Part shown: one piece after another, positions 1 through 49,297 of the stretch
Layout: each line of letters begins with the position of its first letter
Position numbering within the stretch: the stretch's first letter is position 1
Assembly (NCBI GenBank): GCA_016935665.1
Contig: JAFGQN010000046.1
Coordinates: forward strand, 1-49,297
Reading direction: 5' to 3'
From: Deltaproteobacteria bacterium
Lineage (GTDB): Bacteria > Myxococcota_A > Polyangia > JAAYKL01
DNA length: 49,297 nucleotides
Program-made: the position numbers and the translations under genes
Notes under the pieces: model-generated
Told to the model about the DNA's origin: nothing
Database searches by the model: none
Seen by the model: the letters and a program-made list of their open reading frames with translations, nothing else

Positions 1-72
1 CTGTTAGTTTGGGCCTCAAGAGCCCGTTTATGTTTTCGTTAAAACAATTTTAACTAACGGAGAGGGGCCTGT

Positions 73-186
73 TCATAGAATCTCCTTTGGTGCTTCGAGA
101 TAACCCGTTTTTAACCGATGCAGTCTTTCCATATCATTCAAGTCAATGTCTTTGAACATATGATGCGGGGAACTTTCAAGACTCAT
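73..186 (-). CDS. possible small protein, 37 aa
   Basis: A short minus-strand reading frame begins at an ATG preceded by a good ribosome binding site (GAGGGAG, six bases upstream) and ends in TGA. The product starts MSLESSPHHMFKD and is charged and helical-looking, with no signal peptide or membrane segment and no family I recognise. After the stop, an overlapping ATGA opens only an eight-codon frame. A GGGC/GCCC hairpin at about 11-26 could end the transcript. The good RBS is the only real support, so the call may be wrong. Confidence 0.35.
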   Translation of the reverse strand: MSLESSPHHMFKDIDLNDMERLHRLKTGYLEAPKEIL

Positions 187-369
187 TCACTACTCCCTCT
201 TCAGATGGTTGCGATTTCTGCAAATGTGGCGACAACGTGATCAGGAGCAAAAAACAACGTGATTTGGAAAACGTATATGAATCTTAATTGTGAGCAATGA
301 TTGTATCGTTGTCAAGAAGAAGCAGGGACAGCGCAGGGCAATCGCAAGAATGAAATGTTTTCTAAAAGA

Positions 370-435
370 TGTAGGGACCGGGCTTTATGCCCGGCCGCTC
401 TCAGCACAAGGCGGCAGATAAACTACCGCCCTACA
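370..435. repeat. REP-like palindromic element
   Basis: The element is bounded by the inverted ends TGTAGGG and CCCTACA. Inside are two hairpins, CCGGGC-TTTAT-GCCCGG at about 378-394 and GGCGG...CCGCC at about 410-429. This is the layout of an extragenic REP/REPIN element: two short palindromes in opposite orientation inside an intergenic region. The rest of the 187-544 gap shows nothing else I can support. Other genomic copies cannot be checked here. Confidence 0.6.
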
Positions 436-544
436 ATATTTTTCTAAAAATCTAGTATCTTGCAATAACCCTGAGGGACAGCGACTGATGGATAGACAAT
501 AAAGGCGGGAGGATTAGAGAGATGTGGAGTTGCAGTTGTTGATT

Positions 545-874
545 TTAGAAGAGTTCCGGACCGTCGTCTTCGTCTTCATCATCATCGTCGTCGTCGCCCT
601 GATCGTCGTCATCCTGAGAGTACGCGTAGGAATTGTCTTCGGAACTGTTTTCGTTGCTGCTTTCTTCCGACATTTCATCGTCAGCCGCCGGAGCGCTTTC
701 TTCGCCAGATTCCGTTTCCGATTCTGTGGCAGCGGCTTCAGAGGGCATCTCCCCTTCGGTGGCAGAAAGATTGTCCAGATTGTCTGCGGTGTTTGCCGGA
801 GGCGCTGATTTGCCACAGCCCAGGATAAACAGGCCAGCTAAACCGATGATGCACAGTGCTATTGCTTTTTTCAT
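545..874 (-). CDS. small acidic lipoprotein, 109 aa
   Basis: The protein begins with a classic lipoprotein signal (MKKA..., hydrophobic stretch, lipobox LFILGC near residue 20), so it should be lipidated and anchored on the outside of the inner membrane or sorted to the outer membrane. The mature part is low-complexity and very acidic, rich in Ser and Glu and ending in a long Asp run followed by GPELF. An AAGGAG sequence stands ahead of the ATG. There is no enzymatic domain. It resembles a lone version of the acidic linkers of the large lipoproteins elsewhere in the window. Its function is unknown. Confidence 0.75.
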   Translation of the reverse strand: MKKAIALCIIGLAGLFILGCGKSAPPANTADNLDNLSATEGEMPSEAAATESETESGEESAPAADDEMSEESSNENSSEDNSYAYSQDDDDQGDDDDDDEDEDDGPELF

Positions 875-1102
875 TTCCCTATCTCCTTGCAGTCATACCG
901 GACGATTTTTAAGCATCCGGATGCATTCCACTTAGGAATGTGTTGCGTCTCCCGAGGCGCGCGAGACAACGGGCCTGCTGAGCAATCCATATGCCAGGTC
1001 CTGTACTTGAATGCGGGGAGGTTCTGTCTGAATTTATGGGGCGTTTTGCCTCTTCGGGGCATTTTGCAACGTGCGCGTTATTGAAGTGTCAGCCAGAGGT
1101 AT

Positions 1103-2983
1103 TCAGCCGTTGGCCAGTTTGTAAATAGGGGTCTCAGCGTCAATTTTTTTCAGCCGTTTGGTACATGCGTCATCCGATAGAAATCGGGGAAGCAGTTTGG
1201 GAGGACTGACCACTTTGCGCGCCAAAAGCTCCTCAATAATCGCCACGTGCTTGAGGGCAATTTTTCCGCAATACAGGATATTGAGGTCATTGCCGCCGGT
1301 CAGATGACGCAGGACTTTTTCAAATCCGCGCAGGTAAATACAGTCTTTGATAAAACCCCCGCCCCGAAAGATGCGTAACGTAATATTGAACGCCTGTTCG
1401 CTGGTGAAACCATATCTGCACAGAAACCGAAACGAGTCGATAAATGTGGCCCCCTCCATGAGCGCATGGGACGCCAGAACCCGTGCGGCCAGGGTACGCA
1501 GGCGCATGGGGGTCAGACCTCCCACCATGAATTCCGCCAGCACCGCCAGCCCTTCCTGCAATTCTTCGTACGATGCCAGGCCGCTGCGCAACTGTGTCAG
1601 CTTTTGGGCGCTGCCGTTGAACCAGGTGACCATGTGGGTGCCGATTTCGTGCTGCATGAGGGCGTTCGCCCGCGTTGGCGACATTTTAATATCCGGACGG
1701 ATGAGGAGGTTGCCCCTGCTCACCATCAGACCCACTATCAAATCTTTGGAAAAGCGAATTTTCGGTTGCACCGCATCCCACTGATTGTGGTAGTACGCCA
1801 CTTCCTCCAATGCGCGTTTTTTAAACTCCTCCGCCGAATAAGTTCGCCGGCCATCGCTGCGCCTGTCACTGCCGTGAACCCGCTCCAGAATCTCTTCCGC
1901 CTTGCGCACCAGTCCGGCGGTAATGCGACCGTATAATTGGTGCCCACCCAGCATGAAGCGCGATGTTCCGCGATCTTTGAGCATGCTGAGCTGGCGATCC
2001 AGTTCCCCCTGTTTTTCCGAAAACAAATGGCCCAGACTGGGATCTTCCACGCGCTCAATGGGGATATGGAACAGAGCTCGTTTGGCCATCGATACGTCCA
2101 CCTGCAACGGTCTGTATCGGAGCACCGGGACCTTTTCGTAATTGCTTTTGCGAAAAACGGTCCACAATTCCTTAACATTGACCGGATTGATACTGAGCAG
2201 AAAATCGAAACTTCGGCTGATTTCATCCAGTTTGCCGTCGATTTCCCACACCGTTTTACCTGGAAGGTGCCGCCCCAGAACATTGAAATTCTTAAGTCGA
2301 TGGGATGTTTCCTGACGGATAAAGTGATACAGGGCGTAGCGTAGCGCCTTGCTTAAGTGAATGCGTAGATTTCGCAGCACCACCGGAAAAATCGCCTCGG
2401 TTTCCTTGGCCCTGAAGCAGGGTTCCACTTCAATTCCCAACTGGTACACATTGGCTTCGGGTTTGCTGAAAACAAACGCCGGACGGCTTTTGTAGTCTTT
2501 TTGTTTGACCGGGATTTCCACTTCAATTGCAGAACCGGCCACTGTTTTGTCTCTGAGCCGACGCTGCAATCGTTCCATCACGTTGTCGATGGTGCTGCAT
2601 TCGGGTGTACTGAACAATCGAATGGCGGGCTTGCGGACGTCGTTGTCGGTGGTGAAAACCGGTTTTTGTGTGGGTGTTCTGGACCATATCTCCACAATCA
2701 GAAACACACCAAACGCCTGTAATGACCGTTCCTGCAAAGCCAATAGAAAGTGACGCAATCGGCGTATTTGTCGTGGGGGCGTCTGAGCAATCAAAAACGA
2801 TGCCTCGGTGGTGGCCAGCTGATTCGTGCCTTCATCCGGTGTTTCCAGCTCCCTGTAGAGCACAATATAAGGGAGATGATGATCAATCAGTATACGTCCA
2901 ATACCGGGAATGACCTGATTGATACGGCGATTTTCTTTCAGTCGTTCCAGCACCTGCTGTTCAACGACTTCTCCAACGGACAT
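1103..2983 (-). CDS. DUF1704 / QEGLA-motif zinc metallopeptidase (MATCAP-like)
   Basis: This 626-aa protein belongs to the family often annotated 'flavohemoglobin expression-modulating QEGLA motif protein' (DUF1704). The naming motif QEGLA is at 476-480 and the metal-binding motif HEIGTH (HExxxH) at 445-450. The same family includes eukaryotic MATCAP, which removes the C-terminal tyrosine of alpha-tubulin, so a peptidase or carboxypeptidase role is the best inference; the bacterial substrate is unknown. No signal peptide is visible, so it is probably cytoplasmic. An AAGGAG site precedes the ATG. It lies 23 bases downstream of the amidohydrolase/ATP-grasp fusion on the same strand, implying one transcript and a shared pathway. 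The flavohaemoglobin label in databases has little bearing here, since no such gene is nearby. Confidence 0.9.
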   Translation of the reverse strand: MSVGEVVEQQVLERLKENRRINQVIPGIGRILIDHHLPYIVLYRELETPDEGTNQLATTEASFLIAQTPPRQIRRLRHFLLALQERSLQAFGVFLIVEIWSRTPTQKPVFTTDNDVRKPAIRLFSTPECSTIDNVMERLQRRLRDKTVAGSAIEVEIPVKQKDYKSRPAFVFSKPEANVYQLGIEVEPCFRAKETEAIFPVVLRNLRIHLSKALRYALYHFIRQETSHRLKNFNVLGRHLPGKTVWEIDGKLDEISRSFDFLLSINPVNVKELWTVFRKSNYEKVPVLRYRPLQVDVSMAKRALFHIPIERVEDPSLGHLFSEKQGELDRQLSMLKDRGTSRFMLGGHQLYGRITAGLVRKAEEILERVHGSDRRSDGRRTYSAEEFKKRALEEVAYYHNQWDAVQPKIRFSKDLIVGLMVSRGNLLIRPDIKMSPTRANALMQHEIGTHMVTWFNGSAQKLTQLRSGLASYEELQEGLAVLAEFMVGGLTPMRLRTLAARVLASHALMEGATFIDSFRFLCRYGFTSEQAFNITLRIFRGGGFIKDCIYLRGFEKVLRHLTGGNDLNILYCGKIALKHVAIIEELLARKVVSPPKLLPRFLSDDACTKRLKKIDAETPIYKLANG

Positions 2984-3006
2984 GAGAGGCTCCTTGTTGC
3001 ATTCGC

Positions 3007-4881
3007 TTATACTATAGACATGGATACATTGTCGAATTGCCTTTTGTAATATGACATTGCCATGGTTTTGCGCTGCAGTGCCTTGATAACGCCTTCAGAA
3101 AAATTCACTCCTTCAAACTTTTGCGCACTCCCAAGTCCGCCTGGGCTGAACACGTTGATTTCCATCAGTTTGTTGCCCACAATGTCGAGTCCCACCAGAA
3201 ACATACCGTCCTGAATCAGCTTGGGGCGCACCATTTCCACCATTTCCAGGGCCTGATTGCCAATTTCCGCGCGTCCCAGAGTTCCCCCCGCGTGCAGATT
3301 GGATCGCAAATCGCCTCCTTTGCGCAGGCGTCGGAATGCGCAATAGTGCCCTTTGTAGCGGAACGCTTCACCATTCATGACAAACAGGCGAACATCGCCT
3401 TCCTCTGCAGCCTCCAGATATTCCTGGACAATGGCGAATCCGTCTCGCAACACCGAGTCAATTATCTGGTTGATATTGGGCAAATCCTCAGGACGCACCA
3501 TAAACACATTGGCGCCCCCCGAGCCGGTGAGGGGTTTTAAGACCACGGTTCCTTTTTCCCGTGCGAAACTGCGGATGTCATCCCGGTTGCGCGTAATAAT
3601 GGTTTCGGGGCGAATCTCTGCCGGAAACGTCTGAAAATACATTTTGCTGTTGGCTTTGGCCAGACCATCTGGGTCGTTCAGTACAATCACACCATTGCGC
3701 ATGGCCACACGGCCGAACTCAATGCCAGCCTGCGCTGCCCATGGTCTTGTGATGGCGTCCTGCGCCGGATCGCTGCGCAACATGAGCACATCAAGGTCGT
3801 CCACAGAAATCCGTTCCTTTGGACGATGTTTGTCGGTAAGGTCTTTGAGGAACGAGAGGCCATTTTTGTAGATGCGGCGCGGGACAGTACTGGCATGGGC
3901 TTTTATTTTTTCGTCATTGTCGTATGCCAGTTCACTGGTGCCAAACATGTATATTTCATGGCCCATTCGTTTGGCGGCCATGGCCAGACGGACAGTAGTG
4001 TATGTGGGTTGTTCGGTGGTCACATCATTGACCACAAAACCAATGCGCATGGGTTTTCCCACGCCCGGGCTGAACGCCATATTTTTCTTTTTTTTCTGAA
4101 CTTTTTTAAGCGCTACCGCCATGGCATTGCGCGCTTTTTCGAATGCGGTGGTGAACACGGCCATTTTGTCCGGGTGCAGGGTACCGGTCCACTCGTCCAT
4201 AAACACCTTTTTTACGTCGATGGCCAGAACGCAGGCGCTTTCCGGAAAGGTTTCGGCTATCCATCTGGAGAGGAATCCGCCTTTGAACTTCACATTTTCG
4301 CGCACATCGAGTGGGGTGCCATCCAGTTTCATTTCGGAGACTGTGTCAATAAACGCATCGATTACCGGTTTCCACAGTTTTCGATTGAGCGCACCGGTGC
4401 CCACGTTGACAACGGGGTTTTTCCCGGCGTCGGCAGGGGCGGCTTCCGCTCCATCGCGACGGTGATTGTAGCTGTGAAAATCAAATACAATAAAACGGCC
4501 ATGGGTTCGCTCTATGGCAGACAATGTGGTTTTGATTTCTTCGTAAAACAGGTCCCACGCTTCTTTGGAGTGTTCCACCATTTCCAAATCCGGTGTCTCG
4601 CGCCATACGTTTAACCCCCATGCGTCGTCCGGTGTGAGATATACGGACTCGTCACGGCTGCGATTGAGATCCACTTCAAATCTGGAACGGTCCACCACGA
4701 TTTGTGTTGGCGCAATCTGCGTCCATTGTTCGGTGAAGGGATCTTCTTCCCGCAGCTGAACATCATCGTCAATGGCAATCACCGATTTGATTTCCGTTCT
4801 CAGTGTATGTCCGGCGTGAATAGCAAATGCCACAAATGGACTGTCTCCTCGGTTGATGCTCCAACCCTTTGTTGCTTTCAT
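3007..4881 (-). CDS. N-formylglutamate amidohydrolase-like / GshB-like ATP-grasp fusion
   Basis: Two enzymes are joined in 624 residues. Residues 1 to about 255 resemble N-formylglutamate amidohydrolase (HutG/FGase): an early HAGH at 22-25 and a DFHS at 134-137 are probable metal or catalytic residues. After a Lys-rich linker ending near Met268, the second half is a glutathione-synthetase-type ATP-grasp ligase with a VLKPLTGSGG nucleotide loop and the signature EINVFSPGGL at 574-583. The family joins an amino acid to a carboxylate using ATP. FGase-like enzymes cut an amide, so the protein may both make and trim an amide-linked product. No histidine-degradation or glutathione genes lie nearby. 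The start has a GGGAAAG site. The DUF1704 peptidase follows in the same operon. Confidence 0.9.
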   Translation of the reverse strand: MKATKGWSINRGDSPFVAFAIHAGHTLRTEIKSVIAIDDDVQLREEDPFTEQWTQIAPTQIVVDRSRFEVDLNRSRDESVYLTPDDAWGLNVWRETPDLEMVEHSKEAWDLFYEEIKTTLSAIERTHGRFIVFDFHSYNHRRDGAEAAPADAGKNPVVNVGTGALNRKLWKPVIDAFIDTVSEMKLDGTPLDVRENVKFKGGFLSRWIAETFPESACVLAIDVKKVFMDEWTGTLHPDKMAVFTTAFEKARNAMAVALKKVQKKKKNMAFSPGVGKPMRIGFVVNDVTTEQPTYTTVRLAMAAKRMGHEIYMFGTSELAYDNDEKIKAHASTVPRRIYKNGLSFLKDLTDKHRPKERISVDDLDVLMLRSDPAQDAITRPWAAQAGIEFGRVAMRNGVIVLNDPDGLAKANSKMYFQTFPAEIRPETIITRNRDDIRSFAREKGTVVLKPLTGSGGANVFMVRPEDLPNINQIIDSVLRDGFAIVQEYLEAAEEGDVRLFVMNGEAFRYKGHYCAFRRLRKGGDLRSNLHAGGTLGRAEIGNQALEMVEMVRPKLIQDGMFLVGLDIVGNKLMEINVFSPGGLGSAQKFEGVNFSEGVIKALQRKTMAMSYYKRQFDNVSMSIV

Positions 4882-5090
4882 CTTTCCCTGTCCTTTCCTG
4901 TGTTCAGGTGTTCCATTGTTGGCGATGCGACATGCAGCATGGCCTGTTGCAGTGATTGGCTGCGCGATCGGGCGGTTTGCGAAGCGTGTGCCGGAACGAT
5001 AACGTCTGGTTTTTTTAAGGAAAAACGAATGAAAACAACTGAACCTTCCTATTGACTGGGGAGAACTGAATGGGGTTTTTTGCTACACAT

Positions 5091-5105
5091 GAGGCAAAAT
5101 GCCTC
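5091..5105. promoter_or_regulatory. palindrome GAGGCA-AAA-TGCCTC, candidate enhancer site
   Basis: A perfect 6-bp inverted repeat with a 3-bp centre lies about 80-95 bases upstream of the predicted start of the sigma-54 transcript of the receiver gene. That is where NtrC-type activators bind. Only one copy was seen, so assignment to the neighbouring activator is a guess. Confidence 0.4.
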
Positions 5106-5159
5106 GTTGGTACACTTGAATATGGTAAACCGTTGTTTACTTTGATTGGACTTTTGTGC

Positions 5160-5175
5160 TGGCACGGCCGTTGCT
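5160..5175 (+). promoter_or_regulatory. sigma-54 promoter (-24/-12)
   Basis: The sequence TGGCACGGCCGTTGCT matches the sigma-54 consensus TGGCACG-N4-TTGCW exactly, with GG at 5161-5162 and GC at 5173-5174, ten bases between. Transcription should begin near 5186, just ahead of the AGGAGG site at 5196-5201. An upstream in-frame GTG at 5156 is inside the promoter and therefore cannot be the start codon. Confidence 0.85.
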
Positions 5176-5206
5176 CGGATACTGCGCGATGATACAGGAG
5201 GCCCGA

Positions 5207-5626
5207 GTGCTCACAACGCCAATTCGTAACGAAATTTCACAGCCGACCATCTTACTGGCCGAGGATGATGATGTGCTGAGGGAATTTGTGACAGAGTTTC
5301 TGGAACGGGACGGGTATCATGTGGTTTCATTTTCCGATGGATTGGCGCTGGCTGCCTGGTTTCTGGAAAATGAAAACTGTCTGGAAAACGTTGTGCTGGT
5401 TTGCGATATTTATATGCCAGGGGCTTCCGCTTTTGATTTGTATGAGCGCTATCCCAATACAATGATGCATCTTCCGGCCATTCTTATTACCGGTTTCGGA
5501 ACCGAATCGTTGCACGACAGAGCTGTGGCATTGGGGGCCTCGGCCGTCATCGATAAACCCTTCGATATGCGGATGCTGAAAGAAGCCATTTTGAATGCCG
5601 GTGAGAAATTGACGGGTGGCAATTAG
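5207..5626 (+). CDS. single-domain response regulator (receiver only), 139 aa
   Basis: The protein is a stand-alone CheY-like receiver: acidic pocket EDDD at 19-22, phosphoacceptor Asp67 in the CDIYMP loop, and the conserved Lys in IDKPF near the C-terminus. No output domain follows. The GTG at 5207 is chosen because AGGAGG sits five bases before it and the predicted sigma-54 transcript starts near 5186; an in-frame ATG at 5189 has no such site. It is convergent with the NtrC-type activator gene 37 bases away. It may serve as a phosphate shuttle or sink for the neighbouring kinases, and its sigma-54 promoter suggests that the adjacent activator switches it on. Confidence 0.88.
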   Translation: MLTTPIRNEISQPTILLAEDDDVLREFVTEFLERDGYHVVSFSDGLALAAWFLENENCLENVVLVCDIYMPGASAFDLYERYPNTMMHLPAILITGFGTESLHDRAVALGASAVIDKPFDMRMLKEAILNAGEKLTGGN

Positions 5627-5663
5627 AACCCTTCAGATAGGTGTTCGGGCAAAGCAATGCCTT

Positions 5664-7028
5664 TCAGGTCAGTTTGTAGCGTTCCAGTTTGCGGTAGAGG
5701 GTTTTGCGGTCCAGACCGAGAATGCGTGCCGCCAGTGCTTTGTTGTTGTCTGTGACATCCAGTACCCGGCGAATGTAGCGCTTTTCCACTTCGTCGAGGG
5801 TCACCAGTTCCTGAGGTTTGTTGGATGTGATAATTACATGGGATGGCTTATAGTTTTGCACGCGCTCGGGTAAGTCCCGGATTTTAATTTCTTTTTCAGA
5901 CGCGAGGGCCACGGCGCGTTCGATGCAGTTGCGGAGTTCCCTAACGTTGCCGGGCCAGTGATAATCCAGCAGCAGCTGTTCCGCCTTTCGGGAAAATCCC
6001 GTAACTTCGATTTCGTTGTGTTTCGAAAATCGCTGCAGAAATTTGCTTGCCAGAATCAGAACATCGCGCCCGCGTTCCCGCAGCGGTGGTGCATGGATAT
6101 GAATGACATTGAAGCGGTAATACAGATCTTCACGAAAACGCTGTTCTTCAACCATGGCGCCCAATTCCCGGTGTGTGGCCGCGATGATGCGCGCATCAAA
6201 ACCGATTTCCTGCCGACTGCCCACAGGGCGAACGGTGCGCTCTTCGAGAGCCCGAAGAATTTTGGGTTGCAGGCCCAGCGGCATGTCACCGATTTCATCC
6301 AGAAACAGCGATCCCTTGTCCGCTTCCACAAAAAGACCGTGACGGCTGTCCTTGGCATCGGTAAAAGCGCCCTTGATATGGCCAAAGAACTCGCTTTCCA
6401 GCAGATTTTCGGGCATGGCGGAACAATTGATGGCCACAAATGGGCCACTGCCTCGCCGGGAACGCTGGTGCAGTGCCTTGGCGATGAGCTCTTTGCCGGT
6501 GCCGCTTTCCCCGGTAATCAATACCGATGCATCGCTTTTGGATGCCTTCTCAATCATGGAGAACACGTGTGCCATGGCGGGGCTGCTGCCGTGAATTTCC
6601 TGGAATGCCGCTGATTCCTCCACGGTTTCCTTTAGTTCGTTCACTTCCTTGCGCAGCTTGGCGTTCCCCACAGCCCGCTCCAGTGCTTTGCGAAGGATTT
6701 CGATTTCAAACGGTTTGGTCACAAAGTCGTAGGCGCCGGCACGCAATGACGCCACAGCCGATTCCATGCTGCCAAAGGAGGTGATGACGATGACGGGAAT
6801 CTCTGGAAAACTGTCCTGGATACGCTCCGTCAGTTGAATGCCATCCACTTCAGGCATGTGCAAATCGGTCAGCACGGCGTCGAACGACTCCTTATTGAGC
6901 ATTTTAAATCCCTCGTCCGCCGAGTCCGCCACCTGGACTTCATAACCCTTTTTGGAAAGGCGTAGCGTCAGCATGTCCAGGATACCGCGATCGTCGTCCA
7001 CAATGAGAATTCTCCCCTGCATGATCAT
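5664..7028 (-). CDS. NtrC-family sigma-54-dependent response regulator, 454 aa
   Basis: The domain order is receiver, AAA+ sigma-54 interaction domain and Fis-type HTH. The receiver has DDD at 11-13, phosphoacceptor Asp55 and VTKPF. The AAA+ domain has Walker A GESGTGKE at 173-180, a Walker B ending in FLDEIGD, and the sigma-54 contact loop at 220-225 reading GAFTDA instead of the usual GAFTGA. The C-terminal HTH includes NNKALAARILGLDRKTLYRKL. The start at 7028 is preferred because its ATG overlaps the stop of the upstream kinase gene (ATGA) and AAAGGA precedes it. Two sigma-54 promoters in this window, at 5160 and 26526, are candidate targets. Confidence 0.95.
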   Translation of the reverse strand: MIMQGRILIVDDDRGILDMLTLRLSKKGYEVQVADSADEGFKMLNKESFDAVLTDLHMPEVDGIQLTERIQDSFPEIPVIVITSFGSMESAVASLRAGAYDFVTKPFEIEILRKALERAVGNAKLRKEVNELKETVEESAAFQEIHGSSPAMAHVFSMIEKASKSDASVLITGESGTGKELIAKALHQRSRRGSGPFVAINCSAMPENLLESEFFGHIKGAFTDAKDSRHGLFVEADKGSLFLDEIGDMPLGLQPKILRALEERTVRPVGSRQEIGFDARIIAATHRELGAMVEEQRFREDLYYRFNVIHIHAPPLRERGRDVLILASKFLQRFSKHNEIEVTGFSRKAEQLLLDYHWPGNVRELRNCIERAVALASEKEIKIRDLPERVQNYKPSHVIITSNKPQELVTLDEVEKRYIRRVLDVTDNNKALAARILGLDRKTLYRKLERYKLT

Positions 7029-8458
7029 TGTTCCTTTCGTGGCAGAAAGACCTTGAACGCGCTGCCTTTTCCAGGAGTGCTGTCCACCGAAATCCAACCG
7101 CCGTGTTCCACCGCGATTTGCTTTGCAATCGCCAGGCCAAGACCGGTGCCCGAGCCTGCCTGTTTGGTAGTGAAAAAGGAATCAAAGATGTTTTCGAGAT
7201 GTTCTTTGGGGATCCCTTCTCCAAAATCAATGACCGATAACACCACGTACTGACTTTCCGCAGCTGGAGGGGAGGGCGATGCCCCTTCCGGCTTCCGGGT
7301 TGTCTCCTTTGTGAGCGAAACAATTACCTCAGACGAATTTCCACTGGCCTGAATCGCATTCAAAATGAGATTGGCCAGTACCTGTTGGACCTGACTGACT
7401 TCGGCGGCCACCGTCATGGGGCTCCTGGCCGGTAACCATTTCAGGGTGACGCCGTGTTTCAGCGCCACTGGTCCCAGCAGCAATATGGCCCTGGAGATGA
7501 CATTGTTCAAATCCGCCACCTGATTGGTGTGTTTGCCTTTACGGGCAAAATCCAGAATATTGCGAATCATGCTGGAAATGCGACCGGTCTGCTCCACCAC
7601 AATTTTGGCGTTTTCCACGGCTTCTTCCCCCTCTACATCGCCTTCCTCGATCATTTTGGCCCGCCCGGAAATAATGGTCAGAGGGGTGCCCAGTTCATGG
7701 AGCACACCGGAGGTGAGCTGTCCCACCGTTTTCAGACGGTCCGCATGGCGCAACTGTTCCACTATCACCAGTCGGGAGGCCACCTCGGCACGAAAGTCCG
7801 CTTCGATGGATTCGATTTTTTCAGACATAATATCCATGGCAGCGGCCATGTCGGCCAGTGTTCCTTTTTCAGATGCTTTAATGCGCCCGGAAAAATCGCC
7901 CGCCAGCGCCCGTTTTGCTTTGGCGACCATTTTTTTGTCTGGCTTTTTAACAAACGAATATCCCAGTATAAATGCGATGAGGATGCCAGCTATGGGCAGC
8001 ACTGCCTGAAATGCACTGCTGACGATGGCGCCGGTCATGGGCCGGGCAGACTGGTGACTCAATTCCCGAACCCGAAGAATGCCCAGAACATCCTGCTTTT
8101 TATTTCGGACACGGTGCCAGGTGGTGATCTCCTGTGCAAAGTTGGCATCGTTTCGGATGGTTACATGGACATCGTTCAACCGCATCTCGTCCGGAGCGTT
8201 TGAGAGGTCAATCCAACTGAGGGACAATCTGTTCGAGCTCTCATCGAGCGCCTCCACAAATGATTTTAGACTGGCGATGTCCATACGTCCGGCCGCCAGA
8301 TTAATCATCTCGCCCACCGTTTCGTGGTCTCGGACTAAATCCCTGAGCACAGAGGCTTTCTGCTGCAAAATGGATTTGTATCCCAACGCCGCAAATACAC
8401 CCATCAGCAGTAGTGTCATGCAGCACACCCAGATTCGTCGTTTCGAATACTTTCTCAT
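7025..8458 (-). CDS. membrane sensor histidine kinase, 477 aa
   Basis: An N-terminal membrane helix (about 9-27), a periplasmic sensor segment of roughly 135 residues and a second helix near 170-190 lead into a HAMP-like linker and coiled region. The kinase core has the H-box LHELGTPL with phosphorylatable His254, an N-box, the G1 box DFGEGIP and G2 box GTGLGLAIAKQI. It is the translational partner of the NtrC-type regulator through a 4-base ATGA overlap, so the two should form a two-component pair acting at sigma-54 promoters. A GAGGA site stands four bases ahead of the ATG. The periplasmic ligand cannot be read from the sequence. Confidence 0.94.
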   Translation of the reverse strand: MRKYSKRRIWVCCMTLLLMGVFAALGYKSILQQKASVLRDLVRDHETVGEMINLAAGRMDIASLKSFVEALDESSNRLSLSWIDLSNAPDEMRLNDVHVTIRNDANFAQEITTWHRVRNKKQDVLGILRVRELSHQSARPMTGAIVSSAFQAVLPIAGILIAFILGYSFVKKPDKKMVAKAKRALAGDFSGRIKASEKGTLADMAAAMDIMSEKIESIEADFRAEVASRLVIVEQLRHADRLKTVGQLTSGVLHELGTPLTIISGRAKMIEEGDVEGEEAVENAKIVVEQTGRISSMIRNILDFARKGKHTNQVADLNNVISRAILLLGPVALKHGVTLKWLPARSPMTVAAEVSQVQQVLANLILNAIQASGNSSEVIVSLTKETTRKPEGASPSPPAAESQYVVLSVIDFGEGIPKEHLENIFDSFFTTKQAGSGTGLGLAIAKQIAVEHGGWISVDSTPGKGSAFKVFLPRKEQ

Positions 8459-8534
8459 GCAATCCTCAAAAAAGAGGCCTCAGATTATGCTTCCCTGTGG
8501 TGCTCGTCAATTTGGATATGTGCAATTTGAGTCT

Positions 8535-10922
8535 TCAAAATGAAATATTTGGATAGGATGGCCTGGTGGGACGACCATCAATGACCTCGCGCACTTTTTC
8601 GCACAATTGTTCTGCGGTAAACGGTTTGGCCAGCAGAGGATGCCAGTTTTGGCGGATACCATGTGTATCGATGATTTCATCATTGTGCCCCGACATGAAG
8701 ATGACTTTCGGTTCACCGTAGCGGCAGGAAATCTGTGCCACCATCTCCACGCCGCTCATTCCTGGCATGACCACGTCCGTTAGCAGGACGTCAATTTCCT
8801 TTGGGGTATCACAGTACATCTGAAGCGCCGTTTGCGCATCAATCGCTTCCAGAACACGGTAGCCCGCACTTTCCAGCTGTCGTTTGGCGAGTTGACGCAC
8901 AAGATATTCATCTTCCACCAGCAACACGGTTTCCGTTCCAGATGACATGGCAAGGGATTTCGGCTGGAGCGCTTGCTCGGCTGTGAGGTCGGCATCGGCA
9001 CAGGGGATGAAAATTCGAAACGTGGCGCCGGCGCCCACCTTTGAGGCCACGTCGATGAAACCGCCGTTCTGCTGAACAATCCCGTACACCGTCGCCAGAC
9101 CCAGTCCGGTTCCTTTTCCCAGCCCTTTGGATGTGAAAAACGGCTCGAAAATCAGTTTCAGTTTGTCATCTGCAATGCCGCATCCTGTATCGATGACCGA
9201 TATGGTGATATAGTCTCCAGGCGTGCGTTCCGGATGGTGCTGTGCGTCAGCGAGGGTCACTTTTTGGCGATCGGTGCAAATGTGTATCGTACCGCCCCTG
9301 GAGATGGCATCTCTGGCGTTCACCAGCAGGTTGGCCACAATCTGGTCCAGCTGGGTGGTATCCATTATCACCCGTCCCTCATCCACGCCTTTGATGAATT
9401 TCAGCTGTATATCCTCTTCAATCATGCGGGCCAGCATTTTGCACGACGCTTCGATTCTCTCATTCACATCAATCAATATCGGATCAATAATCTGTTTGCG
9501 GCTAAAGGCCAAAAGTTGCCTTGTGAGATTGACCGCGCGATTGCCGGCTTCCTGAATTTGTTCCAGGTCATTTCGCAATTCGGGGGTATCGGCCAAGGCT
9601 TCGATAAGGGTTTTGGCGTAGCCATTTATAACAAACAGCAGATTATTGAAATCGTGCGCCACTCCACCGGCCAGCCGGCCAATGGCCTCCATCTTCTGCG
9701 CCTGGTACAGCTGATCCTGAAGATTGCGTTTCTCGATTTCCGCTCTTTGGCGTTCACTGATTTCGTGCTCCAGTTGAACATTGGTTTCGCGCAGCTCAAA
9801 GGTGCGTTCCTCGATCAGTTCTTCCAGACTTTCCCTGTGCCGTGTGATTTCCTTTGCGCTTTTTTTCTGTTCCGTAATATCCCGTGCAATCAGAAGGAAT
9901 CCACGCAAATGCCGTCGTTTATCGCACAGCATGGAGCCTGAGAGGGATACGGGAATGGCTTTGCCATCGGCCGTCAGGTATGCGGTTTCGATATTTTTGT
10001 GTTGAACGGGTTCTGTCTGGTCAGAAATGTTTTTTGAAATCCATTCGGGAATGGAGGCCAATGGCGAAAACAGGTCCAGAACCGGTTTTCCCAACAGTTC
10101 CGTCTCGCTGTATCCCAGCATGCTACTCGTTGCCTGATTGGCGGTCAGAATAGTGGAATCAAACCCCACCAGCACCAGTGAATCATTCATTGTTTCGATA
10201 ATACTATCGGCGGCTCGAGATGGGGTCAGCCTGAACAGTTCGTATTTCCAAATGGTATGGGCCACACACATATTTGTCAGGATAAACGATACAACCATCA
10301 ATGGTGGAATATGGATTCTCCACACGTGCAGCAGCAGCTCCAGAACACCGAATATAAGGGGAATGAGGCCGGCAACAAGCATATATCGACTTTGCATTTT
10401 CTTTCGTGCATCGGTCACGGTTCGCGCGTAGTGAATAAACATACCGGCGCAAACAGCAGGCACGAGCAGCATCCATGCATATGCTATTGAACTGATCATG
10501 TTTTCCCGGATGCTCGAAGACCATCCCCAGGGTTGCTTCATGGGGGGGCCGGTAATCGCGTGGGCAACGGAGTCCAGTATAATAAACAGCGCCGAAGGAC
10601 CATAAATGAGCCCATATATCCATTTTCGTTTGAGCCAGTTCGTTTTTTCGGAAAATGCCATGGCAAGGTGTAGCCAGACCGCGATGTGAACAGACCAGAG
10701 TACATCAAATCGCCACCACAGGGATGCTTCCTCAAAACTTTCGGAACGACGGTATCCATACTCGATGAACGAAAAGTAGGCAATGGATATGGTGATGACA
10801 AAAAAGAGTCGATTCAGCAGATTGCCTGTGTCACGGAAGAACAGAAATGCGCCCATGAAAACGGCGATGACAAACGACAGTAAAGATGTAAGCGCGAATA
10901 TGGTCATGAATCCCCCGGGCAT
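8535..10922 (-). CDS. 7TM hybrid sensor histidine kinase, 795 aa
   Basis: Seven hydrophobic segments in the first about 235 residues match the histidine-kinase N-terminal 7TM region. A PAS domain (about 245-365), a coiled coil, a kinase core with H-box AHDFNN (His423), G boxes DTGCGIADD and GKGTGLGLATVYG, and a C-terminal receiver with Asp716 and the Lys of LLAKPF follow. The frame is open well upstream, but the start at 10922 (MPGGFMTIF) is chosen because GGAG precedes it and a TATAAT promoter lies just before; the extra upstream residues are low-complexity and overlap the divergent gene. It is first of three minus-strand signalling genes, 76 bases before the next kinase. Its fused receiver suggests a phosphorelay. 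Confidence 0.93.
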   Translation of the reverse strand: MPGGFMTIFALTSLLSFVIAVFMGAFLFFRDTGNLLNRLFFVITISIAYFSFIEYGYRRSESFEEASLWWRFDVLWSVHIAVWLHLAMAFSEKTNWLKRKWIYGLIYGPSALFIILDSVAHAITGPPMKQPWGWSSSIRENMISSIAYAWMLLVPAVCAGMFIHYARTVTDARKKMQSRYMLVAGLIPLIFGVLELLLHVWRIHIPPLMVVSFILTNMCVAHTIWKYELFRLTPSRAADSIIETMNDSLVLVGFDSTILTANQATSSMLGYSETELLGKPVLDLFSPLASIPEWISKNISDQTEPVQHKNIETAYLTADGKAIPVSLSGSMLCDKRRHLRGFLLIARDITEQKKSAKEITRHRESLEELIEERTFELRETNVQLEHEISERQRAEIEKRNLQDQLYQAQKMEAIGRLAGGVAHDFNNLLFVINGYAKTLIEALADTPELRNDLEQIQEAGNRAVNLTRQLLAFSRKQIIDPILIDVNERIEASCKMLARMIEEDIQLKFIKGVDEGRVIMDTTQLDQIVANLLVNARDAISRGGTIHICTDRQKVTLADAQHHPERTPGDYITISVIDTGCGIADDKLKLIFEPFFTSKGLGKGTGLGLATVYGIVQQNGGFIDVASKVGAGATFRIFIPCADADLTAEQALQPKSLAMSSGTETVLLVEDEYLVRQLAKRQLESAGYRVLEAIDAQTALQMYCDTPKEIDVLLTDVVMPGMSGVEMVAQISCRYGEPKVIFMSGHNDEIIDTHGIRQNWHPLLAKPFTAEQLCEKVREVIDGRPTRPSYPNISF

Positions 10923-10946
10923 GCCCAGTTTCTCCGCTGTGCTGTA

Positions 10947-10974
10947 ATTATACCTTGTCTTTGTAATTTGTCGG
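10947..10974 (-). promoter_or_regulatory. sigma-70-type promoter for the signalling operon
   Basis: On the minus strand CCGACA and a perfect TATAAT are separated by 16 bases. The start point would be near 10940, leaving about 18 untranslated bases that contain the GGAG ribosome binding site before the ATG at 10922. Confidence 0.55.
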
Positions 10975-11065
10975 CATTTTGTCATGGAAATCATGATTGA
11001 ACGAACACTTTTTGTCGTGTGACGAACAAGAATAAAAACGATGTAATTATTCACAGTGGAAGCGG

Positions 11066-11095
11066 TTGACATCAGAATGGGGTTTGTCACATAAG
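11066..11095 (+). promoter_or_regulatory. sigma-70-type promoter for the IspZ-like gene
   Basis: A perfect -35 TTGACA (11066-11071) is followed 18 bases later by CATAAG (11090-11095). It points toward the membrane protein gene at 11143 and is divergent from the hybrid kinase promoter. Confidence 0.45.
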
Positions 11096-11142
11096 CGCAC
11101 TTTGTTTGATATTCAGTTGATTTGAACCGAAAGTGGTCAACA

Positions 11143-11796
11143 ATGGAGACTCCTAAAAAAACACATTCCACCCCACAAGGCAACATCCATCGTGAAATGC
11201 CTGCTCGACAACATGCGGGCAGGCGCGGGACGCTGAATCCCGTACGGATGTTTACTATCCAATTGCTTCCCCTCATTGTGTTTGTTGTGGTGGATGCACT
11301 GGTCTCGGATGTACGCATCTCCATTATTTGTGCAGTGCTTTTTGCAGTGGGGCAGTTGGTGGTCACATATTTGCGGAATAGTCGATTCGACTGGCTGGTG
11401 CTTGTCGATGTGGGGTTAATCGCCGTTTTGGGCGGCGTATCTATTGCGTTTAAAAATGACACTTTCTTTAAAATCAAACCGGCCATCATGGAAGGGTTGG
11501 CCGTTGGTCTGCTTATGGCGCTGCGACTGGCGCCAGACCATTTTACGGAACGCTACTTTGGCCGGATGATGCCAGGAGTCACTCTGCCCAAAGAGGCCAT
11601 GCGAATGATGCGCACCATGCTTGTTGTTCTCTCTCTTTCCACCGTGGCGCATATCGGCGCTGTTCTCTACACTGCATTTTTCACGTCCAGAGAAACCTGG
11701 GCGCTGGTGTCCGGCCCCGGTTTTTATCTGACTCTTTTACCTGCCGTTTTTATATACCTTCGACAACTCAAACAGCGGCGTCGGCAGAAACGCTGA
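11143..11796 (+). CDS. IspZ/YciB-like septation-family inner membrane protein, 217 aa
   Basis: After a basic, His-rich cytoplasmic tail of about 45 residues, five or so hydrophobic helices span the protein. The segment FKNDTFFKIKPAIMEGL and the alternation of helices resemble the intracellular septation protein A (YciB/IspZ) family, whose members have a similar conserved F-x-K-x-KP stretch. Those proteins are inner-membrane components linked to cell envelope synthesis. The long basic N-terminal tail is extra compared with typical family members. The ATG at 11143 was chosen over an upstream TTG at 11122; neither has a strong ribosome binding site. The family assignment is from motif memory and moderately sure; the membrane location is certain. 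Confidence 0.7.
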   Translation: METPKKTHSTPQGNIHREMPARQHAGRRGTLNPVRMFTIQLLPLIVFVVVDALVSDVRISIICAVLFAVGQLVVTYLRNSRFDWLVLVDVGLIAVLGGVSIAFKNDTFFKIKPAIMEGLAVGLLMALRLAPDHFTERYFGRMMPGVTLPKEAMRMMRTMLVVLSLSTVAHIGAVLYTAFFTSRETWALVSGPGFYLTLLPAVFIYLRQLKQRRRQKR

Positions 11797-11932
11797 CGCA
11801 ATTGAATTTTCAGGCAGCTTCGGGCCCGTAATATTTATGTCTGCTATATTGCATATGTAGTTGCAGATGGTGGGATTCAAATCACCGATGACAAAATTGA
11901 ATGCAGGTTTTTAAGGAATGTAGCGAAACGCC

Positions 11933-13516
11933 ATGAGTCGACGCTTTTTTTTGAGGGGAATGGTCGCTCTGTGTTTTCTAACCGGCTGTGGTTGGATTGA
12001 CGTGGAGCATATTTCCGGATACGAGAGGCGGGATTCGGAAACAGTTACCGGTGATGCGCCAACGGAAAAAGATACTCAAACCGCCGACACAAATGCCACC
12101 GAGACGGTCCCCACCGACGATGTGGATACGCAAAGCGGTCCCGATAGCAATGGTGCCACTGAGAGCGACAGCGCTACGGAGAACGACAGTAGTTCCCCAA
12201 GTGACAGTGCCACAGAAAGCGACAGCCCAACAGTGGCTGATGGCGATTCCGGAAGTGATAGCACCGATGATACGACGCCAGTCTCTGTCACTTTGACCAT
12301 TTCTGCAAGTGGACATGGAACAGTCACTCCGAATGGCGCCCAGATGGTTCAGGACGGCGCGACCGTAGCGCTGATGGCCATAGCGGATATTGGGTACTCT
12401 TTTGAATACTGGATGCAGACTGCTGGAACAGGTACTGTTGTTTTTGATAATACCAATGCGGCGGCGGCCAGGGTGACTATAACTGGAGACGATGCGGAAA
12501 TCACGGCTTTTTTTGGATATGACAGCTGGGCTCACAATGAAATTCTGACAATGGACACAACGCCCAATGGCGCCGATGTGCCAGGCGATGTCAATACGTT
12601 TCCTGTACTGGTGCGACTGGATGCCGCTCGATTCCCGTTTTTTGAGGCGCAGTCCAACGGCGATGACATTCGGTTTTCTGCAGCGGATGGGTCGTCGCTG
12701 AATTATGAAATAGAGCGCTGGGATAGGCCTGAGGAAGTGGCGGAAATCTGGGTTTGGGTCCCCACTGTTTTTGGAAATGGCATCACTGAATTGGTGATGC
12801 ATTGGGGCAGAGATGGCGTTGTGTCCAAAAGTGATGGCGCCAGGGTATTTGACGCCAACGGCTACTTTGTCAGTGTCTGGCATTTGCGAAACTTGAATGA
12901 CGCCACGGCGAATGCGAACGGATTGTTCCAATCGGTTGCGGATAGACCCATTCATCAGTCTACTTTGATTGGCGACGGCATAAGATTCGATGCCGGTGAA
13001 TGGTTGGGCGCACCGGCGAATGCATCGTTGGGAGGGGCCACGGGTTTTTCCATCAGTATGTGGGTGAGAACCATCCAGACACAGGCGCAGGAACTGCTAT
13101 CCCAGCGGGATATTGCAACCGGGGATGCCGGTTCTTACCGACTGATGATGCAGGCCGATGGCACGGTTTTATTCGATGTGTTCAATACCGGTTGGCAGTG
13201 GGGATTGCAGCTGGTGAGCACGCAGGCTATTAACGATGGAAACTGGCATCACGTTTTTGCCATTCGTTCGGGGACTTCTGATGCGGGGTGGATATATATT
13301 GATGGTGTTCACAACGGATTTAACGCGGGCGTGGGACAGTTGCTGGACAATAATATTAGGGTTGTCCTTGGTAAAAATATTTTAGATGACACCAATGTGT
13401 TTATTGGCGAAATGGACGAAGTGCGTATTCAAAGCGAAGGCTTTTTCGAAGCGTGGTTAAAACTATGTTATGAAAATCAGCGCGCCGAAGATTATCTGTT
13501 TAATTCCCGACTTTAA
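11933..13516 (+). CDS. DUF2341/LamG-domain surface lipoprotein, 527 aa
   Basis: A signal sequence ends in lipobox FLTGC (Cys19). A Ser/Thr/Asp/Glu-rich linker runs to about residue 118. Next comes a bacterial-repeat (InlB B-repeat-like) domain with GHGTVTPNG and YSFEYW, then a DUF2341 domain (about 200-310, with FPVLVRLD and HWGRDG) and a C-terminal LamG/concanavalin-like jelly roll (about 340-510, with FSISMWVRT and NWHHVFAIR). DUF2341-LamG pairs are common in large secreted proteins and are thought to bind glycans or other surface ligands. It probably sits on the cell surface upstream of the cellulase genes. There is no catalytic motif. The ribosome binding site is weak and distant. Confidence 0.85.
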   Translation: MSRRFFLRGMVALCFLTGCGWIDVEHISGYERRDSETVTGDAPTEKDTQTADTNATETVPTDDVDTQSGPDSNGATESDSATENDSSSPSDSATESDSPTVADGDSGSDSTDDTTPVSVTLTISASGHGTVTPNGAQMVQDGATVALMAIADIGYSFEYWMQTAGTGTVVFDNTNAAAARVTITGDDAEITAFFGYDSWAHNEILTMDTTPNGADVPGDVNTFPVLVRLDAARFPFFEAQSNGDDIRFSAADGSSLNYEIERWDRPEEVAEIWVWVPTVFGNGITELVMHWGRDGVVSKSDGARVFDANGYFVSVWHLRNLNDATANANGLFQSVADRPIHQSTLIGDGIRFDAGEWLGAPANASLGGATGFSISMWVRTIQTQAQELLSQRDIATGDAGSYRLMMQADGTVLFDVFNTGWQWGLQLVSTQAINDGNWHHVFAIRSGTSDAGWIYIDGVHNGFNAGVGQLLDNNIRVVLGKNILDDTNVFIGEMDEVRIQSEGFFEAWLKLCYENQRAEDYLFNSRL

Positions 13517-13863
13517 GCGCCGTTTACAGCATATCGGTTTAATCCTGCATTCGCGAGTTTCCAGATGTTGTTTTCAGGAATTGCATTTTTTGCAGAATTG
13601 AGTCTGGAACGGTTTGGTATACCTGCCTGAGCCTGCCCGATTTATTTTTTTAAATTAAACAATGCCTGAGATATGGCTGATTTCGTCAGAATATCGGTAC
13701 TTAGTGCCGTTAGAGCTCGCAGCGGCTCAGCCTTTTAAAAAAAAATAAAAAAATCGTGGCCCTCGTTTCACGAATACTGGAACAGAAAACCCGTTCGATT
13801 TCAACCGGACTGATAATTATTAATTAGCGAAGCTTGTTTCTATTACCAAAAGGAGTTTGAAAA
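13517..13863. other. intergenic region before the GH5 cellulase gene
   Basis: AT-rich non-coding DNA with A/T runs near 13738-13757, a GGTAC-TTA-GTGCC imperfect hairpin and a GAGC/GCTC hairpin around 13713-13730 that could be part of a weak terminator. I see no convincing promoter, riboswitch or gene. An AAGGAG site for the next gene lies at its right end. Confidence 0.4.
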
Positions 13864-15855
13864 ATGAATCTTCTACCGACTGCAGTGTTCCGCATTCCTC
13901 CTGTAATACTCATAGGTATTCTTTTATCGTGTGGATGCAGTGACCAGACTGCGCGAGAAATGAACGATGATGACGATAAGTCATCAAAAGATGTAGGCAA
14001 CAATTCTGACAGCAGTTCTGATGACAAAGAAAACAACAATTCCAGTTCATCGGACGACACCAAAATATACAAAGACGGCGGTTGTGCCTATGAATGCACA
14101 TGGGATGCGGGCAGCTGCACCGGAAATATGAATGGCGAAGTCGTTAAGGGGAATTGCACGGACAACCAGGTCTGTTGCCATGTTCAGGGGACTGAAGCCA
14201 AACGGCAATGCCTTGGTACCTGCAAAATGCAGTGGGAGAGCTGCGAAGGAGAAAGCTACATTTCTGAAGGCAACTGCTCCGGCGCCCAGATGATTTGCTG
14301 CGAAGACGGAAAGGAAGTGGCGGGCAGCGATCAGGGGTTTGAGGGTGATGATGATGACGATGACGACGACGATGATGATGGTCCCGTAACGGTAACCGAC
14401 GAGGATTACACCATCGAAACCACATGGGAAGATGTCCTCGAAGAGGACAATACTGTCGTTGAAGTGGAGGGTGATTCCATCACTGACTTGACAACGCCAG
14501 GGCAGTATCGTGTGGATGAGAACGGCAATATTACCGATGGCGGATCTCTTTTTAATGTGCGTTGTGGAAACTGGTTTGGTCTTGAAGGTCAGCACGAACC
14601 ATCGGATGCCGCCAGCAATCCCAGTGGCGCCCCCATGGAATTGTATGTAGGTAACATGTGGTGGGCGGAAACCGGTCGAACCATTCAAAAGACCATGACA
14701 GAAATCAAGGAATTGGGAATCAATATGATTCGATTTCCCATTGCGCCTCAAACGCTGGATCCCTCTGACCCACAGGGCATTGGATCTGTCCAAAATGGTG
14801 GCGTGCTGAAGAATTCACCATCGGTGTTGCAGGAAAATGCGCGTCAGGCCATGGAAGATTTCATTAAACTGGCAGACGAAAACGACTTGAAAGTACTGGT
14901 GGATATTCACTCCTGTTCCAACTACGTTGGATGGCGCGCCGGCCGGCTGGATGCGGCGCCACCGTGGGCTGATGCTGACCGCAAAGGATATGACTACACC
15001 CGCGAAGAGTACACCTGTGCCAGTGGCAAAGATGAATACAACGAGGAAAAATGGCTGGCTAATATCAAGGAAATCGCTGGTCTGTCTGAAGCACTTGGGG
15101 TGGACAACATTATTGGTATCGACATTTTCAACGAGCCATGGGACTACACCTGGGCCGAGTGGAAACGCCTTTCTGAAAAGGCATTTGAAGCCATCGATTC
15201 AGTCAATCCGGACATTTTGATTTTTGTTGAGGGAATCGGTTCCAAAACCAACAAAGACGAAGAGATTCCTCACGGCTCACCAGAAACCAATCCCAACTGG
15301 GGAGAGAACCTGTTTAATTTTAAAACCGATCCTTTGAATATTCCCAAAGAACGTCTGGTGCTGTCACCCCATACGTATGGTCCCTCCGTTTATGTGCAAA
15401 ACCAGTTTGTGGTTGGCAGCGCGTGTGAGGGAATGGAAGGCGATGAAGCCGGTGAAAACGATTGCCCCATCAAAATTGTGTCGGAACGGCTGTACCCCGG
15501 TTGGGAAGAGCACTTCGGTTACCTGAGAAGTCAGGGATATGCCATGGTGATTGGTGAGTTTGGCGGCAACAAGGATTGGCCCAAGAATACACGCCGCGCA
15601 GAACAGGAGATGTGGAGTCACATCACCACGCAGGTGGATTTGGATTGGCAAAATGCATTTGTGGACTACATGATTGAAAAGAACATTCAGGCCTGCTACT
15701 GGGCCATAAATCCGGAATCCGGTGATACAGGTGGTATTTACACTTCGCCTTATCGGGCGGACACCAATGAGGATGCGTGGGGCAAATGGGGGGCTTTTGA
15801 TTCCAGTAAAACCTCTATGCTGAAACGTTATTGGCAGGGGCTGGAATCGAAATAA
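13864..15855 (+). CDS. GH5 cellulase-like lipoprotein with six-cysteine repeat module, 663 aa
   Basis: The signal sequence has a lipobox around LLSCGC. After an acidic Ser/Asp linker come two cysteine-rich repeats (residues 74-146) of pattern C-x3-C-x6-C-x(10,12)-C-x(5,6)-CC, then an eleven-residue Asp run, and from about 230 a glycoside hydrolase family 5 domain. Catalytic residues are visible: acid/base Glu424 in IFNEPW and nucleophile Glu565 in IGEFGG, with RFPI and DIHS motifs before them. GH5 enzymes retain configuration and cleave beta-1,4-glucans such as cellulose. AAGGAG precedes the ATG. The same Cys module opens the neighbouring GH6 protein, suggesting paired surface enzymes. The exact substrate cannot be told; mannan or xyloglucan remain possible. 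Confidence 0.93.
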   Translation: MNLLPTAVFRIPPVILIGILLSCGCSDQTAREMNDDDDKSSKDVGNNSDSSSDDKENNNSSSSDDTKIYKDGGCAYECTWDAGSCTGNMNGEVVKGNCTDNQVCCHVQGTEAKRQCLGTCKMQWESCEGESYISEGNCSGAQMICCEDGKEVAGSDQGFEGDDDDDDDDDDDGPVTVTDEDYTIETTWEDVLEEDNTVVEVEGDSITDLTTPGQYRVDENGNITDGGSLFNVRCGNWFGLEGQHEPSDAASNPSGAPMELYVGNMWWAETGRTIQKTMTEIKELGINMIRFPIAPQTLDPSDPQGIGSVQNGGVLKNSPSVLQENARQAMEDFIKLADENDLKVLVDIHSCSNYVGWRAGRLDAAPPWADADRKGYDYTREEYTCASGKDEYNEEKWLANIKEIAGLSEALGVDNIIGIDIFNEPWDYTWAEWKRLSEKAFEAIDSVNPDILIFVEGIGSKTNKDEEIPHGSPETNPNWGENLFNFKTDPLNIPKERLVLSPHTYGPSVYVQNQFVVGSACEGMEGDEAGENDCPIKIVSERLYPGWEEHFGYLRSQGYAMVIGEFGGNKDWPKNTRRAEQEMWSHITTQVDLDWQNAFVDYMIEKNIQACYWAINPESGDTGGIYTSPYRADTNEDAWGKWGAFDSSKTSMLKRYWQGLESK

Positions 15856-15874
15856 GACATCAACGCTATGCAAC

Positions 15875-15899
15875 CACACGAAATGAGCTCTTTCGTGTG
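15875..15899 (+). terminator. hairpin after the GH5 gene
   Basis: A perfect 9-bp stem (CACACGAAA / TTTCGTGTG) with a 7-base loop lies 20 bases after the GH5 stop. No T run follows, so it may stabilise the mRNA end rather than stop transcription on its own. Confidence 0.5.
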
Positions 15900-16073
15900 A
15901 CCGATAACTAAGTTTAATTGAGTCGTCACACATCCTGGCTGGCATTCAGCAGGGGGCAGAACCGTTGCACTCTAAATGGTATTATTGACAGGCGCAGCGA
16001 TGAATGGCGACACCGGATAATGACTGAATTTTCAGCGATTTTTCAATGTGTGACAGGTTAGAGGAGATTTTTT

Positions 16074-17954
16074 ATGACCATGAGATTCTTGATGTATCAA
16101 TTGCTGGTGGTGCTGTTGGTGGGAATGACGGCAAGCTGCAGCAGCGATGGTGGCAGTGGCGCAAACAATGATAAGGCCAGCACATCCGGGCCCGGCAGTG
16201 AAAATTGGACCGTGACTGATTCGGGCCTGGTTGAATACAGGGATGGCAGTTGCGCATACGATTGTGCGTGGAATGAATCCGAATGCACACAGGCAAAAGG
16301 AGGTACTGTCACCGAAGGCAGCTGTGAGCAGGGACAGGTTTGCTGCTATGTGGGCACACAACCCAAAGTTCAGTGCGTAGGTACATGTGTAAAGGAATGG
16401 GAATCCTGCCCGGGCGGTATGTCCTTCACCAGCGGCAATTGCTCCGACGTGCAACAGCGGTGTTGTGACACCAGCGAAGAGATTTACAATGGGACTACCG
16501 ATGGTGGAAACAACACTGGCGGTGGCAACACGACCGGCGGCGGCAACACGACCGGGGGCGGCAATTCAAACATCACCGACGAAGACAAGGAAATTGCCGA
16601 CGTTACCATCGACGTTGAAGTTGAAGCGATGGCAGAGCGGGTTCACTATGACAATCCGTTTGCCGAAACGAAAAAATGGTACGTGAACCAGTGGTGGTCA
16701 AAGAATGCCAAAGCCAGTGGCGGAGAGGCCATTGCGGGTGTGAGTACCGGCGTGTGGATGGATCGTATCGCCGCCATTGAGTCCTACAATGGCCAGGCCC
16801 CAAATGAGAATTTTGGGTTGCGGGAACATCTGGATGCAGTGCTGGAACAGGGGGCTGACCTGTTTATGTTTGTGGTATACGACCTGCCCGGAAGGGACTG
16901 CGCTGCTGAGGCATCCAACGGTGAGTTGCCCGCCACTGCCGAAGGGATGGCAGAATACAAAAAAGAGTATATCGGCAAAATTGCCAATATCCTTGGCGAA
17001 GAGAAATACGCGGGCATTACAGTGGTTGCCATTATCGAAATTGATTCGCTGCCCAACCTGGTAACCAACTCCAACAAGGTTGAATGTCAGCAGGTGGCTA
17101 ACAGCAGCCCCTTTGGCTATACCGAAGGAATTCGGTTTGCACTTACTCAGTTGAAGAAGCTTCCCAATGTGCATTCCTACATAGACGCTGCACACTCCGG
17201 CTGGCTGGGATGGGATGAAAAGTTCGACGAATCCACGCGTTTTATTGCGGACGTGGTTGCGGGTTCAAGTCAGGTGGGGCCAACACCAGCTCCCGGTTGG
17301 GATTCCATCAATGGGTTCATTACCAATACCTCCAACTATACACCGCTGGAAGAACCGTACCTTGGAGATCCGGAAGCAATCGCCGGGGATGTACCGTTGC
17401 GTTCGGCCACGTTCTATGACTGGAATCCCGTATTTGGCGAGTTGCAGTTCACAAAGAAGTGGCGAGAAGCCATGATCAGTCATGGCGCGGGCAGTGATAT
17501 AGGAATGCTTATCGACACGGGTCGCAACGGTTGGGGGGGAGATGATCGTCCCAGTGGCCCATCGAGTGCATCAGATCCCAACTCGATGGTTAATGAATCC
17601 CGGATTGACAGGCGCCCCCATCGCGGCAGCTGGTGCAATCAGCGAGGCGGTATTGGCGAGCGTCCACAGGCGAATCCGCCTGGACAGTCTCATATTGACG
17701 CGTACGTATGGGTAAAACCCCCTGGCGAATCCGATGGGGTGAGTACACCGGATTTTGAGGTGGACCCCAATGATAAGAATAAAAAATACGATCCCATGTG
17801 CGGCCCCAATGATGTGAATCATTACGCCGAAGATGCGGCGTCCACCCGAGGGCAGGGAATTGGAACTGGCGCCATGGAGGATGCACCTCACGCGGGACGA
17901 TGGTATGAGGAAGGATTCAAAGTCCTGATTGAAAACGCTTACCCGCCCCTGTAG
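16074..17954 (+). CDS. GH6 cellobiohydrolase/endoglucanase-like lipoprotein with six-cysteine module, 626 aa
   Basis: The lipobox is at TASC near residue 21. Two six-cysteine repeats occupy residues 60-131 with the same spacing as in the GH5 neighbour, followed by a Gly/Thr/Asn linker (GGGNTTGGGN). The catalytic domain from about 195 is glycoside hydrolase family 6: YDLPGRDCAA (Asp270 and Asp275) and the catalytic-acid loop IEIDSLPNLV with Asp324 are family signatures, as are the late RGSWCNQ segment and HAGRWYEEGF. GH6 enzymes invert configuration and release cellobiose from cellulose. GAGGAG precedes the start. Together with GH5 this gives a complementary retaining/inverting pair. Whether it is endo or exo acting cannot be judged without the active-site loops. 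Confidence 0.94.
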   Translation: MTMRFLMYQLLVVLLVGMTASCSSDGGSGANNDKASTSGPGSENWTVTDSGLVEYRDGSCAYDCAWNESECTQAKGGTVTEGSCEQGQVCCYVGTQPKVQCVGTCVKEWESCPGGMSFTSGNCSDVQQRCCDTSEEIYNGTTDGGNNTGGGNTTGGGNTTGGGNSNITDEDKEIADVTIDVEVEAMAERVHYDNPFAETKKWYVNQWWSKNAKASGGEAIAGVSTGVWMDRIAAIESYNGQAPNENFGLREHLDAVLEQGADLFMFVVYDLPGRDCAAEASNGELPATAEGMAEYKKEYIGKIANILGEEKYAGITVVAIIEIDSLPNLVTNSNKVECQQVANSSPFGYTEGIRFALTQLKKLPNVHSYIDAAHSGWLGWDEKFDESTRFIADVVAGSSQVGPTPAPGWDSINGFITNTSNYTPLEEPYLGDPEAIAGDVPLRSATFYDWNPVFGELQFTKKWREAMISHGAGSDIGMLIDTGRNGWGGDDRPSGPSSASDPNSMVNESRIDRRPHRGSWCNQRGGIGERPQANPPGQSHIDAYVWVKPPGESDGVSTPDFEVDPNDKNKKYDPMCGPNDVNHYAEDAASTRGQGIGTGAMEDAPHAGRWYEEGFKVLIENAYPPL

Positions 17955-18144
17955 CGCCAACCCTTCTTAACGCACACCACATTGTTGTAAAAAACTCACA
18001 CCTCTCCGGTGGCATTTTCCCCGTATTACACGATTTATTAATTTGTCCGCCGTACTGTTTTGCGTTGGCATAAATCCCGCAATTGGGGTGATGCAGATGA
18101 CATGAACGCATGTTTAACGGATGCATTGAAGGAGAGGTATTTGC

Positions 18145-19743
18145 ATGATGAAAATCAATCAGTGTTTGAAACTGTGGGCGATGATAATAACAATGTGGGC
18201 AGCGTATGGAGTGGCCAGCCCAGTGTTGGCGCAGGATACCAATCGTGCGAAGCCGGAGTCCGAGACAAATGCCGTTTCGGTGATAGTGGAAGACAATCAG
18301 GTGTTCATGATAAAGGGAAAAGAGAAAACACCGTTGCCCCTTGCTGGTTTGGCGTATGCCATTTATCGACAGGACGATGTGCTTTATGTGGCCGTTGGCA
18401 GCATGGGAGTTCAAGTGTTCAAACTGGAAGACGCATCTGCGACGCTGATACGGCATATTCCCACACCCAATGGGAATGCTGTGGGCTTTTTTGTCTCCGG
18501 TAATCGACTTTGGGTTGAGACCCGCACCACCAGTGCAACCGTGCTGGAAGATGCCCATGAAGTCAAAACGCATATTGCGCTGGCGCCGGTGAGCGGGAAC
18601 ATGGATTCGTCAATCGCAGGTGGTAATGGTGCATCTTCAAAAAAAAATGCCGCTGCGTCAGCCGTTGCGATATCGTCGAAAAAAAAGGCGCATCCCCTGA
18701 ACACCCGAACGGAGTCCATCTCCGTTACGGATACCTTTCCTGGAGAAGTGAAACTGAACGTGGGAACCAACGATGGAGTGCAACTGAAGGACAGATTTGA
18801 AATTTACCGCGATGTGACAGTGCAGGGGGGGGGTGAAACATTTACAGGCAAGGAACTGGTGGCCATGGTGGAGATTACGGCGGTGAACAAAACCTCCTGC
18901 ATTGGAAAACTGCCGCGTGGTGATCGCGCCAAAGCCGGTGATGAAGCCGCATACGTGAAAAAAGGAATAGCGAAAAGGAACACATTCCCTCAGAAGTTGT
19001 CGCGAATTGGCAATGTGGGATTTACAGTTCGCCCTATCCTGAATCTGGCAGGCAACAGTGGCGGCGGTGCTCTTTTTGATTTGGATTTGAGCTGGCTTGG
19101 TAAACATACATTTATGGCGTTTCGCGTTAAACCGATGGCCATTGGCGGAACCAAAGAAAGCAGTATTTTTAACAGCATGGTGCTGGCCGAGGGGGGTTAT
19201 GATGGCCGCGCCTTTGCCGTGGGATTGGGCGTGGGCGCAGGTTTGACCAATGGTCGGATGAACGCCACCATCGGAGATAACTGGATGGATGATGCAACTG
19301 ATAACGCAAAGAAGAAAGATCCGCACCGAGCAGCGTTTGCGCTGTCGCAATTTATTCGACTGGGGCCAATGGATGGACTGAATTTAACCATTAACAACGC
19401 GTTTCTTTTCGCCAGCATTTCACAGGCGGATAGTGATGAGGAAGGATTTGAATACGGCAGCACATCCGCACAACTCACTATTCCCCTTGGGTATCGGGTA
19501 AATCTGTTTATGGGCGGAGGTGGCGGAAGATTGGGCCATGCATACGGCGAGATAGGTGTGCTCGCATGGCTGCGCGGAAACGGGGATGCCGGCTCCATCA
19601 GTGTGTCCGGGGCCGTTGGTGCGGCAGGCGCGTGGGTCATCGGCCGAAATCTGGACAATTCCGGTTACGCCGAAGAAACGTTCATGGCAGGCCCCATGGT
19701 ATCGTTTGGAATGAACTATCGCTTTGGCTCCAAATCAGAGTAA
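18145..19743 (+). CDS. secreted/outer-membrane protein of unknown function, 532 aa
   Basis: A signal peptide ends in SPVLA|QD near residue 30. The first third (about 40-150) is beta-rich and resembles a beta-propeller blade repeat (AYAIYRQDDVLYVAVG...). The middle (about 195-275) contains a KLNVGTNDGVQLKDRFEIYR stretch and resembles a FlgT C-terminal-like domain. The last about 240 residues alternate glycine-rich beta strands (FMAGPMVSFGMNYRFG at the end) and look like an outer-membrane barrel with a terminal aromatic strand. GGAGAGG precedes the ATG. It follows the cellulases on the same strand, separated by 190 bases, so a transport or sensing role at the outer membrane is possible but unproven. 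Confidence 0.7.
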   Translation: MMKINQCLKLWAMIITMWAAYGVASPVLAQDTNRAKPESETNAVSVIVEDNQVFMIKGKEKTPLPLAGLAYAIYRQDDVLYVAVGSMGVQVFKLEDASATLIRHIPTPNGNAVGFFVSGNRLWVETRTTSATVLEDAHEVKTHIALAPVSGNMDSSIAGGNGASSKKNAAASAVAISSKKKAHPLNTRTESISVTDTFPGEVKLNVGTNDGVQLKDRFEIYRDVTVQGGGETFTGKELVAMVEITAVNKTSCIGKLPRGDRAKAGDEAAYVKKGIAKRNTFPQKLSRIGNVGFTVRPILNLAGNSGGGALFDLDLSWLGKHTFMAFRVKPMAIGGTKESSIFNSMVLAEGGYDGRAFAVGLGVGAGLTNGRMNATIGDNWMDDATDNAKKKDPHRAAFALSQFIRLGPMDGLNLTINNAFLFASISQADSDEEGFEYGSTSAQLTIPLGYRVNLFMGGGGGRLGHAYGEIGVLAWLRGNGDAGSISVSGAVGAAGAWVIGRNLDNSGYAEETFMAGPMVSFGMNYRFGSKSE

Positions 19744-19837
19744 GACACGAGTGCTTCCAACAGTAATTTCTGCTGGTAATTTATACGATGCTGTGGGGTA
19801 TTTGGATTGAAAGTCGCGATTGCGCAAGGGCGTTTTT

Positions 19838-21022
19838 TTATTCGGGACACGCTTTCAAAATGGTGATGGACCAGGGGGCGGGGTTGGTGCAATACTTGGT
19901 GCACGACAACGCCAGTAGCCAAACGCCTTCATCACTGTCGATGCCCTCGAAATTGTCGCCTTCTTCATCCACCAGATTGTTCAGTTTGATTTCCCATCCT
20001 TCTTCGATTTCCGCAGACCAGGTCCTTTGTGCGTTTTCCTTCAGATGCAAAAAGTCGTCGTCCAACTCCTTGAGCGTGTGATTGGGATAATGGGCCACCA
20101 TGGCTTCGGTGACCTGAGAGACGAAAAAGGTCGATCCCAGTGAGGTTGTTTCCATAAAATCCCACGCAAAAATCAAATCGCTGGCGCCCGCTGGAATCTC
20201 AATTGGTTTTGTGTCTGCGAGATTGGTTGAATACTTAAGGACCATGGAGTCATCTTTCAGTGAGACGGTGGTCTCTTCCGCATTGGGATCCACGTGAAAG
20301 AAACTCACCATTCGGCTGTTTTTACCGATTGTCTCACCGGTCGCCGCTATTAGCATAAATGTATGCGTATCCTGAGAGTACGGATAATCGTCCGCTTCCG
20401 CATCGAAGTAGCGCTCAATTTCTTCTGGTGGAATGAAAGATTTATCTGGAGAAGTAAAATTGAGCAGTGTTTCAGACGTGGTTGACTCTGATGGAAATGT
20501 GGCAATAGCCCCTTTGTTTTCGCCGAGAGGAAGATTGTCCAGTCGCAGATTTTCCGCTATTTCCTCGGCGGTCAGGGACCACAGCGTTACCAGCACCATG
20601 TTAATGTCTGCCACTGGATCAAGCGTTTCCCCAAAGAAATCTTTGGTTAGGTTACCCCAGTCAATGGTCAGGTCAGCATTTGATTTCACGGTGGATGTTT
20701 CAATGGTCACAGTGCTCTCAAACACATAATTGGTTTCAGACGTAAGATAAATGGGATCTTCGGGATTATGTGATTTGCAAACATCAACTTCACTTTCCGA
20801 ATCGGAATCCCCATCAGAATCCCCATCGGAGTCGCTGTCAGAGTCGCTGTCAGAGTCGCTGTCAGAGTCGCTGTCAGAGTCGCTGTCAGAGTCGCTGTCG
20901 GAGTCGGAGTCCCCATCGGAACTGTTCGCGTCAGTCGTTTCACCACAGGCGAAAACAAGCAGTGATGATCCAAGAAACAGTGCCAATACAAGTCGTTGGC
21001 ATACTATTGTTGTGTAAGACAT
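19838..21022 (-). CDS. uncharacterised Ser/Asp-linker lipoprotein, 394 aa
   Basis: The protein has a lipoprotein signal (lipobox LLVFAC) and a nearly pure Ser/Asp repeat linker, followed by about 310 residues with no family I recognise. The mature domain contains paired cysteines near the C-terminus (LSCTKYCTNPAPW) and a hydrophobic-polar pattern suggesting beta-sandwich structure. The start at 21022 (MSYTTIV) is chosen over longer in-frame options because AAAGGAA precedes it and the signal peptide then sits at the N-terminus. It lies 80 bases downstream of the arylsulfotransferase-like gene on the same strand, probably co-transcribed. A cell-surface location is likely; function is unknown. 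Confidence 0.75.
   Translation of the reverse strand: MSYTTIVCQRLVLALFLGSSLLVFACGETTDANSSDGDSDSDSDSDSDSDSDSDSDSDSDSDSDSDGDSDGDSDSESEVDVCKSHNPEDPIYLTSETNYVFESTVTIETSTVKSNADLTIDWGNLTKDFFGETLDPVADINMVLVTLWSLTAEEIAENLRLDNLPLGENKGAIATFPSESTTSETLLNFTSPDKSFIPPEEIERYFDAEADDYPYSQDTHTFMLIAATGETIGKNSRMVSFFHVDPNAEETTVSLKDDSMVLKYSTNLADTKPIEIPAGASDLIFAWDFMETTSLGSTFFVSQVTEAMVAHYPNHTLKELDDDFLHLKENAQRTWSAEIEEGWEIKLNNLVDEEGDNFEGIDSDEGVWLLALSCTKYCTNPAPWSITILKACPE
20829..20900. repeat. 12-bp tandem repeat in lipoprotein linker
   Basis: Six head-to-tail copies of gagtcgctgtca (the last ending in g) encode Asp-Ser-Asp-Ser units on the minus strand. Each gained or lost copy would change the linker by four residues without shifting the frame. 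Confidence 0.9.
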
Positions 21023-21102
21023 TTGAAGGGTTCCTTTCTCTTCATAAGTCAATTTTGATATAGGCGCATCAAACCAATCCAAATGGGAATTAATCGCGGT
21101 TA

Positions 21103-22767
21103 TTAGTTCCCCCATGGTGGTGGCGGACCGTACAAAGTTTTGCGGTGCTGCGTATATCCAATAGTGGTAGTGGTTATTTCTCTTAAAAGATTTTTGTCCG
21201 CGTCGACTTCCTGCATGACGCCACTGCTGCAGTACGTAACAAATGTATTGCCGTTGGGCAGTCTGCGTACATCGCCAAAGAAAGAGGAAGACTTGCCGGG
21301 GCTGTAGTCCCATATCTGCTTTGCTTTTTTGTTTTGGAGGTCATAGGAAAATTCGAGTATACTTGAGCCGCCGTTGGACCCGGTATTGTTGAAAATCAGG
21401 ATTGAATCCTCGAGTAGATGTACGCCATGCTGATCGGGCCAGTTCATTTCGCTGAACCAGCTGTGACCACCGCCAAAAACACCAATGAGTTTAATATCCG
21501 GATAACTCAGGAGACCCACAGTATGAGAGTGGCGCATGGAGAAAAGAATGGCGTCCATAAACGGTACATACGTGATGTAGTTGGTATGTGAGCCATTTGC
21601 CGCGTCAATAATGTCCTGGAATTCATCGTATTCGCGGTACAGTTCCTTCACATCGCCGCTGTCTGGGTCCAGCTCATAAATGATGTCGGGACCTTCACCC
21701 CCCATCATGCCTCCTCCGCTATCATAACCACCGCCATTCGCCTGTTCGTGGAACAGAATTTTGCCATTGGGAAGCAATCCAAAATCGTGATGCCGCCCAG
21801 GAAGGTCGTAGGTTTGCGGTTCAGAGAGGCCATCCATTGTGACGCGCAGCAGCGCACCAGTGGGAGACACATTGCTGAAATTGCCGGCCCACATGTATTC
21901 ACCATCGAGGGACATGCGGGCGCGGGAAGTTCCTGAGACAGGTGTATCTGTGACATCATACCACCAGACGGGTTCCGCATCTTTATCGATAATCACAATC
22001 CAGCTGTCCACAACGGACATGCCTGTGGTACCGGAGATGCCTGTGCTGAGAATGGTGAACGCGCCGCCTTCCCATAGTGCGTCCGGTTTGTTGTCCTTCG
22101 AAATTTGAATGACCGGCAGGCCGCTTTTCATTTTTCCGGTGGTAATTTCTTCAACACTGCTTTTGTAAGTGGCGCCACCTGCCGTCGCTTCGATTTGAAC
22201 CGCATATTTAGTGGCCGGTTTCATACCAAGCAACAGTGTACGGAATTTGTCTTTTTCAAGATCAACCGGTGCCTCATATTCAAATTTCTTTTCATTGCGT
22301 CCAAACCGAATAACTGCGCTGTCGATTTCCTTATCAACAGACCACTCCACAATGCCCACGGTGCTGATCTCAGAACTGAGATCGATGTTCACATCAAACG
22401 TGGCGCCGCCGCTGTCGGAATCACCGTCACTATCAGAGTCCCCATCGCTGTCGCCGTCGCCATCCGCATCGGTATCGCCGTCACTATCGGAATCGCCGTC
22501 AGCGTCGCTGTCACTGTCGCTGTCGCCGTCGCCATCGCTGTCGCTGTCCGCATCGGAATCGGTATCTGCATCGCTGTCGCTGTCGCCATCGCCGTCAGTG
22601 TCGCTGTCGCCGTCAGTGTCACTATCGCTGTCTGAGCTTCCTTCCTCATCAGCGGAGGAACCACCGCAACTGAATGCCGCAAAAGCCAGCAAGCCGAACA
22701 GTAGAACAATCGGCAAAGTGCCGCTGCCCAATACTTTACGTTGAGTAACTGGATTGGAATATTCCAT
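21103..22767 (-). CDS. arylsulfotransferase (ASST)-like lipoprotein, 554 aa
   Basis: A hydrophobic signal ends in a lipobox (AAFSC), then comes a long acidic Ser/Asp/Gly linker to about residue 125. A short Ig/FnIII-like domain (about 130-215) leads into an arylsulfotransferase-type beta-propeller (about 240-554) with [32 protein letters not shown] and [12 protein letters not shown], motifs typical of the ASST family. Characterised members move sulfate between phenols in the periplasm through a histidine intermediate. Many homologues in lipoproteins have no demonstrated activity, so binding rather than catalysis is possible. AAAGGAG precedes the ATG. The unknown lipoprotein at 19838 follows in the same direction. 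Confidence 0.85.
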
Positions 22768-23113
22768 TTAAACATCTCCTTTTTTTTCTCCCAAAACTTA
22801 CAACTCGTGCCAGTGGCATTTTTCCAGATAGTCTTAAAGTGTAAAAAAGTGCGCCAAACCGGGGCGTTTAATTTGGAGTTTCCCAAATTCAATACATCTC
22901 ACGTGTGAGACAAAACTCGGGAAGGGCTGGTTATAACTGAACTATTTCGAATACATCTTGCTCAAAACAAATTGGCCCAGGAGCGTTGTGAACTGCGACA
23001 TAGCGAGTGATATGTGGCCATGATTTACAGATTGTTGTACATATCAGGCGATGGGTTTTGCAGTTGAACTGAATTTGTTTTTAAATACTGCGAATGTGCA
23101 TGGCTTTGATTGA
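22768..23113. other. intergenic region upstream of the arylsulfotransferase-like gene
   Basis: The region holds an inverted repeat TCTCAC-GT-GTGAGA at 22897-22910, a possible operator about 130 bases before the lipoprotein start. I see no convincing sigma-70 or sigma-54 promoter and no gene. Confidence 0.4.
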
Positions 23114-23452
23114 TCACTGCGTCACAGGTTTGTCACATACGGCATTCACAAATCCCACTATTAACGGATAATGACTGGATGATGTAGAGTTGGTTTGTGG
23201 GACAAACAGGACGAGAATAAAAAATGGATGATTGGTCAGTTCGATGATGCGGATATCGCCGTCCTTTGACAAATAAAAGTTTTGCATCTGCGGTATATTC
23301 TTCGTATTGTGCATCTGCAACATCCAGGACATTTCTCGCAAGATCGATGACGGCATGCTGAAAACCGGCACAGGCGCCGATGTGTGGAATGCCATGTGTT
23401 CCTGCGTATGTGATGGCATACAAATGGGAATTGTGGCTGATTAGGGAATGAC
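23114..23452 (-). pseudogene. remnant of CTP-synthase-like glutamine amidotransferase
   Basis: Two overlapping minus-strand frames each encode part of one known fold. The first reads GIPHIGACAGFQHAVIDLAR, the nucleophile elbow of class I glutamine amidotransferases as found in CTP synthase and in the 'CTP synthase C-terminal region-related' proteins. About 20 residues later it runs into junk. The other frame then continues with DGDIRIIELTNHPFFILVLF and VPQ, the C-terminal part of the same domain. The domain therefore has lost its N-terminus, most of its middle (an internal deletion) and its frame. It overlaps the 3' end of the 292-aa gene. The family match is from memory of the motifs; the frame break is seen directly. 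Confidence 0.75.
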
Positions 23453-24319
23453 TTGCATGGGGATGTGGTCGATAAACTGAAAATCCGGATTATTTTTGTC
23501 TATGTAAAATGAAATGCTGTTGTGACCGGTTTGTATCGAGAGTTGTGTGATATTCGCGTATTTGCCAAGTGACTTCCTTTCGATGGAACAGATACGCTCT
23601 ATTGGAAAAAAGGAAAATGAATAATCGTAACAGTTATCTTGGGAATAGCATATTTTTCCAGCCCTGGATATCACCACCAGGTCTCTGAAATTGTACAGAA
23701 ACAGCGCATCAGGAAGACGTGTTGCAAAGATCCTGCCGATTGCTTTGACAAAAATGTTGCGATGTGCGTACCTGAGTTTTGTCTCCGGTTGATAGGCAAT
23801 TATGTTTATTTTATTGTCCTGTTTCTTAATACGATTCCAAATACCCTTTGTGAAGAACGTTAAATCATCTTCAGTTGTTCGCACTGCCAGAGGCAGCTTT
23901 TTTATTGGCGTTGGTATTTTGTCTCTGATAATGTTTATCAGTTTAAAAATGAGGTCGTCCGACACTGTGTTGTAACAAAATTCAAAATTTCCGACTTCAG
24001 TGTGAAATCGCACCGTGCCCTGCAAAAGGGAGGTGTTCATTTCAATCGCTTCAATTACGACGTATGCAACCTGTATCACGACAACCTCGTCATTTACATA
24101 TCGATAGAAATCGAGATGGTTGTCGTAAGCGCATACTATTTGATCATACAGAACCATATCCGGACGCATCTTTCGCCTCTCCTGGTTCACTGGAATTTTT
24201 AGCATCAACTTTGCTTTTGACGATAAATTGATGTGCGCCTGAAACTCTTTTGGCACGGGATGTTTGTCATCTATCTCATACACCCATGGGCCAAATGCAT
24301 CATATTCACTGATGTGCAT
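23441..24319 (-). CDS. uncharacterised MarR-linked protein, 292 aa
   Basis: This soluble 292-residue protein begins MHISEYDAFGPWVYEIDD and has no signal peptide. Alternating short strands and the spacing of aromatic residues suggest two PH-like beta barrels, one near 60-130 and another near 220-290, but I cannot name the family firmly; it resembles conserved hypothetical proteins of Firmicutes that open with a similar ISEYD-FGPW sequence. Its start lies three bases after the stop of the marR gene, so the two form an operon. Codon use is more AT-rich than that of neighbouring lipoprotein genes, consistent with acquisition from elsewhere. It is the likely regulated output of the MarR repressor. 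Confidence 0.75.
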   Translation of the reverse strand: MHISEYDAFGPWVYEIDDKHPVPKEFQAHINLSSKAKLMLKIPVNQERRKMRPDMVLYDQIVCAYDNHLDFYRYVNDEVVVIQVAYVVIEAIEMNTSLLQGTVRFHTEVGNFEFCYNTVSDDLIFKLINIIRDKIPTPIKKLPLAVRTTEDDLTFFTKGIWNRIKKQDNKINIIAYQPETKLRYAHRNIFVKAIGRIFATRLPDALFLYNFRDLVVISRAGKICYSQDNCYDYSFSFFPIERICSIERKSLGKYANITQLSIQTGHNSISFYIDKNNPDFQFIDHIPMQVIP

Positions 24320-24322
24320 CGA

Positions 24323-24820
24323 TTAGCTCCGTGTTCGTAAATATGCCGAAAGCAATTCAATGTTTTTAGCGATATTCGTTGCAGTATCATCAGACATTTG
24401 ATCAAAAAGCTCATTTAGCTTTTCTATGTCCTGTCGCTTCTTGTATCGTAGACATTCTTTGCCCCTGCGGGTTAATTTCAGCCAGGAGACTCGTTCATCA
24501 TCTGCCGGCGTTTCTTTTTGAATGATTTTCAACTCAACCAGAGAACGAATGATGGTTGTTAAACTTCCTTTGGGAATATTGAGCCCTTTGCTTAATTCTG
24601 TTGAGGTTGTTTGGTTGAGGTAATGCACTGCCATAATCACCTTAATTTGATTTTCCTTCAATCGAATGTCTCTCCAATAAAGATTGTGAATGATAGGAAA
24701 TACGTGAATATGCAATAGAGGCAAAATGGAATGCAATGCATCGAGTACGGTTTCTCCGCTTTTTTTTATCATTTTGGCAATTCCCCGCATATCTGAAATG
24801 GCCACAAATCTGTGACCCAT
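24323..24820 (-). CDS. MarR-family transcriptional regulator, 165 aa
   Basis: The protein has the winged-helix layout of MarR: a helical N-terminus for dimerisation, the recognition region TSTELSKGLNIPKGSLTTII, the wing ETPADDERVSWLKLTRRG (Asp-Asp-Glu-Arg as in the family's D-x-R wing) and C-terminal helices. Members dimerise, bind palindromes and release DNA when a ligand binds. A 42-bp perfect inverted repeat lies six bases before the start codon and is the probable operator, so the gene should repress itself and the downstream 292-aa gene. No ribosome binding site precedes the ATG, so either the mRNA is leaderless or an internal ATG at residue 17 is used. Confidence 0.92.
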   Translation of the reverse strand: MGHRFVAISDMRGIAKMIKKSGETVLDALHSILPLLHIHVFPIIHNLYWRDIRLKENQIKVIMAVHYLNQTTSTELSKGLNIPKGSLTTIIRSLVELKIIQKETPADDERVSWLKLTRRGKECLRYKKRQDIEKLNELFDQMSDDTATNIAKNIELLSAYLRTRS

Positions 24821-24825
24821 TTTAA

Positions 24826-24867
24826 ATAGTAAGAATTCTTACAAATGTTTGTAAGAATTCTTACTAT
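24826..24867. promoter_or_regulatory. 42-bp inverted repeat, MarR operator candidate
   Basis: Two 20-base arms are perfect reverse complements around a 2-base centre. Each arm itself contains the perfect palindrome GTAAGAATTCTTAC (24829-24842 and 24851-24864), so there are two identical dimer sites with centres 22 bp apart, two helical turns. A TACTAT -10-like box (24826-24831, minus strand) is embedded in it. Confidence 0.85.
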
Positions 24868-25013
24868 AAGTGTGTCCAAACATCAATGGAAAATTTGCAA
24901 TGGACAGGCACGATGGCGTTCCCGTGACCAGATACGCTGAAAGCACTACAGTTGTTTTGTTAAACTGACGCAGGCGTATTCGATCAATACGCGTTCGAGC
25001 GCAGTGGTGAATT

Positions 25014-26150
25014 TCAAAATTGTGTGAAGAAATCCCACACTGCCTGAGATACCCAGGATTTTGATTGGCCTGCATCGGTGGGCAGTGGCGTATGGCCGCC
25101 GTCGTATGAACACCACTGGACGGGAGCTTCCGTCGGACATCCCTCGTAGTAAGTGCACACATGACTTCCCGCCGAAGCCGTGGGCAATGTGGTGACATTG
25201 CAGCCATTCCATTTGGCAAATTGATCGGTCTGTGTGGTTTGGCCGCCTGTTCCGCCATTCTCCTGGGTTCCAAGGGCGCCCATGTATGGGATGGGTTCGC
25301 AACTGGTGGGATTGGCTACGCCGCCTCCTGAATGCCCCACTGCCGCGCAAAAAACCCCGGGCAGTGAACAGGCAAGCGTCCACGACATGGCGGCGCCCTG
25401 GCTGAATCCCTCCAGCATGATTCGAGACGTGTCGATGCACAAATCGTTCTGAACCGTCTCCACCAGCTTTTTAACGAATGCGGTATCGGATTTCGCGTTC
25501 CAGAGACCGCCACTGGCCGAAGGCGCCACAAAAATCGTACTGCCTTCGGACAAATCACGCAATCCAAAGAAGGCGTGACCAAAGACTTCCATGTCACTGC
25601 CCGTTGCCCCATGCAACCCAAAGATGAGTCGGTACGGATGTGTGTTGTCGTAGTCGTCGGGCCAGCGAACCAGGAATTCCCGATTGGCGCCATCAACGTT
25701 AATAGAATTTTGGACCGCCGAGGAACCACTGTTTTTTAAAGTGGGCGATTGGCCACATCCGGCGCTTTTGGGAATTTCAGAATTGGAATCGGTGCCGGTA
25801 TTTGTTTCGGAATCCTCATCCTCAATTGATTCAGAGTCGGTGCTGGTGTCTGTGTCCGAGTCTGAATCGGTATCTGAGTCTGTGTCAGAATCCGCATCGG
25901 AATCGGAATCGGTATCTGCGTCTGAGTCGCCATCGGTATCCGAGTCTGTGTCCCCATCACTGTCTCCGTCACTGTCCCCATCCGAGTCCCCATCTGAATC
26001 CCCATCAATGTCGGAGTCGGCATCACTATCCGCATCCGAAATGTCTTTATCGGAATCGACGTCTTTTTTTCCGGATTCACCACATGCGAACATCAGTAGT
26101 CCCAGGATGGCGGACAGAATTAAGCTGGCTGATTTGAGTTTATCCTGCAT
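25014..26150 (-). CDS. CE1/PHB-depolymerase-type esterase lipoprotein, 378 aa
   Basis: The signal sequence ends in a lipobox (LLMFAC) and is followed by a Ser/Asp/Thr linker of about 100 residues. The rest is an alpha/beta-hydrolase of the LpqC/feruloyl-esterase (CE1, PHB depolymerase) type: oxyanion region [10 protein letters not shown], nucleophile GFSQGAAM and a C-terminal histidine in [11 protein letters not shown], ending in the usual WDFF. The loop that normally carries the catalytic Asp reads GTQENGG, so the acid may be a Glu. The start at 26150 (MQDKL) is favoured, but MKAGFFQ at 26171 is possible. Such enzymes release ferulate or acetate from plant hemicellulose, fitting the cellulases. 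Confidence 0.87.
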
Positions 26151-26231
26151 TTGAAAAAAACCTGCTTTCATTTGATGTGTACGACGGTGCCTATTGCCGT
26201 CGCCCACTATCTGGTTTTGACGTTTGCCGAT

Positions 26232-26251
26232 GATACTCGTGTTAGAGTATC
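26232..26251. promoter_or_regulatory. inverted repeat GATACTC-N6-GAGTATC
   Basis: A perfect 7-bp inverted repeat with a 6-bp centre lies between the divergent esterase and acyl-CoA synthetase genes. It could be a regulator site for the esterase, about 80-100 bases before its start, or a small hairpin. Confidence 0.4.
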
Positions 26252-26393
26252 CTAAAGAATAGTACCGTTACTACCCAACATAGCCCACTAAATTCTGTGG
26301 TCTGTGCGCGGGAGGATTGGGTGGACCACTGTGACCTTTCTCATCTGTGAAAGAGACGGTATCGTCTGTTTTTGTATGGCTGGGTAAACCCCG

Positions 26394-26424
26394 GTGACAT
26401 TTGTCACGGGGTGACGGATGTCAC
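26394..26424. promoter_or_regulatory. tandem palindromes GTGAC-N4-GTCAC, upstream activator sites
   Basis: Two 14-bp palindromes, GTGACATTTGTCAC (26394-26407) and GTGACGGATGTCAC (26411-26424), have centres 17 bp apart. They lie about 130-160 bases before the predicted sigma-54 start, the usual place for activator binding. The core GTGA-N6-TCAC also fits a CRP/FNR-family site, so either kind of protein may bind. Confidence 0.6.
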
Positions 26425-26525
26425 CGTACGCATATAGGCACGATTGCCTACTTCCTATTTTCACTGTTCCATTTGTCACACCCCTTTATTGGCTTAAACT
26501 GAGAAAAAACAACGATCTGTCAACA

Positions 26526-26541
26526 TGGTACGGCGGTTGCA
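26526..26541 (+). promoter_or_regulatory. sigma-54 promoter of the acyl-CoA operon
   Basis: TGGTACGGCGGTTGCA fits the sigma-54 consensus TGGYACG-N4-TTGCA fully, with GG at 26527-26528 and GC at 26539-26540. Transcription should start near 26552, giving an untranslated leader of about 60 bases before the ATG at 26614. Confidence 0.85.
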
Positions 26542-26613
26542 TTTTTCGCCGGGTCGAGTCGTGGAAACGTCGCGATTTTATTTTGATTGAGCGTTAATCC
26601 GGAAGGAGCAAAT

Positions 26614-28731
26614 ATGTCCAAATCTCTACTGAATCCAAAGTCCGTGGCAATTATCGGTGCTTCTACAAAGCCGGGCAAGGTGGGGTATGAAATTCTGTCA
26701 AATATGGTCGACGGAAAATTCGAGGGCCCCATTGTGCCGGTGAATCCAGGCGCCAGCGAAATATGTGGCGTTAAATGTTATCCCCGATTGCAGGATTACG
26801 ATGGAAAAGTGGAATTATCGATTGTGGTGGTTCCACCTAAAGCGGTGTACGATGCCGTTAAAGATTCGATTTACCAGGGGGCCAAAGCGGTTGTAATTAT
26901 TACAGCGGGCTTTCGGGAAGTGGATGCCGAAGGCCTTTTACTGGAAAACAAAATCGCTGCGCTGTGCGACGAGCATCGCGTGAAACTGCTGGGGCCAAAC
27001 TGTCTTGGCGCCATCAATCCACACCACAACATGAATGCGTCTTTTGCCAATCACATGCCGGACAAAGGGGGCATTTCTGTTATCAGTCAGTCAGGCGCAT
27101 TGTGTACCGCTATTCTCGACTGGGCGGCGTCAAGGCATCTGGGACTCGCCAGACTGGTCAGCATGGGCAACAAGGCGGGGCTCGATGAAAGCGATTTTCT
27201 GGATTACCTCTCCAAAGACGATGAAACCAAAGTGATTGTGGGGTATCTGGAAAGCATCAACAATGGCAAACAGTTTATTCAGGCCGCCAAAAACGCTTGT
27301 ATGAGAAAACCGGTGGTGATTTTTAAATCCGGTGTCACCCAGGCGGGTGGTAAAGCGGCGTCCAGTCACACAGGCAGTCTGGCCGGTGCAGATATGGCCT
27401 ACGGCGCGGCCTTCAGAAGGTCTGGCGTGGTGCGAGCCGATACTTTTGAATCCATGTTTGACTACGCCATGGCGTTTGCCATGCAACCTCTGCCCAAAGG
27501 AGACCGCGTCGCCATCATTACCAATGCGGGCGGCCCCGGTATCATGGCGGCGGATGCGGTGGAACTCTCCGGTATGCAGGTGAGCCCACTGGCCAAAGTT
27601 CATGCCAGTGCACTGGCGGCGAAGCTGCCCAAAGCGGCCAGTGTCAGCAATCCCATCGATGTGCTGGGGGATGCCGACCCACAGCGCTATGTGGATGCGG
27701 TGGTGGCTGCGCAAAAAGATGATTCCATTGATGCAATCATTGTGATTTTGACCCCGCAGGCCATGAGCAATCCGGATGGCACCGCCATCGAAATCGCCAA
27801 GCACGCGTCATCGGACAAGCCGGTATTGGTGTCATTTATGGGCGGATTGGATGTTAAAGAGGCCAGAGAAAAATTGATTGCCTACAACATTCCGGATTAT
27901 CCATCTCCCGAACGCGCGGTTAATGCCCTCAGGGCCATGTGGGAATACCAGCGCTGGCTGAACCGCCCGCCGAGGGTGCTGACGCGTTTCCCGGTAAACC
28001 GTCACCGTGTGGAACGAATTATCAACAGGCAGCGCAAAACCGGTCAGCTGCAGCTGGGCGAGGCGGCCGCCAAAGACATTTTAAAGGCTTATGAATTCAA
28101 AGTGCCGGTGGGCGCGTTGGCGCAAACGCGGGAAGAGGCTGTGGCCATTGCCAACCATGCCGGTTTCCCGGTGGCCATGAAGATTGCATCTCCCCACATC
28201 ATTCACAAGTCCGACATGGGGGGTGTGAAACTGAATCTGGGAGATGCAGGTGCGGTGGAAGACGCGTATGACCTGATGATGCTGCGTATCCGGGAGCGGG
28301 CGCCACAGGCGGATATTCATGGAGTGTATGTGGAGAAAATGTGCAAGCGGGGCAGGGAGTGTATTTTGGGAATGACCCGCGATCCTCAGTTTGGTCCAAT
28401 GCTCATGTTTGGTCTGGGTGGCATTTTTGTGGAAGTGATGAAGGACGTCACATTTAACATTGCGCCGGTCACTCACGATGAAGCCATGCAGATGCTGGAA
28501 AGTACCAAGTCCTTTGCGTTGCTCAAAGGGACAAGGGGACAAAAGGAAGTGGATCTCTCGGCCATCGCGGTGGCGCTGCAGCGCATCAGTCAGCTGGTGA
28601 CGGAGTTTCCCGAAATTTTAGAGATGGATATCAATCCATTTATGGTTGGCGAAATTGGAGACGAATCCATAGCAGCCGACGCACGCATCACCCTGTCAGA
28701 AGCGCCGGTATCGAGAGAGGTAAAAAAATGA
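26614..28731 (+). CDS. NDP-forming acyl-CoA synthetase (fused alpha-beta), 705 aa
   Basis: The protein joins the CoA-binding and ligase alpha domains to a C-terminal ATP-grasp beta domain, as in ADP-forming acetyl-CoA synthetase. Visible landmarks are the N-terminal IIGAST CoA-binding loop, ISQSGALC, the phosphohistidine motif SSHTGSLAG with His252, and from about 480 the ATP-grasp part with KIASPHIIHKSDMGGV and GLGGIFVEV. The reaction is acyl-CoA + ADP + Pi to acid + ATP + CoA (reversible), giving ATP in fermentation or activating acids. The start at 26614 follows GGAAGGAG. It overlaps the next gene by ATGA. Related domains in PatZ/Pat fuse to a GNAT acetyltransferase; here the GNAT is in the next protein instead. 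Confidence 0.95.
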   Translation: MSKSLLNPKSVAIIGASTKPGKVGYEILSNMVDGKFEGPIVPVNPGASEICGVKCYPRLQDYDGKVELSIVVVPPKAVYDAVKDSIYQGAKAVVIITAGFREVDAEGLLLENKIAALCDEHRVKLLGPNCLGAINPHHNMNASFANHMPDKGGISVISQSGALCTAILDWAASRHLGLARLVSMGNKAGLDESDFLDYLSKDDETKVIVGYLESINNGKQFIQAAKNACMRKPVVIFKSGVTQAGGKAASSHTGSLAGADMAYGAAFRRSGVVRADTFESMFDYAMAFAMQPLPKGDRVAIITNAGGPGIMAADAVELSGMQVSPLAKVHASALAAKLPKAASVSNPIDVLGDADPQRYVDAVVAAQKDDSIDAIIVILTPQAMSNPDGTAIEIAKHASSDKPVLVSFMGGLDVKEAREKLIAYNIPDYPSPERAVNALRAMWEYQRWLNRPPRVLTRFPVNRHRVERIINRQRKTGQLQLGEAAAKDILKAYEFKVPVGALAQTREEAVAIANHAGFPVAMKIASPHIIHKSDMGGVKLNLGDAGAVEDAYDLMMLRIRERAPQADIHGVYVEKMCKRGRECILGMTRDPQFGPMLMFGLGGIFVEVMKDVTFNIAPVTHDEAMQMLESTKSFALLKGTRGQKEVDLSAIAVALQRISQLVTEFPEILEMDINPFMVGEIGDESIAADARITLSEAPVSREVKK

Positions 28732-30587
28732 CGACAGCAAACGATTGGCAAACAGAATATAAAAGTATGGTGAGTTCCGCTGAAAAAGCGGTGGAATATA
28801 TCAAGTCGGGCTATCGCGTGTTTGTTGGGACGGGATGTGCTCAGCCGGAAACGCTGGTGGATGCGCTGGTAAAAAGAGGTGGGGCGCTGATAGATACGGA
28901 AATCGTGCATCTGCTCACACTGGGACATGCGCCCTACGCCGTGGAAGAGCTGTCCAAAAGCTTTCGCGTCAACAGTTTTTTTATCTCGAAAAATGTGCGG
29001 CATGTCATTCAGGAAGGGCTGGGGGATTACACACCCATCTTTCTGTCGGACATTCCAAGACTGTTTTCGAGCGGTCAATTGCCGCTGGATGTGGCGCTGG
29101 TGCAGGTGACGCCGCCCGATGAACGGGGCATGTGCAGTCTGGGCATTTCGGTGGATATCGTGAAAAGCGCCGTGGCCAATGCCAAATATGTGATTGCTCA
29201 GGTGAATCCGCAGATGCCGCGCACGGCGGGAAACAGCAGTGTGAGCGTATACGATTTGGATGTGCTGGTTCCATCGGACGTACCGTTGATTGAAGTCCCC
29301 ATTGAAGAAGAGAATGAAGTTAGTCGGCAGATTGGCGAGTATGTGGCCGCGCTGGTGGAAGACGGTAGCACCATTGAGTTTGGGATTGGCGAGATTCCTC
29401 AGGCCGTAGTTCCTTTTCTTAAAGGTAAAAAGCACCTCGGCATTCATACCGAGATGTTTACCGACGCCATCATTGACCTCGTGGAATCCGGTGTGGTGGA
29501 TGGCTCCCGCAAGAGTATTGATAAAGGCAAAATTGTGGCATCTTTCTGTATGGGAACGCGCAAACTGTATGACTACATTGATGGGAACGAGCTGTTTTCG
29601 TTTCATCCCACCGAGTACGTAAATGATCCGTTTATAATTGGTTCGGGGCATAAACAGGTGGCCATCAATGTGGCGCTGGAAGTGGATTTGACCGGACAGG
29701 TGTGCGCGGATTCCCTGGGGAAACGCTTTTACTCCGGTATTGGCGGGCAGGTGGATTTCAACCGCGGCGCCGCGCGCAGTGAGGGGGGCAAGTGCATTAT
29801 CGCCATGCCGTCCACGGCCAAAGACGGCACCATTTCGAGGATTAAAGCCATTCTCGATGAAGGCGCCGGCGTGGTGACCACCCGTGGAGATGTGCACTAT
29901 GTGGTCACTGAATACGGCGTGGCTTATTTACATGGCAAGAGTGTGCAGGAGCGCGCCATTGCGCTGATTTCCATTGCACACCCCAAATTCCGTGCGGAGT
30001 TGACGCGAGAAGCCGTGGCAGCGCGGTATCTCAGACCCGATCATGCCGCCATTGAAGGCAAAATTGTGGTGGGCCCCAAAGAGTATAACTCGGTGCACAT
30101 CATGGACGACGGCACCATGATTTCGTTTCGCGCGATGCATCCAACTGACGAACCCCGACTTACGGATTTGATACACACGCTGTCCAAAGAAACCATGTAC
30201 TATCGATTTATGCATCAAATGAAAACGGTGGAACGCAAGGAAATACAAAACTTTGTGTATGTGAACCATCGCACTGACGTGGCTATTGTGGCTACCTTGC
30301 CAGAAGCACACGGCGATGAAATTGTGGCCATTGGCCGCTATTATCTGGATCAGAGCACCAACAAGGCGGAGTTGGCCTTTGTGGTTCGCGATGACTGGCA
30401 AAATCAGGGCATTGGATCAGCGTTATTCAGACATTTGTCGTTGATTGCCATTCGAAACGGCATCAGCGGATTTACAGCCGAGGTACTTAGAGAAAACATT
30501 GCCATGCAGGCCGTTATCAACAAAAGCGAGTTTACGGTAACCAGTAAACCCAGTGGCAATGTGTACAGTTTCAACATTCGATTTTAA
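28728..30587 (+). CDS. acetyl-CoA hydrolase/CoA-transferase fused to GNAT acetyltransferase, 619 aa
   Basis: Residues 1 to about 440 form a family I CoA-transferase of the acetyl-CoA hydrolase/4-hydroxybutyrate CoA-transferase type, with nucleophile Glu242 in IHTEMF, the G-x-G motifs GIGEIPQ and YSGIGGQVDF, and VVTEYGVAYL near 395. After a short linker a GNAT domain (about 460-619) follows, with the acetyl-CoA loop RDDWQNQGIGSALF (Q-x-x-G-I-G). The first half moves CoA between acids; the second acetylates an amine, plausibly a lysine of the upstream synthetase. The start overlaps the upstream stop by four bases, so synthesis is coupled. The fusion itself is seen in other bacteria but its target is not established from this sequence. 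Confidence 0.93.
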   Translation: MTTANDWQTEYKSMVSSAEKAVEYIKSGYRVFVGTGCAQPETLVDALVKRGGALIDTEIVHLLTLGHAPYAVEELSKSFRVNSFFISKNVRHVIQEGLGDYTPIFLSDIPRLFSSGQLPLDVALVQVTPPDERGMCSLGISVDIVKSAVANAKYVIAQVNPQMPRTAGNSSVSVYDLDVLVPSDVPLIEVPIEEENEVSRQIGEYVAALVEDGSTIEFGIGEIPQAVVPFLKGKKHLGIHTEMFTDAIIDLVESGVVDGSRKSIDKGKIVASFCMGTRKLYDYIDGNELFSFHPTEYVNDPFIIGSGHKQVAINVALEVDLTGQVCADSLGKRFYSGIGGQVDFNRGAARSEGGKCIIAMPSTAKDGTISRIKAILDEGAGVVTTRGDVHYVVTEYGVAYLHGKSVQERAIALISIAHPKFRAELTREAVAARYLRPDHAAIEGKIVVGPKEYNSVHIMDDGTMISFRAMHPTDEPRLTDLIHTLSKETMYYRFMHQMKTVERKEIQNFVYVNHRTDVAIVATLPEAHGDEIVAIGRYYLDQSTNKAELAFVVRDDWQNQGIGSALFRHLSLIAIRNGISGFTAEVLRENIAMQAVINKSEFTVTSKPSGNVYSFNIRF

Positions 30588-30608
30588 ACAGGCACACAAG
30601 AGGGCATT

Positions 30609-31745
30609 GTGGAAAAGCAGATTGTATTTATGCATACGCCCAGACTGGACGAAGGGGGTTATCCGGACGATTGCCCGTTCAGCAGCAGGCGGGGAGGCAA
30701 AACTCTGGCCACTATTGAGTCGCTGGGTTTGCTGGACGAACCGCGCATTCGCGTTCAGGCGCCCAATGCGGTGACCCTGGAAGAAGCGTTGACATTTCAC
30801 ACAGAAGCATATCTGGATGTATTGAAGCAAACCAGCAATGGCGTCCATAACTTCAAAGCGCTGAAAATGGGAATAGGTACGCCGGATTGTCCCGTGTTTA
30901 AAGGCATGCTGGACTATTCTCTGCTGGCCTCCGGGGGAACAATGACAGGCGCCAGAATGCTGTTGACTGGTGAAGCGGGCATTGTTTTCAATCCCCATGG
31001 CGGTTTCCATCACGCACACTCCGCTTTGGCCGGTGGGTTCTGCTATATCAACGATGTGGTGATTGCCGCAAAGATGCTGGCCAAAGCCGGTAAAAAAGTG
31101 GTTGTGCTGGATTTGGATGCCCACCACCTCGACGGGGTTCAGGATGCCTTTTATGATACGGATGAAGTGACCACAATCTCGTTGCACGAGAACGGCAAGA
31201 CCCTTTTTCCCGGCACCGGTCACGAAAAAGAGTTGGGCATCGGTAAGGGGCGGGGGCATTCCATCAATTTGCCATTGCCCGTGGGGACATTTGATGACGC
31301 GTACCGATATGCATTCATGCAGGTAGCGGAGCCGCTACTGGAGCATCTGGCGCCGGATGTGCTCATTCTGGAGTTGGGGATGGATGGTTTGGCGGGAGAC
31401 CCGTTGGCCCATTTGAATTTAACCAATAACGTGTATGCCGAACTGGTGGAAAAAATCGTTGCATTGAAAATGCCCCTGCTGGTTGTAGGCGGCGGCGGAT
31501 ACAACGTCCGCGATACCGTACGCGGATGGACTCTTTGCTGGAGTGTGCTCACCGGTGCGGTACAGGACGAAATGGCGCTCATGGCGGGAATGGGCGGCGT
31601 CATGCTGCAAAACACCGCATGGTTCGGTGGTCTGCGCGACAGAACGCTTCTGTCTCATGGCGGCTATCGCGAAGACGTGGAAAAAGAAATCGCCCGAGTG
31701 GTGCGTTTTATAAAGGACACCGTATTTCCCATTCACGACATTTAA
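30609..31745 (+). CDS. histone-deacetylase-superfamily (AcuC-like) deacetylase, 378 aa
   Basis: The protein has the full class I deacetylase signature: the catalytic His-His in GGFHHAHS, zinc ligands Asp170 and His172 in DLDAHH, third ligand Asp259 in LGMDGLAGD, and the transition-state Tyr298 in GGGGYN. All catalytic residues are intact, so an active zinc deacetylase is expected. In Bacillus, AcuC removes acetyl groups from acetyl-CoA synthetase lysines. Here it is third in the operon after an acyl-CoA synthetase and a GNAT-fused CoA-transferase, which argues for the same kind of control. The GTG start has AGAGGG five bases upstream and lies 21 bases past the preceding stop. Acetylpolyamine deacetylation is the main alternative. 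Confidence 0.93.
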   Translation: MEKQIVFMHTPRLDEGGYPDDCPFSSRRGGKTLATIESLGLLDEPRIRVQAPNAVTLEEALTFHTEAYLDVLKQTSNGVHNFKALKMGIGTPDCPVFKGMLDYSLLASGGTMTGARMLLTGEAGIVFNPHGGFHHAHSALAGGFCYINDVVIAAKMLAKAGKKVVVLDLDAHHLDGVQDAFYDTDEVTTISLHENGKTLFPGTGHEKELGIGKGRGHSINLPLPVGTFDDAYRYAFMQVAEPLLEHLAPDVLILELGMDGLAGDPLAHLNLTNNVYAELVEKIVALKMPLLVVGGGGYNVRDTVRGWTLCWSVLTGAVQDEMALMAGMGGVMLQNTAWFGGLRDRTLLSHGGYREDVEKEIARVVRFIKDTVFPIHDI

Positions 31746-31755
31746 ACATTTTTAA

Positions 31756-31775
31756 GGGAATGAGTGCGCATTCCC
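31756..31775 (+). terminator. hairpin after the acyl-CoA operon
   Basis: GGGAATG and CATTCCC form a perfect 7-bp stem around a 6-base loop, 10 bases after the deacetylase stop. There is no T tract, so termination strength is uncertain. Confidence 0.45.
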
Positions 31776-31954
31776 GACCCCTATGGGACCGGCAGCTGCA
31801 ATAAAAAAATGAGGGTTCATTGCCTTAAAACCCTGGTTTGATTTTTTTCATACGACTCCTTGAAAAAAAAACGATCGACCGCAGCTGTCGGTTCCATTCT
31901 TTTTTTGTTCCTGTTTTCCACACATAGCCGCCTTTTTTTTTACCCGAGTGCGGC

Positions 31955-32067
31955 GGGTCTCCCGGCCCGCATTTTCGAAGCGCTGCAAGCAATGTCCCCA
32001 TCCAGGTTTACATAAATAAGCACAGGTGAATCAGTTATTAATGAAAAATGACGCGGCCAACGCATGA
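31955..32067 (+). repeat. dispersed repeat, copy A
   Basis: First of three same-orientation copies sharing the order TCCCGGCCCGCA, GCTGCAAG, TGTCC-CATCC, TTTACAT-AATAAGCA, GTGAATC, TTAA-GAAAAATGA, CAACGC. It lies in the gap between the deacetylase operon and the M14 peptidase gene, which otherwise holds only AT-rich DNA. Part of its left flank (AAACGATCGACCGCA near 31870) also resembles the left flank of copy B. Confidence 0.75.
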
Positions 32068-32217
32068 TGGCTACGGTTAATCACTTTACGTTCCTTACTG
32101 CATCCCGCTTACCGACTTTTCAAAAGGAGAATGCGGCATCACCGCAACGTCTTTAGCATTCAGCTCAAACAATTGCCAATCGCACGCCAATGAGTGAACT
32201 ATAGTGATATGGAGAGA

Positions 32218-33768
32218 TTATCTGCTGCAGGCGTCAAAGTATTGGACGGGTACGGTTCCGGGAAGCAGCGGCACCATCACCGGGAATTCGGAGTACGGAT
32301 TGGGACCAAATACCGATTCGGGAAGTTCGACGAGTACACTTACAGCAGTACGAATGTCACAGTAAGCTGCATCATTGGAGGGGGGCGTTTGGGTGAATTG
32401 CGCGAAGTTTTTCAGTGATGCAACCAGTGCCACTTCGTTGATTTCCACAGCATTCAGGAGACGTGCCGGATCGAATCCCGTATCTGTGGTCATTCCAATA
32501 GTCGGCGTGCCGTCTTTTATCGCGAGTACCCCCAGAGAGACTCCCGGCACCTGACCGACCTCCCATCCAACGAGATTGATTCCAATCGAATCATAGGGGT
32601 TCGCCTCTTCCACTGCACCCACATCGAGCGCCACCTGAGAAAAGCGGGCACCGAGTCCCAGTTGACGACGTTCCACAGCCCTGATTAGATTCGCGCCCAG
32701 TGTGTAGCTCTGTGGCAGTGACGGGTCATCATTGGAGACTATGTTCGATATATAGCTGAAGTGTATCAGGTCATCGGCGGGCATTGAACCCGTCTGGTCG
32801 TCGTCCTTGTCCACGAGGCATGTCGCGCCGGGGATGCCTCCCAGATACGGAACAGGGGCGATGCTCTCCATATCGATATCACAATCACCTTTGAACAGGT
32901 CTCCGTGCAGGTCCACAATGTATTCGGGAGAAAAAGCGAGTGCCGCTGCTATCAGCGCCTGGGTTTCCTTTGGCCGAACAGGTCTGAAAAGATCGGGATG
33001 ATGATACCGATTCATATCATATCCCCGACCCACTACCCCTCTGAAATCCTCTTCGGAATCCTCGATAAAGCCGCCGCCTGCAGTCGGATCAACGGTGTAA
33101 CGGGTCAGTCCACACGATTCAGCAGTAATTGGCTGACCGATGGGGTAGGGGGAAAGGAAACACTCCTGGCCGACTTCACCTCCATCCGGATTGGCGCGGA
33201 CAACGATAACGATGTCAAGTCTATTCAGCACGTTCTTAATCCATCGACTTCTGCCAAAAGCCAGCGTTCGGATAACGTTTAATGCCGCTTCAGTTGATGC
33301 AACCTCATTGCCGTGTTGCTGTGTCCAGTACATAACGCGAACGCCGTTGGGATTGCCCATGCGAACTGCCCACAGAGGACGTCCCTGGGTGGAAAATCCC
33401 ACCGTCGAAGGATCGCGATTGCCGCGCTCACCTTCGGGAACGGTGCAGGTCACGGCCTCACGAATACTCGGCAATGACCCCGCGCCGCACACTTCGTGAT
33501 TCACGTTGGCGTTCGGGGACAGCTCGACATCAATGTTCAGTATCCCGCCGGCACCGTTATCGATGAGCGGCCCCGCCCAGATAGGATTTTCGCAATAGGT
33601 CGCGATTCTGTCGAGCTGCTGCTGAATTTCCCTGTGGGTATGAAGACGTTTGAGCGCCTGCGCCATGGTCAACGGCTGAACAAACTCGCACGCACCGGCG
33701 TTCGAGGTCGAGCCAATGATCGCAAAACAAACAATTAAAAGAGCCGTATTACGAACTGTCATTTTCAT
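32218..33768 (-). CDS. secreted M14-type zinc carboxypeptidase, 516 aa
   Basis: A signal peptide of about 22 residues (MKMTVRNTALLIVCFA...) sends the protein out of the cytoplasm. The body is an M14 metallocarboxypeptidase: zinc ligands H152 and E155 in QQHGNEVAS, RANPDGG as the substrate-arginine region, RGYDMNRYHH, and third ligand His288 in VDLHGD. The position where M14 enzymes carry the general-base Glu appears as GMTTDTG with Asp429, an unusual exchange. The start at 33768 has GGAAGG five bases upstream; a longer frame to 33882 lacks one and would bury the signal peptide. It shares strand and a 131-base gap with the protease remnant and lies between two copies of the dispersed repeat. 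Confidence 0.87.
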   Translation of the reverse strand: MKMTVRNTALLIVCFAIIGSTSNAGACEFVQPLTMAQALKRLHTHREIQQQLDRIATYCENPIWAGPLIDNGAGGILNIDVELSPNANVNHEVCGAGSLPSIREAVTCTVPEGERGNRDPSTVGFSTQGRPLWAVRMGNPNGVRVMYWTQQHGNEVASTEAALNVIRTLAFGRSRWIKNVLNRLDIVIVVRANPDGGEVGQECFLSPYPIGQPITAESCGLTRYTVDPTAGGGFIEDSEEDFRGVVGRGYDMNRYHHPDLFRPVRPKETQALIAAALAFSPEYIVDLHGDLFKGDCDIDMESIAPVPYLGGIPGATCLVDKDDDQTGSMPADDLIHFSYISNIVSNDDPSLPQSYTLGANLIRAVERRQLGLGARFSQVALDVGAVEEANPYDSIGINLVGWEVGQVPGVSLGVLAIKDGTPTIGMTTDTGFDPARLLNAVEINEVALVASLKNFAQFTQTPPSNDAAYCDIRTAVSVLVELPESVFGPNPYSEFPVMVPLLPGTVPVQYFDACSR

Positions 33769-33899
33769 GTATACCTTCCTGTTCTGGTGTTTGTACCGTT
33801 CGCAGCGTGAGCTTCTATTTACATCGCTGATTCCCCTTGTAACCAGGACGCGTTTCAACCTGCATAAATCGCGATTGTCCATCTGAGTATTTCAGTCAG

Positions 33900-34472
33900 T
33901 CATTTTACGATACCCGAAATCCATTGGGTCCAATAAATTGAATTGTCAAATGCTTTCCATTCCTTATAGCGGGAATCCGAATATGTGGACGACGCGCTGC
34001 CAACAAAAGGTGCCGGGCTGTTGTTGGCGGTTAAACCGGTTTCAACGATATTCGATGGTTGAGGGGTGCATACTTCATCAACATTGTCCATAATCCAATC
34101 AATATGAAGAGAGATACCTTCAGTTACACCTGTTCGCCCCCAACCACTCACCGTTGCTGCCCTGCCTGCAGCAAATGCAGCGGCGTCGGTGGATGCTGCC
34201 ATCCGAACAGCCTGGTCTTTACTGCCTGACAAATCCAGCGCGCTGTTTAGAAAAATCAATGCGAGGTCGTTTCGGGTAGCTGTGTTGTATTGCGGATGAA
34301 CAATAATGAAAGCAGCCTGGCGTTGCTGAGTCCCGTCAGCATGCAAATGAGCCAAATCCCCTGTTCCTGCAACGACCAGCACCTCTTCGGAGGAAAAGTT
34401 GGTTACATAGTTTTTAACATTTTTATTTTCCCTTCTGCCTCGAATTGAAATCGAATAGATTGCATCGGTATG
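33900..34472 (-). pseudogene. remnant of trypsin-like (S1) protease with discoidin-like tail
   Basis: The frame contains VLVVAGTGDL, VHPQYN, the Asp region NDLALIFL and ATVSGWGRTG of chymotrypsin-fold proteases, and then jumps directly to a C-terminal helix ISLHIDWIMD. The GDSGGP loop with the catalytic Ser and the TAAHC His region are absent, so the enzyme has suffered an internal deletion and has lost its 5' end; the frame is open up to a stop near 34473 without an ATG. After the protease part, SSTYSDSRYKEWKAFDNS looks like the start of an F5/8-type (discoidin) domain that is cut short. It is probably non-functional. It lies inside a repeat-bounded segment with the M14 gene. Confidence 0.75.
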
Positions 34473-34785
34473 TCACCGCGAAATCAGGTTGACCAATGAA
34501 AACAGCCATGCACAAGGCGACTTGCTGGTATCAATGCGTCCGGCGTGATTAGGGTTGCAAAAAAAACACAGGAATAGATGGGGGAGAAATAGCTGGCATT
34601 CTTTGGATGGAACAAAAAAAGAATACCCCGAACTGTGGAAAAGGCGCCCAATATTGTCTGGCCACTGAAGTGGCGAACGGTTTGATTCCACAAGCTGCTT
34701 TCGTTTGTTGCTTTTCCCTGGTTTTTTTTTAACTCCTTAAACAAAACGATTAACCGCAACCGCCTTTTCCCCATCCCGGGACCAC

Positions 34786-34872
34786 GGACCTCCCGGCCCG
34801 CACTTCTGAACCGGTGCAGGTGATGTCCTCATCCTGGTTTACATGAATAAGCAAAAGTGAATCTGTGGTTAA
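34786..34872 (+). repeat. dispersed repeat, copy B
   Basis: Second copy, closest to copy C in the CATTTCTGAA / CACTTCTGAA and GTGATGTCCTCATCCT parts and to copy A in TCCCGGCCCGCA and GGTTTACAT. It ends just before the promoter of the GGDEF gene. The rest of the 34473-34914 gap shows no gene I can support. Confidence 0.75.
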
Positions 34873-34879
34873 AGGCCGT

Positions 34880-34907
34880 TTGTCTCATCAACTTTTTCTC
34901 CTATAAT
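34880..34907 (+). promoter_or_regulatory. sigma-70-type promoter giving a leaderless mRNA
   Basis: TTGTCT (34880-34885) and a perfect TATAAT (34902-34907) are spaced by 16 bases. The start point falls at about 34914, on or next to the ATG at 34915, and no ribosome binding site is present. Confidence 0.6.
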
Positions 34908-34914
34908 TAAGCAC

Positions 34915-36132
34915 ATGAAAAAAAATAAGAGTCGGCTGATAGCAATTATGTCGGTCATCTGGTTTGTACTGATTTGTTCATACAGCGTATGGACCGTCCA
35001 TTCGACCAGGAAAAGCAACCTGGATGTGACGATAATGAACGCCAGAAGTTTTTTTGAGCAGATAGAATTGACCAGAGCCTGGAATGCCAGTTATGGCGGA
35101 ATCTATGTTCCAGTGACCAAAGATACGCAATCCAGTGAGTATCTGAATGACAAGATGCATGACATTGTGGTTAACGCGCAATTGACTTTAACCAAAATAA
35201 ATCCCGATTCCATGACCCGCCAGATTTCTGAATTTAAACCATCAAAATTCGGTTCCCGTTTTCATCTCACGAGTCTCAAGCCCATTCGTCCTTTGAATAA
35301 ACCCAGCGAAATGGAGAAGCGGGCACTGGAGAGTTTTAATGAAGGGAAAACAGAGTTTTACACTTTGCAAAAAGACAAAGAAAAACAGTCTTTTTTTTAT
35401 ATGGCTCCCCTGATTGCCAATGACAGCTGTTTAAAGTGTCATGGAAAACAAGGATATAAAACAGGAAATGTGAGAGGGGGCATCAGCGTTGTATTGCCTT
35501 TGCCGCCGGATACGAGGCAGACTACCATGGCCGCACTGTCCGTTTACCTGGGGCTCATGGGGTTTCTCGGTATTTATATTTTTAGCAGAACGCTTAAAGG
35601 CGCATATGGCGTAATTGAAGCACAGGAGACTACCGACAGGTTGACCGGGGTTTCCAGCAAAAGACTGGTTTATACGACTCTTTTACAGGAGATACGCCGC
35701 AGAAAAAGAGAAAATGCACCTTTGGCATTAGTATTGTGTGATATAGACCTTCTTAGACGCTACAACGAGACCCATGGACGTCCGGCTGGCGATAACATAT
35801 TGGTTCGCGTCGCCAGCTGCATTAAACAGAGCATCAAACGATCTGCTGATTTTTGTGCCCGATATGGCGGTGTGGATTTCGTTGTCGTTCTTCCCAACAC
35901 AAATTCAAATGGTGCACAACTGTGGGCTGAACGTTTGCGACAGAACATTGAGAACCTGAATGACAAAGAATCAGGCGGCGTTACAGTTAGTCTTGGAATA
36001 GCTGCGCTGGGGGAAAACAGTTCAGAGGAAAGCGCGGAAAAAATTGCTGAAGAATTATACTGGAAGGCCGATGACGCCCTCTACCAGGCGAAAAGAAATG
36101 GACGTAACTGTTCTGTAATTGCGGGAGAATAG
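34915..36132 (+). CDS. haem-sensor (DUF3365) GGDEF-domain protein, degenerate GGVDF, 405 aa
   Basis: A membrane helix (about 8-29) is followed by a periplasmic DUF3365/Tll0287-like domain that carries a c-type haem motif CLKCH (Cys172, Cys175, His176), a second helix (about 205-225) and a cytoplasmic GGDEF domain. The signature reads GGVDF at 318-322, losing the acidic third residue that holds the metal in diguanylate cyclases, while the first metal Asp (CDID) and the inhibitory RxxD site (RSAD) remain. It may thus bind GTP or c-di-GMP without making it, or be weak. A TATAAT promoter ends at the start codon, so translation is probably leaderless. It is framed by repeat copies B and C. Confidence 0.9.
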   Translation: MKKNKSRLIAIMSVIWFVLICSYSVWTVHSTRKSNLDVTIMNARSFFEQIELTRAWNASYGGIYVPVTKDTQSSEYLNDKMHDIVVNAQLTLTKINPDSMTRQISEFKPSKFGSRFHLTSLKPIRPLNKPSEMEKRALESFNEGKTEFYTLQKDKEKQSFFYMAPLIANDSCLKCHGKQGYKTGNVRGGISVVLPLPPDTRQTTMAALSVYLGLMGFLGIYIFSRTLKGAYGVIEAQETTDRLTGVSSKRLVYTTLLQEIRRRKRENAPLALVLCDIDLLRRYNETHGRPAGDNILVRVASCIKQSIKRSADFCARYGGVDFVVVLPNTNSNGAQLWAERLRQNIENLNDKESGGVTVSLGIAALGENSSEESAEKIAEELYWKADDALYQAKRNGRNCSVIAGE

Positions 36133-36230
36133 CCTTCCTGCAATTTATTGCCTTTAATTGCAATCAACGAAATACGAAATGAAGTTCAAACCCCATGCGA
36201 CTGCCCCCGTGCCCCACACTCTGGGACCGT

Positions 36231-36343
36231 TGACTTCCCGGTCCGCATTTCTGAAGTGCTGCAAGTGATGTCCTCATCCTCGTTCACTTAAATCAGCAAT
36301 GGTGAATCGGTCATTAACGAAAAATGATGAGAGCAACGCGTGA
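36231..36343 (+). repeat. dispersed repeat, copy C
   Basis: Third copy in the same orientation, about 100 bases after the GGDEF stop. It shares the right end with copy A (TTAACGAAAAATGA...GCAACGCGTGA against TTAATGAAAAATGA...CCAACGCATGA), a part missing from copy B. Confidence 0.75.
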
Positions 36344-36694
36344 CGGGTAGGTACGCTGTCGGATTGTCCGCTTCCGGGCTGAATGCACCGATGTCCGTGT
36401 GCGCGTGTTTGGATTTGACCTCCAGCTGTGATCACGTTCTCGCAATAATGGTTGGCAGGATTACATATGTCAACGCAACATTGCATCTCGATGATTGATT
36501 CTTCCAGTCCACAAAGATAATTGCTGGAATTTGATTTATTCGACAGTAAAAAAAATCAGAGGTGCTCCACAAAAGCAGCAAGACGGCTGGCCCATGTCGT
36601 GGTGCGTGAAAACGGATTTTCAGACAGCAGATTCATGAACACTGCTTATTCCACGGGTGAAACGCGGGGACGATTCTGGGCGGGCATTGGCTGC

Positions 36695-36793
36695 ATATGA
36701 CGCGGTTGACAAGGTATATGCTTAAGCAGTGCGATGTATATGACGCGGCGACTGGGTATATGCTTAGGCAGTACGATGTATATGACGCGGTGG
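36695..36793. repeat. tandem repeat of 42-43 bp
   Basis: Two full units and a partial third begin with atatgacgcgg at 36695, 36738 and 36780 and include gtatatgcttaggcagtacgatg or close variants. The surrounding DNA from 36344 to 36851 is otherwise without a supportable gene. Confidence 0.8.
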
Positions 36794-36851
36794 ATGTAGA
36801 TACACGCACCCTCAATTTTTCTTGAATGCCAGTCATGAAAAAAATGGTTAA

Positions 36852-37214
36852 TCGGCGGCCACGCTGTCGCAGGTGCTGCACGACTATGCCACTCTGGCGC
36901 ATCCCATGGACGATGATTTGGATGGGCCGGGCAACTTTGATTCCTCGATGATTGAAGAGGCGTTCATGCTGGCTGACCAGTTGGGCGAGTCTCCTTCGGT
37001 TTGCAATGTTCGCAGCAGTGAGGCTAAAGCGCTCAAAGATAAACGCTATAGCCTGGCGGTGTTGCCGCTGCAGAAAATACGACTGGTGCGCGCCGCCGCC
37101 CGTCTTGTGTTTCGCAATTACCCCGCCATTCGCCACCAATTCGCCAGCGCCCACGACCGCCATCGCCGCGTTGCGGCCAAACGCATCAAAGGGGCGGATG
37201 CCACAGACGCATAA
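36852..37214 (+). pseudogene. gene fragment, unknown protein C-terminus
   Basis: An open frame follows a stop at 36849-36851 and has coding character: SAATLSQVLHDYATLAHPMD, a helical middle, then LVRAAARLVFRNYPAIRHQF and a basic Arg/Lys-rich tail to a TAA at 37214. The only candidate starts are a GTG at 36873 and internal ATGs, none with a ribosome binding site, and the homologous-looking part seems to begin immediately after the stop, as in a 5'-truncated gene. I do not recognise the family. The opposite strand is also open here but contains repetitive peptide from the 43-bp repeats, which I do not believe. Confidence 0.4.
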
Positions 37215-37369
37215 TCCGTGCAGGTCCAAAGATAAAGTCTTCCAAAGCATTGTCATAGTTGCATCGCGCAGCAATCAACGCTGGTTGAAAACCACAATTT
37301 TTTACATATTTTCACCCTGTTTCTGCTATCGTTACTACCGTCAATACAGATTTGGTATCAGAAAACGGG

Positions 37370-37382
37370 GGCAACATTTGCC
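37370..37382. promoter_or_regulatory. palindrome GGCAA-CAT-TTGCC before the methyltransferase
   Basis: A perfect 5-bp inverted repeat with a 3-base centre overlaps the probable promoter; a TATAAA box follows at 37384-37389. It may be an operator. Confidence 0.4.
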
Positions 37383-37422
37383 TGTATAAAAGCGAGCATG
37401 ACACATGCAACAGGAGATTGAT

Positions 37423-38454
37423 ATGACTGACAACAACAATTCGCCATCCGGGCCTACAGCGCAGGAAACACTGATGCAAATGATTATGGGGGGAACGGTG
37501 ACTCAGTTCGTTGGCACCGCGGTGAAACTGGGGATTCCGGATGTTTTGAATGACGCGCGGATGTCGGCAGAGGAGGTGGCCAGGCAGTGCAGTACACGGG
37601 AAGAAGAGACATATCGTTTTTTGCGAGGGTTGAGTGCCATTGGTGTGGTGAACGAACACGATGAGCGCCACTTTTCGTTGACGCCAGTGGGAAAGTGGCT
37701 GCGCAGCGATATTCCGGGATCGTTTAAGCCGATGGCCATGATGCACAGCGGATTGTGGAGCGGTCAGGTCTTTGCCAATCTGGCACACACGATTAAGACA
37801 GGCGAGAGCGCATTTGGGAAAACGTTTGGATGCGGCTTGTTTGAGTGGCTTTCCAGAGATCCGAAGATGGTGGAGCTGTTTGGTCAGGGCATGTCCACCT
37901 TCAGCAGTATGGAAATCGCACTGGTGGTGGATGGTTACGACTTTTCCGGTGTGGATTGTATTGTGGATGTGGGGGGCAGCCATGGGGATTTGCTGTCCGC
38001 CATTTTGGCCAATACAAAAGATGTGCGCGGTATTCTGTTTGATACGCCCGATACCATTAAGGCCGCCAAATCCTATTTGACCATGGATATGGCAGAGCGC
38101 ATCACTCTGACTTCAGGCGATTTTTTTGAATCCGTTCCCAAAGGGGGCGACATATACCTGCTCAAACACGTCCTCCACGACTGGGATAATGAAAAAGCGT
38201 CGGCCATTATGCAGAATGTGGCAGAGGCCATGAAAAAGGGCGGCAGGGTGCTGGTGATTGAACAGGGCATTACGCCGCCTGGTGTTTTCGGTCCAGGTAA
38301 AATGATGGATGTATCGATGATGGCGCTCACAGATGGCGGCATGGAGCGTACGCCTGAACAGCACAAACAGATTTTTGAGAGCGCCGGTCTTGAATTTGTG
38401 CGCACCATCCACACCAGTGGCTCCATTTCGATTTTCGAAGCGATTCGTCCTTAG
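37423..38454 (+). CDS. SAM-dependent O-methyltransferase (family 2 type), 343 aa
   Basis: An N-terminal winged-helix dimerisation domain (about 15-100, with LGIPDVLNDARMSAEEVA and RFLRGLSAIGVV) precedes a Rossmann methyltransferase with the SAM motif VDVGGSHGDLL, the DTPDT loop and the family motif LKHVLHDWDNEKA, whose His is the usual catalytic base. This is the plant-type/caffeate and hydroxyneurosporene O-methyltransferase family, which methylates hydroxyls of small aromatic or polyketide molecules. The ATG at 37423 is preferred over 37405 because AGGAG precedes it at the right distance. It stands alone, so its substrate cannot be inferred. A lignin-derived phenol would suit the plant-polymer context but is a guess. 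Confidence 0.92.
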   Translation: MTDNNNSPSGPTAQETLMQMIMGGTVTQFVGTAVKLGIPDVLNDARMSAEEVARQCSTREEETYRFLRGLSAIGVVNEHDERHFSLTPVGKWLRSDIPGSFKPMAMMHSGLWSGQVFANLAHTIKTGESAFGKTFGCGLFEWLSRDPKMVELFGQGMSTFSSMEIALVVDGYDFSGVDCIVDVGGSHGDLLSAILANTKDVRGILFDTPDTIKAAKSYLTMDMAERITLTSGDFFESVPKGGDIYLLKHVLHDWDNEKASAIMQNVAEAMKKGGRVLVIEQGITPPGVFGPGKMMDVSMMALTDGGMERTPEQHKQIFESAGLEFVRTIHTSGSISIFEAIRP

Positions 38455-38532
38455 GCGCTTTGCTTCTGCACAAGGCCTTTTTGACCCGGACAGACGCAGG
38501 AACCTGCTCAAACGAATGACATATCAATGCGA

Positions 38533-39939
38533 TTAGTACCTGACGAGATGGTCGATGAGGAGTTTGGCCTGGGGATATATTTCAGTGCCATCGCCCTCGC
38601 CATTCAGATATTTTTTCAGGTCATCAACCATTTGCTCATCCCAGCATTCCGGATCGATGGGCCTCTGCCATGACGTACATCCCGGTCCCGCGGCCCACCA
38701 GGTCCAGCCCACATAGACATCGTCGTTTTCCTCCACGTGTTTAAGCTGATCATCAAGCGCCGAGATGCACACGGAATCGTCTTTTGCACCAAATTCTCCA
38801 AGAAATCCCTTCCTGTTATTCAACCGCAGCCAGTCGGTAAACCCCTGCATTCGAAACGTACCCACCGTTTCATCCGCACAACCATTGGTTCTATCCCATG
38901 AAGTACACTCGCATATCCCCCAATCAGAACTGTTTTCATTCAAGTATTGATGCACTTCAAAAATCAGATGGTCGTCGCCGAGAGGGTCGTCAATGAGCAG
39001 CATCGCTTCGGCGTTGCTGACAGCTTCATCAGGGGTATCCGGCCAGGTTTGCTCCCAGTTGTGGGCGCCCGACCAGCCATTCCCATTGACAAAGATCAGA
39101 TTTTGAGCGCCTGCATCTCGAATGGCTTTGATGGCTGCGTTGGCGCCCGCCACCCATTGCATGGTGGGCATGTCGTACGGTTCATTCATGATGCCAAACA
39201 TCACCTCCGGGTACGGCTTGAATATCTCGGCCAGTCTGCGCCAGGCATCGGCATAATCTTCGAAAGAGACCTCTTGTGAACCGATTAGATCATTGCCGTA
39301 TCGCGCATAGTTGTGCATATCAATCAGCACTTTGGCGCGGTATTCCCTGAGATGAAAAACGGTGATCTTCATTTTCTCCAGTTCTGCTTCATCAAACGCT
39401 TTGCCCAGTTTGGGTTGCAGATACTCCCACTTGAATGGAAGTCGAACCGTCGTCATGCCCCACGACCGAAAGAATTTAAGATAGGATTCGTAGTCCCGAG
39501 TCAGATACTGGTTGGGCCACTCCGCTCCGTTGGCGCCACCGTCCCATTCGGGGCCGCTCATGTTCACGCCCACAAACGGCAATCCCGACAGATTGAAATC
39601 GAATGATGCTTCGGCGTCCGGTGTCGTATCGTACTTGATTTTGGCCGTATCGGGTGTCCCCGTGTCGGCGTCTGTATCGGTGTCAATGTCGATGTCGGCA
39701 TAGACACCGGACGTTCCCGGATTCCTCATTATGCACATATCCACATCGCAAATAAGGTCGCCATCGCAGCTGCCATCGCTTTTACATGCGCAACCCACCT
39801 TGCCCGGTACACATTCCGAAAAAGGACGCGAATCTGTGGATGCCGACGATTCAGTGTTTTTGCCGATGCTGGTGGAGCGACTGCACCCGATTGCCAGCGT
39901 TAAAAGCAACAGGAATAATGATGATATCTTACGTCGCAC
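38533..39939 (-). CDS. second GH5 cellulase-like lipoprotein, 468 aa
   Basis: With GTG at 39939 the protein starts MRRKISSLFLLLL and reaches lipobox LAIGC, a compact lipoprotein signal; AAAGGG stands seven bases upstream. A short cysteine cluster follows (GCACKSDGSCDGDLICDVDMC), typical of myxobacterial-type surface lipoproteins, then a Thr/Asp linker and a GH5 barrel (about 115-440). Acid/base Glu253 lies in IMNEPYD and nucleophile Glu382 in LGEFGA, with VRLPFKWE and LIDMHNYA earlier. It differs from the first GH5 in lacking the paired six-cysteine module and in its DIDIDTDTDADTG linker. Endoglucanase activity is likely. It converges with the methyltransferase gene. Confidence 0.93.
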   Translation of the reverse strand: MRRKISSLFLLLLTLAIGCSRSTSIGKNTESSASTDSRPFSECVPGKVGCACKSDGSCDGDLICDVDMCIMRNPGTSGVYADIDIDTDTDADTGTPDTAKIKYDTTPDAEASFDFNLSGLPFVGVNMSGPEWDGGANGAEWPNQYLTRDYESYLKFFRSWGMTTVRLPFKWEYLQPKLGKAFDEAELEKMKITVFHLREYRAKVLIDMHNYARYGNDLIGSQEVSFEDYADAWRRLAEIFKPYPEVMFGIMNEPYDMPTMQWVAGANAAIKAIRDAGAQNLIFVNGNGWSGAHNWEQTWPDTPDEAVSNAEAMLLIDDPLGDDHLIFEVHQYLNENSSDWGICECTSWDRTNGCADETVGTFRMQGFTDWLRLNNRKGFLGEFGAKDDSVCISALDDQLKHVEENDDVYVGWTWWAAGPGCTSWQRPIDPECWDEQMVDDLKKYLNGEGDGTEIYPQAKLLIDHLVRY

Positions 39940-40401
39940 AATCAGACCCTTTCCGAGTAAAAGTATTGAGCCCATCACGTTGTTGTGCCCCGTGGCAACG
40001 CCATTTGCACTAAGGTTAACCATTTTACACATAAATTTGTAAACCCGGTTCCCCAAAAACAATACATTTTCATTTTATTTGGTTGATAGGGCGATAGATC
40101 AGGAACATTGTTTTTTTCTCAGTGCGGCAGCATATCAGCTGCTTTTTTTTATCCTTTGTTGTCGGCAGGGTGTGCGCTGGCCGGTTTTGAAGAAGCGCCG
40201 GGCGTGACGGCGTTCCTGTCGCGCGGGCAGCAACACATACAAATCACTCCACATATCCAAAAAAACAAGTACCAAACGGATGTTCATGGGGACATGGTGA
40301 CTCATATCAAACGTTGTCAACTCGGAGAGTTCATGTGGACAGCCGAATTGGAGGGACTTAAATTTTCAGTTAAGGAACCTTTAGCGAAAGGAGGTATTTC
40401 C
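39940..40401. other. intergenic region between GH5 and PEBP-like genes
   Basis: This 460-base gap holds an in-frame but unsupported upstream extension of the PEBP-like gene and several T runs. I see no RNA gene, repeat or convincing promoter; the AAAGGAGG site at 40387-40394 fixes the start of the next gene. Confidence 0.4.
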
Positions 40402-40989
40402 ATGCTTCGAATACTGATTCTGATGCCTGGGCTGATGTTGCTTCTTTCCGGATGCGAATCCGTTTCCCGGGCAGAGACGCCCGCACAGCGACCCGCCTTT
40501 ACCGTGGCCATGGCGGAAGGAGAAAACATGCGAATTGTTTCATCGTCATTTGTGGAAGGGGGCGCCATTCCGGCTCGGCACACCTGTATGGGCGCGGATG
40601 TTTCTGTTCCCCTGGCCTGGACGGACGTTCCAGCAGGCACCCGCAGTTTTGCACTCATTATTGACGACCCCGATGCGCCGGATCCCCGTCATCCCCAAAT
40701 GGTGTGGGTCCACTGGGTGCTGTACAATATTCCACCCGACACCCTCTCGCTGCCCGAGGGCATCGTTGAGTTGCCGGCCGGCACGCTGGAAGGGCTCAAC
40801 GACTGGCACCAAACCGGTTATCGCGGTCCGTGTCCCCCTGTTGGACGACATCGGTATTTTCACAAACTGTATGCGCTGGATACTGAACTCTCCGATTTGG
40901 AAACACCCACCAAAAGCGAATTGCTTCGGGCCATCACCGGCCATGTTATTGCAGAAACGGCGCTCATGGGCACGTTTGCGAAAAAGTAA
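40402..40989 (+). CDS. YbhB/YbcL-family (PEBP) lipoprotein, 195 aa
   Basis: The lipobox is LLSGC near residue 18. The rest is a phosphatidylethanolamine-binding-protein fold with the ligand-pocket motif DDPDAP and the second signature GPCPPVGRHRYFHKLYAL. The bacterial YbhB/YbcL group has this size; its members are periplasmic or cytoplasmic and their ligand is not well established. A lipoprotein version is slightly unusual. AAAGGAGG precedes the ATG by seven bases, a strong start. No operon partner is visible: the gene is divergent from the GH5 and convergent with the AgmX-domain gene. Confidence 0.93.
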   Translation: MLRILILMPGLMLLLSGCESVSRAETPAQRPAFTVAMAEGENMRIVSSSFVEGGAIPARHTCMGADVSVPLAWTDVPAGTRSFALIIDDPDAPDPRHPQMVWVHWVLYNIPPDTLSLPEGIVELPAGTLEGLNDWHQTGYRGPCPPVGRHRYFHKLYALDTELSDLETPTKSELLRAITGHVIAETALMGTFAKK

Positions 40990-41017
40990 TTTTAAAGAAC
41001 TCCTGTTGTGTTTTTTT

Positions 41018-41027
41018 GGGGGGGGGG
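41018..41027. repeat. homopolymer T7-G10 tract
   Basis: Seven T are followed by ten G in the 355-base gap between the convergent PEBP and AgmX-domain genes. The gap (40990-41344) contains no gene or clear terminator. Such runs are prone to slippage or to assembly errors. Confidence 0.85.
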
Positions 41028-41344
41028 AGCATCGGGCGTCAGTCAGGTGAACGGCGCAGGGCGAACAGAACCGCTTTATCCAAAGACGCAGTTGTGTAAG
41101 GAAATTCCCACTGGCATTGGATACAGCTGGGACGGCAGCTGGTCCCCGGTTTCTGGCGCCATCGCACTACTGTTGCCAAGTGTGGCATTCTGGCGTTTAA
41201 TTCAAACGTCGGATTGACTATGGCATTGCATTTGTATGGCTTTTCTGGTGATCGTGCAGACGATTGTAGGGAATGGCAATGCATCCGGCCCTCTTTTTAA
41301 TGTCGATGAGGTCGTCGAATGAAGAATGAGGTGGCACGACTTCG

Positions 41345-42994
41345 CTAGAGTTCAAATGGGTATTTGATGGTCACTGTTTCCTGTTGAAAAGTGGGCAGGG
41401 TGGCGGTACGGGCTACTTTGGTGGCGCAGTATCCCGTGGCGGAGCCCGCAAATTCATCGGTTAGCACCCGAGCCGAGAGCACTTTTCCAGATTCACCGGC
41501 GACTACCATCTCCAATACCAGACGTCCTGTTCGGCTGAATTTGCAGTTGTGAATGTAGGGGGTTATTTCATCCATGGCTTCTTTTACCTGAGCTCTGGAC
41601 GGCCGCATGGGCATGGTCGCGTCACCGGCGGTTCCCTCCATGTGATGCGTATCCTTTTTCTGTTTCAATATCGCATTCTGCCCGGAGTCCAGCCTGACTT
41701 GTCGCTCATCATCTTCGGACAGTTTTAATAGATCTGTTGCGGGACCGTTCAGATTCGATGCTGATGCAACGGATTCATTGGGGGCCTTCACGCTGTCATC
41801 GCTTTTTTGGGTTTGTCCTCCGGAGTGTTTGTTTTTGCGTTCGACATCGGTCAAAGTGCGGGCGTTGACAGGTTTTGAGTTCACCATATTGCTGGGCACG
41901 TCCGCGCCGATTTGTTTCTCGTGGTCAAAAGATTCTTTGATTCGTTTTTTGACATGAGCTTGTGAACCCGGCGCAGCGACATTTTTTTTGGCATCTTCGA
42001 TGTTCAGGGAAAGCGAAGACAAATCAATGGTGCTGTTTTTGTTTGAATCAGCGGATAAAGCGATTTGTTTCGCATTCGCCACATTGGGAGCAGCGTGCGT
42101 TCGGATGTTTGATGTGGTGGTGTGAACCGACTGCAAAGGTTCCCTGGGCATCAGCAGCATTCCAAGTCCCACAGCGCCTGCCATAACCAGCAGAGCCGCA
42201 GCCGAAATGAAGTAAATGGGGCGTCGTCGTCTGGCCACATCTTTTTTGGGCATGGGAGGCATTGATGTTCGAATGGATTGCAGCGTCTCATCGGTGCGCA
42301 GTGTGGATGAAGCGCCGTCGGACAGCGTTGGTTGAATTGAAACATTTCCACCATCGCCCAGTCGGTGAGATTTGATGAGGCCCTCCGCATCTGGTGCGGG
42401 CGGCACATCGCTCCATCTCACACGGGCCAGAGGCACAGATCCCGATTGAGAAACAGGGTCTTTTCCCCGGGATGGGGCAGCATTGTCAACCGCTGTGTTT
42501 TCAAAATGAGCAGCTGCCGTTTCGCAATCCATCTCTATGGTTTCGCGATCTGGCGCATCGGTCTCGCTGGATTGCTCGGAACTGAATTCAATGGGAATCT
42601 CGGCAAATTTATCCAGTAGCGCATCTACATTGTCGGTAGACAGTACATCAGGGGGTAAGCCTGTTGCATCGCCGAAATGATGCCTGGCCTGATTTTCGCT
42701 GTCGCCATCGGCGCGTTCGGTTGTGTCGCCGGATTTGTCGTTTTGTAAAGGTATGTCCTCTTGCGGTTTCAGTGGAAACGCCGAATGCTCATATTGGGTG
42801 TCGAGGCTTTGGGCGCACTGACTGTCGCCGAGATCGATTTTAAGAAATTCACAATGATGCACACGGATAACGATGGTTTCGCTGTCGGACTTTTCAATTT
42901 GCACGCTTTCTTCGAGGGTGTCCACCTGCCCAGGTTGCAATCCAACCTGAATTGACACTGTTTTCTTAGGCTCTTCCTTTGCGTCCTGTTTCAT
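41345..42994 (-). CDS. AgmX/PglI C-terminal-domain membrane protein, 549 aa
   Basis: A long acidic cytoplasmic part (1 to about 250) leads to a basic RRRRP and one membrane helix (IYFISAAALLVMAGAVGLGMLL, about 255-276), a low-complexity periplasmic stretch rich in Ser, Lys and Asp, and a C-terminal domain of about 90 residues (RAQVKEAMDEITPYIHNC..., two conserved Cys, ending IKYPFEL). That domain is the AgmX/PglI type, TonB-C-like, known from myxobacterial gliding and signalling proteins. The start at 42994 has GAAGGAG nine bases upstream; the longer frame to 43264 is unlikely. It is divergent from the beta-barrel gene of the sigma/FecR operon across 252 bases, so both may act together in the envelope. 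Confidence 0.85.
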   Translation of the reverse strand: MKQDAKEEPKKTVSIQVGLQPGQVDTLEESVQIEKSDSETIVIRVHHCEFLKIDLGDSQCAQSLDTQYEHSAFPLKPQEDIPLQNDKSGDTTERADGDSENQARHHFGDATGLPPDVLSTDNVDALLDKFAEIPIEFSSEQSSETDAPDRETIEMDCETAAAHFENTAVDNAAPSRGKDPVSQSGSVPLARVRWSDVPPAPDAEGLIKSHRLGDGGNVSIQPTLSDGASSTLRTDETLQSIRTSMPPMPKKDVARRRRPIYFISAAALLVMAGAVGLGMLLMPREPLQSVHTTTSNIRTHAAPNVANAKQIALSADSNKNSTIDLSSLSLNIEDAKKNVAAPGSQAHVKKRIKESFDHEKQIGADVPSNMVNSKPVNARTLTDVERKNKHSGGQTQKSDDSVKAPNESVASASNLNGPATDLLKLSEDDERQVRLDSGQNAILKQKKDTHHMEGTAGDATMPMRPSRAQVKEAMDEITPYIHNCKFSRTGRLVLEMVVAGESGKVLSARVLTDEFAGSATGYCATKVARTATLPTFQQETVTIKYPFEL

Positions 42995-43246
42995 GTTCAA
43001 AGTCTCCTTCACAGCTATATTTCTTTTGCAAGGGCACATTGCGGGCCTCCGGAACAGGCAAAAAATGGATTTTTCGCGTTTGAACAGTCCGAAGTATATC
43101 TCATTAAGCGGTTGTCTCCCACAATAACAATATTTTTTTGGGAGGATGAGGGTGCATTTTTTACTTCGACATCCGCCGACACCGAAACAGAATGGGTTAA
43201 GGATGGTTGTGTTTATGTTGTGCATTGTGATACCCAATAGTTTGGC

Positions 43247-44449
43247 ATGAAGAAGACACCCCATACAGAACGTCGGAAAACAGCAGGCTGGTCAAAAGCG
43301 ACGATTTCTGTGATTTTTGTGGGGTGGAGCCTGCTGTTGTTCTGCTCTCCTGCATGGGCACAGGACGAAATGAATTTGAAATCTGAAGGAATCGGGGATG
43401 CCGAAACGACGGTGCGAATTATTGTTGTGTCGTCGGTATTGGAGGCTGGCGAAGTGTATCCCATTGAGCAGTCCATCGTGGCACAGCTTACGGATATGCC
43501 CGTGGAAATCCAGTTTTACCGAATTCAGCGGTTTCCCACCGATGACAAAAATCTGGATGTGCTTGCGACAAATCTGATGTCCGAGCACAATGCAAAAGCT
43601 GTTTTTATTGTTCAGCCGTTGTCTCATCGATCTATGCGGCTTGTAATTAATGATGGTAGACAGGTGGTATCCTCCAGGCGCTGGGTCGACGTAGCCGGGG
43701 GAATGCCGCTGCACGAGGCGTTTGCAGTGATTGTCAGGTCTGCGACGGAATCACTGATTGAACAGGAAAATCAACGATATGCACAGGAGAAAGCAGCTCG
43801 CAACCCTTCCCACAATGCATCGACCACGAAAAAGACGACGAAATCTGTGAGCGAAGTGGATGGCGTACGCAGAGACGTGAAGATGGTGAATCGCCGCCGC
43901 CGGACCGCCGGAAAATTGCCAGGGGTAATGGTTTTGGATGTGGGGGGACAACTGAGTTTTTATTCCACGAAAACGGTTCCTTCGCCTGGATTTGCATTGG
44001 GGTTGCGATGGCAAATATTTCGCGGCTTGCATTTGCGCCTGGGAACGACATTGTTTTCGCGAATAATTGACCGCACACGTGGAACAGAATTGACCTTGCG
44101 GCGATACCCATTTTACCTGGGAATGGGGTATAGTCGAACGCTTGGGCGATTTGCTCTGGGCGGTGGGGCGGAGTTCCGACTGGACTATGTCACTGAACAT
44201 GTGACTACCGAAAATGAAGATGTGGACGTGGAACGCGACGGAGCAGAGTTTCATTCCGGAATCGTTGTGTTTTTGTGCAGCGCGTTTCAGCTTTCCGATT
44301 TAATAAGTGTTTTCGGGGATATGGGAATTGCTGTGCCTTTGCATAGCAACATTTACGGCATCGATACCGCAGAGGGAAATGCTGTTATTGTTGAACCGCG
44401 AAATGTTCAGCCGGAAATCGTAGTTGGGTTACGGTTTCATTTTTTTTGA
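43247..44449 (+). CDS. secreted beta-barrel protein upstream of sigma/FecR, 400 aa
   Basis: A long signal peptide ends in SPAWA|QDE near residue 39. The N-terminal half (about 55-170) is a small alpha/beta domain with VRIIVVSSVLEAGEVYPIEQ and AKAVFIVQPL. A basic Lys/Arg linker follows, and from about 225 the sequence is amphipathic strands ending in VGLRFHFF, the aromatic C-terminal strand of outer-membrane barrels. No specific family is recognised. No ribosome binding site is seen before the ATG. It lies 52 bases before the ECF sigma gene, in the position of an outer-membrane sensor or client of a sigma/FecR system. Confidence 0.7.
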   Translation: MKKTPHTERRKTAGWSKATISVIFVGWSLLLFCSPAWAQDEMNLKSEGIGDAETTVRIIVVSSVLEAGEVYPIEQSIVAQLTDMPVEIQFYRIQRFPTDDKNLDVLATNLMSEHNAKAVFIVQPLSHRSMRLVINDGRQVVSSRRWVDVAGGMPLHEAFAVIVRSATESLIEQENQRYAQEKAARNPSHNASTTKKTTKSVSEVDGVRRDVKMVNRRRRTAGKLPGVMVLDVGGQLSFYSTKTVPSPGFALGLRWQIFRGLHLRLGTTLFSRIIDRTRGTELTLRRYPFYLGMGYSRTLGRFALGGGAEFRLDYVTEHVTTENEDVDVERDGAEFHSGIVVFLCSAFQLSDLISVFGDMGIAVPLHSNIYGIDTAEGNAVIVEPRNVQPEIVVGLRFHFF

Positions 44450-44501
44450 ATGGATGTTTTTTTTAGCCCCTATTTGGGCATTTGATCATACTAATACAGA
44501 G

Positions 44502-45116
44502 ATGGTGGAATATTGCGCACAAAATTCAATTGCTGCTACTGAGTCGAAAGTCTCCATGGAGATTTGTCAGCGGGTGGCTGCGGGAGATGAAGATGCCAGA
44601 AGGGAACTCATGGAGCTTCTTTTTGACCGCATTCACAAAACAGCCTCTTACCTGACTGGAAGTCCCGAGGAAGCTGAAGATGTGGCCCAGGCAGCCTGTA
44701 TGGAGGTCCTGGCCTCTGCTGGAAGCTTTCGGGGAAATTCGACGCTTCAGTACTGGGCGGATCGGGTCACATTGTTTACTGCGTCTAAAATTGTGTCAAC
44801 GCGGACGCGACGACAGGGCATTCTGGATAAATATTTTCATCCGGCGGAGCCAATGCCTGGCGTGGATGAACAGGCGGACTATCCGGAGATTCAGCAGCGG
44901 TTGGCTCTGCATTTGCGCAAGGTGAAGTACGCTCAAAGAGAAGTCCTCTTATTACGGTACGTCCATGGTTATACCATTAATGAAGCGGCCAAATTGTGCG
45001 GAATACCGCTTGAAACCGCACGGGGGCGTTTGAAAAAAGGACGTGCTACACTTAAAAAGAAAGTAATGGCAGATCCACTTTTGCGGGAGTGGGTCCAGGA
45101 ATGGGTGCTAAAATGA
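44502..45116 (+). CDS. ECF-type RNA polymerase sigma factor, 204 aa
   Basis: Region 2 is recognisable (LLFDRIHKTASYLTGSPEEAEDVAQAACMEVLAS, about 50-85) and region 4 too (YAQREVLLLRYVHGYTINEAAKLCGIPLETARGRLKKGRATLKKK, about 145-190). The protein is somewhat longer than the usual 170-190 residues because of an N-terminal extension. The ATG at 44502 is a moderate choice, with only AGAG in front; other starts are possible. The stop overlaps the FecR-domain gene by ATGA. This coupling of an ECF sigma with a membrane FecR-domain protein, a probable anti-sigma or regulator, is a known arrangement. It should direct transcription of envelope genes, perhaps including its own operon. Confidence 0.9.
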   Translation: MVEYCAQNSIAATESKVSMEICQRVAAGDEDARRELMELLFDRIHKTASYLTGSPEEAEDVAQAACMEVLASAGSFRGNSTLQYWADRVTLFTASKIVSTRTRRQGILDKYFHPAEPMPGVDEQADYPEIQQRLALHLRKVKYAQREVLLLRYVHGYTINEAAKLCGIPLETARGRLKKGRATLKKKVMADPLLREWVQEWVLK

Positions 45117-46441
45117 CGCGGAAAATCGAAACCTACGAATTCGATGACGCGATGACCGATGTCTTTCGCAACAGTCCGGACTGGGGGGCATGTGGCACGA
45201 TTGATGATGTGCGTCGGCGTCGAATGATGAACAACATCCTCTCCAGGGCGCCGTCAGTACTGGCTGAGCGTCAGATGCCCGACATTTTTGAGCATGATAC
45301 GCAATCAACCTCGGGACGTTTTAAGAAGGTTGTATTATTGGCCGCAGCGTTTATTTTGGGGCTTGTGGTCACCGGGATATTTGTTTCGGGTATTAATTTA
45401 AGTGAATCGAACACCAATGTGTCTCCCGTCACGGATTTGTGGTTTGGGGAAGTTCTGGAAAAAAGTGGTGCGCTCAGCCTTGGGGATGTTCCCGCCCCAG
45501 CCAATGCGCCTATTCCGGTTGGCAAATCGATAATGACCCAGGACGGCACCGCGATGATGCGATTGCCAACGGGTATTGATTGGTGGATGCGTCAAAGTGG
45601 GCATGGAAAAGTGGTTGCAGCTGAGTCAACCCACATTCTGGCAGAGGTTCTCGATGGCGAGAGCTGGTTTAGAGTGGATCCCAATCGCGTCGGGCCGTCT
45701 TTTTCTCTCAACACGCGATTGGGGAGAATTGATGTCACGGGGACAATTTTTGTGGTTCACGCCACTCCGTCGGATGTATCGGTTTCGTTGTTAAAAGGCG
45801 AGGTCTGGGTAACGCGGTATTCCGGCGAGCGGGTTCTGGTGAAAACCGGACACACTGTAACACTCAGCGATGGCAGACAAACCGAAATCCCAGTGGTGGA
45901 ACAGCAGAGTCTCGATGAGCAGCTTGTTCGACTGTCATGGAAAGACAAAAATATTGGTCATGATGCATCAGTGACAGATGCGTCAGATGCGCAGCACCTC
46001 AAATCGGGGCGCAAATCATTGGGTATGTCTGGTGGTTTTGCGAAGTATTCGGGAAGAAATCTTGATATTCAGCAGATTCACCGAGAGATTCAGAAATATC
46101 GGAAAATTGGCGATTGGAATCGTGTGGCAGTGCTATATCGCCAGCTGATACAAAGCGCTCCCGGCAGCGAAGCGGCTATGGTGTCGCGTGTGGCGTTGGG
46201 AAATGTATATCAGGTTAAGTTGCATCGATATAATGACGCGTTACAGCAATTTAATCGGTATATCCGCTCCGGGCACACCGCCTTGCTTCCCGAAGCGATT
46301 TATGGAAAGTGCACAACCTTGAAATCCACCAGGAATATTTCTGCGGAAAAGAAATGCCTGGAGACGTTTGTCTCTGAATTCCCCGGTGCTTTCCAGTCAA
46401 GGGATGCAAAAAACAGACTTGATGCATTGCAGGGGATGTGA
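45113..46441 (+). CDS. FecR-domain anti-sigma/regulator with TPR-like tail, 442 aa
   Basis: A cytoplasmic N-terminus of about 65 residues (with FRNSPDWGACGTIDDVRRRR) precedes one membrane helix (VVLLAAAFILGLVVTGIFVSG, about 68-90). The periplasmic part contains a FecR domain (about 145-270, with DVTGTIFVVHAT, SLLKGEVWVT and VLVKTGHTVTLSDG). The C-terminal 120 residues are helical TPR-like repeats (WNRVAVLYRQLIQSAPGSEAAMV and related) that may bind a partner. The start overlaps the sigma stop (ATGA), and the stop shares a base with the next start, so three genes are translationally coupled. Domain order fits a membrane regulator that holds the ECF sigma until a periplasmic signal arrives. Confidence 0.88.
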   Translation: MTRKIETYEFDDAMTDVFRNSPDWGACGTIDDVRRRRMMNNILSRAPSVLAERQMPDIFEHDTQSTSGRFKKVVLLAAAFILGLVVTGIFVSGINLSESNTNVSPVTDLWFGEVLEKSGALSLGDVPAPANAPIPVGKSIMTQDGTAMMRLPTGIDWWMRQSGHGKVVAAESTHILAEVLDGESWFRVDPNRVGPSFSLNTRLGRIDVTGTIFVVHATPSDVSVSLLKGEVWVTRYSGERVLVKTGHTVTLSDGRQTEIPVVEQQSLDEQLVRLSWKDKNIGHDASVTDASDAQHLKSGRKSLGMSGGFAKYSGRNLDIQQIHREIQKYRKIGDWNRVAVLYRQLIQSAPGSEAAMVSRVALGNVYQVKLHRYNDALQQFNRYIRSGHTALLPEAIYGKCTTLKSTRNISAEKKCLETFVSEFPGAFQSRDAKNRLDALQGM

Positions 46442-47589
46442 TGCGCCCCCATGTGATTATTGGTTTCCTTTGTCTGTGCATGACCCTTTGCTGGTCCTGT
46501 AAAGAACTCAAAATCGTAGCGACGGACTATTCAGGAAACGAAACTTCTGGCGACGGCGATTCGGATTCGGATGGCAACGAATACTCTGACGCCGATTCTG
46601 ACAGTGATACAGATACAGATACAGATTCAGATACCGGCAGGGATTCGAATTCTGAAATCGATTCCGTTACAGGAACTGCAACGGACACTGCTTCCGACAC
46701 GCATACCGCCACTGAGACGGATACCGATGCGGATACTGGCAGCATCACTGATACAGAATCAGAGACAGAAGATGTTGTTACTTGTGATACCGAAGGGAAA
46801 ATTGTGTTCGTGGATGGCAGCTGGCATACACTTGCCGTGAATGGCGTTGACCGGAGATTTATTTTGCATGTACCCGATACGTATACCGGCATTCATCCTG
46901 TGCCACTGGTGATTGAATTTCATATGATTGGCATGGATGCCAATTCGCTATGGAATTATTCCATTTATAGGTCAGTGACGGATATTGACAATGCGATTAT
47001 GGCCTATCCTAATGGGGCGGAAACCGCTGTGGGGAAATCATGGAACGTTGGTAACTGTTGCAGCAACGGTGATGATGTAGCCTTTTCGCTGCAATTGGTT
47101 GATTATATTTCATCGAAAGCGTGTATCGATCGAAGTCGGGTTTACGCTGTTGGAAATAGTATGGGAGGGGGGATGGCAAATCGTCTGGCGTGTGACGCAG
47201 CCGATGTATTTGCGGGTATCATATCGTCTTCTTTTGACCTCGACAAAGACATGGCGACGGCGTGTACACCGTCTCATCCAATTACAACGATTGCGTTCAG
47301 GGGGTCTGCGGATACGTTCATCCCGTTTGACGGCGGCCCCGGCGAAGTTACGATTCCGGGATACAAGCAGCTTGATTTTCTTGGCGCCTACAAGAGTCTC
47401 GCAAAGTGGGCAGACATCAACAATTGTTCTGGAGAGCCCACTAAAGACAAGAATGGATGTTTGGTATATGGTCCATCACAGTGTGATGGTGGCGTCGAGG
47501 AGGTGTTGTGTGTCGATGAAGGCGCCACCAACCACGTGGGTAGCCCCAGTATCGCCTGGCCAATCTTGAAAATGCATAAGAGACAATAG
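46441..47589 (+). CDS. CE1/PHB-depolymerase-type esterase lipoprotein in the sigma operon, 382 aa
   Basis: The signal is short, with Cys20 in LCWSC, then a Ser/Asp/Thr linker of about 85 residues. The alpha/beta-hydrolase domain shows PLVIEFHMIG, the nucleophile motif GNSMGGGM, and RGSADTFIPF with the catalytic Asp. The last part is unusual: the GGHTWP-like histidine segment is replaced by EGATNHVGSPSIAWP and the WDFF end by ILKMHKRQ, so the triad His is probably the NH one but the tail differs. The start at 46441 uses an AGGGG site; a GTG three bases earlier is possible. Its start shares one base with the stop of the FecR gene. An enzyme in a sigma/FecR transcript suggests that it is a regulated output. 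Confidence 0.85.
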   Translation: MRPHVIIGFLCLCMTLCWSCKELKIVATDYSGNETSGDGDSDSDGNEYSDADSDSDTDTDTDSDTGRDSNSEIDSVTGTATDTASDTHTATETDTDADTGSITDTESETEDVVTCDTEGKIVFVDGSWHTLAVNGVDRRFILHVPDTYTGIHPVPLVIEFHMIGMDANSLWNYSIYRSVTDIDNAIMAYPNGAETAVGKSWNVGNCCSNGDDVAFSLQLVDYISSKACIDRSRVYAVGNSMGGGMANRLACDAADVFAGIISSSFDLDKDMATACTPSHPITTIAFRGSADTFIPFDGGPGEVTIPGYKQLDFLGAYKSLAKWADINNCSGEPTKDKNGCLVYGPSQCDGGVEEVLCVDEGATNHVGSPSIAWPILKMHKRQ

Positions 47590-47707
47590 TTTTCGTCGAG
47601 TAAAAGCCATACCGGATACCTTCATATTTCAATCCTGTTAAAAATAGTTCGACCCGCATCCTTCGCTTGTTTGTACCTAATAAAGACAAGAAAAGGAGGG
47701 TTTTACC

Positions 47708-48901
47708 ATGCAACGATTGTCAAGGATGATGCTGGCCACAATTCTGGGGCTGGCGATGTTTTTCAGCATGTCGTGCGGTACTTCAGAACTCGAAAATGAC
47801 GCCGGCACGGCAGACGACAGCAGCGAGACCGATGCGGATTCCGACGGAGATTCAGATGGAGACAGCGATTCCGATGGGGACTCGGATACCGACGGCGACA
47901 GCGATTCTGACGGCGACGCGGATGGGGACTCCGATGGCGATGTGGGCGCGTGTGAATACACCTGCAGCGACCACTGCATGTCCATTGGTGGAAAAGAAAT
48001 GGAAGGTGAGTGCGACAACAGCGCGCAAAAATGTTGCGATTTGCCTTCTTCGGATGCGGATGTGGATATTGACGCTGATTCAGATGCCGACAGTGACGGG
48101 GACACCGATGCCGACGGCGATTCCGATTCTGATTCGGACGGCGACAGCGATGGTGACGGAGAAGGAACACCTGGATGTGGTGTAATGGATCATCTTCAGA
48201 GCGGCGAAGCCAGTATTGATGTATCCGGCGCCAGCAGAGATTATATCCTGAATGTGCCGGATGATTATGATCCCAACCATGCTTACCCGCTTTATTTTGG
48301 GTGGCACTGGATGGGGGGCTCCATGAATGATGTTGTCAGTGGGCAGATCACAGGTGGGGCGTACTATGGCCTTGAAAGCCGGGCAAAAGGAGAGGGCATT
48401 TTTGTTGCGCCAGATGGCATCGACGATGGTTGGGCGAATACAGGCGGCCGGGACATCGAATTTTTACGAGCCATGATGGATTTGTTCACTGAGAATCTGT
48501 GCATTGACAAAAAACACATTTTCTCAACCGGATTCAGTTATGGCGGTATGATGTCCAACGCCGTTGGATGCGCCATGCCGGATGTATTCAGAGCGATTGC
48601 GCCGATGTCCGGAGCACAATACAGCGGATGTGAGAAGACGAAAACAGATCCGATCGCGGTGTGGATGTCCCACGGCGATGAAGATACTGTTGTCCCACTG
48701 GCAGATGGGCAGCAGGCATTAAACGAATTCATCAAGAGAAACGGTTGTGGTAGTGAGACGGTGCCTGTGGATCCCAGTCCGTGTGTGGAATACCAGGGGT
48801 GTGCAGATGGATACCCGGTTGTTTATTGTGAATTCAGTGGTGGGCATGGTCCTGCCAGTTTTGGTCCGGACGGTATCTGGGATTTTTTCAGTCGATTTTA
48901 A
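47708..48901 (+). CDS. CE1-type esterase lipoprotein with six-cysteine module, 397 aa
   Basis: The lipobox is SMSC near residue 23. A Ser/Asp/Gly linker is interrupted by one six-cysteine repeat (residues 82-110, C-x3-C-x3-C-x11-C-x6-CC), a relative of the modules in the GH5 and GH6 proteins, and resumes before the hydrolase domain (about 160-397). That domain has GWHWMGGSMND, nucleophile GFSYGGMM, SHGDEDTVVPL with the Asp and FSGGHGPAS with the His, ending WDFFSRF. The triad is complete. AAAGGAGG precedes the ATG. Feruloyl or acetyl-xylan esterase activity is likely. The single-copy Cys module links it to the cellulases as part of one secreted set. Confidence 0.9.
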   Translation: MQRLSRMMLATILGLAMFFSMSCGTSELENDAGTADDSSETDADSDGDSDGDSDSDGDSDTDGDSDSDGDADGDSDGDVGACEYTCSDHCMSIGGKEMEGECDNSAQKCCDLPSSDADVDIDADSDADSDGDTDADGDSDSDSDGDSDGDGEGTPGCGVMDHLQSGEASIDVSGASRDYILNVPDDYDPNHAYPLYFGWHWMGGSMNDVVSGQITGGAYYGLESRAKGEGIFVAPDGIDDGWANTGGRDIEFLRAMMDLFTENLCIDKKHIFSTGFSYGGMMSNAVGCAMPDVFRAIAPMSGAQYSGCEKTKTDPIAVWMSHGDEDTVVPLADGQQALNEFIKRNGCGSETVPVDPSPCVEYQGCADGYPVVYCEFSGGHGPASFGPDGIWDFFSRF

Positions 48902-49010
48902 TGTGATGTGATTTTTTGGGTATTGCGCTAATTATAGAATTTTGTTGATAACATGGCGTTTTTTTCCGAAATCGTCAGCGGATTTTTGTTTCAGTTCCAG
49001 GAGGTAATAT

Positions 49011-49297
49011 ATGAACTGTAAGTACAATTGTTTTTTAATGGTGATGTTGTTGCTCGCAGTGATCTGGGTGGTTTCCTGCTCAGGCAGTGATGGCGGAGGT
49101 GGCGACTCGGACGCGGATAGTGACGCAGATGGCGACAGCGATGGCGATACTGACAGCGATGGCGACAGCGATACGGATGGGGATAGCGATAGTGACGGCG
49201 ATTCCGATACGGATGGGGATACCGACAGCGATGGCGATACTGACAGCGATGGCGACAGCGATACGGATGGGGATAGCGATAGTGACGGCGATTCCGA
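49011..49297 (+). CDS. Ser/Asp-linker lipoprotein, 5' part only
   Basis: The gene begins with CCAGGAGG seven bases before the ATG and encodes a lipoprotein signal with Cys23 in VVSC, then an Asp/Ser/Gly/Thr linker running to the window edge ([20 protein letters not shown] and on). The functional domain lies outside. By analogy with neighbours it should be another secreted hydrolase or binding protein. Confidence 0.85.
49134..49297 (+). repeat. 90-bp tandem duplication in lipoprotein linker
   Basis: The 74 bases at 49134-49207 recur without change at 49224-49297, a period of 90 bp (30 residues). The second copy is cut by the window edge, so more units may follow. Confidence 0.9.

Follow-up and report, generated by a model that had tools for sequence, protein, structure and literature searches.

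Introduction

Enzymes that attack plant fibre from the cell surface are usually held there by known carbohydrate-binding modules (CBMs) or by cellulosomes. Among six-cysteine folds, the beta-defensins pair their cysteines as C1-C5, C2-C4 and C3-C6. In the CBM10 family (PF02013), the fungal members bind protein and the bacterial ones count as cellulose binders (Pfam name; PMC10485095), and the recognition between cohesins and dockerins is generally species-specific (PMC12484212). Here we describe a small six-cysteine (six-Cys) module carried by surface enzymes of a bacterium of the Myxococcota, which the tests applied here place outside the CBM10, defensin and dockerin families. Judged from its sequence, the module probably acts like an accessory targeting module, be it of the CBM or of the dockerin kind, and its tandem form probably binds cellulose. 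Literature searches revealed no description of this module, and the family is apparently undescribed.

Results

The module and its copies in the window

The window, meaning the whole stretch of 49,297 nucleotides that was analysed, is the entire contig C98 of an 8.16-Mb genome in 249 contigs. A preliminary description made from these letters alone had recognized five copies of the module in three secreted proteins, and translation of the window puts all five at precisely the positions given there, as follows.

13864..15855, + strand: GH5 cellulase lipoprotein ORF (PF00150, E 5.7e-41; lipobox LLSC)
14083..14178, + strand: six-Cys module 1 of GH5, residues 74-105, CAYECTWDAGSCTGNMNGEVVKGNCTDNQVCC (profile E 3.0e-9)
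14209..14301, + strand: six-Cys module 2 of GH5, residues 116-146, CLGTCKMQWESCEGESYISEGNCSGAQMICC (profile E 1.0e-7)
16074..17954, + strand: GH6 cellulase lipoprotein ORF with a like tandem (PF01341, E 1.8e-84; lipobox TASC)
16251..16346, + strand: six-Cys module 1 of GH6, residues 60-91 (profile E 1.2e-8)
16374..16466, + strand: six-Cys module 2 of GH6, residues 101-131 (profile E 5.3e-8)
47708..48901, + strand: esterase-like alpha/beta-hydrolase lipoprotein ORF (lipobox SMSC), with one module between two DSDGD stalks
47951..48037, + strand: esterase six-Cys module, residues 82-110, of the short C-x3-C-x3-C type (profile E 4.1e-14; AF2 pLDDT 81)

The Pfam matches confirm the GH5 and GH6 identities proposed earlier, and profile searches assign the third ORF to the alpha/beta hydrolases of PHB-depolymerase/esterase type. 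The GH5 ORF runs from a signal peptide with lipobox through an acidic stalk, the tandem six-Cys modules and a poly-D stalk to the GH5 domain. Each module measures 28-45 residues and has six invariant Cys, which we infer form three disulfides. The proposed spacing, C-x3-C-x(3,6)-C-x(10,12)-C-x(5,6)-CC with a Gly ahead of the fourth Cys, served as the search pattern; in the translated copies the conserved Gly lies at C4-2 (G-x-C). A six-frame regular-expression scan of the window gave exactly five matches, all inside the GH5, GH6 and esterase-like ORFs, and 300 shuffles of the residues gave a mean of 0.01 matches (maximum 2). The spacing pattern thus held up, and a chance arrangement of cysteines is ruled out by these figures together with profile E values down to 1e-14.

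Extent in the genome and among relatives

A first profile was built from 16 copies and a second from 38 copies of the same genome; the latter matched 58 places with E <= 5e-4 across the 8.16 Mb, which establishes a repeated module. With a copy in a CE15 esterase on contig C107 and a re-scan, the genome total comes to at least 60 copies, spread over about 42 ORFs. The C107 copy had surfaced in a random sample of the genome and was then added to the count. The module does sit on the GH5, the GH6 and the esterase, but the initial count was too low because one contig only was in view. Its spacing types comprise a short one (C-x3-C-x3-C-x11-C-x5/6-CC), a second (C-x3-C-x5-C-x12-C-x6-CC), the tandem type of GH5 and GH6, and a long one that a multi-module protein contains.

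Ten of the 14 genomes of the order, all of one family, contain the module; in that search the genome under study had 55 copies, two congeners 31 and 10, and other genera 1-5 each. A sample of 116 genomes of the class gave zero matches at E <= 0.001 among the roughly 100 from outside the order, and 379 genomes of the phylum gave none at that threshold outside the family. On this genome sampling the module is a lineage-specific family. Phage sequences had no match, which rules out a phage origin, and a search of BFVD with the module gave zero matches.

Carriers and their anatomy

Nearly every intact carrier has the same layout: a lipobox signal peptide, an acidic stalk of D, S, G and T, the module (itself acidic, with a mean net charge of -3.2), further stalk and then a domain. 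The location between anchor and catalytic domain that was noticed in the window is therefore general among carriers genome-wide. Two M6 peptidases of the congener G005 bear the module C-terminally, beside a C-terminal sorting-like tail, so the position of the module follows the anchor. MYXO-CTERM signals, which are universal in Myxococcota (PMC11980579), exceed the cut-off in three proteins of the genome under study, and one of these has the full tail, which points to the Myxococcota as the source.

Pfam identifies many CAZymes among the carriers of this genome (GH5x3, GH6, GH10x3, GH11x2, GH30x2, GH62, GH54, CE15x2 or, with the C107 copy, x3, and a SASA esterase), so the module recurs with other CAZymes, namely GH10, GH11, GH30, GH54, GH62 and CE15 enzymes. 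The module is also borne by GDSL and alpha/beta esterases and by BNR_4, arylsulfotransferase, beta-helix, CAP, VWA, His-phosphatase and metalloprotease-like proteins. Lipoproteins that consist of modules only occur on C119 (4 copies), C95 (3), C18, C109, C158:1013 and C46, and a further multi-copy protein of this kind has at least eight copies across pieces on two contigs, C90 and C97. These pieces probably form one gene, because a PilZ-like gene comes next both here and in G005.

Among the carriers of G005, Pfam recognizes GH43+CBM6, GH10 and pectin-lyase-like proteins, and sequence comparison adds GH5, GH30, CE15, SASA and a CAP protein. Genome G004 has GH45 and GH11 carriers, and G006 a GH45. 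As is required of a carbohydrate-binding module, the six-Cys module appears in these domain layouts as a discrete unit on CAZymes, and the AF2 model of a single module has moderate confidence.

Optional use of the module among surface proteins

The pairing with CAZymes first proposed describes many carriers but not the M6 peptidases, the CAP, VWA, arylsulfotransferase and His-phosphatase proteins or the module-only proteins, and a module confined to CAZymes is ruled out by these. Random sampling of 0.54 Mb from the genome yielded 23 stalked ORFs, one of them with the module; the other 22 included four strict CAZymes (GH26, GH12, GH5+CBM4_9 and CE2). Strict CAZymes make up 17 of about 43 carriers versus 4 of 22 other stalked proteins (p = 0.07), and of about 13 full-length GH10 genes only 3 have the module. 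The module is therefore an optional addition to surface proteins, among which CAZymes are abundant in any case. Within the short type, a Trp (SWGG/SWNG) occurs in 7 of 14 CAZymes versus 1 of 15 others (p = 0.014, a difference softened by neighbouring paralogues) and is absent from the modules of G005.

The tandem form and the place of CBM2 and CBM10

The tandem has the consensus x-D-G-x-C-A-[YF]-x-C-x-W ... C-x-[GA]-x-C-x3-W, and the Trp in each half is invariant across nine aligned tandems. All six identified enzymes with a tandem are cellulases (GH5x4, GH6 and GH45), versus 1 of the 21 enzymes with other forms (one GH45 and 20 other GH/CE). This association has a Fisher p of 2e-5, although the four GH5 carriers are mutually related, so that the independent cases are one each of GH5, GH6 and GH45. 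Tandems without an assigned enzyme occur on C90, on G005 L148 and on a cut ORF in G003.

Among named proteins, those nearest to the GH5 domain are homologues from Teredinibacter and Cellvibrio (68-70% identity) and Colwellia (64%). The former two carry an N-terminal CBM2 and CBM10 on Ser-rich linkers, and the Colwellia enzyme a CBM2. In the window GH5, the lipobox, stalk and tandem occupy the region where these homologues bear CBM2/CBM10. The whole genome has two CBM2 and one CBM10, none of them on enzymes that carry the six-Cys module.

Profile and fold comparisons

The module had been described as matching no familiar carbohydrate-binding family, and searches with Pfam, NCBIfam and PDB profiles indeed gave no match above cut-off. 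CBM_10 by hmmscan had no match in the carriers at E <= 1 and none in isolated modules at E <= 10, with the Cellvibrio and Teredinibacter CBM10s recognized at 2.8e-9 and 4.3e-6 as positive controls. Homology to CBM10, which has an akin Cys rhythm (CxxxCxW), is ruled out by an hhalign probability of 0.2-1.2%. Matches to TrAA12, MSCRAMM Sdr/Clf and similar families arise from the D/S-rich stalks and not from the module.

A likeness of the CC ending to defensins had also been suggested, and it is echoed by both profile and fold comparison, but weakly in each. When the 38-copy HMM was run against the PDB, eurocin scored best at E 0.026, followed by beta-defensin 1 at E 4. Among AF2 models of the five window copies, that of the esterase module reached a mean pLDDT of 81 and the other four 45-68; a model of the tandem from a two-row alignment reached 40. 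VIA-align of the AF2 model reported four PDB chains, all beta-defensins, with Z scores of only 2.3-2.8 over up to 36 residues, and Foldseek gave E values of only 8-9. In Pfam, only one copy scores against Beta-defensin (PF00711), at 13.0 bits (E 0.11; cut-off 21); Carboxypeptidase inhibitor I68 (PF10468) reaches 12.7 bits (E 0.17; cut-off 25). The agreement between profile and model matches points weakly to a defensin-like fold.

Evolution of the modules

A comparison of this genome (G000) with G005 over 13 carrier pairs, each the reciprocal best, shows that the likeness of modules mostly tracks the genome and not the enzyme. Orthologous GH10 (79% identical), GDSL (88%) and alpha/beta-hydrolase (80%) pairs have modules that are only 25-31% identical, and the usage of short versus CVA types is 34:4 in G000 versus 2:22 in G005 (p = 1e-10). 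Within G005, modules on different enzymes are mostly 72-91% identical to each other. For 21 of these, on mostly unrelated proteins, the mean amino-acid identity is 80%, pS is 0.76 and pN/pS is 0.16; random recoding gives a pS of 0.90 and orthologous catalytic domains 0.73-0.84. With pS near saturation, recent gene conversion is unsupported as the source of this likeness, and the copies are therefore old, separately evolving and held alike by selection. The module is under selection beyond its cysteines, toward a genome-wide consensus. The GH5 tandem shows no type flip and is 58% identical between the two species.

Homogeneity within a genome and divergence between congeners therefore indicate selected recognition of something shared. 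From these sequences, a shared binding target would predict the pattern and an inert spacer would not. A species-specific partner fits the single forms particularly well, and the conservation of the tandem is in keeping with an unchanging polymer, for example cellulose.

Discussion

We tentatively favour, with slightly less than even confidence, the reading that the six-Cys module is a new, lineage-restricted family of accessory binding modules held on stalks, with a tandem most likely meant for cellulose; we infer both the binding and the ligand. This reading is preferred because of the at least 60 stalk-placed copies, the many CAZyme carriers, the place otherwise taken by CBM2/CBM10, the link between tandem and cellulases and the selection on residues other than Cys. 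The acidic stalk would keep the enzyme away from the outer membrane and the module would fasten it to a target. On GH5, GH6 and GH45, the tandem would most likely bind cellulose in the role of the CBM2/CBM10 pair, perhaps by the invariant Trp of each half and the preceding Tyr/Phe. The single forms that xylanases, esterases and further proteins carry might hold a different target in common, perhaps a second polymer of the wall.

Several observations count against a binding module. The enrichment for CAZymes is weak, as is its use among GH10 enzymes. In G005, proteases, CAP and arylsulfotransferase proteins share the module with xylanases, which a substrate-specific CBM leaves unexplained, and one GH43 there already has a CBM6. 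Orthologues switch module type between congeners, which one would not expect if the module were a CBM for a universal polymer.

Some of these observations favour the main rival, a dockerin-like docking that we consider unlikely, though less so than any other alternative. Under this explanation, a shared surface partner peculiar to each species would gather the module lipoproteins into a complex, with the module as address tag. Species-specific cohesin-dockerin recognition offers a precedent (PMC12484212), and a changing partner would suit the 80% identity of G005 modules at near-saturated synonymous sites, the 25-31% identity of modules whose catalytic domains are 80-88% identical, the type flip and a range of tagged proteins that spans proteases, CAP, arylsulfotransferase and CAZymes. 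However, the genome has no match to cohesin (PF00963) at E <= 0.1, the carriers are already anchored in the membrane, the tandem stays put between species, and the multi-copy module-only protein of C90/C97 shows no sign of a scaffold role. A bolder proposal, more doubtful still, is that the system parallels the cellulosome on a Gram-negative surface: defensin-fold tags would dock xylanases, esterases, proteases and others on a rapidly changing species-specific partner, supplemented by a cellulose-holding tandem.

The module might instead be an inert bead, knotted by disulfides and resistant to proteases, that has no ligand and gives the stalk stiffness or protection. Its constant location in the stalk, its very diverse carriers and its acidity would suit such a bead, as would the fact that most stalked lipoproteins manage without it. 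We regard this as improbable given the strong purifying selection on non-Cys residues among mostly unrelated carriers, the tie of the tandem subtype to cellulases and the exchange with CBM2/CBM10. Least probable by a wide measure is an antimicrobial or protease-inhibitor domain for predation or defence, since, despite the defensin-like profile and fold matches, the module is acidic rather than cationic, is fused on stalks to polysaccharide-degrading enzymes and reaches the cut-off of no Pfam inhibitor or defensin family.

One bacterial family thus appears to have made its own small disulfide module and to have distributed it over dozens of surface proteins, placing it where relatives of one carrier enzyme have standard CBMs. 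If cellulose binding proves true, the module would found a new CBM family whose members are very small; if protein docking proves true, it would belong to a system that resembles a cellulosome but does without cohesin, in a Gram-negative bacterium.

Comparison with known systems

Among described modules, CBM10/fungal dockerin (PF02013, IPR002883) is similar in being Cys-rich, about 40 residues long, single or tandem and present on GH5 and other plant-cell-wall enzymes, and it sits at the equivalent place in the gammaproteobacterial GH5 homologues, but it differs in how its cysteines are spaced and in the CC ending. CBM2 shares the N-terminal region of the GH5 homologues and the low-complexity linkers, whereas it is a beta-sandwich of about 100 residues with unrelated sequence. 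Beta-defensins and CS-alpha-beta defensins resemble the module in their six Cys, CC ending and G-x-C at the fourth Cys, and the module departs from them in its C1-x3-C2 spacing, its acidity and its place within large anchored proteins. The bacterial dockerin-cohesin system of cellulosomes likewise distributes one short module over many enzyme classes, homogeneous within a species and changing between species. Unlike a bacterial dockerin, the six-Cys module has no sequence match to that family, is built on six Cys in place of a Ca-binding duplication, and rides on lipoproteins in a genome without cohesin.

Multi-module and stalked lipoproteins

One multi-module lipoprotein carries the tandem pair of six-Cys modules and at least six modules of the long type; a contig end interrupts its probable single gene in the source genome. 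Its modules share up to 73% identity with those of its counterpart in the congener, and the same PilZ-like gene lies downstream in both genomes.

G000 C90:1-1650 (L063) and C97:1-168 (L064): multi-module lipoprotein; G005 counterpart, L164
Window 49011-49297: further lipoprotein with a DSDGD stalk, extending past the contig end
Region separating the two stalks of L169, and C-terminal portion of L231:10908-12044: Cys-rich segment CY.E.A.A.E.ACFS.AG.G

Many stalked ORFs of the source genome match Pfam TrAA12 and NCBIfam MSCRAMM Sdr/Clf because of their D/S-rich stalks, and such matches would misdirect automatic annotation.

Candidate additional modules and possible enzyme origin

The proteins sharing the Cys-rich segment are a GH45 protein and a stalked lipoprotein, and we take this segment to be a second Cys-rich module without a name. 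Another recurrent domain, GDW..G..CVEGT..DYSSLG.L......, occurs in L189 (GH10, contig C127), L170 and L165. It is fused to GH10, GH11 and six-Cys modules, and is possibly a further accessory module without a Pfam name.

The catalytic domain of the GH5 protein encoded at window 13864-15855 shares 64-70% identity with enzymes from Teredinibacter, Cellvibrio and Colwellia, which suggests that the gene passed between Gammaproteobacteria and the lineage of the source bacterium by gene transfer.

In two M6 peptidases of the congener (L141 and L143), the six-Cys module lies at the C-terminal side, adjoining a C-terminal tail whose Cys-Gly-Cys motif makes it look like a MYXO-CTERM-type sorting signal.
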